Of a stretch of DNA of 64,000 bases, positions 1 through 64,000 are shown piece after piece. The stretch lies in contig NZ_JACKZY010000001.1 of the NCBI RefSeq assembly GCF_020833685.1, positions 372,001 through 436,000 of the forward strand, read 5' to 3'. A program made the position numbers and the translations under genes. The stretch comes from Nitratireductor sp. B36 (GTDB lineage Bacteria > Pseudomonadota > Alphaproteobacteria > Rhizobiales > Rhizobiaceae). The notes beneath the pieces are model-generated. The model saw nothing but the letters and a program-made list of their open reading frames with translations. It was not told where the DNA came from and searched no databases. The first letter of the stretch is position 1, and every line of letters starts with the position of its first letter.

Positions 1-91
1 AAAACGCAGCATCCTTGAGAATGGTGAGCCGGCCCTCGCCTTCGCGGTAGCTGCGCTCAATGCCCTTCAATTCGAGAATGGGTGCCGCCAT
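1..91 (-). CDS. lolD: LolD-like lipoprotein ABC transporter ATPase, N-terminus only
   Basis: Only the first 30 codons lie in the window, beginning MAAPILELKGIERSYREGEG. This is the usual opening beta-strand of an ABC ATPase and matches LolD proteins that pair with LolC-type permeases. The start ATG shares its A with the TGA stop of the permease gene (TGATG overlap), so the two are translationally coupled. The expected role is to power release of outer-membrane lipoproteins from the inner membrane. The Walker motifs lie outside the window, so the assignment rests on the neighbour and the N-terminal pattern. Confidence 0.75.
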   Translation of the reverse strand, partial: MAAPILELKGIERSYREGEGRLTILKDAAF

Positions 92-1404
92 CAATCATAC
101 CTCAGAGCATCGACCGGATCGAGCCGGGAGGCCCGCCAGGCAGGAAAGAGCGTTGCCACGAAGGACAGGACCAGCGCCATGATGATAACGGCCACCGTCT
201 CGCCCGCTTCCATCTTGGCCGGCAACTGGCTCAGGAAATAGAGTTCGGGATCGAAGATCGTCGTGCCAGATAGCCAGGAGAAGAACTGGCGGATCGATTC
301 CACATTCCAGCAGATAACGACACCGAGGATCACGCCGGCAAGGGTGCCGGCAACGCCGATCGCAGCACCGGTCATCAAGAAGATGCGCATGATGGCGCCG
401 CTTGTCGCGCCCATGGTGCGAAGGATCGCAATATCGTGACCCTTGTCCTTCACCAGCATCACAAGGCCGGAAATGATGTTGAGCGCAGCAACAAGCACGA
501 TCATCGTCAGAATCATGAACATGACGTTGCGCTCCACTTCGAGCGCAGAAAAGAAGGTGCTGTTGCGCTGGCGCCAGTCGGAGAGAAGGATGGGGCGCTG
601 AGCGGCCTCCTCGACCTTCGGCCGCAGCGTGTCCACGGCATCGGGATTGTCGACGAAGAGTTCGATCGACTGCACGAGCCCCTCCGCATTGAAATAGAGC
701 TGCGCCTCCTGGAGCGGCATGTAGATGATGGAGGAATCGTATTCCGACATGCCGATCTCGAAGGTCGCAGAGATCGGATAGGTTTTCACGCGCGGCGTGG
801 TGCCGAAGGGGGTGATGTCGCCCTCGGGGGCGACCAGCGTCACGGAATCGCCGACCGTCAGGCCGAGATTCTGCGCCATGCGCGAGCCGACCGCCAGCCC
901 TTCGCCGGCCGCGAAGCCGACCAGCGAGCCGTCCTTGATGTTGTCGGAAACCAGCTCGAGACGGGACAGGTCGTCAGCACGCACACCGCGGACCACAGCG
1001 CCGGTTCCCGCTCCGCTGCGGCCGGAAACGAGAACCTGCCCCTGCACCATCGGCATGGCAAGACGCACGCCCTCAACGCCCTCAATTCGGCTGGCGACAG
1101 CCTCATAATCATCCATCGGCATGTCGATCGGCTGCACGATGAGATGGCCGTTGACGCCCAGAATGCGGGTCAGCAGCTCGGCACGGAAACCGTTCATCAC
1201 CGCCATCACCACGATCAGCGTTGCCACACCCAGCATGATGCCGATGAAGGAGATCGAGGCGATCACCGAGATCACCGTCTCTTTCCGGCGAGAGCGAAGG
1301 TAGCGCCAAGCGATCAGCCGCTCGAAACGGGAGAACGGTCCGGCACCCAAGGGTTTCCCGGGCGCGCTCTGCGCGGCTTCTCCGCTGGTGGCGGCTTCAC
1401 TCAT
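91..1404 (-). CDS. lolC: LolC/LolE-type lipoprotein-releasing ABC permease
   Basis: A 437-residue inner-membrane protein with the MacB/FtsX-type plan: one transmembrane helix near residues 43-65, a large periplasmic domain, then three C-terminal helices (about 300-330, 345-370 and 400-425). The N-terminal segment FERLIAWRYLRSRRKE and the C-terminal FPAWRASRLDPVDALRYD are typical of LolC/LolE permeases. It acts with LolD to extract outer-membrane lipoproteins and pass them to LolA. Only one permease gene is seen, so a homodimeric (LolF-like) arrangement is possible. It follows proS by 47 bp and is coupled to lolD. Confidence 0.9.
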   Translation of the reverse strand: MSEAATSGEAAQSAPGKPLGAGPFSRFERLIAWRYLRSRRKETVISVIASISFIGIMLGVATLIVVMAVMNGFRAELLTRILGVNGHLIVQPIDMPMDDYEAVASRIEGVEGVRLAMPMVQGQVLVSGRSGAGTGAVVRGVRADDLSRLELVSDNIKDGSLVGFAAGEGLAVGSRMAQNLGLTVGDSVTLVAPEGDITPFGTTPRVKTYPISATFEIGMSEYDSSIIYMPLQEAQLYFNAEGLVQSIELFVDNPDAVDTLRPKVEEAAQRPILLSDWRQRNSTFFSALEVERNVMFMILTMIVLVAALNIISGLVMLVKDKGHDIAILRTMGATSGAIMRIFLMTGAAIGVAGTLAGVILGVVICWNVESIRQFFSWLSGTTIFDPELYFLSQLPAKMEAGETVAVIIMALVLSFVATLFPAWRASRLDPVDALRYD

Positions 1405-1451
1405 GGCTTGACCTCAAAGGCTGTTGCTCAGACGAATATCGCAGCACCGCC

Positions 1452-2783
1452 TCATGCGGGGCCCGGAGCGAGACGGTTGAGCGCATCCGCGACCGACAGG
1501 GAGAGACGCTCTCCGGAAGCTCGGTTCTTGAGCTCCACCTCGCCATTGGCGACACCGCGCGGGCCGACCACCAATTGCCAGGGAAGACCGATCAGATCTG
1601 CAGTGGCGAACTTGCCACCGGCGCGCTGGTCCGTATCGTCGTAGAGCACATCCTTGCCCGCGGCCTGCAGCTTTCCATAAAGCTCTTCGCAGATGCGGTC
1701 GCAGGCCTCGTCGCCCACCTTCATGTTGATCAGACCCACATCGAACGGGGCGACGCTCTCCGGCCAGATGATGCCGTTCTCGTCATGGCTCGCCTCGATG
1801 ATGGCCGCCAGAAGGCGGCTCGGACCAATACCGTAGGATCCCATGGACACATGATGCTCCTTGCCGTCCGGACCGGTGACGGTTGCGTTCATGGGCTTGG
1901 AATACTTGGTCCCGAAGTGGAAAATATGGCCGACTTCGATGCCGCGCGCAGAAACCTTCTCATCTTCGGGAATGGCGTCCCAGGCGGCTTCGTCGTGCAT
2001 CTCGTCGGTCGCCGCATAGGGCGTGGTCCAGGTGGTGACGATGTCGGCGATTTCCGCGTCATTGCTGAAATCGACATCCGCGCCCGGCACCTGCAGTTCA
2101 AGGAACTCCTTGCGGCAGAACACCTCGCTCTCGCCGGTGGAAGCCAGAATGATGAATTCGTGGCTCAGATCACCGCCAATGGGGCCGGTGTCGGCGCGCA
2201 TCGGGATCGCCTGCAGCCCCATGCGGGCAAATGTGCGCAGATAGGCAACGAACATGCGGTTGTAGGCGGCCTTTGCGCCCTCGAAGTCGAGATCGAAGGA
2301 ATAGGCGTCCTTCATCAGGAACTCGCGCGAACGCATCACGCCAAAGCGCGGGCGCACCTCGTCGCGGAACTTCCACTGGATGTGATAGAGATTGAGCGGC
2401 AAATCCTTGTAGGACTTCACGTAGGACCGGAAGATGTCCGTCACCATCTCCTCATTGGTGGGGCCATAGAGCATCTTGCGCTCGTGCCGGTCGGTGATGC
2501 GCAGCATCTCCTTACCGTAATCGTCATAACGCCCGCTCTCCATCCACAGATCGGCAGACTGGATGGTGGGCATCAGGATTTCCTGAGCCCCTGCCCGGTT
2601 CTGTTCCTCGCGGATGATCTGATTGACCTTGTCGAGAACGCGCTTGCCCAGCGGCAGCCAGGAGAAGCTTCCGGCGCCCTGCTGGCGGATCATACCGGCG
2701 CGCAGCATCAAACGGTGCGAGACGATTTCGGCCTCACGAGGGGTTTCTTTCAGGATCGGCAGGAAATAGCGCGACAGTCGCAT
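1452..2783 (-). CDS. proS: Prolyl-tRNA synthetase
   Basis: Class II aminoacyl-tRNA synthetase charging tRNA-Pro. The protein has the class II motifs (motif 2 around the [25 protein letters not shown] region) and a C-terminal anticodon-binding domain ending near DALNRLAPG. At about 443 residues it is the short alphaproteobacterial form without the large editing insertion. The frame is open upstream to a TTG at 2828, but family members begin MRLSRYFLP, so the ATG at 2783 is preferred. A Met at 2795 is the other option. It probably shares a transcript with lolC and lolD. Confidence 0.93.
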
Positions 2784-2972
2784 AAACGTATCCATGGAAG
2801 CGGCTCGAGAGAGCCTGTTCGGAATCAAGATGACAAACGGTTCAAGGCCGGTGTCTTAACCATTTCGCAACGGAATGAAAAGCCGCAGCCATATGGCCGC
2901 CCCGTGCTCCGTTCTTCAAAACCGCCGCCGCAGAGCAATTTGATAACAAAGCATTTCAAAGGCAATTTTCCT

Positions 2973-3000
2973 CGTGACATTTCGTCTCAACTTGCTCTAT
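2973..3000 (+). promoter_or_regulatory. Candidate promoter for the small RNA
   Basis: CGTGAC (2973-2978) and CTCTAT (2995-3000), 16 bp apart, resemble the alphaproteobacterial sigma-70 pattern CTTGAC-N17-CTATAT. Transcription would start near 3007 and run to the terminator ending at 3166. No ORF follows, which fits an RNA gene. Confidence 0.4.
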
Positions 3001-3006
3001 GGTGCC

Positions 3007-3166
3007 CTCCCATAACAAGAGGGTGGAGCTGAAATTCATCCTCATTACGCGGTCAAAGTCTTGGGAGGATGCGGTCCAGGCGCGGTAACTCGCAGCCGCC
3101 GACGATGATACGGCAAAGGATCGGACGCGTTGAGTTAGCAAGGCCTTTTGGCCTTGCATTTTTTTT
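3007..3166 (+). ncRNA. Probable small RNA between DUF1467 gene and proS (alpha-r45-like position)
   Basis: This gene-free interval opposite the proS cluster has a promoter-like element, about 160 nt of GC-rich sequence and a strong Rho-independent terminator on the plus strand. Both flanking genes are on the minus strand, so the terminator cannot serve them. From memory, rhizobial genomes carry an sRNA of the alpha-r45 family (Smr45C in Sinorhizobium) beside proS with a similar size. I infer homology from position and size only and have not aligned it. Confidence 0.55.
3138..3166 (+). terminator. Rho-independent terminator of the small RNA
   Basis: Perfect 8-bp stem GCAAGGCC / GGCCTTGC with a TTTT loop, followed by an eight-T tract. 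This is one of the cleanest terminators in the window. Confidence 0.8.
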
Positions 3167-3243
3167 GGGGGAAGCCCCATCCCCTGCTTCTCTGGATAAA
3201 CGGATCCCCCTAGCCGGGCGGGATAAGACTTTCGCAGCCAGCG

Positions 3244-3513
3244 TCAGTCGAATTTCGGCACGACCCTTGGAATATCGTCGAAAGAGTATCCGAGCCCACG
3301 CGTCAGCAGGATCAACAACCCACAGATCAGAAGCGCGATGATCGTCGTGCGAACCAAGGCGCGCAGCATGTGCGGCCCGCGCGGCGCGCTCTCGGTGGTG
3401 CCGAGCGTCACCTCACCGTCTTCTTCCTGCGTGCGCAGACCGAACGGCAGTGCAATGAAAAGCACCGTCCACCAGACGATGAAAAATACGGCAAGAAGAG
3501 AAACCCAGCCCAT
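3244..3513 (-). CDS. DUF1467 family membrane protein
   Basis: An 89-residue protein with two predicted membrane helices (about residues 4-23 and 56-74) joined by a short polar loop. The N-terminal pattern WWTVLFIALPFGLRTQEE is characteristic of the alphaproteobacterial DUF1467 family. Function is unknown. It lies 9 bp after mce and is probably the last gene of the nuo-birA-rnj-mce transcript. This neighbour order is common in Rhizobiales, which supports a real gene rather than a chance ORF. Confidence 0.85.
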   Translation of the reverse strand: MGWVSLLAVFFIVWWTVLFIALPFGLRTQEEDGEVTLGTTESAPRGPHMLRALVRTTIIALLICGLLILLTRGLGYSFDDIPRVVPKFD

Positions 3514-3522
3514 CGATGAACC

Positions 3523-3927
3523 TCAGACCTGTTCGAGTTCGACAAGGGTGCCAGTAAAGTCCTTGGGGTGCAGGAAGAGGACCGGCTTGCCATGGGCACC
3601 GATCTTCGGCTGTCCGTCTCCAAGAATGCGTGCGCCATCCGCTTTTAGCCGGTCGCGCGCGGCGATGATGTCGGCCACCTCATAGCAGATATGATGCATG
3701 CCGCCGTCCGGATTTCTCGAAAGAAAGCCGGCAATCGGCGAGCCCTCGCCGAGCGGCTCCAGTAGCTCGACCTTGGTGTTGTCGAGTTCGATGAAGACCA
3801 CCGTGACACCGTGCTCGGGCAAGGCCTGCGGTGCGGAAACCTTCGCGCCCAACGTATCGCGATAAAGGGCCGACGCCTTCTCAAGATCAGGCACCGCGAT
3901 CGCCACGTGATTGAGCTTTCCGAGCAT
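3523..3927 (-). CDS. mce: Methylmalonyl-CoA epimerase
   Basis: A 134-residue glyoxalase/VOC-fold protein converting (S)- to (R)-methylmalonyl-CoA in propionate and branched-chain catabolism. The start MLGKLNHVAIAVPDLEKA contains the first metal-binding His of the fold. A second appears in GGMHHICYEV, and a Glu near the C-terminus (LVELEQV) completes the usual site. Length is normal for the family. It lies between rnj (52 bp upstream) and the DUF1467 gene (9 bp downstream). Confidence 0.92.
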   Translation of the reverse strand: MLGKLNHVAIAVPDLEKASALYRDTLGAKVSAPQALPEHGVTVVFIELDNTKVELLEPLGEGSPIAGFLSRNPDGGMHHICYEVADIIAARDRLKADGARILGDGQPKIGAHGKPVLFLHPKDFTGTLVELEQV

Positions 3928-3979
3928 CGGCCTTTCTTCTCCTGCAAAGCGGCGGGCTGTCTGGCGCCCCGCCCTTTGC

Positions 3980-5683
3980 TTATTGCGTGACGAAGACCGT
4001 CACAATGGGCTTTTTGCCCCATGCGGCATTTGCCGCATTGCGCACGGCGCGCCGAACCGATTCCGACACCAGGTCGAGATCCTTGCGGCGGTTGCGCGGA
4101 ATGCTGCGCAAAGCACCGGATGCCGCGTCCAGCATGATGTCCTCGAGAAGCTCTCCCCGCGCATCACGCTCGGCCACTCCGATGGCGACGATATCGGGGT
4201 CGCCATCGAGATTGAAGCGCTCATCAAGCACAACGTTGAGCACGACATGGCCGGCATAGGAGAGCTTGCGGCGATCACGGATGCCCATCTCCTCGTCGTC
4301 CCCCAGAAGCCGGCCGTCCTTGAAGAAACGCCCATGCGGAACCTCGCCGATGATCTCGGCCGGTCCGGGGGCAAGGCGCAGCATGTCGCCATTGCGCACC
4401 TGTGTGACCTCTGGAATGCCTTCCATGGCGCCGAGCGAGCCCTGCGCCACCAGATGCGCGGCCTCGCCATGCACCGGCACGAGGATCTGCGGCCTCACCC
4501 AGGAATACATCCGCTTCAATTCGCTGCGGCGGGGGTGGCCGGAGACATGAACCAGCGCGTCGTCATCCTCGATGATCTCGATGCCCATCTCGATCAGACG
4601 GTTCTTGGTTTCAAGAACCGCCTTCTCGTTGCCGGGAATGAGACGCGAGGAATAGACGACCGTGTCGCCTGCCGTCAGCGCGACATTGCGCATCTCGTCA
4701 CGGGCGAGTTTGGCGAGTGCGGCGCGGCTTTCGCCCTGGCTCCCGGTGCACAGCACCACGACCTTGTCGCGCGGGACGTGCTGGAATTCGTCCTCGTCCA
4801 GATACTCCGGCAGGCCGTCGAGATAGCCAAGCTCAGTCGCCACATCGATAACGCGTTTCATGGAGCGACCGAGCACAAGAAGCTGGCGGCCGGCATCGCG
4901 CGCGGCCTCCGCAATGGAGCGGATGCGCCCGACATTCGAAGAGAAGGTGGTGACGACGACACGGCCCGATGCCGCCTCGATCACTTCCTTCAGCCCTTCG
5001 CCCACAGCTTGCTCGGTCGGGGATTCGCCTTCGCGCATCGCATTGGTGGAATCGCAGACCAGCGCCAGAACGCCTTCATCGCCGATCGCGCGGAAGCGTG
5101 CCTCGTCGGTCTTGGGACCGATGGCGGGAGCCGGGTCGATCTTCCAGTCGCCCGTATGCACCACCCTGCCGAGCGGGGTTGTGATGGCGAGCGAAACCGG
5201 CTCGGGAATGGAGTGCGCGACGGCAACGGCCTCGATGCTGAACGGACCGATCTCGAAGGTTTCGCCGGCCCTGAAGATCTTCACCGGCACATCGGGCGCA
5301 CCGGATTCGGACTGGCGCTTGGCCTCCAGAAGCCCGGCGGCAAAAGGCGTCATCCAGACATCGGCCTTGAGCAGCGGCCAGAGATCGAGCACCGCGCCGT
5401 AGTGATCTTCATGCGCATGGGTGATGACGATCCCGCGCAGCCGGTCGACCTCGCCACGGATAAAGCTGATGTCGGGCAGAACCAGATCGACGCCTGGAAG
5501 CTCCGGCCCCGGAAAGGTGACGCCGCAATCGACAACGATCCATTCGCGCTTTCCCGCGGGCCCGAACCCATAGAGGCCAAAATTCATGCCGATCTCGCCG
5601 ACACCGCCAAGCGGGCAGAAAACCAGCTCGGCATTCTTCAGATCGCCGCTCTTGGCCGGCTTTTTTGTGCTGGAACGCGCCAT
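3980..5683 (-). CDS. rnj: Ribonuclease J
   Basis: Metallo-beta-lactamase/beta-CASP ribonuclease with endo- and 5'-3' exonuclease activity in mRNA decay and rRNA maturation. The N-terminal PLGGVGEIGMNFGLYGFG and the zinc motif HAHEDH (about residues 89-94 from the chosen start) are diagnostic. The beta-CASP part includes the VPVHGEAAHL segment. The frame is open to 5749, but the ATG at 5683 (MARSSTKK) is preceded by GAGAAGGGG at good spacing and clears the birA stop, giving 567 residues. Confidence 0.94.
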   Translation of the reverse strand: MARSSTKKPAKSGDLKNAELVFCPLGGVGEIGMNFGLYGFGPAGKREWIVVDCGVTFPGPELPGVDLVLPDISFIRGEVDRLRGIVITHAHEDHYGAVLDLWPLLKADVWMTPFAAGLLEAKRQSESGAPDVPVKIFRAGETFEIGPFSIEAVAVAHSIPEPVSLAITTPLGRVVHTGDWKIDPAPAIGPKTDEARFRAIGDEGVLALVCDSTNAMREGESPTEQAVGEGLKEVIEAASGRVVVTTFSSNVGRIRSIAEAARDAGRQLLVLGRSMKRVIDVATELGYLDGLPEYLDEDEFQHVPRDKVVVLCTGSQGESRAALAKLARDEMRNVALTAGDTVVYSSRLIPGNEKAVLETKNRLIEMGIEIIEDDDALVHVSGHPRRSELKRMYSWVRPQILVPVHGEAAHLVAQGSLGAMEGIPEVTQVRNGDMLRLAPGPAEIIGEVPHGRFFKDGRLLGDDEEMGIRDRRKLSYAGHVVLNVVLDERFNLDGDPDIVAIGVAERDARGELLEDIMLDAASGALRSIPRNRRKDLDLVSESVRRAVRNAANAAWGKKPIVTVFVTQ

Positions 5684-5696
5684 GGGTCCCCTTCTC

Positions 5697-6521
5697 TTAA
5701 TCTGCCTGCGCAGAAGCAACCGCGCCGAAATGCACGTCGCCTGCTGCAATTCTCAACAATGAACCGTCCGCTTCGCGGATAACGAAGCGACAGGCTTCGT
5801 CGATGGTCTCGAATGTGCCGCGCGCCACGCGGCCGTCGACACGGATGGACACCTGGGTGCCAAGCCCCGCCGCTCGCTTGAGCCAGCGGTTGCGAATGGC
5901 ATCGAGCCCGCGCCCGCCGTTCCAAAGGCGACTGTTATCGACCCAGGCGTCCGAAAGCGCAAGGAAGAGGTCGCCTGCGTCACCGCCGAACCCCAGAGCC
6001 CTGAGCGAGGTGGCCGGGTAAGGCGTGTTGTCCGGGTGGGAGACGACATTGACGCCGATACCAACCGCAATGGCAAAGCGGCCATCGGGCAGGATGGTCG
6101 ATTCCAGCAGAATGCCGGATAGCTTCGCCCCGTCGGCCAGAACATCGTTGGGCCATTTGAGTGCAAAGCGCCCACCGGGCAAATCGCCACTATCGGCAGC
6201 AACGGCGATGCGCTTTTCCGGCACGACCGCCAGAAGCGCATCGGAGAGGGCGAGCCCGGCAACAAAGCCGAGCGTGGCCGCCATCGCCGGCTCGAAATGG
6301 CCGACATTCAGAAGCGTTGCGGCAAGATTGCCGGGCGGTGTCGCCCATTCACGGCCGCGACGCCCTCGTCCACTCTCCTGCCTGGAGGCGACTACCCAGA
6401 GATTGCCTGGATCGCCGGCGCGCGCATGATCGAGCGCCAGCGCATTGGTGGAGCCGACGCTCTCATGGGCTTCCAGCCGATAACCGGCCGTTTCCGCCGA
6501 CGGCGCCAGACGAAAGGCCAT
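5697..6521 (-). CDS. birA: Biotin-[acetyl-CoA-carboxylase] ligase
   Basis: A 274-residue biotin protein ligase that activates biotin to biotinyl-AMP and attaches it to carboxylase carrier domains. It shows the family signatures STNA, the SGRGRRGREWATPPGN loop that holds biotinyl-AMP, and the KWPNDVL motif. There is no N-terminal DNA-binding domain, so it is a group I enzyme and not a repressor. It begins 3 bp after nuoN, so it is cotranscribed with complex I, the usual arrangement in rhizobia. Confidence 0.93.
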   Translation of the reverse strand: MAFRLAPSAETAGYRLEAHESVGSTNALALDHARAGDPGNLWVVASRQESGRGRRGREWATPPGNLAATLLNVGHFEPAMAATLGFVAGLALSDALLAVVPEKRIAVAADSGDLPGGRFALKWPNDVLADGAKLSGILLESTILPDGRFAIAVGIGVNVVSHPDNTPYPATSLRALGFGGDAGDLFLALSDAWVDNSRLWNGGRGLDAIRNRWLKRAAGLGTQVSIRVDGRVARGTFETIDEACRFVIREADGSLLRIAAGDVHFGAVASAQAD

Positions 6522-6524
6522 GAC

Positions 6525-7961
6525 CTAGAAGAAGGTCTTTGCGGCAGCCTCGGCAAAGCGCCCGACGGGGCCACCGATCAGAACGTAGAGCAGCACAAAG
6601 GCGCCCGACAGGAGCATGACGAAGCGCAGTTCGCCCGCCATGGGCTGGAAGCCGCCCGCCGATTCGTCGAACCACATGATCTTGATAACGCGCAGATAGT
6701 AGAATGCGCCGACCACGGAGCTGACCACACCGATCACTGCAAGCGCATAGAGCTTGGCGTCGATGGCCGCGAGGAACACGTACCATTTTCCCCAGAAGCC
6801 CGCGAGCGGCGGAATGCCCGCCAGCGAGAACATGAGAATGGTCATGATCGTCGCCATCATCGGGTTGGTGGACGAGAGGCCCGCCAGATCGTCGATCTGT
6901 TCGACATTCGCGTCATTGCGGCGCATGGCCAGGATGACGGCAAACGTGCCGAGCGTCATGGCCAGATAGATGAGCATGTAGATCGCCACGCCCTTGACGC
7001 CGGCCTCGGAATTCGCGGCAAGCCCGACAAGCGCATAACCCACATGACCGATGGAGGAATAGGCCATGAGGCGTTTGATGTTGCGCTGGCCGATGGCCGC
7101 GAAAGCGCCAAGGATCATGGAGGCAATCGCCACGAACACGATGATCTGCTGCCAGTCGCTGGCGATCGGCTCGAACGCGCCCATGGTGACACGCACCAGA
7201 AGCGCCATGGCGGCCATTTTGGGCGCTGCCGCAAAGAAGGCGGTGACCGGGGTGGGAGCGCCTTCGTAAACGTCCGGCGTCCACATGTGGAAGGGAACAG
7301 CGGAAATCTTAAAGGCGAGCCCCGCAAGCACGAAAACGAGACCGAAGACGAGACCGAGCTGACGCTCCGCACCCGTGAGCGTTGCAGCGATGACGTCGAA
7401 GCCGGTGTTGCCGGTGTAGCCGTAGACCAGCGAAATGCCGTAAAGCATCATGCCCGAAGAGAGCGCGCCCAGAACAAAGTATTTCAGGCCCGCCTCGGTA
7501 GAGCGCGCGCTGTCGCGGTTGATGGCGGCAACGACATAGAGTGCGAGCGACTGCAGCTCGAGGCCCAGATAGAGCGCGATCATGTCATTGGCCGAGATCA
7601 TCAGCATCATGCCGAGTGTGGCCAGCATGATGAGAACCGGGAACTCGAACTTGTCGAACTTCTCCGCCTTGGCAAAACCGACCGACATGACGAGCGTCAC
7701 AACGGAGCCGACCAGCGTCAGGATCTTCATGAAGCGGGCGAACGCATCGCTTACGAAGGCGCCGCCGAAGGCGCGGCCATCGGCCGGGAAGATCACCATC
7801 AGCGCAATCACGGCGACCAGAAGCGCGACCGCAAGACCGGTGACGGTGGAATTGGCACGGGGGCCGGAAAAGACACCGACCATCAGGAGCGCCATAGCGC
7901 CCACCGCCAAGATCAGCTCCGGCGTTGCAAGGATCAGGCTTATCGTCAGATCAGGCGTCAT
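6525..7961 (-). CDS. nuoN: NADH-quinone oxidoreductase subunit N
   Basis: A 478-residue polytopic membrane protein of the Mrp antiporter-like family and one of the three proton-pumping subunits of the complex I membrane arm. The conserved core, including [21 protein letters not shown] and the lysine-bearing segment near [18 protein letters not shown], is intact. About 14 helices are expected. It is the last nuo gene, followed after 3 bp by birA. Confidence 0.96.
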
Positions 7962-7976
7962 TCGCTTTCAATCCGT

Positions 7977-9491
7977 TTACTGCGCGGCAGCCGTTGCCGC
8001 TTCCCGTGCCATGTCGGCCGACAGGGAGACATTGTTCACAAGTGCTTCGACCGAAACCGCCGTCGCATCGAGGATCGGTGCCGGGTAGACACCGAAGAAG
8101 ATGACCAGCACCACCAGCGGGTAGAGAATGAGCTTCTCGCGCGCGGACAGGTCGAGCATGCCCTTCAGGCTTTCCTTGGTGAGCGAGCCGAAGATCACCC
8201 GGCGATAGAGCCAGAGCGCATAACCCGCCGACAGGATGACGCCGGTGGTGGCAAAAAGCGCGACCCAGGTGTTGACCTTGAACACCGACAGAAGTGTCAG
8301 GAATTCGCCAACGAAGCCGCTGGTGCCCGGCAGGCCAACATTCGCCATGGTGAAGATCATGAACACGGTGGCGTATTTGGGCATGTTGTTGACGAGGCCG
8401 CCATAGGCCGCGATCTCGCGTGTGTGCATGCGGTCATAGATGACGCCGACACACAGGAAGAGCGCGCCCGAGACGAGGCCGTGCGAGAGCATCTGGAAGA
8501 TCGCGCCCTGCACGCCCTGCTCGTTGATGGCGAAAATGCCCATGGTGACGAAGCCCATATGGGCGACCGAGGAATAGGCGATCAGCTTCTTGATGTCCTC
8601 CTGCATCAGCGCCACCAGCGATGTGTAGATGATGGCGATCACCGAAAGGGTGAAGACCAGAGGAGCAAGATCGATGGAGGCGACCGGGAACATGGGCAGC
8701 GAGAAGCGCAGGAAGCCATAGCCACCCATCTTCAACAGGATGCCCGCAAGGATGACCGAGCCTGCCGTAGGCGCTTCAACGTGCGCGTCGGGCAACCAGG
8801 TGTGGACCGGCCACATGGGCATCTTGACCGCGAAGGAAGCGAAGAAGGCCACCCATAGCCAGTATTGCATGCCTTCGGGGAAGACGTGGGTCAGAAGCGT
8901 CGGGATATCCGTCGTTCCGGCCTGCCAGTACATCGCCATCATGGCGAGCAGCATCAGCACGGAGCCAAGCAGCGTGTAGAGGAAGAACTTGAAGCTCGCA
9001 TAGACGCGCCGCTTGCCGCCCCACACACCGATGATGATGAACATCGGGATGAGGCCCGCCTCGAAGAAGACATAGAAGAGCACGATGTCGAGCGCGCAGA
9101 ACACGCCGATCATGAGCGTTTCCAGGATCAGAAACGCGATCATGTATTCCTTGACGCGGTGCTCCACCGCCTCCCAGCTTGCCAGAACGCATAGCGGCAT
9201 GAGGAAGGTTGTCAGGATGACGAACAGCATGGAGATGCCGTCGACACCCATGTGATAGGAAATGCCGGAGCCCAGCCATTCCTGCTTTTCGACCATCTGG
9301 AAACCGGGCGTCGACGCATCGAACCCGATCCAGATGAAGAGCGACAGGACGAAAGTGAAAACCGTCGTCAGAAGAGCGACATTGCGAATGTTGCGGCGCG
9401 CACCGGCACCGTCCTCCCGGATCAGGAGGATGAGAAGCGCACCCACCAGCGGCAGGAAGGTGACCGTGGAAAGAATTGGCCAGTCGGTCAT
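7977..9491 (-). CDS. nuoM: NADH-quinone oxidoreductase subunit M
   Basis: A 504-residue antiporter-like proton-pumping subunit of complex I. Conserved landmarks are [20 protein letters not shown] (helix 7/8 region with the pump lysine) and [18 protein letters not shown] glutamate in the helix-5 region ([13 protein letters not shown]) matches the essential proton-pathway Glu. It starts 3 bp after nuoL and ends 15 bp before nuoN. Confidence 0.96.
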
Positions 9492-9494
9492 GGC

Positions 9495-11480
9495 TTAGAA
9501 CGTGCCTCCGAGCATCATCCAGGTAACGAGGGCCGCAACGCCGATGAGCATGGCGAAGGCGTAGTGATAGAGAAAGCCGCTCTGCAGCTTGACGATCCGG
9601 TTGGTGACATCGACCACACGGGCCGAAATGCCATCCGGGCCGAGACCGTCGATGACCATTCCGTCGCCCTTTTTCCAGAGGAAGTGGCCGAGGCGCTTGG
9701 CCGGACGGACGAACAGGAAGTCATAGAGCTCGTCGAAATACCACTTGTTGAGCAGGAAGGCGTAGAGCCCGCTGAACTGCTGGGCAAGCCGCTTGGGACG
9801 CTCTGGCGACCGGATGTAATAGACCCAGGCGACATAGAGGCCGAGAAGCATGGCAACGAACGGGGCGAGCTTCACCCAGACGGGGACGTGATGGAACTCT
9901 TCCAGCATGTGGTTGTCGGGCAATGTGAAGAGCGCGCCCTTCCAGAAGTGCTCGTACTCATGGCCGACGAAGAACTCTTTGAAGGCAACGCCGGCAAAGA
10001 GTGCGCCAACGGCCAGGATGAACAGCGGCACAAGCATGACCAGCGGCGATTCATGCACATGATGCATCACATCGGCGGAAGCGCGTGGCTTGCCGTGGAA
10101 CGTCATGAAGATAAGGCGCCACGAATAGAAGCTCGTGAACACCGCCGCGACGGTGAGCAGGATGAAAGAGAACACGGCGAAATAGTTCTCTGCCGCGAAT
10201 GCGCCTTCGATGATCGCATCCTTGGAGAAGAACCCTGCCGTGCCGATGACCGTCAACGGGATGCCCACGCCCGTGAGCGCGATCGTGCCGATGATCATCA
10301 TCCAATAGGTCTGCGGGATCAGCTTCCTGAGACCGCCCATCTTGCGCATGTCCTGCTCGTCGGAAACGGCATGGATAACCGAACCGGACCCAAGGAACAG
10401 GAGTGCCTTGAAGAAGGCGTGCGTGAACAGGTGGAAGATGGCCGCGCTGTAAAAGCCGGTGCCAAGCGCGACGAACATGTAGCCGAGCTGCGAACAGGTC
10501 GAATAGGCGATGACGCGCTTGATGTCGTTCTGCACCAGACCGACGGTCGCGGCGAAGAAGGCCGTGAACGCGCCAACAAAGGTCACGACGGTGAGAGCCG
10601 TGTGCGACAGTTCGAAGATCGGCGACAGACGCGCGACCATGAAGACACCGGCCGTCACCATGGTGGCAGCGTGGATGAGCGCGGAGACCGGGGTCGGGCC
10701 TTCCATGGCGTCGGGCAGCCACGTGTGCAGCGGCACCTGCGCCGACTTGCCCATGGCGCCCATGAACAGAAGAAGGCAGATCGCCGTCAGCGCGCCGCCC
10801 TTGTCGAGCGCGTAGCCGAGGAAGGTCAGCACCGGCTCTCCAGCCTCTGCGCCTTCAGCGGGCAGATAGGTGGCCGCATTGGCGAAGATGGTGCTGAAGT
10901 TCACCGAACCGAACAGCATGTAAACGCCGAAGATGCCGAGCAGAAAGCCGAAATCGCCGACACGGTTGACGATGAAGGCCTTCATGGCCGCGGCATTGGC
11001 CGAGGGCTTCTTGAACCAGAAGCCGATCAGGAGATAGGAGGCCAGGCCCACGCCTTCCCAGCCGAAGAACATCTGGACCAGATTGTCCGATGTCACCAGC
11101 ATGAGCATGGCGAAGGTGAAGAGCGACAGATAGGCGAAGAAGCGCGGCCGATGCGGATCGTGGTGCATGTAGCCGATCGAATAGATGTGCACCAGCGCCG
11201 AGACCGTGTTCACCACGATCAGCATGACGACGGTCAGCGTGTCGACGCGGATCGCCCAGCTCACATCCAGATTGCCCGAGGTGATGAAGGCCAGAAGCGG
11301 CACGGTGAATGCCTCGCCGCTGCCCATGGCCATCGTGAAGAAGGCCACCCAGGACAAAAGCGCGGCAATGACCATGAAGCCGCTGGTGATCAGCTCGGAT
11401 CCCTTCGCGCCGATAGAGCGGCCGAACAGCCCGGCGATCAGAAAGCCGATAAGCGGGAGAAATACGATCGCTTGATACAT
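9495..11480 (-). CDS. nuoL: NADH-quinone oxidoreductase subunit L
   Basis: A 661-residue distal proton-pumping subunit of complex I. It has the antiporter core ([20 protein letters not shown], and [17 protein letters not shown]) plus the long C-terminal part that forms the lateral helix along the membrane arm. The length is normal for alphaproteobacteria. It lies between nuoK (10 bp upstream) and nuoM (3 bp downstream). Confidence 0.96.
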
Positions 11481-11490
11481 GGCCGTATGC

Positions 11491-11802
11491 TCAGCCCTTC
11501 ATCATGTTGATGTCTTCGACGGCGATGGTGCCGCGATTGCGGAAGAAGACGACGAGAATGGCAAGACCGATCGCAGCTTCCGCCGCCGCGACGGTGAGAA
11601 CGAATAGCGCGAAAACCTGTCCGACGAGATCTCCCAGAACCGAGGAGAAGGCGACGAAGTTCAAGTTGACCGCAAGCAGGATGAGCTCGACCGACATCAG
11701 GATGATGATGACGTTCTTCCGGTTCAGGAAGATGCCGAACACGCCAAGCGTGAACAGGATGGCCGAGACGGTCAGATAGTGTGCGATGCCGATTTCCAGC
11801 AT
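11491..11802 (-). CDS. nuoK: NADH-quinone oxidoreductase subunit K
   Basis: A 103-residue, three-helix membrane subunit of complex I. The conserved glutamates of the proton path are visible in [10 protein letters not shown] and in the third helix ([13 protein letters not shown]). The start is 2 bp after the nuoJ stop, so the genes are probably translationally coupled. Confidence 0.95.
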
Positions 11803-11804
11803 GA

Positions 11805-12425
11805 TCAGAGGCCCTCGCCCGTTTCGACTTTCTTGATTTCAATCGCCGTTTCAGGCGTGCGCGCCACCTGGACAGAGATGTTCTGCCGCTTGACGTTTTC
11901 CTTGTGGCGCAGCGTCAGCACGATGGCGCCGATCATGGCCACCAGAAGCACCATGCCGGCGATCTGGAAGAAATGGATGTAATCGGTGTAGAGAATGTCG
12001 CCGAGCGCTGCCGTGTTGTGGCGCACATCGATCGGCGGCGTGGGCTGGGCAACCTCGCCCGAAAGCTCCGGCGCGAAGGCGTAACCGCCGAGAACGATGA
12101 TCAGCTCTGCGGCCAGGATGATGCCCACCAGCGCACCGACCGGCGCATATTGCAGTGCTCCGCGCTTCAATTCGGCGAAATCCACATCCAGCATCATGAC
12201 GACGAAAAGGAAGAGCACGGCGACCGCGCCCACATAGACGACAAGCATGATGAAGGCGAGGAACTCCGCGCCTGTCAGAAGGAAGAGACCGGCCGAGTTG
12301 AAGAACGCGACGATCAGAAAGAGCACCGAATGCACGGGATTGCGTGCCGCGATGACCATGAAGGCCGCCGCCACGGTGAGAAAGGCGAACAGATAAAAGA
12401 AAATCGCCTCAAGTCCTGTCAGCAT
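11805..12425 (-). CDS. nuoJ: NADH-quinone oxidoreductase subunit J
   Basis: Membrane subunit of complex I with five expected helices and about 206 residues from the chosen start. The frame is open to 12494, but [18 protein letters not shown] is where family members begin, and the ATG at 12425 follows a GAGGGA ribosome-binding site. The conserved [19 protein letters not shown] helix is present. The 121-bp gap to nuoI is the largest ordinary intergenic gap inside the operon and holds a terminator-like hairpin. Confidence 0.94.
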
Positions 12426-12471
12426 GGTTCCCTCGGTACCTAGCCTGCCACGGCAAACGCCATGGCTTTTC

Positions 12472-12491
12472 AAAAAACCCGGCGCGCCGGG
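12472..12491 (-). terminator. Terminator-like hairpin between nuoI and nuoJ (possible attenuator)
   Basis: Read on the nuo coding strand, the palindrome CCCGGCGCGCCGGG is followed directly by six T residues, the form of a short intrinsic terminator. It sits in the middle of an operon, so if active it would act as a partial terminator that lowers nuoJ-N expression relative to nuoA-I. The stem is only 5-6 bp, so activity is uncertain. Confidence 0.45.
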
Positions 12492-12546
12492 CATTCACGA
12501 TGCTTCGTTTAGACGGGTGCCCTGCCCCCGTCCACAGGTCAAACCG

Positions 12547-13038
12547 TCACCGGTATGGTGCATCCAGCGCGATGTTGCGCGCCAGTTCCCGCTCCCAGCG
12601 ATCGCCATTGGCGAGCAGCTTGTCCTTGTCGTAGTAAAGTTCCTCACGCGTTTCCGTCGCGAATTCGAAATTCGGCCCCTCGACGATGGCGTCCACGGGG
12701 CAGGCTTCCTGGCAGAAACCGCAATAGATGCACTTCACCATGTCGATGTCGTACCGCACCGTGCGGCGCGTGCCGTCATTGCGGCGGGGCCCCGCCTCGA
12801 TGGTTATCGCCTGGGCCGGGCAGATCGCCTCGCACAGCTTGCATGCAATGCAGCGCTCTTCGCCATTGGGATAGCGACGCAGCGCATGCTCGCCACGGAA
12901 GCGCGGGCTGACCGGGCCTTTTTCATGCGGATAGTTGAGCGTGTATTTCGGCGCAAAGAACTGCCGCATGGACAGGATGACAGCCCCGACGAACTCTTTG
13001 AGAAGCAGCGATTTGGCTGCCTGTGCAAGCGCACTCAT
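12547..13038 (-). CDS. nuoI: NADH-quinone oxidoreductase subunit I
   Basis: A 163-residue peripheral-arm subunit carrying two [4Fe-4S] clusters (N6a/N6b). Both ferredoxin motifs are intact: [12 protein letters not shown] and [12 protein letters not shown]. The N-terminal amphipathic segment anchors it near NuoH. It lies 43 bp downstream of nuoH. Confidence 0.97.
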
Positions 13039-13081
13039 CGATTTTCTCCGAAGCGGTTTTCAGGGATGAAAAAGGTCATGG

Positions 13082-14125
13082 TCATGCCATCCCCGTGAAT
13101 TTCAGGAAGGCCGCGGTGGCAACGACCATGAAGAGCGACAGCGGCAGGAACACTTTCCAGCCAAGGCGCATCAACTGATCGTAGCGGTAGCGCGGCACGA
13201 ACGCCTTCACCAGCGCGAACATGAAGAAGACCATGCACATCTTCAACACGAACCAGATCACACCCGGCACCCAGGTGAAGGGCGCGAAGTCGAGCGGCGG
13301 CAGCCAGCCACCCAGGAACAGGATGGTGGTGAGCGCGCACATCAGGACAATGGCCACATACTCGCCGAGGAAGAAGAGCAGGAACGGCGTCGAGGAATAC
13401 TCGATCATGTGACCGGCCACGAGCTCGGATTCGGCCTCCACCAGATCGAAGGGAGGACGGTTCGTCTCGGCCAGCGCCGAGATGAAGAACACGATGAACA
13501 TGGGGAACAGCGCCAGCCAGTTCCAGTCGAGGAACGTGTTGGGCAGGCCAAGCATGGTGCCGAGACCGTCACCCTGCGCAAGCACGATGTCGGTCAGGTT
13601 GAGCGAGCCGACCGTGAGCAGGACGGTGACGATCACGAAGCCGATGGAGACTTCATAGGAGACCATCTGTGCCGCCGAACGCAGCGCGCCGAGGAACGGA
13701 TATTTCGAGTTGGAGGCCCAGCCGCCCATGATCACGCCGTAGACTTCCAGCGAAGCGATGGCAAAGACGTAGAGAATGCCGATGTTCACATTGGCAATCG
13801 CCCAGCCTTCATTGACCGGGATCACCGCCCATGCGGCAATCGCCAGAACCGAAGCAACGACTGGTGCCAGAAGGAACACGCCCTTGTTGGCTCCCGATGG
13901 GATCACCGGCTCCTTGAAGACGAACTTGAAGAGGTCGGCAAACGCCTGGAACAGGCCCCACGGGCCGACCACGTTCGGGCCACGGCGACGCTGCACGGCA
14001 GCCCAGATCTTGCGGTCGGCATAAAGAATATAGGCGACGAAGATCAGGAGGATGACGATCATCGCCACCGACTGCAGAAGGATCAGAAGCCCCGGAAGGA
14101 CGTAGGTTGAAAAGAAGGTATCCAT
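13082..14125 (-). CDS. nuoH: NADH-quinone oxidoreductase subunit H
   Basis: A 347-residue membrane subunit of about eight helices that forms much of the quinone-binding site at the junction of complex I arms. Conserved landmarks are [14 protein letters not shown] at the first cytoplasmic loop and the [22 protein letters not shown] loop with its acidic cluster. It lies 6 bp after nuoG. Confidence 0.97.
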
Positions 14126-14131
14126 TCGTCT

Positions 14132-16213
14132 CTACTCGGCCGCCTGTTTTACGTCGCCGCGCGCCAGCGCCGAACATTCAGCCATCACAGCCGAGGCACG
14201 GGCGATCGGGTTGGTGAGATAGAAATCCTTCACCGGCGAGGTGAAGGGAGCCTTGGTAAGCCGCCCGCCAAGCTTGGCGAGTTTCTCGACATCGCCCGCA
14301 TCGGCTGGCGCAACCGTGTCGATGGCCGCGAAATGCGGGAATTCGGCATAAAGGGCTGCGCGCAGCGCGGCCAGCGAATCGAACGGAAGCTTGTGGCCGA
14401 GCACATCGGACAATGCCCGCAGGATCGCCCAGTCTTCCTTGGCCTCGCCCGGCGCGAAACCGGCGCGGTTGGTCATCTGCACCCGGCCCTCGGTGTTCAC
14501 ATAGGTGCCGGACTTCTCCGTATAGGTCGCAGCCGGCAGGATGACATCGGCGCGGTGTGCACCGGCATCACCATGGGTGCCGATATAGACGGTGAAGGCC
14601 TCACCGATCGCGTTCATGTCGATCTCGTCGGCGCCGAGCAGGAAGAGCACGTCCATCGCGCCCATCATGCCCTTCACGTCCTTGCCATCTTTACCGGGCA
14701 CGAAGCCGAGATCGAGACCGCCGACGCGGGACGCCGCCGTATGCAGCACGGCAAAACCGTTCCACTCGGCAGACACTGCCTTGACCGATCCGGCAAGCTT
14801 TGCCGCAAGGCCGAGGATCGCCGCACCGTCAGAGCGGGCCAGAGCCCCTTGCCCCACGATGATCATCGGCCGCTTGGCCTTCTTGAGGACCGAAGCGAAC
14901 TTGCCCTTGCCTTCGGCCAGTTCCTTTAGCGTTTCGGCCCCGGCACCGAGCATGTCGTAATCATACCGCAGGTCACCCATCTCGCCGATGACGCCAATGG
15001 GGAAATCGCCCATGCGCCAGCGCTTGCGGATGCGGGCGTTGAGAACCGACGCCTCGAAGCGCGGATTGGCGCCGATGATCAAAAGCGCGTCGGCGTCCTC
15101 GATGCCCTCGATGGTCGGGTTGAAAATGTAGCTCGCACGACCAAGCGCCGGGTCGAGTACCGCCCCGTCCTGACGACAATCATAATTCGCCGAACCAAGC
15201 GACTGCATCAGCGATTTCAGCGCATACATTTCCTCGACGGCGGCCAGATCGCCGGCAATGGCGCCGATCTTTTCCGGCTGGGCCTTCGATACGGCCTTGG
15301 CGATGGCATCGAACGCCTCGGGCCAGGTGGCCGGCTGAAGCCGCTTGCCCTTGCGCACATAGGGGCGATCGAGACGCTGTGTTCTGAGGCCGTCCCACAC
15401 GAAGCGGGATTTGTCGGAAATCCATTCCTCGTTCACCGCCTCGTTGATGCGCGGCAGGATGCGCATGACTTCGCGGCCACGCGTATCAACACGGATGGCC
15501 GAACCGACCGCATCCATCACGTCGATGGACTGGGTCTTGCTGAGCTCCCACGGACGCGCCTGGAACGCATAGGGGCGCGAGGTGAGCGCGCCCACCGGGC
15601 ACAGGTCAATCACATTGCCCTGAAGCTCGGACGTCATCGCCTCTTCGAGATAGGTGGTGATCTCGGCATCCTCGCCACGGCCAATCAGGCCGAGCTCGGA
15701 AATACCCGCCACCTCGGTGGTGAAACGGACGCAGCGCGTGCAGTGGATGCAGCGCGTCATGATCGTCTTGACGAGCGGGCCGATATATTTGTCTTCGACG
15801 GCGCGCTTGTTTTCCCTGTAGCGGGACGAATCCACGCCGAAGGCCATCGCCTGATCCTGCAGGTCGCATTCGCCGCCCTGATCGCAAATCGGGCAATCGA
15901 GCGGGTGGTTGATGAGCAGGAACTCCATCACGCCTTCGCGGGCCTTCTTGACCATCGGCGTGTTGGTGAAGATTTCGGGCGCCTCGCCATTGGGGCCGGG
16001 GCGCAGATCGCGCACGCCCATGGCGCAGGATGCGGCCGGCTTGGGCGGCCCGCCCTTCACTTCCACCAGACACATGCGGCAATTGCCTGCGATCGACAGA
16101 CGCTCATGGAAACAGAAGCGCGGCACCTCCGCGCCCGCCTCCTCGGCGGCCTGCAGCAGCGTGTAGTGATCGGGTACCTCGATCTCCGTGCCGTCGACTT
16201 TCAATTTTGCCAT
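14132..16213 (-). CDS. nuoG: NADH-quinone oxidoreductase subunit G
   Basis: A 693-residue iron-sulphur subunit of the complex I peripheral arm. In order it shows a [2Fe-2S] ferredoxin-like domain (Cys residues in [21 protein letters not shown] and the following ASCAM), a Cys-rich segment [15 protein letters not shown], a [4Fe-4S] motif [11 protein letters not shown], and a molybdopterin-oxidoreductase-like C-terminal domain without cofactor. It lies 48 bp after nuoF. Confidence 0.96.
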
Positions 16214-16261
16214 GGTCGCTGTCCGCTTACCTCTCGCCCCTTACGGAGCAAACCTTCACTT

Positions 16262-17566
<1,305 letters not shown>

Positions 17567-17577
17567 GGCTCAGTCCC

Positions 17578-18759
17578 TCACCTCGGCTTCTTGCCGAAAA
17601 CCTTGATGTATTCGGCTTCGCCGCCCTTGGCGAGCGCCTTGGCCTGTTTGACCCAGTCCTCGCGCTCGATGCGGCCATGAAAACTCAGATAGCCGTCGAC
17701 CCATTCGCGCTCGGCCTTTTTCCACTTCGAAACCTGCTCGAAGGTGAAAATGCCCAGATCGTGCAGAATGCCTTCGATCTTCGGGCCGACGCCGGAAATC
17801 ATCTTGAGGTCGTCGGGCTCTGCCGGACGCTCGATGCCGGCCGGACGGTTCTTGTCCTCAAGCGCAGGCTTGGCCGATTTCGCCGGTTTTGCGGCCCCAG
17901 ATACTTTGGGTGCGGTGGCGGTTTTGGGCGAGGTGCCAGGCTTCCTCTTCGGAGCAGCCTTGGCAGAAACAGCGGCGGCTGCCGATGTCTTGCCATTGTC
18001 CGCCTTGACCGGGGACGGCGACTTGATTGCCGGATCGGTTTCGGTGGCAGACGTGTCGGGCTTGGCCGCGCGGGACGGCGGCACCTCGGTGCCTGCGGTC
18101 GCCTTTTTCCGGCTGCCGGGCTTGCCTTTCGTCTTGCCGGTGACGGCCTTTTCGTCGGTCAGTGCGGTCAGGCCGCTCGCCGGGGCCGAATAGATGCGGT
18201 CGATCTGCGGACCGGGTTTGATCGTGTCGCCCTTGCCAGCCTCGAATGCATCGATGATTTCTTCCAGACGCTCGGGCGTCAGATCTTCATAGGTATCCTT
18301 GAAGATCATGACCATCGGCGCGTTCACACAGGCACCCTGACACTCCACCTCTTCCCACGACAGCGTGCCGTCGGCATTGGGGTGAAAGGGTTCAGGATTG
18401 ATCTTCTTCTTGCAAAGCTCGATCAGTTCTCCGGAACCGCGCAGCATGCAGGGCGTGGTGCCGCACACCTGAATGTGGGCGCGGGTGCCAACGGGTGCAA
18501 GCTGGAACTGGGTATAGAAGGTGGCCACTTCGAGCACGCGGATCAGCGGCATATCCAGCATGTCTGCCACATGCTCGATGGCTGCACGCGTGACCCAGCC
18601 TTCCTGCTCCTGTGCGAGCATCAGAAGCGGGATTACCGCCGACTGCTTGCGGTCTTTCGGATATTTGCCCAGCCAGCGCTTCACCTCCCCGTTCATGGCA
18701 CGGGAAAAAGCGAAGCTCTGCGGCTGGACGGCTTCGTCTGCGAGACGGCGGACTGACAT
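17578..18759 (-). CDS. nuoE: NADH-quinone oxidoreductase subunit E with C-terminal HhH extension
   Basis: The first 170 or so residues are a normal NuoE thioredoxin-like [2Fe-2S] subunit: ligands are in VCGTTPC and CQGACVNAP. The protein then continues for more than 200 residues. A linker rich in Ala, Pro, Lys and Thr (about 200-315) ends in a compact domain starting DDLKMISGVGPKIEGILHDL, a helix-hairpin-helix fold like that of predicted flap-endonuclease-like proteins. Total length is 393 residues against about 165-180 for compact NuoE. Extended NuoE is known in rhizobia, but the role of the extension is not. It starts directly after the nuoD stop. Confidence 0.93.
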   Translation of the reverse strand: MSVRRLADEAVQPQSFAFSRAMNGEVKRWLGKYPKDRKQSAVIPLLMLAQEQEGWVTRAAIEHVADMLDMPLIRVLEVATFYTQFQLAPVGTRAHIQVCGTTPCMLRGSGELIELCKKKINPEPFHPNADGTLSWEEVECQGACVNAPMVMIFKDTYEDLTPERLEEIIDAFEAGKGDTIKPGPQIDRIYSAPASGLTALTDEKAVTGKTKGKPGSRKKATAGTEVPPSRAAKPDTSATETDPAIKSPSPVKADNGKTSAAAAVSAKAAPKRKPGTSPKTATAPKVSGAAKPAKSAKPALEDKNRPAGIERPAEPDDLKMISGVGPKIEGILHDLGIFTFEQVSKWKKAEREWVDGYLSFHGRIEREDWVKQAKALAKGGEAEYIKVFGKKPR

Positions 18760-19950
18760 TTATCTGTCTACCTCACCAAACACGATGTCGAGGGAGCCAA
18801 GCACGGCGGCGACGTCGGCCAGAAGATGGCCGCGGCACAGGAAATCCATTGCCTGGAGATGAGCAAAGCCCGGCGCGCGCAGCTTGCAGCGATAGGGCTT
18901 GTTGGTCCCGTCGGAGACGAGATAGACGCCGAATTCGCCCTTGGGCGCTTCCACGCAGGCATAAACCTCGCCTTCGGGGACGTGGTAGCCTTCGGTGTAG
19001 AGCTTGAAGTGATGGATCAGCGCTTCCATCGACCGCTTCATCTCGCCGCGCTTGGGCGGGACGATCTTGCCGTCGGTGTTGGAAACCGGGCCGACACGCT
19101 CCTTGCCGAGCAGCCGATCAACGCACTGGCGCATGATCTTCGCCGACTGGCGCATCTCTTCCATACGGATGAGATAGCGATCATAGCAGTCGCCATTCTT
19201 GCCGACCGGGATGTCGAAATCCATCTCCGGGTAGCATTCATAGGGCTGGCTCTTGCGCAGATCCCATGCCGCACCCGAACCGCGCACCATGACGCCCGAG
19301 AAGCCCCAGGCCCATGCGTCTTCCAGCGTCACGACGCCAATATCGACATTGCGCTGCTTGAAGATGCGGTTGCCGGTCAAAAGATTGTCGAGATCGTCCA
19401 CCGTCTTGTGGAACGGCTCGATCCAGTTGCCGATGTCCTCGACGAGCTGATCGGGAATGTCCTGATGAACGCCGCCGGGGCGGAAATAGGCCGCGTGCAT
19501 GCGCGCGCCGCAGGCGCGCTCGTAAAACACCATCAGCTTTTCGCGCTCTTCAAAGCCCCACAGCGGCGGGGTGAGCGCACCGACGTCCATCGCCTGCGTG
19601 GTGATGTTGAGGAGATGGTTCAGAATGCGGCCGATCTCGGAAAAGAGCACGCGGATGAGCTGCCCGCGGATCGGCACGTCAATGCCGATCAGCCGCTCGA
19701 CGGCCAGCGCGAAAGCGTGTTCCTGGTTCATCGGCGCGACATAGTCGAGCCGGTCGAAATAAGGCACGGCCTGCAGATAGGTCTTGTGCTCGATCAGCTT
19801 TTCGGTGCCGCGGTGGAGAAGCCCGATATGCGGATCAACACGCTCGACCACCTCGCCGTCGAGCTCTAGCACAAGGCGCAGAACGCCGTGCGCCGCCGGA
19901 TGCTGCGGGCCGAAGTTGATGTTGAAGTTGCGGACGGAGTGTTCAGTCAT
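18760..19950 (-). CDS. nuoD: NADH-quinone oxidoreductase subunit D
   Basis: A 396-residue 49-kDa-type subunit that forms the quinone site with NuoB and NuoH. Family landmarks include [18 protein letters not shown] at the N-terminus, HRGTEKLIE and the C-terminal DIVFGEVDR. It is separated from nuoC by the four-helix-bundle element, so its start lies 26 bp beyond the element's edge. Confidence 0.97.
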
Positions 19951-19975
19951 GACGCATGGCCCCTTCGTGGCCAGA

Positions 19976-20003
19976 GCGAATAGCGAATAGCGAATAGCGA
20001 ATA
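19976..20003 (+). repeat. Four tandem GCGAATA heptamers (nuoD side)
   Basis: Four perfect copies of GCGAATA followed by one more G. This is the inverted complement of the array at 20397-20424. It lies 13 bp from the stop codon of the enclosed gene. Confidence 0.95.
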
Positions 20004-20016
20004 GAAAGCGATCCCG

Positions 20017-20385
20017 TCATGCCGATTTTTCCTGTAGTCGCCGGATCATTGATCTGATCATCTTTCCAATCTCTTCAGCCGCCTGGAGCAACTCCTGCAG
20101 CCTGCTTTCTTCCAATAAACTCAAACGCGACGCCAACGTCAGATGCGTCTCTAATTCCTTCAGCGAACCCTGCGCAACGCGCAGAAACTGAATAAAGGCT
20201 CCGGTAAGTTCGCGCCCATGCCCTTCAGCAATGTTCGCCGGTACCGAACCGGCCGCGCGGCGTATCTGACTCGTAAGACCGTAAATCTCTGTTTTTGGAA
20301 AGTCTCCGGTTGCACGATAGCAGTCCGTAGCCAAATCCATCGCTGCTTTCCATATCAGAAGGTCCCTGTACGAGCTGATCGTCAA
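20017..20385 (-). CDS. Four-helix-bundle protein (23S rRNA intervening-sequence / bAvd-like family)
   Basis: A 122-residue, nearly all-helical protein with family hallmarks: an opening YRDLLIWKAAMDLA, then the conserved stretch TSQIRRAAGSVPANIAEGHGR, and a Glu/Leu-rich C-terminal helix. Relatives include the proteins encoded in 23S rRNA intervening sequences and the Avd accessory proteins of diversity-generating retroelements. They form pentameric bundles, and their role outside those settings is unknown. No reverse transcriptase or variable repeat is seen here. The start is TTG with an AGAGAGG site partly inside the putative stem, so folding could control translation. Confidence 0.85.
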   Translation of the reverse strand: MTISSYRDLLIWKAAMDLATDCYRATGDFPKTEIYGLTSQIRRAAGSVPANIAEGHGRELTGAFIQFLRVAQGSLKELETHLTLASRLSLLEESRLQELLQAAEEIGKMIRSMIRRLQEKSA

Positions 20386-20396
20386 CCGAGCCTCTC

Positions 20397-20424
20397 TATT
20401 CGCTATTCGCTACTCCCTATTCGC
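20397..20424 (+). repeat. Four tandem TATTCGC-type heptamers (nuoC side)
   Basis: Units TATTCGC, TATTCGC, TACTCCC, TATTCGC. The third unit has two substitutions. The array starts 11 bp upstream of the enclosed gene's TTG start and ends 5 bp before the nuoC stop codon. Confidence 0.95.
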
Positions 20425-20429
20425 TTCCT

Positions 20430-21032
20430 TCACTCTTTCGCCTTTTCATCGCCGGGCAGAACGTAATCCGTCCCCTCCCATGGCGAAAGGAAATCGAAAT
20501 TGCGGAATTCCTGTCGCAGTTCGACGGGCTCATAGACGACACGCTTCAGATTGTCGTCGTAACGCACCTCGACAAAGCCGGTCAGCGGGAAATCCTTGCG
20601 CAGCGGGTGGCCCTCGAAACCGTAGTCGGTGAGGATGCGCCGCAGGTCCGGATGCCCGGTGAAGAGAACACCGTACATGTCATAGATTTCGCGCTCGAAC
20701 CAGTTGGCCGCGGGAAACACTTCGATGGCGGACGGCACCGGCGTGTCCTCATCCGTCGAAAGCTTCACGCGGACGCGCTGGTTCTGGCGCGGCGAAAGGA
20801 GATGGTAGACCACCTCGAAACGCTTCTGGCGCGAGGGGTAGTCCGCGCCCGAAATGTCGACGAATGCGAAAAACTGGCACTGGACGTCGTTCTTCAGAAA
20901 ATTGAGCACATCAACGATGTCGCCCGGCTCGACCAGGAAGGTCAGTTCGCCATAGGCGACGACCGCATCCTGAATCTGCGCGTCGAGCTTTTCCGTGACG
21001 TATGCCGCCAGGTCCTTCAGCGCTTCGCTCAT
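20430..21032 (-). CDS. nuoC: NADH-quinone oxidoreductase subunit C
   Basis: A 200-residue 30-kDa-type subunit of the peripheral arm. The signature [20 protein letters not shown] followed by [17 protein letters not shown] is intact. The C-terminus ends normally 5 bp before the inverted heptamer array, so the insertion did not disturb the reading frame. Confidence 0.97.
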
Positions 21033-21040
21033 ATCCGCCT

Positions 21041-21616
21041 CTAACGTTCGATCGTGCCGGTGCGACGGATCTTCTTCTGCAGAAGAAGAATACCGTAAAG
21101 CAACGCTTCCGCCGTGGGCGGGCAGCCGGGCACATAGATATCGACGGGCACGACGCGATCGCAGCCGCGCACCACCGAATAGGAATAGTGATAATAGCCG
21201 CCGCCATTGGCGCAGGAGCCCATGGAGATGACGTAACGCGGCTCGGGCATCTGGTCATAGACCTTGCGCAGCGCGGGCGCCATCTTGTTGGTCAGCGTGC
21301 CGGCAACGATCATCACATCCGACTGGCGCGGTGACGCGCGCGGCGCGATGCCGAAACGCTCTGCATCGTAGCGCGGCATGGAGATGTGCATCATCTCGAC
21401 AGCGCAGCAGGCCAGACCGAAGGTCATCCACATGAGCGAGCCGGTGCGCGCCCAGGTGATCAGCGCCTCCGAAGACGTGACAAGAAAGCCCTTGTCGGAA
21501 AGTTCGTTGTTGATGCCCGTGTAGAACGGATCGTCCGAACCGATCGGGTTGCCGGTGTTCGGATCAATCAAACCCTTGGGCTGGGGCGCTACGAGCGTGC
21601 CGTTGTTCAGTCCCAT
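21041..21616 (-). CDS. nuoB: NADH-quinone oxidoreductase subunit B
   Basis: The subunit that carries the N2 [4Fe-4S] cluster donating electrons to quinone. The ligands are in [23 protein letters not shown] and [11 protein letters not shown]. The frame opens at 21637, but the ATG at 21616 ([15 protein letters not shown]) matches rhizobial NuoB and has an AGAAGGGAG site upstream, giving about 191 residues. Because the ATG at 21616 lies past the nuoA stop by reading direction, the overlap with nuoA is only a few bases. Confidence 0.95.
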
Positions 21617-21972
21617 TCCAGCGCTCCCTTCTTCCATTCATAGATGAAGCCGATGGTCAGAACCCCGAGGAACACCATCATCGACCAGAAGCCGAGCCAG
21701 CCGATATCTCCGAACGCCACCGCCCACGGGAAGAGGAAAGCCACTTCCAGGTCGAAGATGATGAACAGAATTGCCACCAGATAGAAACGCACATCGAACT
21801 TCATGCGCGCATCGTCGAATGCGTTGAAGCCGCATTCATATGCGGAGAGCTTCTCCGGATCCGGATTGCGATAGGCCACCAGGAATGGCGCAACCACCAG
21901 CGCAAGCGCGACGACGAGCGCGACGCCGATGAAAATAACGATAGGTAGGTATGAACTCAGAAGCTCATTCAT
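21607..21972 (-). CDS. nuoA: NADH-quinone oxidoreductase subunit A
   Basis: A 121-residue, three-helix membrane subunit and the first gene of the complex I operon. The motifs [20 protein letters not shown] (the quinone-cavity loop with the conserved Cys) and [17 protein letters not shown] are diagnostic. Its end overlaps the nuoB start region. Confidence 0.96.
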
Positions 21973-22342
21973 GGTCCGACTTTCCGTTGCCCGCCGCGGG
22001 CGAGGCTGCGTATCAAGGCCCGTGACCGGGTTTTTGCGCCTACGGCCAAGGCAGCAAGGCTAGGCTCATGTTGCAACGCGGCGAGGGTTAGCGCAGGGCG
22101 CTTGGCGACGCAAGTCAAACCTTGGCCAGATTGCGGCATTGTCGCACGCATATCCGCCTTTGTTCACAAAACGCGCCCCTGCGCGTGTGCCGCAACAGCG
22201 GAGATAACGCACAAAAAACGCGTGTAAAGCATCCTCGCCCTCATGTCAGGAGACTACGCTGTTTTGGAACAATCGGGTGGCATATGCCCGATCGACTGGC
22301 TAGGTCTTTTATAAATCGAATGAGCGGGATGAACGCAGGCCC
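21973..22342. other. Divergent intergenic region: nuo promoter side and ycaQ-like gene side
   Basis: This 370-bp gap holds the 5' regions of both the nuo operon (minus) and the YcaQ-family gene (plus). No ORF is supported in it. The only promoter-like match I can point to is listed separately at 22086-22118. Confidence 0.6.
22086..22118 (-). promoter_or_regulatory. Weak candidate promoter for the nuo operon
   Basis: On the minus strand TTGACT (complement of 22113-22118) is a good -35 match. About 18-20 bp further, GCTAAC is the best -10 match. The spacing is longer than ideal, so this is a suggestion only. Confidence 0.3.
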
Positions 22343-23539
22343 ATGCGACGAGAGCGACTCACACCGGCAGAGGTGCGGCGAATTGCCCTTGGCGCCCAGG
22401 GATTTTCCACTCCGCTGCCCCAAGGCCCTGTCACGCGACAACACATCAAGCGAACGCTGGCCCGCACCGGTTTGTTGCAGATCGACTCAGTCAACGTGGT
22501 CGCTCGCGCGCATCTCATGCCGCTCTATGCCCGACTTGGCCCCTATCCAGTGGAGCTCCTGGAGCGCGCCCAGGCGAAAAAGCCGCGCATGCTGTTTGAG
22601 TACTGGGCGCATGAGGCCTCGCTTCTGCCGGTTGAACTGCAGCCCCTTCTGCGCTGGCGAATGGAGCGCGCGCGAGACGGTGAAGGCGTCTACAAAGGGC
22701 TCGTCCATTTCGCTCGCGAAAAGCGAAACCTTGTCGAACGCCTGTACAAAGAGGTCGAGAGCCGGGGTCCGATGGCTGCGTCGGATTTCGAGGGGGAAAG
22801 TGGAAACGGCGGCTGGTGGGGCTGGAGTGAAACAAAGAAAGCGCTCGAATGGCTTTTCTGGTGCGGGCGCATCACCACCCATTCCCGCCGCCCAAGCTTT
22901 GAGCGGCTATACGACCTGCCCGAGCGCGTGTTGCCACGCAGTATCATCGCTTCTCCCACCCCGCGAGAAGAGGACGCACAGCGCGCTCTGGTCAACATCG
23001 CAGCGCGCGCCCTCGGTGTTGCCAGTGAGCCGGATATCAGGGACTATTTTCGATTGAAGCCCGATGTATCGAAGGCCCGTGTCGCCGAACTTGTCGAGGA
23101 TCGCATCTTGCGTCCCGTAGAGATCCGCGGCTGGCGTCATACCGCATATCTTCACGAGGACGCACAGCTGCCAAGACGCATCGACAGGGCCGCTCTGCTC
23201 GCTCCGTTCGATCCGATTGTATGGGAACGCGCCCGGGCCGAACGTATCTTCGGCTTTCGCTATCGGATCGAAATCTATACTCCCGCTCATAAGCGTGAGC
23301 ACGGATATTACGTTCTGCCCTTTTTGCTCGGTGATCGTATTGTTGCTCGCGTAGACCTTAAGGCGGAACGGTCAAAACGGGTTCTGATCGTTCAGTCGAG
23401 CCACGCGGAGCCCGATGCACCCGCTCACACAGCAGAAGCCCTGCACAAGGAGCTTGAGCGGTTCGCTTTTTGGCTCGGTCTCAATTCCATTCTGATCATG
23501 CCGCGCGGAAACCTGGCGCCAGCATTGAAAATGCTCTGA
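22343..23539 (+). CDS. YcaQ-family winged-helix DNA glycosylase-like protein
   Basis: A 398-residue protein of the YcaQ/AlkZ-like family (winged helix-turn-helix, formerly DUF1006), some members of which unhook DNA interstrand crosslinks. Features are the N-terminal RRIALGAQGF and IDSVNVVARAHLMPLYARLGPY segments, and a central LLAPFDPIVWERARAERIFGFRYRIEIY block that is strongly conserved in the family. It starts at ATG 22343. It has no operon partner: nuoA is divergent and the next gene is 440 bp away. Enzymatic activity is inferred from family only. Confidence 0.85.
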   Translation: MRRERLTPAEVRRIALGAQGFSTPLPQGPVTRQHIKRTLARTGLLQIDSVNVVARAHLMPLYARLGPYPVELLERAQAKKPRMLFEYWAHEASLLPVELQPLLRWRMERARDGEGVYKGLVHFAREKRNLVERLYKEVESRGPMAASDFEGESGNGGWWGWSETKKALEWLFWCGRITTHSRRPSFERLYDLPERVLPRSIIASPTPREEDAQRALVNIAARALGVASEPDIRDYFRLKPDVSKARVAELVEDRILRPVEIRGWRHTAYLHEDAQLPRRIDRAALLAPFDPIVWERARAERIFGFRYRIEIYTPAHKREHGYYVLPFLLGDRIVARVDLKAERSKRVLIVQSSHAEPDAPAHTAEALHKELERFAFWLGLNSILIMPRGNLAPALKML

Positions 23540-23982
23540 CTGACGCAACGTCACCCTTCAATCCTTCGATTTTCGTGGTGTTTTTTGCAACCATTTCAGG
23601 AATTACTCTGACAGTTACAAAACTTTTCGAATTTTTTTTGCAACCTCTGCTTTTTGAGAGTGATGTCTTCTTCGCGCTAAATCGAATTTGCTTTTGAGAG
23701 ACTGAAATCCGCATTTTACAATCTCAAGGTGATATTCCCGACCCAGCGAGCAAGGGAGAAAGCCCACGAAACCAACGTTCTCAACGTGAACATTGAAATA
23801 CAAATCTTAATTGCGTAACCCTGAGTTGTTTTCAAGCAAAAACATGACTGCAAATCAGCGGTTGCTTCTAAAAAAAACACAACCGATCAAGCACAATCTA
23901 CAGTATTAAAGACCAGCTCTCTTGTTTAATCTTTGTTTATTTCTGCTCATCAATCCTGCTTACGGGCTTGGGAGTACTGAAA
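23540..23982. other. AT-rich intergenic region before the TadE-like gene
   Basis: About 440 bp, distinctly richer in A and T than its surroundings, with poly-T and poly-A runs and two copies of TTTTTTGCAACC-type sequence near 23584 and 23632. No ORF, tRNA or clean terminator is supported. It probably holds the promoter of the tad-like pair. Confidence 0.5.
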
Positions 23983-24411
23983 ATGGACAGAAGATATTTC
24001 GTAAAATTTCTCCACCGATCAGACGGCACAGCAGCGCTAGAATTCGCCATTATTGCGCCGGTGTTTTTTCTCACCGTTTTTTCGATGATTGCTTACGGAA
24101 TCTATCTAAGCGCTGCCCATTCCGTTCAACAGGTCAGTGCTGACGCCGCTCGTGTTGCAGTCGCGGGGCTTTCTCAGACAGAAAGGCAAACGCTGGCGCG
24201 AGACTACATCCAAAGATCGATGACCGATCACCCGTTCATCGACGCGCAGAAGTTCGACGTTCAAGTGGCGGACGATGCTGGCAACCCAAACCAGTTTACC
24301 GTTTCCGTCGAATACGATGCCGGCGACCTGCCTATATGGTCACTTTACTCATACGCAATGCCCGACAAGAAAATAGTAGGGTATTCAACGATCCGGCTTG
24401 GGGGGCTTTGA
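23983..24411 (+). CDS. TadE-like pilus assembly protein
   Basis: A 142-residue protein with one N-terminal membrane helix in the TadE pattern: DGTAALEFAIIAPVFFLTVFSMIAYGIYL, beginning with the conserved Glu that mimics a type IV pilin cleavage region (here split over residues 15-43). TadE-like minor pseudopilins belong to Flp/Tad pilus systems. The ATG at 23983 follows GGGAG. No flp, rcpC, tadA, tadB or tadC gene is near, so it is an orphan pair with the next gene. Confidence 0.8.
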   Translation: MDRRYFVKFLHRSDGTAALEFAIIAPVFFLTVFSMIAYGIYLSAAHSVQQVSADAARVAVAGLSQTERQTLARDYIQRSMTDHPFIDAQKFDVQVADDAGNPNQFTVSVEYDAGDLPIWSLYSYAMPDKKIVGYSTIRLGGL

Positions 24412-24412
24412 C

Positions 24413-26176
24413 ATGCCCGGAACCCGCTTTGCGTTTATCAGCAGGTTCGCCGAGGATCGCCGGGCAAATGTCGCAACACTTTTCGCGCTGTTCGTGCCCG
24501 TCATGATTGGGTGCGTGGCGTTGGCCGTGGATTACGGCAACCTTACTTTACAAGACAGAAAACTTCAGAAGACCGCTGATCTCGCTTCGATCGTTGCTGC
24601 TGCGGATATTACAAGGGCAGAGAAAGCTGTCGCCCAGTTTTTCTCACTCAACAAGCAAGAGATCGCCGTGGAGACGGATGAAGGTCTTTTGCTTGACGGA
24701 CGCTATCTGTCCGCCGACCAATATATTGAGCAGGAAAAGCGGGGCATCGCACGCCTTGTCCGCGGCCGTTACTATCCAGATCCTTCCATCTCTACAAATC
24801 TGCGTTTCGTGGAGATGGAAACCTCGCCCGATGCCGCAAGGGTGACGATCAGAAAGCGCGGGGACCTCTATTTCGGCGCCATGTTCGCAGACCCGCCCGA
24901 ATTGTCTGCGGTCGGCACCGCCTCGGCGGAGAAACTCGCAGGCTTCTCCGTAGGGTCGCGGCTTGCCAGCCTCAATCACGGCATACTCAACGGACTGCTC
25001 GGGGGGCTTCTCGGAACGACGATCTCGCTGAAAGCGATGGACTATGAGGGACTGCTTGACACCGACATCGATCTTCTGTCTTTCATGCAGACCCTGGCAA
25101 CACGCCTCGACCTGACAGGCCTGACATACAGCCAGATACTCGAAACTGACCTTTCGCTACCTGAATTGTTGTCGACGATGCGCCTGACAAGTGGCGTTCA
25201 GCCAACGGTCCAGAGCGTTCTGAAAACGCTCGAAACGGCAACCTCGAAAAACAACAACTCGATCAGGCTGGAGCAGCTTCTGAATCTCGATTCCATCGGT
25301 CCGCTGAGCATTGCGACAAATGCTCCGTGGGAGATGAGAATTTCGGCGCTGGAAATGATTACGATGGCTGCCGCCCTTGCCAATGGCGACAATCAGGTTG
25401 CCGTCGACACCGGCTTGGCGCTGCCTCCCCTCAGCAACCTCTCGGTCAAGCTTGCAATAGGCGAACCGCCAGCCGGGACGCCCAGTCATGCGTTAGCGCC
25501 GATAGGGACGGCTGTACGCACCGCGCAAACGCGCCTGAAGGTCACTTTTGAGGTCGGCATTGACCTGGTGGTCCTGAAGACGAAGTTGCGTATCCCGCTC
25601 TATGTGGAAGTCGCACACGCGGAGGCACGCCTCGCCGACATCCAGTGCAGCCCCTCGCAACCAAACAGAGGCAGCGTCTCCGTTGACGCGATGCCAGGTC
25701 TGCTGGAGATCGCGCTGGGCGAGGTCGATGACCGTGCCCTGTCGACCTTTTCAGATCAAGCGCGCGTCACGCCCGCAAAGATGATCGACGTCGGAGGTGT
25801 GCTGAGTGTATCCGTCAACGGTCAGGCGCATGTTGAAACGCAGAACATGGAAACGAGCCGGTTGAAATTCTCAAGTTCGGATATCCAGCAGGGGCGCATC
25901 CGAACCGTTTCGACCCGGGATGTTCTCGGCTCGACAACCAGCTCGCTGCTGAACAATCTCCATCTCGACGTAGAGGTTCTGGGCGGATCGGTGCTCGGCG
26001 GAACGCTTTTGAACAATTCGCTTGTGAAAGGGACGGTTAAGACGCTCCTCTCCAGCCTTTCCGACCCGATAGACGAACTCCTTTACAATGTGCTGGCGCT
26101 GGCCGGCGTGAAGATCGGCGAAGCCGATGTAAGGGTCACCGGCGTCCGCTGCAAACGCCCGGTGCTCGTACAATAG
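24413..26176 (+). CDS. TadG-like protein
   Basis: A 587-residue protein with a basic N-terminus, one TadE/G-type helix (ATLFALFVPVMIGCVALAVDY) and a large extracytoplasmic region. The start ATG lies 1 bp after the TadE-like stop. A TTG at 24398 in frame is less likely. No von Willebrand A domain is obvious. The body has repeated Ser/Leu-rich segments such as LNGLLGGLLGTTISL. A strong terminator follows at 26204. Role in pilus or surface assembly is inferred from family. Confidence 0.75.
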   Translation: MPGTRFAFISRFAEDRRANVATLFALFVPVMIGCVALAVDYGNLTLQDRKLQKTADLASIVAAADITRAEKAVAQFFSLNKQEIAVETDEGLLLDGRYLSADQYIEQEKRGIARLVRGRYYPDPSISTNLRFVEMETSPDAARVTIRKRGDLYFGAMFADPPELSAVGTASAEKLAGFSVGSRLASLNHGILNGLLGGLLGTTISLKAMDYEGLLDTDIDLLSFMQTLATRLDLTGLTYSQILETDLSLPELLSTMRLTSGVQPTVQSVLKTLETATSKNNNSIRLEQLLNLDSIGPLSIATNAPWEMRISALEMITMAAALANGDNQVAVDTGLALPPLSNLSVKLAIGEPPAGTPSHALAPIGTAVRTAQTRLKVTFEVGIDLVVLKTKLRIPLYVEVAHAEARLADIQCSPSQPNRGSVSVDAMPGLLEIALGEVDDRALSTFSDQARVTPAKMIDVGGVLSVSVNGQAHVETQNMETSRLKFSSSDIQQGRIRTVSTRDVLGSTTSSLLNNLHLDVEVLGGSVLGGTLLNNSLVKGTVKTLLSSLSDPIDELLYNVLALAGVKIGEADVRVTGVRCKRPVLVQ

Positions 26177-26203
26177 CTCCCAAGCAGAATGTGCAGCCAC
26201 CTG

Positions 26204-26233
26204 CCCCGCAATTGAAATTGCGGGGCTTTTTTT
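26204..26233 (+). terminator. Rho-independent terminator after the tadG-like gene
   Basis: Nine-bp stem CCCCGCAAT / ATTGCGGGG, TGAA loop, then C and seven T residues. Confidence 0.85.
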
Positions 26234-26382
26234 GTCTTTGTGCTCTGCATGGCTCATCGGCGGGAGCCGTTTCGTTCCGATTGGTGTCTGACGCGGAAGA
26301 GGTGTAAGATCGCCTGCATAGCCGCATGACCAGTCGTATAGAATGCCTGACATATGCAACATGCGGCCACGTGGAGGAAGAT

Positions 26383-26622
26383 ATGAAACCCTATGCACTT
26401 GTTGTAGCGCTGATCGGCCTGTGGCCGGCGGCGGCATTTGCGCATTCCTGCCCCAGCCTGATGAGCGAAATCGATCAGGCCATGCAGACAGCCTCGCTCT
26501 CCGAGAGTGACAGCGCTCGTGTGAAAGAACTGCGGGCAACGGGGGAGGAGCAACACAAGGCCGGCGATCACGACGCATCGATGTCGAGCCTGGAGGAAGC
26601 CAAGGCCCTGCTTGGCCTTTAG
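26383..26622 (+). CDS. Small secreted protein, unknown function
   Basis: A 79-residue product starting MKPYALVVALIGLWPAAAFA, a clear signal peptide with AFA cleavage site, followed by a short acidic, helical mature part with one Cys (HSCPSLMSEIDQAM). A GGAGG site precedes the ATG by 5 bp, which decides this start over the upstream in-frame Met at 26326. I do not recognise a named family. The mature helix resembles small rhizobial periplasmic hypotheticals. Confidence 0.65.
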   Translation: MKPYALVVALIGLWPAAAFAHSCPSLMSEIDQAMQTASLSESDSARVKELRATGEEQHKAGDHDASMSSLEEAKALLGL

Positions 26623-26917
26623 CCTCTGAGTGCATGTCTTTGACGTGCTCAAAAACAAAAAAGCGGGCCTCGGCCCGCTTCCTTCGTTCCCGAGAGCCAT
26701 CTGGGTGCCGGTACCTTCATGGTCACCACAGGGTCGTTCGGATCGAATACAGCGAATGTCCGGGGAACCTCGCCACATATCCTGCAGGACGTCCCACGCC
26801 GGTTCAACCGCCGCTCGACAGGATATGGTGTTGTCCGGCACACAATGCAACAGCGCCTGTGAGGAAATTCGCCACCATCGTTGAACCTCTTCCTGCCACA
26901 CCAAGGCGGAAAAGGAC
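26623..26917. other. Intergenic region with one hairpin, otherwise unassigned
   Basis: About 295 bp between the small secreted protein and the GGDEF gene. It contains the hairpin at 26651-26680. Minus-strand ORFs run through it but pass through that hairpin and lack a convincing ribosome-binding site, so I do not call a gene. Confidence 0.5.
26651..26680 (-). terminator. Terminator serving the GGDEF gene, possibly bidirectional
   Basis: Nine-bp stem AAGCGGGCC / GGCCCGCTT followed on the minus strand by TTTTGTTTTT. On the plus strand the trailing sequence is less T-rich, so minus is the better direction. Confidence 0.6.
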
Positions 26918-28375
26918 TTATGCGGGCCTCCAGCCCGGCGTCTGATCATGTATCTCGGAACGGTTGCGCCCGAGATGCTTTGCACGATAGAGCGCCTTGT
27001 CGGCTTCTTCCATAAGGGCTTCGACATCAGCCGAGCCATCATGTGAGGCAGCCAAGCCGACACTCACAGTGACACTAATCGGAGCTCTGTTGTCTGGCGT
27101 CACCTGAGCTTGCGCAAAAGCGCGCCGTATCCTTTCGGCGATCTCAAGGGCCTGCTCGCGTGTGCATTTTGGGAGAAGGATGGCGAATTCCTCGCCCCCT
27201 ACCCGCCCGATAATATCGGCAGACCGCAGGCACGAAGAGATCTTTTCTGCTGCAATCGAGATCACCTGATCACCGGTTGCGTGGCCGAAGCGGTCGTTGA
27301 TGGACTTGAAGTGATCGATATCGAGCATAAGCGCCGAATATGGATGACTCTGTTTGGCGCAGTACCGAGCAAGCTTCTGCGCCTCCTCACCAAATGCACG
27401 CCGATTGAGGAGGCAGGACAAGGGGTCGTGCCGTGCGAGATGCGAGAGTTGCGCAATCAGATCCTTTTGCTTCGCCATGGCGCTGGCGAGCATGAGAGGG
27501 GCCAGGGTAATCAAGCTCACTCCCAGACGCATCGATATCAATGCGTTTTCCGCGGATGCACCGGCCATATAGTTGAAGAGATCGGCCGACAAAGCGATCA
27601 GACTCCAGAAGCTGAACGCCGACGTCAAAAGGATCGTCACAAAGCGCGGGTAGACAATGGCTGCCCACAGAAGGGCCGGCACAGGAAATGCCAATGCTCC
27701 GGGCCCGCCGATCTCAAAACTGGCAAAGCAGCTGAAAAGCAGAGCAAGCAGCGGCAGTGCGAGATAAGCCAGCCGTTTCAGCGAAATGCCTTGCGGGAAT
27801 GAGAACAGGCGTATGGTCAGAATGACAGGAAGGATGGCCACATAGTTCGCAAATTCCGTGACGAACCAGAAGGCCCAGCCCCCGACGGCACTGCCGCCGA
27901 ATAGTACAGGATTGGCGACCGCTCCGACAAAACCTGCCAGGCACGCGCCAAAACCGATAGCGGAAACGAGTTGTGGAACCGACTCTGGTGTTTGAAGACG
28001 GATGGCCTCACGCGAATACAGACGCAAAACCGCGTAAGCTCCCCCGATCCCGGCGAGGTTGGCACCGGTCAGTATCAACGCTTTACCCCACGGCGAGCCG
28101 GTCATCAGATCAGCGAGGATGAATCCCGCGGTGGCTGCAATCCAGCCCAAAGGCGTTGCTGTTGTCGGGAACCGTAAAAGCAGGCCAAGCATCACAGCGT
28201 TGGCAGGCCAGACATTTGCAAGGAAATCGAGCGGGCGGGTGTATATGCCAAAAAGACAGGTGCCAAAAATCACAATGCCCAGCAAAAATGCAGACTGGAT
28301 CATCTTCGAGACTGATCCTCTGCGCGCTCCTTCGCTGGCTTCGATCTTCGTCAGCACCACTTCAGGCCCCCACAC
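26918..28375 (-). CDS. MASE1-type membrane diguanylate cyclase (GGEEF)
   Basis: A 485-residue protein. Residues about 25-310 are hydrophobic with around eight helices and resemble the MASE1 sensory domain. The C-terminal 170 residues are a GGDEF domain with an intact GGEEF active-site motif near residue 393 and an RSAD inhibitory site exactly five residues upstream. It should make cyclic di-GMP and be product-inhibited. The listed start is GTG; a Met 24 residues in (MIQSAFLL) is an equally plausible start. It may control the exopolysaccharide or surface genes in the window, but nothing links them directly. Confidence 0.88.
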   Translation of the reverse strand: MWGPEVVLTKIEASEGARRGSVSKMIQSAFLLGIVIFGTCLFGIYTRPLDFLANVWPANAVMLGLLLRFPTTATPLGWIAATAGFILADLMTGSPWGKALILTGANLAGIGGAYAVLRLYSREAIRLQTPESVPQLVSAIGFGACLAGFVGAVANPVLFGGSAVGGWAFWFVTEFANYVAILPVILTIRLFSFPQGISLKRLAYLALPLLALLFSCFASFEIGGPGALAFPVPALLWAAIVYPRFVTILLTSAFSFWSLIALSADLFNYMAGASAENALISMRLGVSLITLAPLMLASAMAKQKDLIAQLSHLARHDPLSCLLNRRAFGEEAQKLARYCAKQSHPYSALMLDIDHFKSINDRFGHATGDQVISIAAEKISSCLRSADIIGRVGGEEFAILLPKCTREQALEIAERIRRAFAQAQVTPDNRAPISVTVSVGLAASHDGSADVEALMEEADKALYRAKHLGRNRSEIHDQTPGWRPA

Positions 28376-28511
28376 TAGAGAAGCAGTCTAGTATCGAATG
28401 ATATCACGCAGGTTAAGAGAAACAGGTGCCTCCTCTTTTTCGCAGCCCGATGAGCATTGGTTAACGCTTCCGTGCAGGGTCCATTAAAGTTCCTGCATTA
28501 TCTTTCTCGGC

Positions 28512-28670
28512 ATGAGCCTGACAAAGCTGTTCTCGTGTGTGTTGCGCGTAGCGCTTTTGCTTTCACCGGCAGCCGCCGCTGTGATCATGTTCGTCTATCT
28601 TCTGGGAGTGGCAGAACGAGGTGACGAGCCACAGAGCGTGGATCCTTTCCGCACTGCAACGATACGTTGA
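28512..28670 (+). CDS. Small membrane protein ORF, 52 residues
   Basis: ATG at 28512 opens a 52-codon frame: MSLTKLFSCVLRVALLLSPA, then a hydrophobic stretch to about residue 31 and a short polar tail rich in Glu and Asp. It reads as one membrane helix or an uncleaved signal sequence. It lies divergent from the GGDEF gene with a 136-bp gap. No family is recognised and the ribosome-binding site is weak, so this is tentative. Confidence 0.4.
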   Translation: MSLTKLFSCVLRVALLLSPAAAAVIMFVYLLGVAERGDEPQSVDPFRTATIR

Positions 28671-28810
28671 CAACCCTACTACGCGTTGAAGCAGGAGCGC
28701 GAGAGCGCAAGACCGAGCACGCCGTCCGTTTTTCACGCGATCACGTGCGCTGCGGAAGGACATCAGAGAAATTCTTGAAGCGAAACAAAATGATCTGGGA
28801 TTTCTCCCCA

Positions 28811-28843
28811 GCGCCACTTCCCGATATTTAGGAGAAGTGGCGC
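28811..28843. repeat. Inverted repeat overlapping the 3' end of tRNA-Asp
   Basis: Perfect 10-bp arms GCGCCACTTC (28811-28820) and GAAGTGGCGC (28834-28843). The second arm covers the last bases of the tRNA including its CCA. It could be a transcript-end hairpin or processing signal, but no T tract follows on the minus strand. Confidence 0.6.
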
Positions 28844-28914
28844 GAGTGACGGGGCTCGAACCCGCGACCTCCGGCGTGACAGGCCGGCACTCTAACCAAC
28901 TGAGCTACACCCGC
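28838..28914 (-). tRNA. tRNA-Asp (GTC)
   Basis: A complete 77-nt cloverleaf. Anticodon loop CTGTCAC gives GTC (Asp). The acceptor stem GCGGGTG pairs with CACTCGC with one G.U pair, the discriminator is G as expected for Asp, and CCA is encoded. Confidence 0.95.
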
Positions 28915-29098
28915 GCTTGAGGCGTTGTGCCGAAGCAGCAACGCGTCGATGAGCGCTGAATTAGGGGGTTCTTGATGTGGTGTCAAGCAGCCAATCTGCA
29001 GTTTGTGAAACTTTCTTGATGTTGGTTCAATATGCGTTGGAGAAGGCTTTTTTTGCTTGCGATCCGTGCGCGAACCCCCTAAACGATCCGCTTGGAAT

Positions 29099-29174
<76 letters not shown>

Positions 29175-29262
29175 TTCCCTCCCCATTATCGAAGTGTTGC
29201 TGCTTCTTCACTCCTGGGTGCTGCCTGGCTGCACACTTGCCTTCCTGCCGCGGAACAGATGC

Positions 29263-29733
29263 ATGGCAAAGATTCGCAAATCCCGCAAAGATGACCTCGT
29301 TGATCTGATGGAGATCTGGCGGCGGTCAGTCCGTGCGACACATGATTTCCTTGCCGAATCAGATTTCCGGGCGATCGAGGCTGAGGTCGCCGGCAGCTAT
29401 CTCCCGGGCGCGGAACTTTGGGTCGCGGTCGATGATCAGGATTCGCCCCTCGCCTTCATGGGGCTTTGCCAAAAACATATTGACAGTCTTTTCGTGGATC
29501 CGGATTTGCGCGGCTCAGGCCTTGGTGCGCGTCTCATCGCGCATGCGCGCGCAATTGCCGGCAGAAATATCACTCTGGATGTCAACGAGCAGAATGAGCA
29601 GGCGCTTGGCTTCTATAAGAAGATGGGTTTCGAGATCAAGGCGCGCTCGCCGAGAGATGGCGCCGGACGCCCCTATCCGCTTCTGCATATGAGCCTCGAG
29701 AGCCGAAAGACGCGCACCGGAACGGCGGGATAG
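29263..29733 (+). CDS. GNAT acetyltransferase, YjaB-like
   Basis: A 156-residue GNAT-fold N-acetyltransferase. It opens MAKIRKSRKDDLVDLMEIWR and contains VRATHDFL, a beta4-alpha3 acetyl-CoA loop DPDLRGSGLGARLI (R/Q-x-x-G-x-G/A pattern), and NVNEQ-type NEQNEQALGFYKKMGF. The layout closely follows E. coli YjaB. The substrate is unknown. The frame is open upstream through tRNA-Val, so the ATG at 29263 is the first sensible start. Confidence 0.85.
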   Translation: MAKIRKSRKDDLVDLMEIWRRSVRATHDFLAESDFRAIEAEVAGSYLPGAELWVAVDDQDSPLAFMGLCQKHIDSLFVDPDLRGSGLGARLIAHARAIAGRNITLDVNEQNEQALGFYKKMGFEIKARSPRDGAGRPYPLLHMSLESRKTRTGTAG

Positions 29734-29796
29734 ACCGTCTCCCCGACCGGGGCTCGCTGGAGAATGACACCGGCGTCGCTCCCGACTTTGCCTCAA

Positions 29797-29828
29797 AAGA
29801 AAAGCCGGGTTGAAACCCGGCTTTTCTT
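29797..29828. terminator. Bidirectional terminator between the GNAT and HU genes
   Basis: Stem AAGCCGGGT / ACCCGGCTT with a TGAA loop and T-rich flanks on both strands (TTTTCTTG on plus, TTTTCTTTTG on minus). The convergent GNAT and hup genes can both end here. Confidence 0.8.
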
Positions 29829-29848
29829 GTATTCCGTTAAGAGCGCGA

Positions 29849-30124
29849 TCAGCTGTTGACCGCGTCCTTGAGGCCCTTGCCGGCCGAGAACTTCGGCACG
29901 TTGCGAGCCGGGATCTGAACCGTGGCACCGGTCTGCGGGTTGCGGCCCGTGGAGGCTTCACGCCGCGAGACGGAGAAGTTGCCGAAGCCGACGAGGCGCA
30001 CGTCCCCACCCTTTTTGAGTTCGCCTTCGATCACGGAGAAAACCGCATCGACCGCGGACTGGGCGTCGCCTTTGGAGAGGCCTGCCTCTTCTGCGACTGC
30101 GGATACGAGCTCGTTCTTGTTCAT
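29849..30124 (-). CDS. hup: DNA-binding protein HU
   Basis: A 91-residue HU/IHF-family nucleoid protein. It begins MNKNELVSAVAEEAGLSKGD and holds the family signature GFGNFSVSRREASTGRNPQTG, whose beta-arm RNPQTGATVQIPARNVPKF binds DNA. The frame extends to 30166 but the ATG at 30124 is the family start. It lies just downstream of lon, as in many proteobacteria. Confidence 0.95.
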   Translation of the reverse strand: MNKNELVSAVAEEAGLSKGDAQSAVDAVFSVIEGELKKGGDVRLVGFGNFSVSRREASTGRNPQTGATVQIPARNVPKFSAGKGLKDAVNS

Positions 30125-30261
30125 GTAATTACCCCTTCCTGATAAGGACCAAGTGATGCGACTCACTCGGCTCGAGGCAGTCTAGGGAGAACAGTTGCCG
30201 CCACCAAGCACGAAATGCTTTCAGGCGCTCTAAAACCCACGTTTTCTGCGGTTTTCGACAG

Positions 30262-30286
30262 AAAAGCCGGACAAAATGTCCGGCTT
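30262..30286 (-). terminator. Rho-independent terminator after lon
   Basis: On the minus strand, a nine-bp stem AGCCGGACA / TGTCCGGCT with a three-base loop is followed by TTTCTGTC. It lies about 95 bp past the lon stop and separates lon from hup. Confidence 0.7.
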
Positions 30287-30380
30287 CTGAAGATTCTGCC
30301 GAAAATACGGCAAGGAAATGCCTCAATCCCTTGCGCCGCACCGGTTACACGCTCTTGCCGAACCGGCGCGGCGAACGGAA

Positions 30381-32807
30381 TCAGTGAGCGATGGTCTGCC
30401 CTTCCGTCTCGCCTGCCGCGACCTTTCCGGCAGGCTCCACGGGCTCCACCCATTCGATCGGCTCCGGCATGCGGGTGAGTGCATGTTCCAGAACCTCGCC
30501 CACACGGCTCACAGGCACGATCTCGAGACCGTTTTTCACATTCTCGGGAATGTCGGCCAAATCCTTGGCGTTCTCTTCCGGAATGAGCACCTTCTTGATC
30601 CCACCACGCAGGGCGGCAAGAAGCTTTTCCTTCAGACCGCCGATGGGTAGCACGCGACCGCGCAGGGTGATCTCGCCGGTCATGGCGATGTCCTTGCGCA
30701 CCGGGATACCCGTCATGATGGACACGATGGACGTTGCCATGGCGACGCCTGCCGACGGGCCATCCTTGGGGGTGGCGCCTTCCGGAACGTGCACGTGGAT
30801 GTCCTTCTTGTCGAAGACAGGCGGCTCGATGCCGAAATCGACGGCGCGCGAGCGGACATAGGATGCCGCTGCCGAAATCGATTCCTTCATCACGTCACGC
30901 AGATTGCCGGTGACCGTCATCTTGCCCTTGCCAGGCATCATCACACCTTCGATGGTGAGCAACTCGCCACCAACTTCCGTCCAGGCGAGACCCGTCACGA
31001 CGCCAACCTGGTCCTCACCCTCGGCCTGTCCGAAGCGATAACGCTGCACGCCCAGATAGTCCGACAGGTTGTCCTCGGTCACTTCGACCTTGTCCTTGCC
31101 GCCGTCCTTCTTTGCGTTGCGCAGGATTTCCGTCACCGCCTTGCGGGCGAGCTTCATCAGCTCACGCTCAAGGTTACGGACACCCGCCTCACGCGTGTAG
31201 GTACGGATGATCTGCTGGAGCGCGCCATCGGTCACGGAGAACTCGTGCGCCTCGAGCGCATGCTCGCGCACGGCCTTGGGCAGGAGGTGCCGCTTGGCGA
31301 TCTCCACCTTCTCATCCTCGGTGTAGCCGGCGATGCGGATGATCTCCATGCGGTCCATCAGCGCTGGCGGAATGTTCAGCGTGTTGGCCGTGGTGACGAA
31401 CATCACGCTCGACAGGTCGTACTCCACCTCGAGATAGTGATCCATGAAGGTCGAATTCTGCTCGGGATCGAGAACCTCAAGCAGGGCCGAAGACGGATCA
31501 CCACGGAAATCCATGCCCATCTTGTCGATCTCGTCGAGCAGGAAAAGCGGGTTGGACTTCTTGGCCTTCTTCATCGACTGGACGACCTTGCCGGGCATCG
31601 AGCCGATATAGGTGCGGCGGTGACCGCGGATCTCTGCCTCGTCGCGCACGCCACCCAGCGCCATGCGGACATATTCGCGTCCGGTGGCCTTGGCGATGGA
31701 CTTGGCGAGCGAGGTCTTGCCGACGCCGGGCGGTCCGACGAGGCACAGGATCGGGCCCTTCAGCTTCTTCTGACGGCTCTGGACGGCCAGATACTCGACA
31801 ATACGCTCCTTGACCTTCTCAAGGCCGAAGTGATCCGTGTCGAGCACGTTCTCGGCGAACTCGAGGTCGTTCTTGATCTTGCTGGGCTTTTTCCACGGAA
31901 TGGAGAGCAGCCAGTCGAGATAGTTGCGGACCACCGTGGCCTCGGCCGACATGGGCGACATGGTCTTGAGCTTCTTCAGCTCGGCTTCCGCCTTTTCGCG
32001 CGCTTCCTTGGAGAGCTTGGTCTTGTTGATCCGCTCTTCCAGCTCCGCGGCCTCATTGCGACCGTCCTCGCCCTCGCCGAGCTCCTTCTGAATGGCCTTC
32101 ATCTGCTCATTCAGATAGTACTCGCGCTGGGTCTTCTCCATCTGGCGCTTGACGCGCGAACGGATACGCTTTTCCACCTGCAGAACGGAAATCTCGGCTT
32201 CCATGAAGCCCATGGCCTTTTCCAGCCGCTCACGCACGGAGAGCGTCGCCAGCATTTCCTGCTTTTCAGGAATCTTGATGGCCAGATGCGAGGCGACCGT
32301 ATCGGCCAGCTTCGAGTAATCCTCGATCTGGGTCGCGGCGCCCACCACTTCAGGCGAAATCTTCTTGTTGAGCTTTACGTAATTCTCGAAATCGGAAACG
32401 ACCGACCGTGCCAGGGCCTCGATCTCGACCTGATCCTCTTCGGGTTCGGGAAGCAGATCGGCGGTCGCCTCATGGAACTCCTCTCGGTCGGTGAACTGCG
32501 CGATGCGCGCACGCGACGTGCCCTCGACGAGCACCTTGACCGTGCCGTCGGGCAATTTGAGAAGCTGCAGGACATTGGCAAGCGTACCGACATCATAAAT
32601 GCCACTTGGCTCCGGGTCGTCATCGGCGGCGTTCATCTGCGTTGCCAGCAGAATCTGTCGCTCGGCACCCATCACCTCTTCCAGCGCCTTGATCGACTTG
32701 TCGCGGCCGACAAAGAGCGGAACGATCATATGCGGGAACACCACGATATCGCGCAGCGGCAATACGGGGAAGGCAGTGCCAGCAGCGGTCTTGGGGGTAT
32801 CAGTCAT
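30381..32807 (-). CDS. lon: ATP-dependent protease Lon
   Basis: An 808-residue LonA protease. The N-terminal substrate domain (about 1-300) includes the opening FPVLPLRDIVVFPHMIVPLF. The AAA+ module has Walker A GPPGVGKTS and Walker B FLLDEIDKM. The protease domain holds the Ser/Lys dyad in PKDGPSAGVAM (Ser) and GGLKEKLLAAL (Lys). It degrades misfolded and short-lived regulatory proteins. It lies downstream of clpX in the same orientation, with its own terminator. Confidence 0.97.
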   Translation of the reverse strand: MTDTPKTAAGTAFPVLPLRDIVVFPHMIVPLFVGRDKSIKALEEVMGAERQILLATQMNAADDDPEPSGIYDVGTLANVLQLLKLPDGTVKVLVEGTSRARIAQFTDREEFHEATADLLPEPEEDQVEIEALARSVVSDFENYVKLNKKISPEVVGAATQIEDYSKLADTVASHLAIKIPEKQEMLATLSVRERLEKAMGFMEAEISVLQVEKRIRSRVKRQMEKTQREYYLNEQMKAIQKELGEGEDGRNEAAELEERINKTKLSKEAREKAEAELKKLKTMSPMSAEATVVRNYLDWLLSIPWKKPSKIKNDLEFAENVLDTDHFGLEKVKERIVEYLAVQSRQKKLKGPILCLVGPPGVGKTSLAKSIAKATGREYVRMALGGVRDEAEIRGHRRTYIGSMPGKVVQSMKKAKKSNPLFLLDEIDKMGMDFRGDPSSALLEVLDPEQNSTFMDHYLEVEYDLSSVMFVTTANTLNIPPALMDRMEIIRIAGYTEDEKVEIAKRHLLPKAVREHALEAHEFSVTDGALQQIIRTYTREAGVRNLERELMKLARKAVTEILRNAKKDGGKDKVEVTEDNLSDYLGVQRYRFGQAEGEDQVGVVTGLAWTEVGGELLTIEGVMMPGKGKMTVTGNLRDVMKESISAAASYVRSRAVDFGIEPPVFDKKDIHVHVPEGATPKDGPSAGVAMATSIVSIMTGIPVRKDIAMTGEITLRGRVLPIGGLKEKLLAALRGGIKKVLIPEENAKDLADIPENVKNGLEIVPVSRVGEVLEHALTRMPEPIEWVEPVEPAGKVAAGETEGQTIAH

Positions 32808-33133
32808 GTTTCAGCCTTTTCAAACCGCGACCGCTCGAGAGCCGGCCGCGGGTTTCAGTCTATCCGGCCAGAGCGTTATCCACCAGAAGCAACCGCATAA
32901 TTGCGCGATGTCCGTATGGAAACCACCCCACCTTTACTCCTCCCTTAGTTGGAGACATGAACCGAGAAGATCAAGGGCCTGGGCAAGATGCGTGGACCGG
33001 ACACACAGCCTGCCGCCTGTCACCGTCCCGATTCGGTGGTTTTGGGGTATATCGACGCTGCAAAAAACGCGAACGTCACCGAAGCCGGACTTCGGTGACG
33101 CAAACACGCACACTTCCAAACCCGGACGATTCG
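32808..33133. other. Intergenic region between clpX and lon
   Basis: This 326-bp gap contains the clpX terminator (33062-33100) and, nearer lon, presumably the lon promoter. I could not identify a convincing heat-shock or other promoter by eye. Nothing else is supported. Confidence 0.5.
33062..33100 (-). terminator. Probable terminator after clpX
   Basis: A perfect 11-bp stem CGTCACCGAAG / CTTCGGTGACG with a five-base loop lies 34 bp past the clpX stop. A six-T run follows, but six bases after the stem rather than directly, so efficiency is uncertain. Confidence 0.6.
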
Positions 33134-34408
<1,275 letters not shown>

Positions 34409-34728
34409 GTCTTACGTCCTTTCACTACCCACCGGCATGTCGCCCCGTACCTGCCGGGCGGTCATGGCGCTTGAAGACGGAACAGCCCCCAAGCGGTCCA
34501 CGCTCTGTCTTCGAAACGAAACACAAATCCGAAAACGCGGCAACCATACCGAGCCCCTCACCAGACCTTGGCTCTGGAAACTCAATATAGGCTTAACGTA
34601 GGCGTTCACACACCGGCTGCAAACACAAAAATGTGACAGAATTGACGCAATCGACCGCAAATGCACGCCGAATTGCGCCGCACCCGGCGCCAGGCCGGGC
34701 CCGTGGTTGATGAAAGCCAGACCGGATA
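34409..34728. other. Intergenic region between clpP and clpX
   Basis: This 320-bp gap holds a GC-rich hairpin (CCCGGC...GCCGGG near 34680-34700) with no T tract, followed by AT-richer sequence before clpX. It probably holds the clpX promoter. No ORF is supported. Confidence 0.45.
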
Positions 34729-35361
34729 TCAGGAATCAGAAGCTTTCTCGACCGCTTCGCGTGAACTGATCACCTTGTCGATCAGGCCGAACTCCTGTGC
34801 CTCGTCCGAGGTCATGAAGTGGTCACGGTCGAGCGTCTTTTCGATCGTCTCGTAATCCTGGCCGGTATGCTGGACATAGACTTCGTTCAGACGGCGCTTC
34901 AGCTTGATGATGTCCTGCGCATGACGTTCAATATCGGACGCCTGCCCCTGAAAGCCACCGGATGGCTGATGCACCATGATGCGCGCATTGGGCGTGGCAA
35001 AGCGCATATCCTTGTGGCCGGCGCACAACAGCAGCGAGCCCATGGACGCCGCCTGACCGATGCAGAGCGTCGAGACCGGAGGCTGGATGAACTGCATCGT
35101 ATCGTAGATGGCCATCCCCGAGGTCACCACACCGCCCGGCGAATTGATATAAAGCGCAATTTCTTTCTTGGGGTTATCGGCCTCAAGAAACAGAAGCTGG
35201 GCGCATACGAGCGAGGCCATGCCATCCTCGATCGGGCCGGTGATGAAGATGATGCGCTCTTTGAGAAGGCGCGAGAAGATGTCGTAAGCCCGTTCACCCC
35301 GGTTCGTCTGCTCGACGACCATGGGCACCAGATTCATGGCGGTATCGACGGGATTCGGCAT
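34729..35361 (-). CDS. clpP: ATP-dependent Clp protease proteolytic subunit ClpP
   Basis: A 210-residue serine protease subunit. The catalytic Ser lies in [11 protein letters not shown] and the His in [11 protein letters not shown]. The N-terminal [22 protein letters not shown] is typical. The frame opens at 35487, but the ATG at 35361 ([10 protein letters not shown]) follows an AAAGG site and fits the family. It works with ClpX encoded next. Confidence 0.96.
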
Positions 35362-35708
35362 GAATATACCTTTCGGTTGGAAGTCGCGCGCCGCAAATCC
35401 GGCGCGCGCAAAAGCGGCAGAATCGTTTGGTTCAAGGGGATAAATAGGATGCCCCCTTCCCCTGACGCAAGAGCAAGCGCGTATCAAGATGCTCGGCGGG
35501 TGTCGTTTATCTCATTTCAAACGGCGATAGACGCAGGTGGCGCCGCCAGCCAAAATGCCTGCGTTCCCTCGGGAGGCGCAAACGAGGTTCATCTCTCTCC
35601 AATTCAATGCCGAGTGGGCGCACGCGCCTCCACAGAACCAGAATTGTGGTTGAGAGGCCCCTGTGGCGGATTACACAGCTACGGCTTTGCGCTCCATGAG
35701 ACCGTGCA
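35362..35708. other. Intergenic region between clpP and the LysE-type gene
   Basis: About 347 bp. It must hold the clpP promoter at its left end. ORFs crossing it in other frames lack family features and ribosome-binding sites. I see no RNA gene or clean terminator. Confidence 0.45.
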
Positions 35709-36326
35709 CTACGTTGCCGCGAGCAATACACTGAATCCAATCAGCACTGCCCCCAGGCCACGGGTGACCCAGGAGAGAATTCCTTTCCCGTTTGCCGCAC
35801 GCCCCAGACTGGCGCCGAAAAGGCAATAGCAGCCGGCAGCAATCCATTCGAGTGTCAGCGAAACGGCCACCATGGAGGCAAACAAAACGGCGAAGCCCGG
35901 CTGGCCCGGCGTGACGAATTGCGCGTAGAAGGCAGTGGCAAAGATCACGGCTTTCGGGTTCATGATCGCAATGATGAACTCCCGCCGCATCAGGCCGAGA
36001 ATTTTTCCGCTTTCAACCGCATTCGTCGCCGACGAGATCTCGAGCGCCGAGCGGATCAGCCGGTACCCCATATAGGCGAGATAAAGAGCGCCACACCATT
36101 TGATGAGTGTGAACAAGAGAGGCGAGGCGTTCAACACGGCGCCAAGGCCCAGTCCTGCAGCAAGGAAGATAAGAAGATAGGCCGGATAGCGGCCAAGCGA
36201 GCCCAGATGGCCCGTCCAATAGCCCATTCGAATGGCCCGCGAGAGGGCGAGAATATTGTTGGGTCCGGGAGAAAAATGCACAGGCAATGAAGCCAGGATG
36301 AAGGTGAGCCAAAGCTGCGTGGACAT
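35709..36326 (-). CDS. LysE/RhtB-family amino acid exporter
   Basis: A 205-residue, six-helix membrane exporter. Family marks are the N-terminal PVHFSPGPNNILALSRAIRMG (with the conserved PGP) and GRYPAYLLIF, and NPKAVIFA in the middle. The ATG at 36326 follows AGGAGTG, preferred over an upstream GTG. It is divergent from an Lrp-type regulator, a standard pairing in which the regulator senses the exported amino acid. The substrate is unknown. Confidence 0.9.
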   Translation of the reverse strand: MSTQLWLTFILASLPVHFSPGPNNILALSRAIRMGYWTGHLGSLGRYPAYLLIFLAAGLGLGAVLNASPLLFTLIKWCGALYLAYMGYRLIRSALEISSATNAVESGKILGLMRREFIIAIMNPKAVIFATAFYAQFVTPGQPGFAVLFASMVAVSLTLEWIAAGCYCLFGASLGRAANGKGILSWVTRGLGAVLIGFSVLLAAT

Positions 36327-36409
36327 GGGTAGCACTCCTGAAGTGCGCGCATATTGGCTCCGATGGGCCGCGCATGTCCTTGCGAAATAGTCTTCTTTAG
36401 CGCTCTAGA

Positions 36410-36457
36410 TTGGCATAAACTGCCAACAGGAAAATCAAAATGGCTTATACATGCCAA
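36410..36457. promoter_or_regulatory. Two related inverted repeats, probable Lrp-type operators
   Basis: TTGGCATAAACTGCCAA (36410-36426) is a 6-bp-arm dyad. A second dyad, TGGCTTATACATGCCA (36441-36456), has the same TGGC...GCCA form. They lie about 30 bp apart between the divergent exporter and regulator genes, and the second overlaps the regulator's start codon. This fits autorepression and control of the exporter. Confidence 0.55.
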
Positions 36458-36924
36458 TATCACTGGATTCTATCGATCTGCGAATTCTGAGCGCGCTGCA
36501 GGCGGACGGGCGTTTGACAAATGTCGAACTTGCAGACCTTGTGGGCCTCTCGCCCTCGCCGTGTCTGAGGCGTGTAAAACGGCTGGAGCGCGAGGGCGTG
36601 ATCCGTGGCTACCGCGCCATCATCAATCGCCGTTCCGTATCGCTCGGCCTGACCGTTTTCACCGAGATCAAGGTCAACCGCCACAACCGGGCGAACGCTG
36701 ACGGGCTCCAGAAGGCCCTTGAAGCCATCCCCGAGGTGGTGGCCTGCCACATGGTATCCGGCGCACCGGATTTCATTGCTGAAATCGTGGTACCGGATCT
36801 GGCCGCCTACGAGGTTCTTCTGAGCAACGTCCTCCTGGAACTGCCGATGGTGGAGGACATTCGTTCAAACTTTTCCATGCGCACCGTGAAGACGGAGGGG
36901 CCCCTGCCCATCCCGCAAAAATAA
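36451..36924 (+). CDS. Lrp/AsnC-family transcriptional regulator
   Basis: A 157-residue regulator. The N-terminal winged helix reads LDSIDLRILSALQADGRLTN then VELADLVGLSPSPCLRRVKRL. The C-terminal ligand-binding RAM domain follows from about residue 65 (TVFTEIKVNRHNR) and includes MVSGAPDFIAEIVV. It probably controls the divergent LysE-type exporter. Confidence 0.92.
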   Translation: MPISLDSIDLRILSALQADGRLTNVELADLVGLSPSPCLRRVKRLEREGVIRGYRAIINRRSVSLGLTVFTEIKVNRHNRANADGLQKALEAIPEVVACHMVSGAPDFIAEIVVPDLAAYEVLLSNVLLELPMVEDIRSNFSMRTVKTEGPLPIPQK

Positions 36925-36977
36925 AACGGCACGGACCGAAAGCCCGCGCCGTTCCGATTTCTCAGAAGCTAGCCCGA

Positions 36978-38261
36978 TCAGATCTGGGCCAGCGCCTGCT
37001 CCAGATCGGCAATGATGTCTTCCACATCCTCGATACCGATCGACAGACGGATTACATCGACGCCTGCACCAGCTGCAGCCTTTTGCTCATCGGAAAGCTG
37101 GCGATGCGTGGTGGACGCCGGATGAATGATCAGGGATTTGGTGTCGCCGATATTGGCCAGATGCGAGAAGAGCTCCACGCTCTCCACCACCTTCACACCC
37201 GCATCGAAGCCGTCCTTAAGGCCAAAGGTGAAGACCGCACCCGCGCCCTTGGGGGAGTATTTCTTCATGAGGCCGTGATTGGGATCGTCGGGCAGGCCCG
37301 GATAGGAAACCCAGGACACCTTGTCGTGCCCCTTCAGCCATTCGGCCACCTTGAGCGCATTGTCGCTGTGGCGTTGCATGCGAAGCGCCAGCGTCTCGAT
37401 GCCGGTGAGGATCTGGAAGGCGTTGAAGGGCGAGATTGCCGGGCCGAAATCGCGAAGGCCCAGAACGCGGGCGGCGATCGCAAAGGCAAAATTGCCGAAG
37501 GTCTCGTGCAACACCATGCCGCCATATTCCGGGCGCGGCTCGGACAGCATCGGATATTTGCCCGATTTCGACCAGTCGAACGTGCCGCCATCTACCAGAA
37601 CGCCGCCGACGGAATTACCATGGCCGCCCATGAACTTGGTCAGCGAGTGCAGCACAATGTCTGCGCCGTGCTCGATGGGACGCAGCAGGTAAGGCGAGGC
37701 CATCGTGTTGTCGACGATGAAGGGAAGGCCATGCTTGCGGGCGATGTCGCCGATCTTTTCCAGATCGACGAAAGTGCCGCCGGGATTTGCGAGGCTTTCG
37801 ACGAAGATCGCCTGCGTCTGATCGTCAATCTGGCTTTCAAAACTGTCGAGATTTTCCGGATCGGCCCAGCGCACATGCCAATCGAAATTCTTGAAGGCAT
37901 GGCCGAACTGGTTGATCGACCCGCCGTAAAGTTTCTTGGCCGCAATGAAATTCGCGCCGGGCTTCATGATCGTGTGGAAGGTGAGAAGCTGTGCTGCATG
38001 GCCCGATGCCGTGGCAAGCGCCGCCGTACCACCTTCCAGAGCCGCGACGCGCTCTTCGAGAACAGCCTGCGTCGGGTTCATGATGCGGGTGTAGATATTG
38101 CCGAAGGCCTTGAGCCCGAAAAGCGATGCCGCGTGATCCGCATCGTCGAACACATAGGAGGTGGTCTGGTAGATCGGCGTGGCGCGCGCGCCTGTGGCCG
38201 GGTCGGGCTGAGCCCCTGCATGCACTGCCAGCGTGTCGAAACCGGGCGTACGCTCACTCAT
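36978..38261 (-). CDS. metY: O-acetylhomoserine (thiol)-lyase
   Basis: A PLP-dependent Cys/Met-metabolism enzyme of about 427 residues making homocysteine from O-acetylhomoserine and sulfide. Landmarks are LAVHAGAQPDPATGARATPI at the start, YTRIMNPTQAVLEERVAALE, and the PLP-lysine segment SLTKFMGGHGNSVGG. The ATG at 38261 follows GGAGGA at good spacing; a GTG one codon earlier is possible. It lies 102 bp downstream of the CoA-binding-protein gene, and the two are probably cotranscribed. No SAM riboswitch is recognisable in the gap. Confidence 0.93.
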   Translation of the reverse strand: MSERTPGFDTLAVHAGAQPDPATGARATPIYQTTSYVFDDADHAASLFGLKAFGNIYTRIMNPTQAVLEERVAALEGGTAALATASGHAAQLLTFHTIMKPGANFIAAKKLYGGSINQFGHAFKNFDWHVRWADPENLDSFESQIDDQTQAIFVESLANPGGTFVDLEKIGDIARKHGLPFIVDNTMASPYLLRPIEHGADIVLHSLTKFMGGHGNSVGGVLVDGGTFDWSKSGKYPMLSEPRPEYGGMVLHETFGNFAFAIAARVLGLRDFGPAISPFNAFQILTGIETLALRMQRHSDNALKVAEWLKGHDKVSWVSYPGLPDDPNHGLMKKYSPKGAGAVFTFGLKDGFDAGVKVVESVELFSHLANIGDTKSLIIHPASTTHRQLSDEQKAAAGAGVDVIRLSIGIEDVEDIIADLEQALAQI

Positions 38262-38363
38262 CACTATTCCTCCAAAAACGCATAATTATCGGCTGCATCA
38301 ATACAGAGCGAGCCCCCACAGGAAAAGGCGTTTTGTCCCGATAGGCAGCTCCACACTGGAAAA

Positions 38364-38885
38364 TCAGCGCTGGCGAATACCGAAACTCTGGAAACCTTTG
38401 CGCATGATCGGCTTTTTTGACGAAATGACCCGGCTGTTGACGCCATTCCAGCCGATTTCGCGTGAAAGCCGGGCATATTCGATCTTCGGGCAACGGTCCA
38501 TCACCACCTGAATTCCCTCTTCTTCCAGTCTTTCGGCCGAGGCATCATCGCGCACGGTGAGCTGCATCCACACGACCTTTGGGAGCGGATTCATCGCCAA
38601 AATCTCATCAGTCACGCCGGGGATGGCGGCGGAAGGGCGGAAGATGTCGACCATGTCGACCGGTCCCGACAAATCTGCCAGACGGGCAACGACCGGACGC
38701 CCGGCAATCTCCTTGCCTGCCTGCCCCGGATTGACAGGGAACACGGTATAGCCCTTGTCGATCAAATATTTGGTGACGAAGAAGCTCGGTCGAACCTCAT
38801 TGGCGGATGCGCCGACAATGGCGACAGTTTTTACCGCATTCAATATACCGGAAATATAAGCGTCATCATATTTGTCGTGGTTCAT
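38364..38885 (-). CDS. CoA-binding domain protein (YccU-like)
   Basis: A 173-residue Rossmann-fold CoA-binding protein. The nucleotide motif is TVAIVGASANEVRPSFFV, then YTVFPVNPGQAGKEIAG and VDMVDIFRPS, all typical of the YccU group. The molecular role is unknown. The ATG at 38885 (MNHDKYDD) is chosen because the upstream extension is unlike the family. It precedes metY. Confidence 0.88.
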   Translation of the reverse strand: MNHDKYDDAYISGILNAVKTVAIVGASANEVRPSFFVTKYLIDKGYTVFPVNPGQAGKEIAGRPVVARLADLSGPVDMVDIFRPSAAIPGVTDEILAMNPLPKVVWMQLTVRDDASAERLEEEGIQVVMDRCPKIEYARLSREIGWNGVNSRVISSKKPIMRKGFQSFGIRQR

Positions 38886-39042
38886 CGTCGCTCCCAGAGA
38901 TTCGCCAGTGCCGTTTTTTTCCCTCGATTGCCCGCCTCCCATCAGGTCAATCCTGAAAATTCCACCGACCGCATTGTTGGCGCAAACAGGCTTCATGATA
39001 GGTATCTGCTCATCCCAGCCAGCAGAACACCAGGGGTAGAAC

Positions 39043-39375
39043 ATGTTGAGATACGCAACACTTGCCGTCGCAGCGACGCTCATCGTCAGCCCGGCCGAAG
39101 CCATATCCCGTTACACGTCAACTGCCATGAGCTGCGCTGAGGTGCAAGCGAGGATCGCGGCGGAAGGTGCCGCCATCATGCGTTACCAGTCGCGCAACAA
39201 CCCGAACCTGCCGCGCTATGACCGTTATGTATCCCATGAAAGCCTTTGCCCCGTTGGGCATATCGGCGCGCGCGCCAGCATTCCCACGGCAGACCGGGAG
39301 GCCTGTCCGGTAATGCGCTGCAAACCGGAGATGAAGGAGCGGCTTTTCAGGCGTCCCTGGCTTCACTCCAACTGA
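39043..39375 (+). CDS. Small secreted four-cysteine protein A (paralogue pair)
   Basis: A 110-residue protein with a signal peptide (MLRYATLAVAATLIVSPAEA). The mature part has cysteines in MSCAEVQ, ESLCPV, EACPVMRC and the core AAIMRYQSRN followed by RYDRYV. It starts at ATG 39043 after AGGGG. It is clearly homologous to the gene at 39608. No function is known; paired cysteines suggest disulfides in the periplasm. Confidence 0.7.
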   Translation: MLRYATLAVAATLIVSPAEAISRYTSTAMSCAEVQARIAAEGAAIMRYQSRNNPNLPRYDRYVSHESLCPVGHIGARASIPTADREACPVMRCKPEMKERLFRRPWLHSN

Positions 39376-39607
39376 GATTTCGCACTGTCTTAGACTGTTT
39401 GAGAAAGACAGGCTTGCGTCCCGATCCACGCGCTGGCGCAAGGCGGAAAGGTATGCATAAAAACAGAAAAAAATCCTTTATTTATTTATGTTTATATCAG
39501 CTTTTTCCCTCAATTGACCTCGGGCATTACTTCCCGCCGCGCATCGCCGGTACGCCGTTTTCACCGGGGATGGTGCGGCTTTGCAACGATGCTCAGAAAG
39601 GGAAACC

Positions 39608-39892
39608 ATGCAAAAGCTGTTGGTCACAATCGTGGGTATGGTCTTGCTGTTTCCAAACAACAGCACATGGGCTGCAGGTCTGACCTGCCAGCAAATACAG
39701 GCAAGCATAAAGAAGCACGGTTCTGTTATCCTGCGCTATCCCTCGAGGAACGGGGGGCCCATTCAGCGGTATGACAGGTTCGTGGCAAATCTCGAGGAGT
39801 GCCCGACTGCGTTCAACACGCTGCGGGTCCGGCACATTCCAGCCTTCGATACGGATGCATGTCCGGTGCACATCTGCTGGACCGAAGATTGA
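39608..39892 (+). CDS. Small secreted four-cysteine protein B (paralogue pair)
   Basis: A 94-residue protein with a signal peptide (MQKLLVTIVGMVLLFPNNS, cleavage near TWAAG). The mature part LTCQQIQASIKKHGSVILRY, then PSRN, RYDRFV, EECPTA and DACPVHICW matches the protein at 39043 motif for motif with identical cysteine spacing at the ends. The ATG at 39608 follows AAAGGG. The pair looks like a diverged tandem duplication. Confidence 0.7.
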   Translation: MQKLLVTIVGMVLLFPNNSTWAAGLTCQQIQASIKKHGSVILRYPSRNGGPIQRYDRFVANLEECPTAFNTLRVRHIPAFDTDACPVHICWTED

Positions 39893-39955
39893 CAAGAAAT
39901 CTTGGGGGGCGGCGTCCGCCACGGCCAGTTTGCCTGCCGACCCCAGCAGGCCTTT

Positions 39956-40774
39956 CTATTTGCCCTGCCATTCCGGCCTGCGTTTCTCGATGAAGGCACC
40001 AATACCTTCTTCCGCATCGCGTGCCATCATGTTCTCCACCATCACCCGCACCGTGTAGTCATAGGCCTGCGAAAGCTCCATTTCGTCCTGCGCATAGAAA
40101 GCCTCCTTGCCGATCCTGAGCGTCAAAGGTGATTTGGAAGCAATGGTTTGTGCAAAACTCATCGCAGTCTGATTCAATTCGTTCTCCGGCACCACGCGGT
40201 TGACGAGACCGAATGAGAGCGCCGTCTGCGCGTCGATCATCTCTCCCGTGAGCAGCATTTCCATTGCGTGTTTGCGCGAAACATTGCGCGACAGGGCGAC
40301 CATGGGCGTCGAACAGAACAGGCCGATATTCACACCGGGCGTTGCAAACCGCGCTGCTTCACTGGCCACGGCCAGGTCGCAGGAGGCAACAAGCTGGCAG
40401 CCAGCAGCGGTGGCAACCCCGCTCACCTCGGCAATCACAGGCTTGGGGTGGCGCACAATGGTCTGCATCAGGCTGGCGCACAAAAGCATGGTCTTTTCGA
40501 AAAACCCCCTGCCCCGGTCCGTGTCGGCGCGGTGCGCCGTCAATTCCTTCAGATCATGACCGGCACAAAACACCTTGCCTTCGGAGCGCAGGACAATGAC
40601 GCGCACCGCTTCATCGTCGCGGGCGCGTTCAAGAGCGCCTTTCAGCGCCTCCATCATGGCGATGGACAGCGCATTGGCCGGCGGGCTGGCGAGCGTCAGA
40701 TACAGGATGCCATCGGCCTCGCTCACAGCGACAGGTGCCTGTATCCTCTCCTGAACTGCTGCCGCTTCGGCCAT
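39956..40774 (-). CDS. Enoyl-CoA hydratase/isomerase family protein
   Basis: A 272-residue crotonase-fold protein. Marks are GKVFCAGHDLKELTAHRAD (oxyanion-hole region) and SGVATAAGCQLVASCDLAVA (second oxyanion segment). It resembles the ECHDC3-like branch rather than FadB-type hydratases. The usual catalytic glutamates are not obvious, so the reaction is unsure. It is divergent from the thioesterase gene, a pairing common in rhizobia. Confidence 0.85.
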   Translation of the reverse strand: MAEAAAVQERIQAPVAVSEADGILYLTLASPPANALSIAMMEALKGALERARDDEAVRVIVLRSEGKVFCAGHDLKELTAHRADTDRGRGFFEKTMLLCASLMQTIVRHPKPVIAEVSGVATAAGCQLVASCDLAVASEAARFATPGVNIGLFCSTPMVALSRNVSRKHAMEMLLTGEMIDAQTALSFGLVNRVVPENELNQTAMSFAQTIASKSPLTLRIGKEAFYAQDEMELSQAYDYTVRVMVENMMARDAEEGIGAFIEKRRPEWQGK

Positions 40775-40905
40775 GGTCTTCCTCCCTGCGTGTGATCCGT
40801 TGCCACCTTAGTGCCGCTTGTGTTGCTTCGGCAATCCGGCAATTCTCTCACTGATTGGTCGCCTTCGCAAAGCACCAGTCAGGCAAAATGGGGAGGACAA
40901 GGTTG

Positions 40906-41364
40906 ATGGATGCACGCAGCGGTGGACAAAGGTTCCAACCGGTGATGAACGCCGAAGACGTCAATTCCTATCTGCGCGAAGTATTTCCGCAAGCCTGCAG
41001 CGGAGAGGTTCCCGATTATCGCGCACTCAGCATCTCTCCGGGGCGCTGTACGGTACGGCTGGAAGCGCGCTACCAGCACCTGCGCCCCGGCGACACGGTT
41101 TCCGGCCCATCGCTTTTCGCCCTCGCCGACATAGGCGGCTATGTCTGCGCCCTCTCTCATATCGGTCGCAGAGCCCTCACCGTCACCACCAATCTCAACA
41201 TAAACTTCATGCGCAAGGCCGGCGCCGGCACGGTGGATGGTCATTGCCGCATCCTCAAACTGGGGCGGCGCCTGATGGTTTTCGAGGCCGAACTGATCGC
41301 AGGTGAGCGCGAAGAAATCGTCGCCCATGCCACCGGCACCTATTCCATTCCGCCCGCGGATTGA
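40906..41364 (+). CDS. PaaI-family acyl-CoA thioesterase
   Basis: A 152-residue hotdog-fold thioesterase. The core GDTVSGPSLFALADIGGYVCAL is the catalytic helix region, with the acidic residue in ALADIG. TTNLNINFMRKAG is the typical following strand. The ATG at 40906 has GGGGAGG nine bases upstream; Met codons at 40888 and 40945 are alternatives. It lies upstream of rplM-rpsI. Confidence 0.82.
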   Translation: MDARSGGQRFQPVMNAEDVNSYLREVFPQACSGEVPDYRALSISPGRCTVRLEARYQHLRPGDTVSGPSLFALADIGGYVCALSHIGRRALTVTTNLNINFMRKAGAGTVDGHCRILKLGRRLMVFEAELIAGEREEIVAHATGTYSIPPAD

Positions 41365-41642
41365 GCGGCTTTGCCGCGGAATTTCTGGCATCAGCTCCAT
41401 TTTCATGAGGTATTATGATACCATATTTTTAATTCATTGTTTTTATTTATGTTTTTCAAGCACCAGCCAAGAAAATCAACTTGACGCCATCCCAAACGCT
41501 CTATAGGAAACCATCGCTGCATCTCGAACTGGGGATGCATTGGTTTGTGCTGGCCGTTTCTTCGTGACACGAGACCTCGCAAACACAAGCAACAAGAAAC
41601 GCCCTGCCTTTGGGCCGGGTTCATGAAAGTGGAAAAAGACCC

Positions 41643-42107
41643 ATGAAAACCTTTTCGCAGAAGCCTGCGGAAGTGACGAAGAAGTGGATCCTGATCGACG
41701 CCGAAGGCGTTGTCGTGGGCCGTCTCGCTTCCATCGTTGCAAACCGTCTCCGCGGCAAGCACAAGCCCACCTTCACCCCGCATGTGGACGATGGCGACAA
41801 TGTCATCATCATCAATGCCGACAAGGTGGTCTTCACCGGCAAGAAATACACCGACAAGAAATATTATTGGCACACGGGTCACCCCGGCGGCATCAAGGAG
41901 CGCACAGCGCGCCAGCTGCTCGAGGGCCGGTTCCCCGAGCGCGTGGTCGAAAAAGCTGTTGAGCGTATGATCCCGCGTGGTCCGCTTGGCCGCCGCCAGA
42001 TGAAAAATCTGCGTGTGTACGCCGGCGCCGAGCACCCGCACGCCGCCCAGAACCCGGAGACGCTCGACGTCGCCGCCATGAGCAAGAAGAATGTGAGGGC
42101 CCAGTAA
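41643..42107 (+). CDS. rplM: 50S ribosomal protein L13
   Basis: A 154-residue L13. Sequence marks are [40 protein letters not shown] and [19 protein letters not shown]. The ATG at 41643 fits the family; the frame opens a little earlier. Its TAA overlaps the rpsI ATG by one base (TAATG). The 278-bp leader upstream is AT-rich. Confidence 0.97.
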
Positions 42108-42589
42108 TGGCCGAAATCAACTCCCTTGAAGAGCTGGGTGCGGCAACCGCTGCGCAGACCACCGAGCAGGAAGCTCCGGTGCATGTGCAGAAGCTGGACG
42201 CCCAGGGCCGCGCTTACGCCACCGGCAAGCGCAAGAACGCCATCGCCCGCGTGTGGGTCAAGCCGGGCTCCGGCAAGATCACCGTCAACGGCAAGGAATT
42301 CCAGGCGTATTTCGCTCGCCCGGTCCTGCAGATGATCCTGCAGCAGCCGATCGTCGCAGCCGACCGCAACGGCCAGTATGACATTGTCGCCACCGTCGTC
42401 GGCGGCGGCCTGTCCGGTCAGGCCGGTGCCGTTCGTCATGGCATCTCCAAGGCTCTGACCCATTACGAGCCGGAGCTGCGCGGCGTCCTTAAGAAGGGTG
42501 GCTTCCTGACCCGCGACAGCCGCGTGGTCGAGCGTAAGAAGTACGGCCGCGCCAAGGCTCGCCGTTCGTTCCAGTTCTCCAAGCGCTAA
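42107..42589 (+). CDS. rpsI: 30S ribosomal protein S9
   Basis: A 160-residue S9 ending in the invariant FQFSKR tail that reaches the P-site t[23 protein letters not shown] and [17 protein letters not shown] are diagnostic. It is translationally coupled to rplM and followed by a strong terminator. Confidence 0.97.
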
Positions 42590-42611
42590 GCTTCCAGAAC
42601 TGCCAGACACG

Positions 42612-42640
42612 AAAAAGCGGGCCCTCGGGTCCGCTTTTTT
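42612..42640 (+). terminator. Rho-independent terminator after rpsI
   Basis: Stem AAAAAGCGGGCCC / GGTCCGCTTTTTT with a TCG loop, followed by a T run of six. Confidence 0.85.
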
Positions 42641-42695
42641 CTTGCGCAGAGTTGGGCTTCACCCTACCCATCTGGTTCATCTCAGGAGGAGCGCC

Positions 42696-43643
42696 ATGCC
42701 GTCGAATTCGATCGACCACGCCTTCACCGCCCGCAGCCTGACCGGTGCGGCCAGCGACCCCACCTATGCGGGGGCGCTCTCCTTCATGCGCCGCAAGTTC
42801 ACCAAATCACTGAAGGGCGCTGACGCCGTGGTCTGGGGCATCCCGTTCGACGCAGCCGTCTCCAACCGGCCGGGCGCGCGCTTCGGTCCACAGGCGATCC
42901 GCCGTGCCTCGGCGATCTTCGACAACGATCCTCAATATCCGTTCGGCGCGGATCTGTTCGAGACCATGTCGGTTATCGATTATGGCGACTGCCTGCTCGA
43001 CTATGGCAATCACCAGAAGACACCGGTGACAATTGAGCGCGAGGCGACGAAAATTCTCAAATCCGGCGCGTTCCTACTCTCGCTTGGGGGCGATCATTTC
43101 GTTACCTGGCCGCTGTTGAAAGCCCATGCGGCAAAGCACGGCCCCCTCGCCCTCGTACAGTTCGATGCGCATCAGGACACCTGGTACGACGACGGCAAGC
43201 GGATCGACCATGGCTCCTTCGTTGGCCGCGCGGTGCGCGATGGCGTCATCGATCCGGCCGTGTCCATTCAGGTCGGCATCCGCACCCACGCGCCGGAGGA
43301 TTGCGGCATCGCCATCCTGCACGGCTATGACGTGGAAGAAATGAAGGCCGGCGAGATTGCCGAAGCCGTTCTCGCCCGTGTCGGCCATCGTCCCACCTAT
43401 GTCACCTTCGACATCGACTGCCTCGACCCGGCCTTCGCGCCGGGCACCGGAACGCCCGTGGCCGGTGGCCCATCCAGCGCGAAGATGCTCTCGGTGCTGC
43501 GCCAGCTCGGCGCGCTGGAGATTGTCGGCGCGGATATTGTCGAAATTGCCCCTGCCTATGACCATGCGGATGTGACGGCAATCGCCGGGGCGACCATCGC
43601 CATGCACTATCTCGGCCTTCTCGCGGCACGAAAGCGACGATAA
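42696..43643 (+). CDS. speB: Agmatinase
   Basis: A 315-residue ureohydrolase splitting agmatine (or a related guanidino compound) into putrescine and urea. The manganese ligands are all present: GGDHFVTWP, DAHQDTWYDD and DIDCLDPAFAPGTGTP. The ATG at 42696 follows CAGGAGGAG, which decides the start. It stands between rplM-rpsI and argC. The exact substrate is inferred from family. Confidence 0.9.
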   Translation: MPSNSIDHAFTARSLTGAASDPTYAGALSFMRRKFTKSLKGADAVVWGIPFDAAVSNRPGARFGPQAIRRASAIFDNDPQYPFGADLFETMSVIDYGDCLLDYGNHQKTPVTIEREATKILKSGAFLLSLGGDHFVTWPLLKAHAAKHGPLALVQFDAHQDTWYDDGKRIDHGSFVGRAVRDGVIDPAVSIQVGIRTHAPEDCGIAILHGYDVEEMKAGEIAEAVLARVGHRPTYVTFDIDCLDPAFAPGTGTPVAGGPSSAKMLSVLRQLGALEIVGADIVEIAPAYDHADVTAIAGATIAMHYLGLLAARKRR

Positions 43644-43733
43644 GAGCTGAAGCATCAATTCAGGCGCTTTACGGGTTGATTCCGAACGCGTGCGTAACCA
43701 GTTGAAATACGACTCTTTTCCAGGACTGATATC

Positions 43734-44663
43734 ATGACGGCGAAAATCTTCATCGACGGCGAACACGGCACCACCGGCCTGCAGATCAGGGCGCGACTGG
43801 CCGAGCGCCGCGACATTGAGGTGATTTCCATTCCCGCCGAGAAGCGCAAGGATCCGGCAGCACGTGCAGAATTCCTCAATGCAGCCGACATCGCCATCCT
43901 GTGCCTGCCGGATGATGCAGCGCGCGAAAGCGTCTCGTTGATCGGGAATGATACCACGCGCGTTATCGACGCCTCCACGGCCCATCGCGTCGCCGAGGGC
44001 TGGGTCTATGGCTTTGCCGAGATGGACAAGGCGCAGAGTGCAGCGATCCGCGATGCCAAACGTGTCGCCAATCCCGGTTGCTGGCCGCAGGGCTCCATCG
44101 CCTTCTTGCGTCCGCTTATCACTGCAGATCTTTTGCCCGCCAATCTCCCCGTCACCGTCAATGGCATCTCAGGCTATTCGGGTGGTGGGCGCACCATGAT
44201 CGAGGACTATGAGGCCAAAGGCGCTGAAGCACCGGATTTCATGCCATACGGGCTCACCCTGAATCACAAGCATCTGCCGGAACTGCAAACCTATGCACGG
44301 CTTGCCGAAACACCGCTGATGCAGCCAGCGGTCGGCAATTTTGCACAAGGAATGCTGACCGCCCTACCCCTGCAACTCGGCCAGCTCGACCGTGTGCCCT
44401 CCGGTGCCGAGCTCCATGCAGCACTTGCCGACCATTACGGGGCGATCGACAATGGCGTGGTCAAGGTTGCCCCGCTCGCGTCAGTCGAGCGTACGGCGGA
44501 TATCGATCCGCAAATTCACAACAACACCAACACGATGACGCTCCATGTCTTTGCCAATGACGCCCGCGCGCAGGCGCTCCTCATCGCTGTCTACGACAAT
44601 CTGGGCAAGGGTGCCTCAGGAGCGGCCGTTCAGAACATGGACCTGATGCTGGAAGGACTCTGA
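43734..44663 (+). CDS. argC: N-acetyl-gamma-glutamyl-phosphate reductase (short type)
   Basis: A 309-residue NADPH-dependent reductase of arginine biosynthesis. It is of the short type 2 form, beginning MTAKIFIDGEHGTTGLQIRA. The catalytic Cys lies in VANPGCWPQG. SGYSGGGRTMIEDYE is the substrate-binding loop. In rhizobia it usually follows rplM-rpsI, with agmatinase sometimes between, as here. Confidence 0.94.
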   Translation: MTAKIFIDGEHGTTGLQIRARLAERRDIEVISIPAEKRKDPAARAEFLNAADIAILCLPDDAARESVSLIGNDTTRVIDASTAHRVAEGWVYGFAEMDKAQSAAIRDAKRVANPGCWPQGSIAFLRPLITADLLPANLPVTVNGISGYSGGGRTMIEDYEAKGAEAPDFMPYGLTLNHKHLPELQTYARLAETPLMQPAVGNFAQGMLTALPLQLGQLDRVPSGAELHAALADHYGAIDNGVVKVAPLASVERTADIDPQIHNNTNTMTLHVFANDARAQALLIAVYDNLGKGASGAAVQNMDLMLEGL

Positions 44664-44684
44664 GCTTCGGCTGATGGAAAAATG

Positions 44685-44714
44685 AAGGCGCGCCCTGAAG
44701 GACGCGCCTTTTTT
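44685..44714 (+). terminator. Terminator between argC and ctaA
   Basis: Eight-bp stem AAGGCGCG / CGCGCCTT with a ten-base loop, then a T run. The two genes converge here, and the minus strand also ends in a short T run, so it may serve both. Confidence 0.75.
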
Positions 44715-44734
44715 CTTTGGCGATTTGCCTGAAA

Positions 44735-45871
44735 TTATACGGCGGCGTAGACCTCGTCCTCGTCACGGCTGTGGCGTGATGGCTCAGGCAGAGGATAAGG
44801 CCCCTTGGTCGCGCGCCAGTGAGCGCAGGCGAAGAAGAGCACGCCAAGCGCCATTCCCTGATGGGTGAGCGCCACATCGATGGGCACGACCATGATGAGA
44901 GTCATGATGCCAACGGTCGCCTGAGCCATCACGAGAACCCCGAAAAGGATGGTGCGGCGCGCATGCGGCGTTCCCGGCTCCCGGCGCATCACGAACACGA
45001 TCTGCCAAACGGCAAGGATCAGAAGCGCATAGGCACCGAGCCTGTGCACGAATTGCACCATTTTCGGGTTCTCGAAGAAATTGATCCAGGCCGGCGTCTG
45101 CGCAAACAGCCCTCCTGGGAACAGCGCACCGTCCATCAGCGGCCAGGTGTTGTAGGTCATACCGGCGCGCAGGCCGGCCACGAGGCCGCCGAGATAAATC
45201 TGAAACAGAACCGCAATCACCATCCAGCCGGCAAAGCGGCGAACACTTTCATCGGCTTTGCCGGTCGTGTGCGGTGCAAGGCCACGCGCAACGAGAGCGG
45301 TGGCAGCGAAGATCAGGCAGGCGATGGTGAGGTGCGTGGCAAGCCGGTACTGGCTCACATCGACCCGATCCACCAGTCCGGAAGCAACCATCCACCAGCC
45401 GACCGCCCCCTGCAGTCCGCCCAAGGCAAGTATTCCCAGAAGCTTCGGTTTCAGGCTGTTTTCCAGTCGCCCCGTCAGCCAGAAAAAGGCAAGCGGAAGG
45501 GCGAAAACGAATCCGACCCCGCGCGCAAGAAGCCTGTGCGCCCACTCCCACCAGAAGATCGTCTTGAACGCATCAAGGCTCATCCCCTTGTTGACCTGCT
45601 GATATTCGGGAATCTGGCGGTACTTCTCCAGTTCCTCCTGCCATTCGGCCTCGCTCAGCGGTGGGATGACACCGTGTATCGGCTTCCACTCCGTGATGGA
45701 AAGGCCTGATTCCGTCAGCCGCGTCGCCCCGCCGACGATCACCAGGGCGAACAAGGTCAAAAGCACGAAGTAAAGCCAGAAGCGAACGAATTTGCGGTTC
45801 CGCAGAAGGGTCTCCTGCGAGACATCTGCCCTTTCAGCACTGGAAGCGGTCATATTCACAGCGTCAGCCAT
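44735..45871 (-). CDS. ctaA: Heme A synthase
   Basis: A 378-residue, eight-helix membrane protein converting heme O to heme A for aa3-type cytochrome oxidase. Signatures include [20 protein letters not shown], the type [17 protein letters not shown] loop, [10 protein letters not shown] and [10 protein letters not shown] with heme-ligand histidines. The frame opens at 45934; the ATG at 45871 ([10 protein letters not shown]) is preferred. Confidence 0.94.
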
Positions 45872-46020
45872 CGTCATTTTGAACGTTGACCGTTGGTGAA
45901 CCAAAGCCCTCCGACTTGCAAGCTGAACTGCCACCTGCGCGACAAGCCGTCGCGCAGGAGAAGGTGCGCGATTGCATCGCCTCGCCCCGCGCTCTATGAA
46001 GCACGCAAAAGGTGTTTTTC

Positions 46021-46236
46021 ATGCCCGTACGTCTGCGAAAATTCATTGGCATGGTTGCGCTCGTTGCGCTTGTGGCCATTTACGCCATCCTCTCGACAGC
46101 GATCGCCGTCGCCCAGCTTGCCCAGTCAGGGCCACTGATCCACCTCGCCTATTTCTTCCTGACCGGCCTCCTGTGGATCATACCAGCCATGTTCATCATC
46201 CGGTGGATGATCGGCAAGCCTGAGCACGACGCCTGA
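46021..46236 (+). CDS. DUF2842 family membrane protein
   Basis: A 71-residue protein with two membrane helices (about 8-28 and 38-60), beginning MPVRLRKFIGMVALVALVA. The length and the FLTGLLWIIPAMFIIRWM segment match DUF2842. It is divergent from ctaA, the usual rhizobial arrangement. Function is unknown. An upstream GTG at 46012 could also start it. Confidence 0.85.
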   Translation: MPVRLRKFIGMVALVALVAIYAILSTAIAVAQLAQSGPLIHLAYFFLTGLLWIIPAMFIIRWMIGKPEHDA

Positions 46237-46317
46237 CCCGTCGATTGTTCTTTCACCTTTTATCGCTACAAAGAAACGGCGCTGCCGGAAGGGCGGCTTC
46301 GACGACAGCGATGGAAG

Positions 46318-47502
46318 ATGACGTTTGCCGAGCAACCAAAACGCATTCCTTCTGCCAGCATGAACGGCGAAGGCAATCTCAGGGTCGAGGTTTGCGATGC
46401 CAGTGCTGTAGCCCTGGAGCGCTACCGCAAAGACTGCGCCGAGGCGGGCTTCATGCCGGCCCAAAGCCCCGATTGGGTTTCGGCCTGGACGAAACATACG
46501 CCTCATCCTGCCATCCTGGTGCGCCTTTGCGACGGACAGGGGCATCTCATGAGCCTGGCCCTCGAAATCGTCAAAAAGGGCGGCTTCCGCCTCGCCCGCT
46601 TCATAAGCAACAGGCACGCCAACGGTAATTTCCCGGCATTGCACCTGCGGGTTCGTGATGGTCTTCCCGAAACGCATCGGACTGCACTTCGCGATGGCAT
46701 CCGACAAGCCCGGCCAGACATTGACGCTTTGGTTCTCGAACGGCAGCTGCGCCATTGCAACGGTCAGGAGAACCCCCTGCTGGGCTGGCCACATAATGAC
46801 AGTCCCAATGTCTCGCTGGCGGTCAATCTTGACGGTGGCTTTGACGCCGTGCTCGCGCGTTCAAGCGGCAAACGGAAGCGAAAGCAGCATCGCTCTCAGG
46901 CCCGCAAGCTGGAGGCGGCCGGTAAGGTCGAACGACGTCTCGCCCGTTCACGCGCCGAAGCTGAAGTGATGCTGAACGCCTTCTTTGACATGAAGGCGCA
47001 CCGCTTCGCCCAGATGGGGATTCAGAATGTTTTTGCACCTGACGCGGTGAAAGACGCGTTTCGGACACTGTTTGGTGATGCGGCCGAGACGCAAGATCCG
47101 CGCTTTGTGCTTCACGGGCTTGAAGTGGCCGGAAAGCTTCGTGCCGTAACAGGCTCAAGCCGCACGGGCGATCGACTGGTCTGCGAGTTCAGTTCAATCG
47201 CGGACGATGAATTGACCGATGCCAGCCCCGGCCGTTTCCTCTTCTATGAGAACATTCAGGAAGCCTGTTCGGAAGGGCTGAAGGTCTATGATTTCAGTGT
47301 TGGCGACGAGTATTACAAACGTCTGTGGTGCGACCTGGAAACCATCCAGTTCGACACTTTCGTGCCCCTCACCGAAAAAGGCCGCATTTTGACTTTTGGG
47401 TTGTCCGCGGCCGCGCGCGCCAAACATGTGATCAACAATGATCCGCGTCTATGGCGTGTCGCGAAGGCCTTGCGTCGCCGGCTCAGCTCAGCGAATGGCT
47501 GA
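46318..47502 (+). CDS. CelD/BcsL-like GNAT acetyltransferase
   Basis: A 394-residue double-GNAT protein of the CelD/BcsL type (PF13480 region about 185-330, starting KRKRKQHRSQARKLEAAG). These act in exopolysaccharide or cellulose decoration. The C-terminal YDFSVGDEYYKRLWCDLETI is a family hallmark. It sits at the left end of the exopolysaccharide locus and converges with the co-polymerase gene 15 bp away. The acyl acceptor is inferred to be a polysaccharide precursor. Confidence 0.85.
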   Translation: MTFAEQPKRIPSASMNGEGNLRVEVCDASAVALERYRKDCAEAGFMPAQSPDWVSAWTKHTPHPAILVRLCDGQGHLMSLALEIVKKGGFRLARFISNRHANGNFPALHLRVRDGLPETHRTALRDGIRQARPDIDALVLERQLRHCNGQENPLLGWPHNDSPNVSLAVNLDGGFDAVLARSSGKRKRKQHRSQARKLEAAGKVERRLARSRAEAEVMLNAFFDMKAHRFAQMGIQNVFAPDAVKDAFRTLFGDAAETQDPRFVLHGLEVAGKLRAVTGSSRTGDRLVCEFSSIADDELTDASPGRFLFYENIQEACSEGLKVYDFSVGDEYYKRLWCDLETIQFDTFVPLTEKGRILTFGLSAAARAKHVINNDPRLWRVAKALRRRLSSANG

Positions 47503-47517
47503 GCCCAATTGCGGGAA

Positions 47518-49686
47518 TCAGGCCGCGTCACGTCCAGGAGGCGCAGGCGGCATGCTGTAGCCAGCAGGCGAAACCAATATGGGTGCGTCGACACCGCTGT
47601 CCCGCAACTCGTCCAGCATCTCCAGAACGAGTTCCCCCTCTTCCGGATCAATCATGCTGACAAGCACTTCCGTATCGGAGGAGAGAAGACGACGGATTGC
47701 CTGCGCATCCGTCGGACCGCATTCGACAATCACCACATCATAGGCAGCCGACAAAGACTCCATGATGATCGGCAGCCGGTCCGCCGCACGCATGGCGCGC
47801 TGCGGGTCAGCCGTGCCGACTGGAATAATGTGACACTCCGAAAAGAGGTCGTTGTGGATCACATCGGCAAATTGCGCCTCGGAGGCGAGAAGGTTGGTGA
47901 TGCCGGCATAGGCTGTGCTTTCGAGCATGGGCAAAGAAGCTGCACCCGATGCAGTCAGATCAAGAAGCAGAACGCGCAGGCCGGAATCGGCCACATCCCG
48001 CGCGACCAGAACCGATGCCGCAGCAGCCTCATCGCCTTCCGGCGAGATGAACAGGGCGCGGGTGGCGCCTCCGGTCACGAGCCGTTCAGATGCCTGTTCA
48101 ATATTGATTTCGCCGTAGCGGGCCACGGGTTCCGGCTTACGCTGCTCCTCCGGTTCAGGAATGGAGGCCGAGACCATCTTCCCGGCAGGAACGGATTTGG
48201 AAACCCCGGACAAGGGGGCCCCGACATCAACCAAAGGTTCAGCACGCGGCATTCGCGCGGTCGCGGGCACCGGAGCGGCAACACCGCTGGTCGGACGCAT
48301 GGCACGGCCGCTGAACAGCTCCTGCAGTAGCGTGATGATGGCCATGATCAACAGCGATGCGACAAAGGCAGCCACCGTGATTGGCATGATCTTGGGAAAA
48401 TATGGCTCACTTGGCGTGATGGCGCGCGAGAAGATGCGAACATCCGCGGGCAGATAATTGCGATCACTGCGGGATGCCGCTTCGCGGTAGCGCGTCAGAT
48501 AGGATTCCAGCAATTCGCGCTGGGCGGCTGCCTCCCGCTCCAACGCGCGAAGTTCCACCTGCTCTTCTTCTGCAACCGCGGATGCGGCTTTCAGTCTATT
48601 GAGTTCCGCAGTCAGCTCTTCTTCGCGTCTTTGGGCCGTCGCGGCTTCGGCCTCGAACCCGGCGAGAACCTTGTTGGCTTCGCTCCTGATTTGCGTGTCA
48701 AGATCAGCGAGCTGCGAACGCAGGGCCCGGATGCGTGGATGATTGCCAAGGAGCGTCGTCGAAAGGTCGGCTATCTGTGCGTTGAGTTCCACCTGGCGTT
48801 CACGCAAGCGCTGAATGAGGGGCGATGCCATGACTTCTGGCAGAGTTTCCACGGCGGCACCGCTTTGCAGCGCGCTACGCACAGACTCTGCCTGGGCCGT
48901 CGCTGCCGACCGATTGGCGCGGGTGCGAGACAGCTCGCTCGACAGTTCGGCAAGCTGCTGCGTCGCCAGGACTGTGTTGTTCTGACCAAGCAAAAGATCA
49001 GACTGCGCGCGATATTCGGCGACGCGGGCTTCGGCTTCCTTTACACGCTCGCGCAGATCCTCGATTTCCGGTTCAAGCCACTGAGTCGCGCTGGTGTTTG
49101 ACTGGAGCTTCGCCTCGCTTTGCATGGCGACATAGGCGTCGGCCACCGCGTTTGGAATTTCAGCCGCAAGCTTTGGATCCTCGGAAGAAAACTCGATAAC
49201 GATGACTCGCGAATTCTCCACGCGATAGACGGTAAGACGCTCACGGAAAGCGCGCAGAACCTTTTCTTCCTGTGTCCCTTCGACAGGAGCGCTCTTCAGC
49301 CCCGCCATCACCAGCAGGCCGGACAGGAAAGAGCCACCGCCACCGGCGAACTCTCCCCGGTTGGCGAGATTGTATTTCTCCGCCACACTCGTGAGGATCT
49401 CCGTGGATGTGATCAGTTCGACCTGGCTTGCCACGCCCTCGCCGTCAAGGATCGGCCGGTCCCCGTCATTCACGCCCTGCGGGCGGGTATAAACGGATTC
49501 GCGGGTCTCGATCAGCAGCCGCGTTTGGGCCCGATATTGTGGTGTGACGGTGTAGGTGACGGCAAAAACCAGTCCCGTGATGACAAGCGCGGCGAAGAGA
49601 ATGCGTGGCCATTTACGCCGAACGCCGGCAAAAAGCCGACCCAGGTCGACATCCACGTCACCATGCGCGATCTGATCGCTGTTCAT
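47518..49686 (-). CDS. Wzz/ExoP-like polysaccharide co-polymerase with degenerate kinase domain
   Basis: A protein of about 722 residues. The N-terminal Wzz domain has a first helix near WPRILFAALVITGLVFAVTY, long coiled coils (about 190-420) and a second helix near PITVAAFVASLLIMAII. The C-terminal 190 residues align with bacterial tyrosine autokinases (BY-kinases), but Walker A is replaced by SPEGDEAAAAS and the Walker A' aspartates by LLLDLTASG, and no Tyr cluster ends the protein. It should regulate chain length or export without kinase activity. The ATG at 49686 is chosen over 49716. Confidence 0.85.
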   Translation of the reverse strand: MNSDQIAHGDVDVDLGRLFAGVRRKWPRILFAALVITGLVFAVTYTVTPQYRAQTRLLIETRESVYTRPQGVNDGDRPILDGEGVASQVELITSTEILTSVAEKYNLANRGEFAGGGGSFLSGLLVMAGLKSAPVEGTQEEKVLRAFRERLTVYRVENSRVIVIEFSSEDPKLAAEIPNAVADAYVAMQSEAKLQSNTSATQWLEPEIEDLRERVKEAEARVAEYRAQSDLLLGQNNTVLATQQLAELSSELSRTRANRSAATAQAESVRSALQSGAAVETLPEVMASPLIQRLRERQVELNAQIADLSTTLLGNHPRIRALRSQLADLDTQIRSEANKVLAGFEAEAATAQRREEELTAELNRLKAASAVAEEEQVELRALEREAAAQRELLESYLTRYREAASRSDRNYLPADVRIFSRAITPSEPYFPKIMPITVAAFVASLLIMAIITLLQELFSGRAMRPTSGVAAPVPATARMPRAEPLVDVGAPLSGVSKSVPAGKMVSASIPEPEEQRKPEPVARYGEINIEQASERLVTGGATRALFISPEGDEAAAASVLVARDVADSGLRVLLLDLTASGAASLPMLESTAYAGITNLLASEAQFADVIHNDLFSECHIIPVGTADPQRAMRAADRLPIIMESLSAAYDVVIVECGPTDAQAIRRLLSSDTEVLVSMIDPEEGELVLEMLDELRDSGVDAPILVSPAGYSMPPAPPGRDAA

Positions 49687-49922
49687 CCAGTTGGCTCCCA
49701 ATCTGCTTGCCGCCAAGGTAAACGGGCATAGTAACCAGCCGGTTAAAGCCTCGCGTCAGCCGTTAAAGGGTAAATACATGCCCGTTATGGGGGCATAAGG
49801 CGTGGCTTTACCCGACATTAACCCTAACGGATGGATAAGACGAGCATGGTGCCTGCTCTGGCGGCAACGTCGCAAGCGGTTCAGAGGCGGGACTCGATGA
49901 CGTCAGAGGTTTGCAGTCGGTC

Positions 49923-50486
49923 ATGATGAAAACAGCCAAACTCCTCCCTGTGCTGGCAGCACTCATTCTTGCTGCGGGCTGTTCGGGGTATCGCCCGGCA
50001 CCAGCGGCATTCCACGAAGCGCTCTATCAGCCTTATGTGCTCGACGCGGGAGACTCACTGCGGGTGACCGTTTTCGACCAGGACAATCTGACCAACACCT
50101 ACAGTGTCGACCAGTCCGGATACATTGCCTTCCCGCTGATCGGCTCGGTTGCTGCCCGGGGCAAAACCTCCAAACAGGTGGAACAGGCAATCGCCAGCAT
50201 GCTGAGGCAGGGTTATCTTCGCGACCCCGATGTGACGGTCGAAATTGATCGCTACCGTCCGGTGTTTGTCATGGGTGAAGTGGGGTCTCCCGGCCAATAC
50301 TCCTATGTTCCGGGGATGACGGTTCAAAAGGCTGTCGCTGCTGCCGGCGGTTTCAGCGCCCGGGCCAATCAGAGCAATGTCGACATCACCCGTGACATCA
50401 ATGGCAAGGTCCTGACAGGTCGCGTCGTCACCTCCGATCCGCTTCTCCCTGGTGACACGGTCTATGTCCGCGAACGCCTTTTCTGA
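49923..50486 (+). CDS. Wza/ExoF-like polysaccharide export lipoprotein
   Basis: A 187-residue lipoprotein with a signal peptide and lipobox LAAGC (MKTAKLLPVLAALILAAGC). The body holds the polysaccharide export domain (YVLDAGDSLRVTVFDQDNLT) and an SLBB region (VFVMGEVGSPGQYSYVPGMT). At this length it is the short, ExoF-type form without extra SLBB repeats. It is divergent from the co-polymerase gene, and its end overlaps the next gene by 23 bp. Confidence 0.88.
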   Translation: MMKTAKLLPVLAALILAAGCSGYRPAPAAFHEALYQPYVLDAGDSLRVTVFDQDNLTNTYSVDQSGYIAFPLIGSVAARGKTSKQVEQAIASMLRQGYLRDPDVTVEIDRYRPVFVMGEVGSPGQYSYVPGMTVQKAVAAAGGFSARANQSNVDITRDINGKVLTGRVVTSDPLLPGDTVYVRERLF

Positions 50487-51657
50487 AGCGTATTCACCAA
50501 CAAGGGTCGAGGCCTTGTCCTCTCGGGAAAAACTGAGGATCGTTCACTGCTTTCGCTCTCCGGTTGGCGGAATCTTTCGCCATGTTCGCGACCTTTGCGA
50601 TGCACAGCGTGCGGCAGGGCATGAGGTCGGCATCATCTGCGATTCCACCACGGGCGGCAGCTATGAAGCAAGCCTCATTGCCGAGCTCGAGCCACGCCTT
50701 TCCCTGGGAGTGAAACGCACTCCCATGCAGCGCCATATCGGACTGGGCGACATTTCGGCAGCACGGCGTGCCTATGGCGTCGTCCGTGACATGCGACCCG
50801 ACGTCCTGCACGGACATGGCGCCAAGGGCGGCGTATATGCACGGGTTTTCGGCACCTTGATGCGCATGTCGGGGCAGAAGCCGGCACGCATCTATTCCCC
50901 CCATGGTGGCAGCCTGCATTATGCCGCGGAGACCGCTACCGGTCGCTTCTTCTTCTCGATCGAACGCATGATGGATCGCCTGACCGACCACATCCTTTTC
51001 GTGTCGGATTATGAGCGACGTACATTTGAGCAGAAGGTCGGGATTCCCCGCGCGCCCTCAACATTGGTCTATAACGGGCTGACGGCGGATGAATTCGCGC
51101 CCGTTGAAACTCTCTCCGGAGCTTCTGATTTCCTTTACATCGGCATGATGCGTGACTTGAAGGGCCCAGACCTTTTTATCGACGCGCTTGCCCTGACGGA
51201 GAGGAAAATCGGTCGCAAGCTCAATGCTGTGATGGTCGGCGACGGCGACGACCTCGACCGCTACAAGCATCAGGCACTTCAACTTGAATTCGGTGAACGC
51301 ATCCGTTTTCTTCCGGCCATGCCGGCTCGCGATGCGTTTTCACTGGCCAGGATCATGGTTGTCCCCTCGCGCGCCGAAGCCATGCCCTATATCGTATTGG
51401 AGGCGCTGGCAGCCGGACGCACGCTGATCGCGAGCGCGGTCGGCGGTATTCCCGAAATTTTCGGACAGAGTTCCCCAGCGCTTACCCAGCCGGATGCTGA
51501 CGCCATCGCCCAAAAAATGCAGCTGGCCCTGGCCGACGAAGCCGCTTTCCATGCTTTGATGCCGGAAAAAGGTGAGCTGCGCGCACGTTTCGGCGCGGAC
51601 GTCATGGCGGCCTCCATCGAGACGGCATACAGAGCCAGCCTGGACACCAAACGTTAA
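50464..51657 (+). CDS. Group 4 glycosyltransferase
   Basis: A 397-residue GT4 (GT-B fold) enzyme. Marks are GGIFRHVRDLCDAQRAAGHE in the N-terminal domain and HGHGAKGGVYARV, then the donor-binding IMVVPSRAEAMPYIVLEALA with the E-x7-E pattern. It adds a sugar to the lipid-linked repeat unit; donor and acceptor are unknown. It overlaps the export lipoprotein gene by 23 bp, so the two are coupled. Confidence 0.9.
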   Translation: MSANAFSEAYSPTRVEALSSREKLRIVHCFRSPVGGIFRHVRDLCDAQRAAGHEVGIICDSTTGGSYEASLIAELEPRLSLGVKRTPMQRHIGLGDISAARRAYGVVRDMRPDVLHGHGAKGGVYARVFGTLMRMSGQKPARIYSPHGGSLHYAAETATGRFFFSIERMMDRLTDHILFVSDYERRTFEQKVGIPRAPSTLVYNGLTADEFAPVETLSGASDFLYIGMMRDLKGPDLFIDALALTERKIGRKLNAVMVGDGDDLDRYKHQALQLEFGERIRFLPAMPARDAFSLARIMVVPSRAEAMPYIVLEALAAGRTLIASAVGGIPEIFGQSSPALTQPDADAIAQKMQLALADEAAFHALMPEKGELRARFGADVMAASIETAYRASLDTKR

Positions 51658-51757
51658 GCACAAATACGAGCAGTTTCAGCTCCACTGCGCCTGAAACATA
51701 TTTTTAGCCCCTGGCACCTAACGTAAGATCGCAAACGTCAGGGGGCATTGCCAGTTC

Positions 51758-53209
51758 ATGAATCAGATTGACCCGAAACGGCTTCAGGTGTCGAAGGCGC
51801 CGAAACAGTCGGGCATGCTGAAGGCCGGTGATGAGCAGAGCAAGCTCAATCCCATTGCCTGGCAGGTCGCACAACAATACAAGCGCGAAACCATGTCGCC
51901 AGTCATGGTTCTCGGCGTCATGCGACTGGTCGAACTGACAATGTTGCTTGCGACCGGCTTTGTTCTCTATGCCATTTATGTGGGCACCTCGCCGGTGCTA
52001 TTTTGGCACTACATGACCGTTATCGGCGGCGGTTCCCTTCTCATGGTGGTGCTGTGCGAATTCACCAGCTGCTACCAGATGCGTGCTCTGCGCAATCCCA
52101 CCGGTGCCATGGGGCGCGTGTTCATCGCCTGGATGGCGACATTCGCAGCGTTGGCTCTGACGGGCTTCTTTCTGAAAATCTCCGACAGTTTCTCACGTTT
52201 CTGGCTTGGATCCTGGTTTGTCTGCGGGTTCATGGCGCTTCTCGTTCTGCGCATCACCATGTCGCAGCTCCTGCGCCGCTGGGCGCGCAATGGAACGATC
52301 GAACGGCGCGCGGTAATCGTGGGTGGAGGCGCCAATGCCGAGCAGCTTATTCGATCCATCGAGCAACAGCCCTACAATGACATACGCATCTGCGGGCTGT
52401 TCGATGATCGCGACGATCTGCGTTCCCCGCCCGTTGTGGCCGGCTACCCGAAGCTCGGCACGATCACCGAGCTCGTGGAGTTCACCCGCATTGCCCGTAT
52501 CGACATGCTGATTGTGGCATTGCCGATTTCGGCGGAGAAGCGCGTGCTGTCGCTTTTGTCGAAACTCTGGGTGCTGCCGGTCGACATCCGCCTCTCGGCT
52601 CATGCAAACCATCTGCGGTTTCGTCCGCGCGCCTATTCCTACATCGGCTCGGTACCGATGCTGGATATTTTCGACCGCCCCATCAACGACTGGGACTCGG
52701 TCGCCAAGAGAGGCTTCGACATCGTCTTCAGCCTGCTCGGCATTCTCGTTTTCTCTCCGATCATGATCGCCACGGCCATCGCCATCAAGCTCGACAGCAA
52801 GGGGCCTGTGCTGTTCAGGCAAAAACGCCACGGATTCAACAATGAGTCCATCGAGGTGTTGAAATTCCGCTCCATGTATGTGGACCAGTGCGATCCAACA
52901 GCAAAGAACGCAGTGACAAAGAATGACCCTCGCGTCACCCGTGTCGGCCGCTTTATCCGCAAGACCTCCATCGATGAGCTGCCCCAGTTCTTCAACGCGC
53001 TATTCGGCAGCCTCTCCCTTGTGGGTCCACGGCCGCACGCAGTGGCTGCCCAGGCCCACAATCGGCTTTACGAAGAAGTCGTCGATGGTTACTTCGCCCG
53101 TCACAAGGTGAAGCCCGGGGTTACCGGCTGGGCGCAGATCAATGGCTGGCGCGGCGAAGTGGATTCAGATGAGAAAATCCGCAAGCGCACGGAATACGAT
53201 CTCTACTAA
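51758..53209 (+). pseudogene. Undecaprenyl-phosphate sugar transferase, truncated by in-frame TAA
   Basis: A 483-codon reading frame of the WcaJ/ExoY-type priming transferase family: N-terminal membrane domain (about 45-185), a nucleotide-binding-like middle, and a C-terminal catalytic sugar-transferase domain (KRGFDIVFSLLGILVFSP, KFRSMYVD, LVGPRPH, KPGVTGWAQINGWRGE). It stops at TAA 53207-53209 after EYDLY. Reading on in the same frame gives IENWSLWLDLKILFLTPISL and then LFNTENAY to TGA at 53291-53293, the family's normal C-terminus. One Tyr codon (TAC/TAT) has therefore become TAA. The missing part is 28 residues, so some activity may remain. Confidence 0.85.
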
Positions 53210-53289
53210 ATCGAAAACTGGTCGCTCTGGCTCGACCTGAAGATCTTGTTCCTGACGCCAATCAGCCTGTTCAATACGGAAAACGCCTA

Positions 53290-54531
53290 TTGAGCCTGCT
53301 CACCTACGATAGAGAGCCGCCCGGGCTTGCCCGCGCCGCCATAGACGCCAAGCTGGTTTCTCTCATGAAACTGGCGGCAATCGGGCTTGGGGTTTTCCTG
53401 TCGGGCTTCGTTATTCGCGAACCCGCACCCTATGAGCTCTACATGGTGGGCCTGATCGCAATATGGGCGCTCGCGGGCTTGCGGATATCGCGACGCATCG
53501 CGCCGCTTCTGGCGCTGCTCGTCGCCTTCAATATCGGTGGTCTCATCTCACTGTCCCAACTTGCAGATCTGGGCACCATCCCGCTTTACATCGCGGTGTC
53601 GCTGTTTCTTGCGCTCACATCCGTATTCTTCGCAGCGATCATCGAGGCGGAATCCGACCTGCTTTCGGTTGTCTTCCGCGCCTGGGTGGCCGCTGCCGCA
53701 GCCACAGCGCTCTTCGGTATCTTGGGATATTTCAACGCCTTTCCCGGCGCAGCGATGTTCACTAAGTTCGGGCGCGCAGCCGGTGTCTTCGAAGATCCCA
53801 ACGTCTTCGGCCCGTTTCTCACGCTGCCGGCGATCTATCTGCTTTACCTTATCCTCACCGCGCGGCCATCCATCGCGCTTGTCTCCGCACCGCTGCTTCT
53901 GATTGTCACCGGCGGCATCTTCTTTTCTTTTTCGCGCGGCGCTTGGGGACTTCTTCTCATGACGGCAAGCCTTCTCGTTCTTGCCGTCTTTCTCAATGCC
54001 GGCACAGCCAGTGCACGGCTGCGAATTGCCGTTACAGCGCTGCTTGCAATCGCCGCCATCGCACTTGCCCTCATCCTTGCGCTTCAGATTCCGGCGGTCT
54101 CGGAGCTCTTCACCCAACGCGCGCAACTCGTGCAGGATTATGACAGCGCCCGGCTTGGCCGCTTTGCCCGTTTCGGAATTGGCTTCGGATGGGCGACTGA
54201 AAATCCCCTCGGCATCGGGCCTCTGCAATTCGGCCAGATTCTCGGTGAGGACACCCACAATATCTGGCTCAAGGCATTGCTCGATTATTCCTGGCTGGGT
54301 TTTGCGGCTTATCTGACGTTGATCCTGTGGACGGTCACAGCGGGCTTCCGCATTCTGTTCCGCCGCCGTCCCTGGCAGCCATATTTGATCTGCGTCTACA
54401 TCGTCTTCGTTGGTCATGTGGCCCTGGGAACCGTGATCGATACCGACCACTGGCGCCATTTCTACCTGCTCCTCGGCCTCCTCTGGGGCATGATAGCGTT
54501 GGAGCAGAAATGGATGGCGCGGCGCCTGTAA
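53290..54531 (+). CDS. O-antigen ligase/Wzy-like membrane protein
   Basis: A 413-residue protein with about 11 helices and the O-antigen-ligase (Wzy/WaaL) loop region: FEDPNVFGPFLTLPAIYLLY, FSFSRGAWGLLLMTA and a C-terminal HNIWLKALLDYSWLG with the characteristic His. It polymerises or transfers polysaccharide repeats. The start is TTG at 53290, overlapping the ancestral stop of the priming transferase as TTGA. That overlap shows the transferase once ended at 53293 and drove its translation. Confidence 0.85.
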   Translation: MSLLTYDREPPGLARAAIDAKLVSLMKLAAIGLGVFLSGFVIREPAPYELYMVGLIAIWALAGLRISRRIAPLLALLVAFNIGGLISLSQLADLGTIPLYIAVSLFLALTSVFFAAIIEAESDLLSVVFRAWVAAAAATALFGILGYFNAFPGAAMFTKFGRAAGVFEDPNVFGPFLTLPAIYLLYLILTARPSIALVSAPLLLIVTGGIFFSFSRGAWGLLLMTASLLVLAVFLNAGTASARLRIAVTALLAIAAIALALILALQIPAVSELFTQRAQLVQDYDSARLGRFARFGIGFGWATENPLGIGPLQFGQILGEDTHNIWLKALLDYSWLGFAAYLTLILWTVTAGFRILFRRRPWQPYLICVYIVFVGHVALGTVIDTDHWRHFYLLLGLLWGMIALEQKWMARRL

Positions 54532-54587
54532 GTCGACACAGGACCGGTAAAGAGCCTCGGAACAAGAGGCCAAACCTCTGTCCCAAC

Positions 54588-55277
54588 CTAGTTGGCGTCT
54601 TGCGAGCCCACCGGTTCTTCGCTTCGCGTGATGGTGAGATGAACGCCCTCATCACGCCGCAGTTCCAGAAGCGCGCCCACCCGACACCATTTGCCGCCGA
54701 AGCATGGCACCGCCCATTCACTGAGAAGACTGTACTGCTCCTGCGCGGTGAAGCCATCATCTGGCCGTGAGACACGCACAGCCTTGAGCGCGTAGGAAAA
54801 CCAGGGATCGAACAGCACTGCCATGCTGTCCATGATGCGGTCCACATCCTGCGAATAGTCCCATTTCCTTCTCCAAGCCACACGGCACCCTCCGCTCGGT
54901 GCCGCGTCGGTGGCGAATGTCAGTTCGACATAAGGAGGTGCTCCCTCGGCATAGTCATTTGCTTCATCCCCAGTCCTGGAGAGCACCACCGCTTTCGGTT
55001 CAGAGCCGGTCTCAAAGCCGAGAGCATGCAGGCTCGATGAGACGATCTCGTAGCCTTCGGGCAACAATTGCTTAGGGAGATCCTTTGTCACGGGTTGAGC
55101 AAGGCACGCGGCTCTGGCAGTTTCAAACACGTTGAGGACGCCGCGAAGGTCCGACCAGTTTTTATGCGCGAAGATGATGCGCGCCGGCTCCGCTGAAACG
55201 GTGGATAAAGCGCCCAACGAACAGGCCACTGACAGGCACGCGATCTGTGCAAACTGCGGAAGGCATGCGATTCTCAT
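54588..55277 (-). CDS. Secreted protein of unknown function
   Basis: A 229-residue product with a signal peptide (cleavage near LSTVSAEPA) and mature cysteines at several positions (ARAACLAQ, SGGCRVAW, VPCFGGKWCRVG). It has the look of a periplasmic enzyme inhibitor or stress protein, but I recognise no family. It converges with the Wzy-like gene and is the last gene before the tRNA-Pro fragment. Confidence 0.6.
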   Translation of the reverse strand: MRIACLPQFAQIACLSVACSLGALSTVSAEPARIIFAHKNWSDLRGVLNVFETARAACLAQPVTKDLPKQLLPEGYEIVSSSLHALGFETGSEPKAVVLSRTGDEANDYAEGAPPYVELTFATDAAPSGGCRVAWRRKWDYSQDVDRIMDSMAVLFDPWFSYALKAVRVSRPDDGFTAQEQYSLLSEWAVPCFGGKWCRVGALLELRRDEGVHLTITRSEEPVGSQDAN

Positions 55278-55527
55278 AAAAATCAGCTCCAGCAGTGGTG
55301 TCTATCGGCCCAGCCTAGCACAAAACGCTCATTCCGGCTCGTGACACACGAGGAAAACCAGGGCGCACCCGAAGTCCATGCCTGTCTTTGGGTCTGACAA
55401 AACAGTGATTGTGATCTGCAGAAACGCGCCTCAGGACACGTTCCAAGCCGAACAGGCAAATGCACAGACCAGCAATCAGTCCACGGAAGGAGAAGTGGAC
55501 TGCAAACTGTTGTGATGTAAAGGAAAA
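55278..55527. other. Intergenic region left of the tRNA-Pro fragment
   Basis: About 250 bp with no supported gene. Minus-strand ORFs here overlap the tRNA fragment and have no family features. Confidence 0.5.
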
Positions 55528-55574
55528 TGGTCGGAGCGGCGGGATTCGAACCCACGACCCCTTGACCCCCAGAC
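55528..55574 (-). other. tRNA-Pro (GGG) 3' fragment, probable attachment-site remnant
   Basis: On the minus strand the sequence reads like the last 47 nt of tRNA-Pro: anticodon loop with GGG, 3' anticodon-stem strand TCAAG, T arm GTGGGTTCGAATCCC and acceptor end CGCTCCG-A-CCA. Upstream of the anticodon loop the match stops: the 5' stem strand should be CTTGA but reads CTAGT, and there is no D arm or 5' acceptor strand. A 3' tRNA half that begins at the anticodon is the classic duplicate left when an element integrates into a tRNA gene. The intact copy and the element would then lie at higher coordinates. Confidence 0.75.
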
Positions 55575-55785
55575 TAGGCGGCGGAGCGATTTCCACTGAA
55601 ATGCCAATATGTTACAGCGGATCGGTTTACATCACCCACCATCTGGCACCCGTCGAAACCAAGGGGTTCCGCCGTCAAGTGTAAACTGAATCGCCCCATC
55701 CAGGAGCGCTTTGCAGGCATATAGGCTGCGCGTCCCGCTGCCCGACCTGCGGGCAACAGGCAGGTCGGAAACGCTGGGGCGGATT
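55575..55785. other. Intergenic region at the left edge of the proposed island
   Basis: About 210 bp between the tRNA fragment and the autotransporter stop. It includes a short palindromic segment near 55740-55770 (CGACCTGCGGGCAACAGGCAG) that could be the autotransporter's terminator, with no long T run. No ORF is supported. Confidence 0.4.
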
Positions 55786-58700
55786 TTAGAAGCTGATGGA
55801 GAGTGTTGCATCGAGCGAGTGCCGCGCAGCGCCACGGGCAACTTGCCCTCCATAGGCTGCTCCGAGAGTAGCGGTATCGCTCAATGCTAACGAGAAGCCC
55901 GCCTCCAGAAGCAATGTGTCTGCCGCAATGGGTGCACCGGCAACGCTGAAGGCATCGCCTCCCGCCAGTGCATGGCGCGCCAGGGCCACTTCGTTGTCAA
56001 ATGCATGCTGCCAGCCGATCGCCCCGTGCAATGCGCCGCTGAAGACGTCGAGACTGACATCGCGTTCCATGCGCACTCCCAGCGTTGTGTATGTGACATT
56101 GCTGGTCTGCGCGAGCGCCTCCAGAGCTGCAGCGCTGCCCTCTTCCGCATATCCGTCGGACGAATGGGAGATGTGAGCAATCCCGGCAAAAGGTGTGACC
56201 GTCGCGACAGGCGTTTCCACCCGATAGCCCAGCTCTCCAAAGCCCTGCGCCGTTCCGGCATCATACGCTGCAGAAAGGGTCTCGCTGAACCCCGCAAACG
56301 CGACCGAGCGGCGCACATCCACTTCATGCCGGGTATAGGCGAACCCGCCGCTGAACGTGAGCGCCTCCCACTGGCGTCCACCATAGATGCCGAGATGATA
56401 GTTATCGCTGTTGCCAGCCGAAGCTCGATCTGCCGAGCGAGAGGATGAACGGCTATACCCCGCCATGAGCCCCAGATTCCAGCCAGCGATCTCGGCATCA
56501 GCCCCCAGCAACAGCCCACGCGTATCATGCGTGTATTGCGCCGCGTTTCCATCGCTGGAAAAGGTCTGCCAGGAGCCGACACCCAAGCTCCAAAACTGTG
56601 GCGCAGAAGCAGGCGCCCCGATCCCGATTGCACGCCGGACGCGCTCCGAGGCCGCATCCCGCAAAAAGCCGCTGTCGGCGATGAAGCCACTTCTGATCGA
56701 TCCGTAGATTTCGCCTGAGATCGCATCGAATGCACCTGGCACCTGGCCGTCACTCAGGCCAAGAATGGCGTCAAAAAGCTGATTGCCGCTCCCAAGGCTT
56801 TGCGCCCCAATGGCTGCAACACGCTGATTGTGCGTTTTTGCCAATTCGGGAAAGTCCGTCTCATTGCGTGAAAGAGTGAGCAACACGGCGTCGGGATCGT
56901 AGGCGAGTGCTGCATCGAGGAAAGCGAAATTCTCCGTCACTCCACTGAACGCACCGCTCACACCACCCGTTGCGGTGAGGATCGTGTAGATTGTTGCAGG
57001 ATCATAGGTCGAGCCGTCATCCGTCCCGTTCTCGGCACGCACATTCACTGTTCCACCATTGAGAAAAGCACGGCCCGATACCGCCAGCCGATCGCTGCTT
57101 CCGGCATTGTCCACTTCGACTTCAAAGACCGAGCCGTTTTCAAAGGTCGCGTTTCCGGAAACGCTTTGTGTCCCGATGGAGTTTCCGGGTTTCAGAACAC
57201 CACCCGAAGCCACGGTCAGCGCTCCCAGGTCGCCGGAGCCGCCAAGCACCCCTCCATTGAGGACTTCAACCGCGCCACCCAAAGCGCCGTTGCCGCCCAC
57301 TCCGACGATCAGCGCACCATCGAGAACCCTGGTCGTTCCGCTAAAGCCAGAACCATCGCCCGTATAGACAAGCGTTCCCGCCCCCTGTTTCTCGAACCCG
57401 CCGGTTCCTGAAATGCTGCTGGCGAGAGCGGAGCTGTTGTCGCTTCCGCCGGTGATCAGCGTGTTGGCCTGCAGACTGATGTGCGCACCAGCAACACCGG
57501 CAAGTGACCCTATCGTTTCATCGTCATCAAGCCGAAGCACGCCGCCCTGAAGCTCGACCGCGCCCGTATCGGCAAGCGCGTCACCGCCCTTGAGAACAAG
57601 CGTTCCCGCCTCAACAATCGTGCCACCGGTGTGAGTGTTCGCACCGTAAAGCGTCAAAGACCCGTTGCCCTGCTTGATCAGACCGCCGGAGCCGCCAAGA
57701 GCGTAGGCGCTGTGAACCGAGAAGCCCTGCGTGTCGATGTAAGCGCCGCCCCCGGAGATTGTGACATCACCCGCCTCAAGTCCGGCAAAAAGGTTGTACT
57801 CATTAGCAGTGAGCCGCAGAACTCCGCCATCGAAAATGAGGCTTCCTTCCCCGGACGTTTCGCTGACTTGCTCAGTTTCCAGAACGCCTCTCGACCCCGC
57901 CGTGCCAGAGAGCCTCAGCGTACCTGACGCATTGCTGAACATGCCTAGTTCGACCCGGCCGGCAGAGACGATCGCACCGTCTGAAATATGAAGTTCCCCC
58001 TCACCTGCCCGGCCAACGACGAGTTCTCCGACAACTCCCCAATGCGTCCCGGTGCCTGAGACCAAAGCCGTCCCACGACCGGTTGCGTTTGTGCCGAGAA
58101 ACGCAGAGCCGGACTGGACAACTCCCCCATCCTCTATGGTCAGCGCGCCTTTTCCAGTTCGACCGACCTCCAGCCCGTCATCCAGACGCCATTTCGAGCC
58201 AGCTCCGGAAACCAGCGCCTCACCAACAGCGTTCTGGGCATACCCGATGCGCGCATCGCGGCTTTCGACGAGCCCACCATCTTCAATCGTGAGACCACCC
58301 TTTCCGAAACGGCCAATGTCTAACGTTCCGGCGCTAAGCCATGATGATCCGGCGCCAGTCACGAGAGCCTTTCCGATCGACCCGCTACCCATCCCGATCT
58401 GGCTGTTGTAGCCGCTGACTGCGCCCCCATTCTTGATAATCAGGGACGCGTCGTCCCCGCCGGACGCAGCCACCACAACGTGCCCGGCTGTATGGGTTAT
58501 GCTTCCGCCATCGACCGCAAGTACACCTTCGTAAACGGTCGTTCCTGATTGATAGCGATTGTGTCCGGTGAGCGTCAGCGTGCCCGAGCCACGCTTCAGC
58601 AGACCGCCAACGCCTTCGAGACCAACAGACGTCGCAACCGAATGTTCCTGCGTGTCGATATAGGCATTCGCATAGCCGATTGTGATGTCACCATCGTCAA

Positions 58701-59157
58701 AGCCCGCAAAAAGGTCCGCCTCATCGCGCGTCAGGCGAAGAATGCCGCCGTCAAAACTGATCGTTCCGCCGCCCGCACCAACACTGACCTGACCGGTTTC
58801 AAGCACACCGCGATCAGCTACCGATCCATGAAGCCAGAGCTGCCCCTCGCCCGAGGCCCTGGCCCCAAGCTGCACGTCGGTCGCAGACGCAAGGCCTCCG
58901 TTTTGCAGGATCAGCATTCCGGCATTCTGGTCACCAAGGATAAGGCTACCGGGAAGCAGCCACGGGCTCGGTTTGGTTCCCGTGCCATCGCCATCGACGG
59001 TTTCCATGGACCCGTCGATGATTTCCTGCGCCCGGACGTGTCCCACCTGCGCAACCACACTGAGGGCGGCCAGGGCCGTGCTTGCCCACAGCCGCCTCTT
59101 TCTGATCGCCTTCGCGCTGCTGGAAAAACGACCGCTCGATAGCGTTTTGAATTTCAT
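55786..59157 (-). CDS. Autotransporter with passenger repeats and C-terminal beta-barrel
   Basis: A type V secretion protein of about 1123 residues. It has a basic, extended signal peptide, a beta-helix passenger of T5SS/PEP-CTERM-associated repeats (TIGR04393-like: G-x-G-S-x-W then L-x-V-G-R-x-G-x-G-x-L-T-I-x-D-G-G), several autotransporter-associated GxLxLxGxNTxxGGT motifs, and a barrel domain over the last 270 residues ending in Phe (TLSISF). An ~85-residue block is duplicated within the passenger. The ATG at 59157 is chosen over a TTG at 59193. It likely mediates adhesion. Confidence 0.9.
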   Translation of the reverse strand: MKFKTLSSGRFSSSAKAIRKRRLWASTALAALSVVAQVGHVRAQEIIDGSMETVDGDGTGTKPSPWLLPGSLILGDQNAGMLILQNGGLASATDVQLGARASGEGQLWLHGSVADRGVLETGQVSVGAGGGTISFDGGILRLTRDEADLFAGFDDGDITIGYANAYIDTQEHSVATSVGLEGVGGLLKRGSGTLTLTGHNRYQSGTTVYEGVLAVDGGSITHTAGHVVVAASGGDDASLIIKNGGAVSGYNSQIGMGSGSIGKALVTGAGSSWLSAGTLDIGRFGKGGLTIEDGGLVESRDARIGYAQNAVGEALVSGAGSKWRLDDGLEVGRTGKGALTIEDGGVVQSGSAFLGTNATGRGTALVSGTGTHWGVVGELVVGRAGEGELHISDGAIVSAGRVELGMFSNASGTLRLSGTAGSRGVLETEQVSETSGEGSLIFDGGVLRLTANEYNLFAGLEAGDVTISGGGAYIDTQGFSVHSAYALGGSGGLIKQGNGSLTLYGANTHTGGTIVEAGTLVLKGGDALADTGAVELQGGVLRLDDDETIGSLAGVAGAHISLQANTLITGGSDNSSALASSISGTGGFEKQGAGTLVYTGDGSGFSGTTRVLDGALIVGVGGNGALGGAVEVLNGGVLGGSGDLGALTVASGGVLKPGNSIGTQSVSGNATFENGSVFEVEVDNAGSSDRLAVSGRAFLNGGTVNVRAENGTDDGSTYDPATIYTILTATGGVSGAFSGVTENFAFLDAALAYDPDAVLLTLSRNETDFPELAKTHNQRVAAIGAQSLGSGNQLFDAILGLSDGQVPGAFDAISGEIYGSIRSGFIADSGFLRDAASERVRRAIGIGAPASAPQFWSLGVGSWQTFSSDGNAAQYTHDTRGLLLGADAEIAGWNLGLMAGYSRSSSRSADRASAGNSDNYHLGIYGGRQWEALTFSGGFAYTRHEVDVRRSVAFAGFSETLSAAYDAGTAQGFGELGYRVETPVATVTPFAGIAHISHSSDGYAEEGSAAALEALAQTSNVTYTTLGVRMERDVSLDVFSGALHGAIGWQHAFDNEVALARHALAGGDAFSVAGAPIAADTLLLEAGFSLALSDTATLGAAYGGQVARGAARHSLDATLSISF

Positions 59158-59242
59158 GGGACGCCCTGACTTTCCGGTATTCGCAAATGACAAATTCGAC
59201 CGGAAGCTACTGGCAGGCGTTTTATTTAGCTACATGAATTGA

Positions 59243-59274
59243 TTATCACTTTCATGATGACTTATCATTTTCAT
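59243..59274. promoter_or_regulatory. 13-bp direct repeat with 19-bp period, probable AraC-type operator
   Basis: TTATCACTTTCAT (59243-59255) and TTATCATTTTCAT (59262-59274) differ at one base and start 19 bp apart, about two helical turns. They lie in the 178-bp gap between the divergent autotransporter and AraC-family genes. Direct repeats with this phasing are typical AraC-family sites. Confidence 0.6.
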
Positions 59275-59335
59275 TTCTAGTTTTAGATATTCAGCCAGCG
59301 CGCAGTTTTCCAGGGTTTCAGGGGCAAAAAAACCA

Positions 59336-60283
59336 ATGCAGCAGAATGGAGATGCACCGGAATGGCACATGGTCGGTGGCAATGCGATTGCCATTCCCGG
59401 TGCACATGGAAGGGTGGAACGCCTGACATTCGGCAATGATGTCGCCATCTATCGGTCGGAGATCGAAGCCGAATCGAACTGCCGTTTTACCGTGACAAAC
59501 CGGTTGCCCCAGCCATGGATCGGCTTTTCTGTCCAACTCGCCGGCGGCGCAGATTTCAGCACCCCCATCGGGACCACGGGTCCCATGGCCGAGAACACGC
59601 TGAGCCTCATGAGGGTTGGGCCCTCTGGCTTCATCCTGGATGTTCGCGCTGGAACGTTGATACGGCATACCGGCGTGGCCATCTCGCTGCGCCTTCTCAA
59701 ACGCCAGCTAAACGGAAATCAGCCGATGAGGCTTGCCCCCTTCATGGCGCGTGGCAAATTACTGGAGCGCCTTGAGAGCATTCCGCTTCCAGCCGGCGTC
59801 AAGACGCTGGCCACAGGCCTATTCGGCCCTAGCATAGATGGCCCATTGCGGGCCATGACCATTGAAGGCCTGGGAAAGCAGCTTTTCAGCCAGGCCATGA
59901 CCGCCTTCTGCGAATATGATCCTGACGGCGAAATGTTCACCGAATGGGAGCTTATGCGCTTCGATGAACTTGTCGCCCATGTGAAAGACAATCTGAACGA
60001 CGGTGCGGCTGCGCGACACTTTGCGACACGCGCAGGCCTCAAGATCGCGCGGGTGGAGCAGATGTTCAAAATGTTGCGTGGCATGAGCCTGGCCGCCTTT
60101 CTACGCACCGAAAGACTGCGCACGGCCCGCAACCTGCTGCTTGATGAAAAGTGCCAGGTCGGCGAAGTGGCCTACCGGCTGGGATACCGACATGTCGCAA
60201 ATTTCTCACGCGCCTACCGGGCACATTTTGGAGAAGCACCGGCAACGACGCTGCACAGACCGAGAAATACCCGTAAAAGGTAG
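59336..60283 (+). CDS. AraC-family transcriptional regulator
   Basis: A 315-residue regulator. The C-terminal 95 residues carry two helix-turn-helix motifs (DGAAARHFATRAGLKIARVE and LDEKCQVGEVAYRLGYRHVA-NFSRAY). The N-terminal 210 residues are a possible ligand domain without recognised family. It starts at ATG 59336 after CAGGGG. It is divergent from the autotransporter and is its most likely regulator. Confidence 0.88.
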   Translation: MQQNGDAPEWHMVGGNAIAIPGAHGRVERLTFGNDVAIYRSEIEAESNCRFTVTNRLPQPWIGFSVQLAGGADFSTPIGTTGPMAENTLSLMRVGPSGFILDVRAGTLIRHTGVAISLRLLKRQLNGNQPMRLAPFMARGKLLERLESIPLPAGVKTLATGLFGPSIDGPLRAMTIEGLGKQLFSQAMTAFCEYDPDGEMFTEWELMRFDELVAHVKDNLNDGAAARHFATRAGLKIARVEQMFKMLRGMSLAAFLRTERLRTARNLLLDEKCQVGEVAYRLGYRHVANFSRAYRAHFGEAPATTLHRPRNTRKR

Positions 60284-60442
60284 ACAAGTGGATATTGCAA
60301 AGAACTCAATCCCCATTCACACGCAGAGCTGCGCCACCCAAAGAGCCACAGGTGCAATAGAGCCTGGACATGGCGATCACCTTATCGCTTGCCTGAGCAG
60401 GTCGCTGAATCTTGAAAGAGGTAGCGCAGTTGGGCGTCTAGC

Positions 60443-60781
60443 TTATGTGTCGCACCAGTTTCTGGGTCCAGAATCCCAGAACCGCTTCCGATCGCCCTTC
60501 CCTCGGTCCCGCTTCGCATCGAACGGAATGCCGTCGAACTCGGCAGCGAACAGATCCGCGTCTTCCTTCTCCGCAAAACAGAAGATGATGAAGTAGCACC
60601 CTCTCGGCCCGGCCCATCCGGCGAATACGGATTGCGTCCTGAGATGCAGCGACAGGCCTTTGCAAAAGCCGCGAACGACTTCGTAATTTGCTCCCATCAC
60701 CTTGTGATCAGGCAACCCAACCTGGTGCGGGTGGGTGCGGTCGATCTGAGCCCCGGACGGCTCACCTTTGCGGCGTGACAT
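60443..60781 (-). CDS. Hypothetical protein, 112 residues
   Basis: Starts at ATG 60781 with AAAGGAG ten bases upstream, a good site. The central part YFIIFCFAEKEDADLFAAEF, then DGIPFDAKRDRGKGDRKRFW reads as a compact alpha/beta domain. It resembles small rhizobial hypotheticals but has no named family. It is divergent from the ORF at 60906. Confidence 0.6.
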   Translation of the reverse strand: MSRRKGEPSGAQIDRTHPHQVGLPDHKVMGANYEVVRGFCKGLSLHLRTQSVFAGWAGPRGCYFIIFCFAEKEDADLFAAEFDGIPFDAKRDRGKGDRKRFWDSGPRNWCDT

Positions 60782-60905
60782 TGGTGTCTCCTTTTCGTTT
60801 TTCAGTCGTCACGTCGCCGCATGCGTAACGAGAACAAAAATGGAACAAACTCTGGACTCGTCAAGAGGGTTTGGATTACGATCCGGCCTTCTGATGGAGA
60901 ACAGA

Positions 60906-61262
60906 ATGACCACCTACACCGTCTTCAACATGGAAGATGACGACGGGTTCGAGGACGAATCGGGCCTGTCGATCGAGCAAGCCGTGGAGCGCCTTATCGA
61001 GCGCTCCGGCTGCACCTATCGCTTCGAACGCATTGATGGGGTGATGCACATCTGCGTCGAGCCGTGGCGCTGGTTTGGAAAACCGGATGGTCTCTCTTCG
61101 CTCCTGCCGGACGATGAGGACGCCAAGCGGGAAATCCTTGAGCGTTTTGCCACCGGCAAGGCGGACCTGCCGTCCACCTGGTGCATCGAGCCAGATGAAA
61201 AACATTCCGATGAGATGAGGAAGAATGAACTGACGGGAGATGGCGCGTGGACCATTCAATGA
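60906..61262 (+). CDS. Hypothetical acidic protein, 118 residues
   Basis: Begins MTTYTVFNMEDDDGFEDESG after a GGAGA site. It is strongly acidic with a Trp-rich middle (EPWRWFGKPDGL). The frame extends upstream, but this start has the best site. Its TGA overlaps the next gene's ATG as ATGA at 61259-61262, so it is the first of a coupled run. No family recognised. Confidence 0.6.
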   Translation: MTTYTVFNMEDDDGFEDESGLSIEQAVERLIERSGCTYRFERIDGVMHICVEPWRWFGKPDGLSSLLPDDEDAKREILERFATGKADLPSTWCIEPDEKHSDEMRKNELTGDGAWTIQ

Positions 61263-61447
61263 AACCGCAGCCCGAAGCCGATCCTTACGAGCCGGCGGCC
61301 GACGCCATCATCGAGGCTTGCGGAGGCGATCCGCGCGAGGCTGTGATCGCCCTTCTGGGAGAGCGGGATTATCTCTCCGGGCGCATCGAGGCGCTGGAGG
61401 CATCTGTCAGTTGGGGATTTGTTCGCGCTGGGGCGGCGCGTCGATGA
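61259..61447 (+). CDS. Hypothetical protein, 62 residues
   Basis: Coupled to the preceding gene by an ATGA overlap; an upstream in-frame GTG at 61247 is an alternative. MKPQPEADPYEPAADAIIEA, then CGGDPREAVIALLGERDYL forms an amphipathic helix pair. Similar short proteins with the GGDPREAV..L pattern occur in rhizobia near such clusters. Function unknown. Confidence 0.5.
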   Translation: MKPQPEADPYEPAADAIIEACGGDPREAVIALLGERDYLSGRIEALEASVSWGFVRAGAARR

Positions 61448-61487
61448 AAAATGAAACCGTGCGGCAAATGTATGTCGGAGCCGCCAT

Positions 61488-61754
61488 ATGCGCCAGTTCA
61501 AGCCACTCCACCTGTCAGAGGTGGTTTTCTTCACCCGTGACGGCGTCATCCGCCTCAAGGATATTGATCATTACTATGTGCTCGGAGCGGTCTGTCGCCG
61601 TTGCAAATCGATAGGTGAGCTCGACAGGAAGGCGCTCGAGCGGCGCTATGGCCGGGATGCCATGCCTGCAGACATATCAAAGCGCCTGAAATGCAGGAGT
61701 TGCCAAAACACGCGCGGCAATATCATCATGGTCATAAATCAATGGCCGAGGTGA
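61488..61754 (+). CDS. Small zinc-ribbon-like protein, 88 residues
   Basis: ATG at 61488 follows GGAG by seven bases. It has two CxxC knuckles, VCRRCKSIG and KCRSCQNTRGN, about 30 residues apart, the form of a zinc ribbon. The intervening ELDRKALERRYGRDAMPADI is helical. It may bind DNA, RNA or protein. It ends 9 bp before the SRAP gene. Confidence 0.6.
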   Translation: MRQFKPLHLSEVVFFTRDGVIRLKDIDHYYVLGAVCRRCKSIGELDRKALERRYGRDAMPADISKRLKCRSCQNTRGNIIMVINQWPR

Positions 61755-61763
61755 TCCCGACCA

Positions 61764-62420
61764 ATGTGCAATCTCTACAACATGACCTCGACGCGCCAGG
61801 CGATCCGCGATTTCATCAAGACAACGCGGGAATACGCCTTCAACGAGCCGTCGCTACAGGTCTATCCCAATCGCTATGCGCCGATCGTTCGCGTCGGCAA
61901 AGATGGCGAGCGGGAAATGGTGCGTGCCCGATGGGGCATGCCGACGCCGCCCATGTTCGTGAAGGGGCAGCACGACAGCGGCGTCACGAATATCCGCAAC
62001 ACTTCATCAGCTCATTGGCGAAAATGGCTCTCGCCGGAAAGCCGGTGCCTCGTGCCGGTTACGAGCTTTGCCGAGCCCGATCCAGCAAGCAAGAAGGACG
62101 GAGACAAGCGCACACCAAATGCATGGTTCGCGCTGAATGAAGACCGGCCGCTCTTCGTCTTCGCCGGCCTCTGGACGCCCTGGCACGGCAAGCGCATGGC
62201 GCGTGAGGATCCGGACGATCACGAGGTCTATGGGTTCCTGACCACGGAGCCCAACAGCGTCGTTGCGCCGGTGCACAAGAAGGCGATGCCGGTCATTCTC
62301 ACCACCGAAGATGAAATGGCCGCATGGCTTTCAGAGCCATGGGAAGAGGCAAAGAAGCTTCAACGCCCCCTGCCCGACGACAAGCTGATGATCGTCGATC
62401 CGCCTGAGGTGCCGGAGTGA
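61764..62420 (+). CDS. SOS response-associated peptidase (SRAP/YedK/HMCES family)
   Basis: A 218-residue SRAP protein that crosslinks to abasic sites in single-stranded DNA. The catalytic Cys2 (MCNLYN), the active-site Glu in VTSFAEPD, and His in PVHKKAMPVIL are all present, as is the RNTSSAHWRKWLSPESRCLV core. The protein shields abasic sites during replication. It is part of the small-gene cluster on the proposed island. Confidence 0.92.
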   Translation: MCNLYNMTSTRQAIRDFIKTTREYAFNEPSLQVYPNRYAPIVRVGKDGEREMVRARWGMPTPPMFVKGQHDSGVTNIRNTSSAHWRKWLSPESRCLVPVTSFAEPDPASKKDGDKRTPNAWFALNEDRPLFVFAGLWTPWHGKRMAREDPDDHEVYGFLTTEPNSVVAPVHKKAMPVILTTEDEMAAWLSEPWEEAKKLQRPLPDDKLMIVDPPEVPE

Positions 62421-62569
62421 TCGTCCCGCCGCGAGCAGTGAGGATTACCCAGATCACACCACAGATTGTCAGGCTATGCCTTTCCATCGCGGAAGTCCGC
62501 CAGCGTGAACGCAACAAGGAAACCGGAAAGAAGATCAACGCATCTATTCGAGCGACGGACGGCACATAA
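62417..62569 (+). CDS. Possible 50-residue ORF coupled to the SRAP gene
   Basis: A GTG at 62417 overlaps the SRAP stop as GTGA and opens 50 codons to TAA at 62567. The product is very basic (VRQRERNKETGKKINASIRA). It could be a real coupled small gene or chance; a second GTG at 62438 is in frame. No family recognised. Confidence 0.35.
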   Translation: MIVPPRAVRITQITPQIVRLCLSIAEVRQRERNKETGKKINASIRATDGT

Positions 62570-62694
62570 GAAAGCATACAATACTAGAAACAATTTCCTT
62601 CTAAAAAATACATTCGATTAAAAAAATCATAACCGCCGAAGAAATTAAGTTAACCCCAATCCCTCAACCCGCGACAGTCTATAAGCAATTAAAA
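62570..62694. other. AT-rich gap after the SRAP cluster
   Basis: About 125 bp, much richer in A and T than the rest of the window, without a supported gene. It marks the change in base composition that continues to the right edge. Confidence 0.5.
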
Positions 62695-62722
62695 GTGCGC
62701 GACGCAATAATGCGTCACGCAC
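62691..62722 (-). terminator. Terminator of the 62-residue divergent ORF
   Basis: Arms GTGCGCGACGCA (62695-62706) and TGCGTCACGCAC (62711-62722) with an ATAA loop; on the minus strand TTTTAATT follows. It starts 13 bp past the ORF stop. Confidence 0.65.
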
Positions 62723-62735
62723 AAAAAAAACGGGA

Positions 62736-62924
62736 CTATAGTAAAAACTCGTCCGAGATATTATTCTCGGTACTAAGATCACTATCAGAAATTACAAACG
62801 GCCCACGCCTAGAGTCTGGACGGTTACGAACTTTTTCTGTGGCTAGACGAACAATCTCATTTAATTCGTCTCTACGAGAAGTGTCGCCTTCAATCACCGG
62901 CAACGCTAACTTTGCCTCTGACAT
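62736..62924 (-). CDS. Small acidic ORF divergent from the deaminase, 62 residues
   Basis: Begins MSEAKLALPVIEGDTSRRDE, with GGAGG seven bases before the ATG, an ideal ribosome-binding site. The body NEIVRLATEKVRNRPDSRRG then GPFVISDSDLSTENNISDEF is acidic and helical at first. It has its own terminator. It lies 122 bp from the deaminase start, in the opposite direction. No family is recognised. An antitoxin or control role is only a hypothesis from position. Confidence 0.6.
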   Translation of the reverse strand: MSEAKLALPVIEGDTSRRDELNEIVRLATEKVRNRPDSRRGPFVISDSDLSTENNISDEFLL

Positions 62925-63046
62925 CTGCCATCCTCCACTCTTTTTCTGAGAATCAATATTACATCAGCAATCTCAATACGCCTATCAGTTTGGATTGAAA
63001 CACGTTAATTTCGCGTGACTTTGTCGCGGGGGTAGGAGGAATCGAA

Positions 63047-64000
63047 TTGAAGAGCACAGCTACCACTAGAAACCCTGAGCTTGTTAAGAATCCCGAACTC
63101 TTCATTGGCCTCGTGGGTCCAATCGGCGTCGACCTAGATGCGATAACAAACTATCTCGACGCTGCGTTACATCGTGTCGGCTACAAAACCAAACTGGTTC
63201 ACATTACAGACCTAATGAAAGAGTTTTTTCCAAAATTACAAGTCAACGACCAATCGTATTCAGAAAAGTATAAATCTCTAATAAAGAATGCTGACAACGT
63301 TCGAAGAACAACAACGTACCAGTCTGCTTTGGCATCACTTGCGATCACTGAAATAAAACGTCTCCGAAATCACGAAACAAAACAAATTTCTCCCCCCTCT
63401 GAAACTGAGGAACCTGCATTAGGGACGGCTTACATAATTCGACAATTTAAGCGAGAAGAAGAAATAGACTTGATGCGAAGGATTTACGGTCGAAAATTCA
63501 TTCAAGTATCCGTATATCTCGATAAAGAAGAAAGAAAACAACAGTTAATAAAGAAAATTAAGGGACACGGAACGGAAATTATTGACGATGACAGCGCTGA
63601 GAAGCAGGCCATTGATCTGATTTCCATCGACAACAATGAGGTGAGTGAACACTTCGGACAAAGAGTGTCCGATGTCTTTCACCACGGGGATGTCTTTGTA
63701 ATTGGAAAGGCCAACCGAGAGGCCGAGTCGACCGTCGAACGATTCGTGCAGGCGCTATTTGGTCACAACGGATACTCTCCGAGCAAAACTGAATACGGCA
63801 TGTATGCAGCTGCTGGGGCCGCTTTGAGATCATTGGATTTGTCAAGACAAGTCGGGGCTGCGGTATTCTCACGCAACGGAGAGGTTATAACTCTCGGATG
63901 CAACGAAGTTCCAAAAGCTTTTGGTGGCACATACTGGTCGGATGACCATGGCGATAAATTTAGAGACTTTGAAGAGGGGGTGGACGGGAACCATACAAGG
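63047..64000 (+). CDS. Anti-phage dCTP deaminase-like protein (AvcD/DCD type), N-terminal 318 codons
   Basis: Runs off the window in frame. The start is TTG at 63047 after GGTAGGAGGA. The N-terminal nucleotide-kinase-like domain opens LFIGLVGPIGVDLDAITNYL, the degenerate P-loop pattern typical of this family. The later TEYGMYAAAGAALRSLDLSR, then RQVGAAVFSRNGEVITLGCN and EVPKAFGGTYW match the cytidine-deaminase-fold part of AvcD/DCD proteins, which deaminate dCTP/dCMP after infection and starve phages of dCTP. The zinc HxE and CxxC residues lie beyond the window, so catalytic intactness cannot be judged. Base composition is AT-rich, suggesting transfer. Confidence 0.8.
   Translation, partial: MKSTATTRNPELVKNPELFIGLVGPIGVDLDAITNYLDAALHRVGYKTKLVHITDLMKEFFPKLQVNDQSYSEKYKSLIKNADNVRRTTTYQSALASLAITEIKRLRNHETKQISPPSETEEPALGTAYIIRQFKREEEIDLMRRIYGRKFIQVSVYLDKEERKQQLIKKIKGHGTEIIDDDSAEKQAIDLISIDNNEVSEHFGQRVSDVFHHGDVFVIGKANREAESTVERFVQALFGHNGYSPSKTEYGMYAAAGAALRSLDLSRQVGAAVFSRNGEVITLGCNEVPKAFGGTYWSDDHGDKFRDFEEGVDGNHTR

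Follow-up and report, generated by a model that had tools for sequence, protein, structure and literature searches.

At positions 19976-20424 of the window, the whole 64,000-nt stretch of DNA analyzed here, a gene for a 23S rRNA intervening-sequence protein (IVP) lies between two inverted arrays of four heptamers each. The left arm (19976-20003, plus strand) consists of four perfect GCGAATA units, evident in the sequence and from a repeat search, and the right arm (20397-20424, minus strand), identified in the same way and by its pairing with the left arm in a predicted fold, reads GCGAATA GGGAGTA GCGAATA GCGAATA in inverted orientation. The initial annotation had described exactly four 7-bp units at each end, which is correct for their number but not for their letters: seven of the eight units are GCGAATA and one of the four in the right arm is GGGAGTA, with the units of that arm staying in register on the minus strand. 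Arms of 34 nt each, 91% complementary and separated by 383 nt, were returned by the repeat search, and the left array was the sole tandem repeat with a period of 5-11 and a score of at least 12 in the 64-kb window; the lag-7 maximum was 23, compared with 7-14 in 20 mononucleotide shuffles. The four-helix-bundle gene itself (20017-20385, minus strand), recognized by profile searches and dN/dS, starts with TTG and encodes 122 amino acids. Its flanks, which we take from their translations to be nuoC (20430-21032, minus strand) upstream, with a stop codon 5 nt ahead of the first heptamer, and nuoD (18760-19950, minus strand) downstream, are separated by a 479-bp junction (19951-20429, minus strand) that, by junction comparison, is filled in its entirety by the element. 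The GC content of the IVP gene is 0.523, versus 0.589 for nuoC and 0.612 for nuoD. The element is co-directional with the operon and is placed after a stop codon and ahead of the ribosome-binding site that follows, which supports the earlier proposal that it inserts between coding regions, and its gene is the single IVP copy in the host genome (4.19 Mb, 9 contigs). Further along the window, 17578-18759 (minus strand) encodes what appears by eye to be a NuoE-like protein of 393 amino acids with a long low-complexity C-terminal extension.

To our knowledge, the four-helix-bundle IVP family is common and has no known function. The protein of the window matched Pfam 23S_rRNA_IVP (E 4.6e-37; 126.9 bits against a cut-off of 33.8) and NCBIfam TIGR02436 (E 3.3e-37; 127 bits against a cut-off of 24), while bAvd and the DGR accessory protein Avd fell below their cut-offs (27.5 bits versus 40 and 28.1 versus 80). 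No catalytic domain was found in the IVP, the gene matching only IVP/Avd-type models, and no transposase or recombinase is encoded between the arms, where the IVP gene stands alone. A tblastn search of 50,697 phage records at 1e-5 gave 0 matches. Comparison with the congeneric copies in genomes G200 and G255 gave dN/dS values of 0.16 and 0.10, and values of 0.05-0.19 were obtained across 14 close, hand-picked IVP pairs, some of them with saturated dS, which indicates that the gene is under purifying selection; four copies (L027, L053, L087 and L108) are broken by stops. The gene is probably expressed by read-through of the operon. By sequence comparison its solved relatives are XCC0516 (PDB 2gsc), at 4e-32, and 2rld, at 3.3e-12, and the available passages of PMC4990558, citing Lin et al. 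2006, describe Xanthomonas XCC0516 as a homopentamer of four-helix bundles.

In the predicted RNA fold of 19951-20432 the two arms pair, with a minimum free energy of -185.1 kcal/mol versus a shuffle mean of -157.8 (z -4.57), a value as low being reached in 0 of 100 shuffles. No Rfam family matched at gathering score within 19000-21500. This predicted stem is the one line of evidence here for a possible cutting of the element's mRNA by RNase III, and likewise for the idea that the RNA of the element may control translation. We also considered whether the purpose of the unit is to supply stops in all frames: 19 of 29 distinct units carry a stop on the inward strand, against a permutation mean of 14.3 and a maximum of 21, and as letter permutation alone thus reaches up to 21 stop-bearing units the idea is weak; the unit GGCAGTC has no inward-strand stop.

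Among 297 genomes of the same bacterial family, 94 contained the IVP gene, at 119 places (122 matches before adjacent pieces were merged), compared with 0 of 14 control genomes. Eight places were left out before their arrays had been seen (two ordinary, G196 and G272; two at contig ends, G275 and G155; two in pieces, G130 and G133; two weak or partial, G025 and G155), and 111 were analyzed. This revealed a tandem array of 7- or 8-mers scoring at least 9 on at least one side of 100 of the 111 copies and on both sides of 64, versus 4 of 946 control windows drawn from these loci. In the best 80 of at least 549 GTDB relatives, whose hosts are mostly Alphaproteobacteria, with Acidobacteria, Planctomycetes, Chloroflexus and Cyanobacteria in addition, an array scoring at least 10 was present on at least one side in 72 and on both sides in 49, compared with 13 of 1153 control windows, and of the periods 5-11 that were tried the arms reaching this score had only 7 (110 arms) or 8 (11 arms). 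The initial annotation had held that an absence of heptamers near other family members would speak against an element, and these two surveys found the reverse. Chance repeats are rejected on the basis of shuffles, the control windows and a reversed-pattern control in the host genome. We further fetched 11 copies from the 30 plasmid records with a match, ten of them from cyanobacterial or other non-rhizobial hosts, an Azospirillum among them. An array scoring at least 10 accompanied nine of these on at least one side and seven on both; the Stanieria and Azospirillum copies scored 8 on each side, and that of Calothrix PCC 7716 has an array on one side only, 117 nt off. Plasmid IVP genes of Nostoc, Calothrix and Anabaena carry heptamer arrays, and one plasmid copy lies between ribonucleotide reductase genes. 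In L180 (Pseudanabaena galeata pPg_01) both arms run in the same direction, that is, they are direct and not inverted. As a separate observation, the IVP genes and heptamer arrays of L176 (Anabaena sp. 90 pANA02) and L180 are found between cas6 and cas4 of CRISPR operons.

The sequence of the unit differs among elements, yet both arms change together. In the 64 of 111 loci with both arms scoring at least 9, the two arms shared a period in 63, had an identical unit in 46 and were no more than one base apart in 61, whereas shuffling of arm partners produced a mean of 5.4 identical pairs and never more than 13 of 64. When the units were mapped onto a tree of 107 IVPs, built from a short alignment of 126 columns and with 51 of its 103 inner forks open, the seven types with at least five rows, which label 72 of the 107 rows, required 12 changes, compared with a shuffle mean of 48 and a minimum of 43. 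Lineages marked by GTGAATG (13 rows, SH-aLRT 98) and, at nuo, by GGCAGTC (5 rows, SH-aLRT 100) each span many genera. Unit and lineage do not correspond strictly: GGCAGTC marks a separate lineage at an ATP-grasp site as well, and GTGAGTA appears in several regions of the tree. At the nuoC-nuoD junction, the heptamer unit tracks the protein lineage and not the host: across 42 of the 53 nuo loci the partial correlation of unit with IVP given host was 0.52 (reached in 0 of 2000 permutations), while that of unit with host given IVP was -0.05. Within the genus of the window's host, that host, G200 and G255 carry the GCGAATA lineage, G136 carries the GTGAATG lineage with GTGAATA as its best unit, and G040 lacks the gene. 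Near-identical hosts may also hold different lineages at this one junction. G211 and G060 are 98% identical in NuoC/D and 51% in their IVPs, with GTGAATG and GGCAGTC units, respectively, and G229 and G094 are 99% identical in NuoC/D and 60% in their IVPs, with GCCAGTC and GTAAGCC. Flank homology extends up to the nuoC stop codon in both pairs; in G229/G094 it picks up again about 16 nt upstream of the nuoD start and in G211/G060 twelve bases inside nuoD.

The 111 copies occupy ten sites, with neighbours named from one representative each: nuoC-nuoD (53), glutamine synthetase/FAD oxidoreductase (25), circularly permuted ATP-grasp/alpha-E (23), acyl-CoA dehydrogenase/3-hydroxyisobutyrate dehydrogenase (4) and six single sites. 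Four junctions therefore hold 105 of the 111 copies. At these recurrent sites both neighbours are co-directional with the IVP gene in 104 of 105 copies, one neighbour of the last copy not having been found; an FAD oxidoreductase-like gene is nearby at the single sites L092 and L111, on the opposite strand in L092. Of 8 annotated copies on cyanobacterial plasmids, 3 run antisense to the genes on either side. At the nuo loci, the left array starts at the stop codon or a few to tens of bases away. A survey of the 30 best nuoC matches showed nine loci with the gene, 13 with a gap of 0-24 bp and one without nuoD in the stretch; the congeneric G040 has a junction of 17 bp with no IVP gene. In another six (L130, L139, L141, L143, L145 and L146) the junction is gene-less and 228-636 bp long, perhaps with other small reading frames, which suggests that nuoC-nuoD takes different inserts, and by eye L142 (G268) appears to be a decayed element that keeps a 3' piece of the gene and one intact GCGAATA array. 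In genus g73 the acyl-CoA/hydroxyisobutyrate dehydrogenase junction is empty in G271 (25-nt gap) and filled in G217, G073 and G155, with right arms of about 8, 2 and 12 units, so that heptamer number does differ among copies; in G155 the array itself provides the stop codon. No target-site duplication was seen by eye at this junction or in the nuo pairs, so the comparison of relatives called for by the initial annotation yielded empty sites and no visible duplication. Moved pairs are few, namely a gene-less core in G177, described below, and L012 versus L073 in G142 (82% protein identity). Empty sites and copies at other junctions dispose of the outcome first named as refuting, a gene fixed at one place in all relatives. 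With 105 of the 111 copies at four operon junctions, there is no support for the gene-bearing form dispersing freely; this concentration argues against free movement and is as compatible with long residence as with recent movement. In both strains of Flavobacterium columnare, a four helix bundle gene is placed at a further operon-like junction, between the genes for guanylate kinase and nicotinate-nucleotide adenylyltransferase in the passages of PMC5524665 available to us.

Arrays also occur without the gene. In the host genome the pattern GNGARTAGNGARTA had 39 matches in ten places, the element of the window included, and the reversed pattern had 0. Gene-less inverted pairs lie at rpsM-rpsK (named by eye) and at atpD (Pfam)-atpC (by eye); others adjoin aspS and an esterase-like gene (C1:508579-508731). 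Two stretches of this genome, G000:C1:601112 (L169) and G000:C2:507799 (L171), are nearly identical to each other; each surrounds one GCGAATA-type array whose flank is rich in hairpins, and they represent another type of dispersed repeat with heptamers in it. Three consecutive GBSARTV units were found in 128 of the 297 family genomes, with at least one match in 80 of 94 gene-positive versus 48 of 203 gene-negative genomes, at least five in 73 versus 25 and at least ten in 67 versus 18, the elements' own arms being included in these counts. Fourteen of the 94 gene-positive genomes had no match, some of them having 8-mer units outside the pattern, and gene-negative genomes with arrays include G273, G281, G008 and G129; the reversed pattern matched in 24 of 297 genomes, mostly 1-3 times, but 34 times in G142 and 26 times in G174. 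With own arms subtracted, arrays of the resident unit were enriched elsewhere in the genomes that hold it: GTGAATG in 12 of 12 holders versus 15 of 68 others (p 2.9e-7), GGCAGTC in 7 of 8 versus 13 of 72 (p 1.6e-4) and GCGAATA in 12 of 16 versus 27 of 64 (p 0.025), p-values that assume an independence the genomes do not have, although the 12 GTGAATG holders span 11 genera. This comparison covered 80 of the 94 gene-positive genomes; the other 14 were set aside because the genome was incomplete, the gene was in pieces or its unit was not clear, three of them (G043, G134 and G275) to keep n at 80. Reversed controls gave one match each in 1 of 80 genomes for GCGAATA, 0 of 80 for GTGAATG and 22 of 80 for GGCAGTC, so that single GGCAGTC matches may be chance. 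Units do not match the resident gene in G060 and G127. In G177 three copies of a gene-less core of 100 nt share 96-100% identity. Two of them belong to a duplicated segment; the third, with unrelated flanks, occupies the junction of the acyl-CoA and hydroxyisobutyrate dehydrogenase genes (named by eye from the flanks of L302), which in g73 carries gene-bearing elements, so that the core is 96% identical between two unrelated junctions. A search of five other genomes did not find it. G031 has a gene-less GGCAGTC pair directly 3' of nuoC. Internal deletion of the IVP gene was considered as the origin of gene-less elements and, with the exception of L142, is not supported, as a tblastn search with IVP proteins of the interiors of 20 gene-less elements gave a best E of 0.013. 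G064, G241 and G177 each have 140-210 heptamer-triple matches, with some arrays of at least a dozen units, and are candidates for recent bursts.

Compared with rRNA intervening sequences, the element has complementary, stem-forming ends and an S23p/IVP gene inside, as some of those sequences do, but it lies between nuoC and nuoD and not in a 16S or 23S rRNA gene, which makes it a variant of the intervening sequences and not a member. In MITE and REP-type elements, as here, gene-less inverted-repeat copies outnumber one gene-bearing source. The element of the window differs from a MITE in having no transposase, no target duplication that we could see and ends made of tandem arrays of varying length, and of the marks of a transposon neither target-site duplication nor an encoded transposase or recombinase was found. 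Cyanobacterial STRR sequences are tandem heptanucleotide arrays in relatives of Nostoc; they resemble the arrays beside cyanobacterial plasmid IVP genes in general description. The TAACTGA heptamers of Beggiatoaceae, Cyanobacteria and Bacteroidetes are, in the portions available, dispersed, mostly intergenic and often near start codons, show indels in 7-nt steps between close strains and are sporadic across phyla (PMC4679880); they share with the elements here a dispersed, tandem heptamer makeup and differ in that nearly all are direct-repeat sets, and the words helix bundle, intervening and 23S are absent from the PMC4679880 text. Geobacter metallireducens has a family of 49 elements, each with four tandem heptanucleotides (GGACCGG), located inside genes as well as in the gaps between them; they are described as predicted RNA elements of regulation, with no inner protein gene in the passages available (PMC2700814). 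The closest published relative that we found, in the parts of the source at hand, is the 23S intervening sequence of Coxiella burnetii, which is about 430 nt long and sporadic, contains an S23p gene between complementary ends and is excised by RNase III (PMC4990558). Tandem GACAGAT units, three (two in some strains) with a degenerate one, stand directly upstream of S23p, an open reading frame called decaying, in reductive evolution and probably not expressed (PMC4990558). Protein family, heptamers upstream of the gene and complementary ends are thus shared with the element of the window; the Coxiella sequence, in these parts of the paper, sits in the 23S rRNA gene, with the heptamers as a strain difference and no array described at the other end (PMC4990558), whereas the window's element is in a protein operon, has arrays at both ends, is under purifying selection and has gene-less relatives. 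Among the best matches listed in the open-access literature, to which our search was mostly confined, subscription papers lying largely outside it, there was no link of the IVP family to both-end arrays or to protein operons. The initial annotation's statement that no description was known agrees with this result, although it had left unmentioned the heptamers upstream of the Coxiella S23p gene.

We read the locus as a mobile, intervening-sequence-like element of protein operons, in which a heptamer array, an IVP gene and an inverted heptamer array follow one another, and put the probability of this reading at about 0.55; the family of such elements is widespread and probably mobile. The reading draws on the plan of the element, the agreement of its two arms, filled as well as empty junctions, distinct lineages at one junction of almost identical hosts, the tracking of protein lineage by unit, purifying selection on the gene, the surplus of same-unit arrays in genomes with the matching gene, the G177 core and the predicted RNA fold. 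The IVP, whose solved relative is a pentamer, would bind its cognate heptamer array as DNA or RNA, and this binding may enable it to propagate the element itself and also, acting in trans, array pairs that lack the gene, with catalysis presumably supplied by a host or partner enzyme. The arms would form a stem in the mRNA that may be cut by RNase III, as in 23S intervening sequences, or looped out, and the insertion would thereby be harmless to its neighbours. The heptamers may, as was first proposed, be a recognition signal, which fits the co-variation of unit and protein. Against this reading count the lack of a catalytic domain, of a visible target-site duplication and of any gene but IVP, as do arrays without the gene, unit mismatches, units that recur in separate lineages and the direct arms of L180. 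We are more tentative about a stronger form of this reading, possible but in our estimate rather doubtful, that these are a distinct class of mobile element in which a lone four-helix-bundle protein with no known catalytic domain recognizes a lineage-specific array of 7- or 8-base units, brings the element into operon junctions and spreads gene-less pairs in trans, and of which the heptanucleotide repeats of several phyla and the 23S intervening sequences would be branches or leavings.

Several of the same observations would suit a resident regulatory module, in which IVP made from the operon binds the heptamer stem of the mRNA and tunes its own expression and that of its neighbours at old, inherited sites with losses: the dN/dS of the 14 pairs, the co-direction with both flanks at recurrent sites and the restriction of such sites to four. 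We consider this unlikely, given that unrelated lineages occur at the same site of near-identical hosts, that the neighbours (nuo, glutamine synthetase/FAD oxidoreductase, ATP-grasp/alpha-E, acyl-CoA and hydroxyisobutyrate dehydrogenases) have no common function, that some plasmid copies are antisense to both neighbours and that empty sites are common. Passive tracts of recombination and slippage, whose arms allow RecA-type swapping of inner segments while the IVP gene is carried along stably without acting on them, would explain why array copy number varies among close relatives, why arrays persist in gene-negative genomes and why neither transposase nor target duplication is seen. They would leave unexplained the purifying selection on the gene and a unit type that tracks protein lineage given host, and homology of shared arms cannot account for arms and gene that differ jointly between near-identical hosts, which makes this account improbable in our view. 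The single gene-bearing copy in the host genome would agree with an ordinary small gene beside chance or local repeats, with no element at all, but the arrays are family-wide, matching arms exceed controls and the reversed pattern in that genome gave 0 matches against 39 for the forward one, leaving such a coincidence a very slight probability.

A protein lineage that has its own 7- or 8-base array at both ends of its gene offers a direct test of IVP function, in the form of array binding. The rule that unit follows lineage is one possible explanation for the dispersed heptanucleotide repeats of bacteria. It also places the long-puzzling 23S rRNA intervening sequences within a broader family, which in the genomes examined here resides in protein operons.
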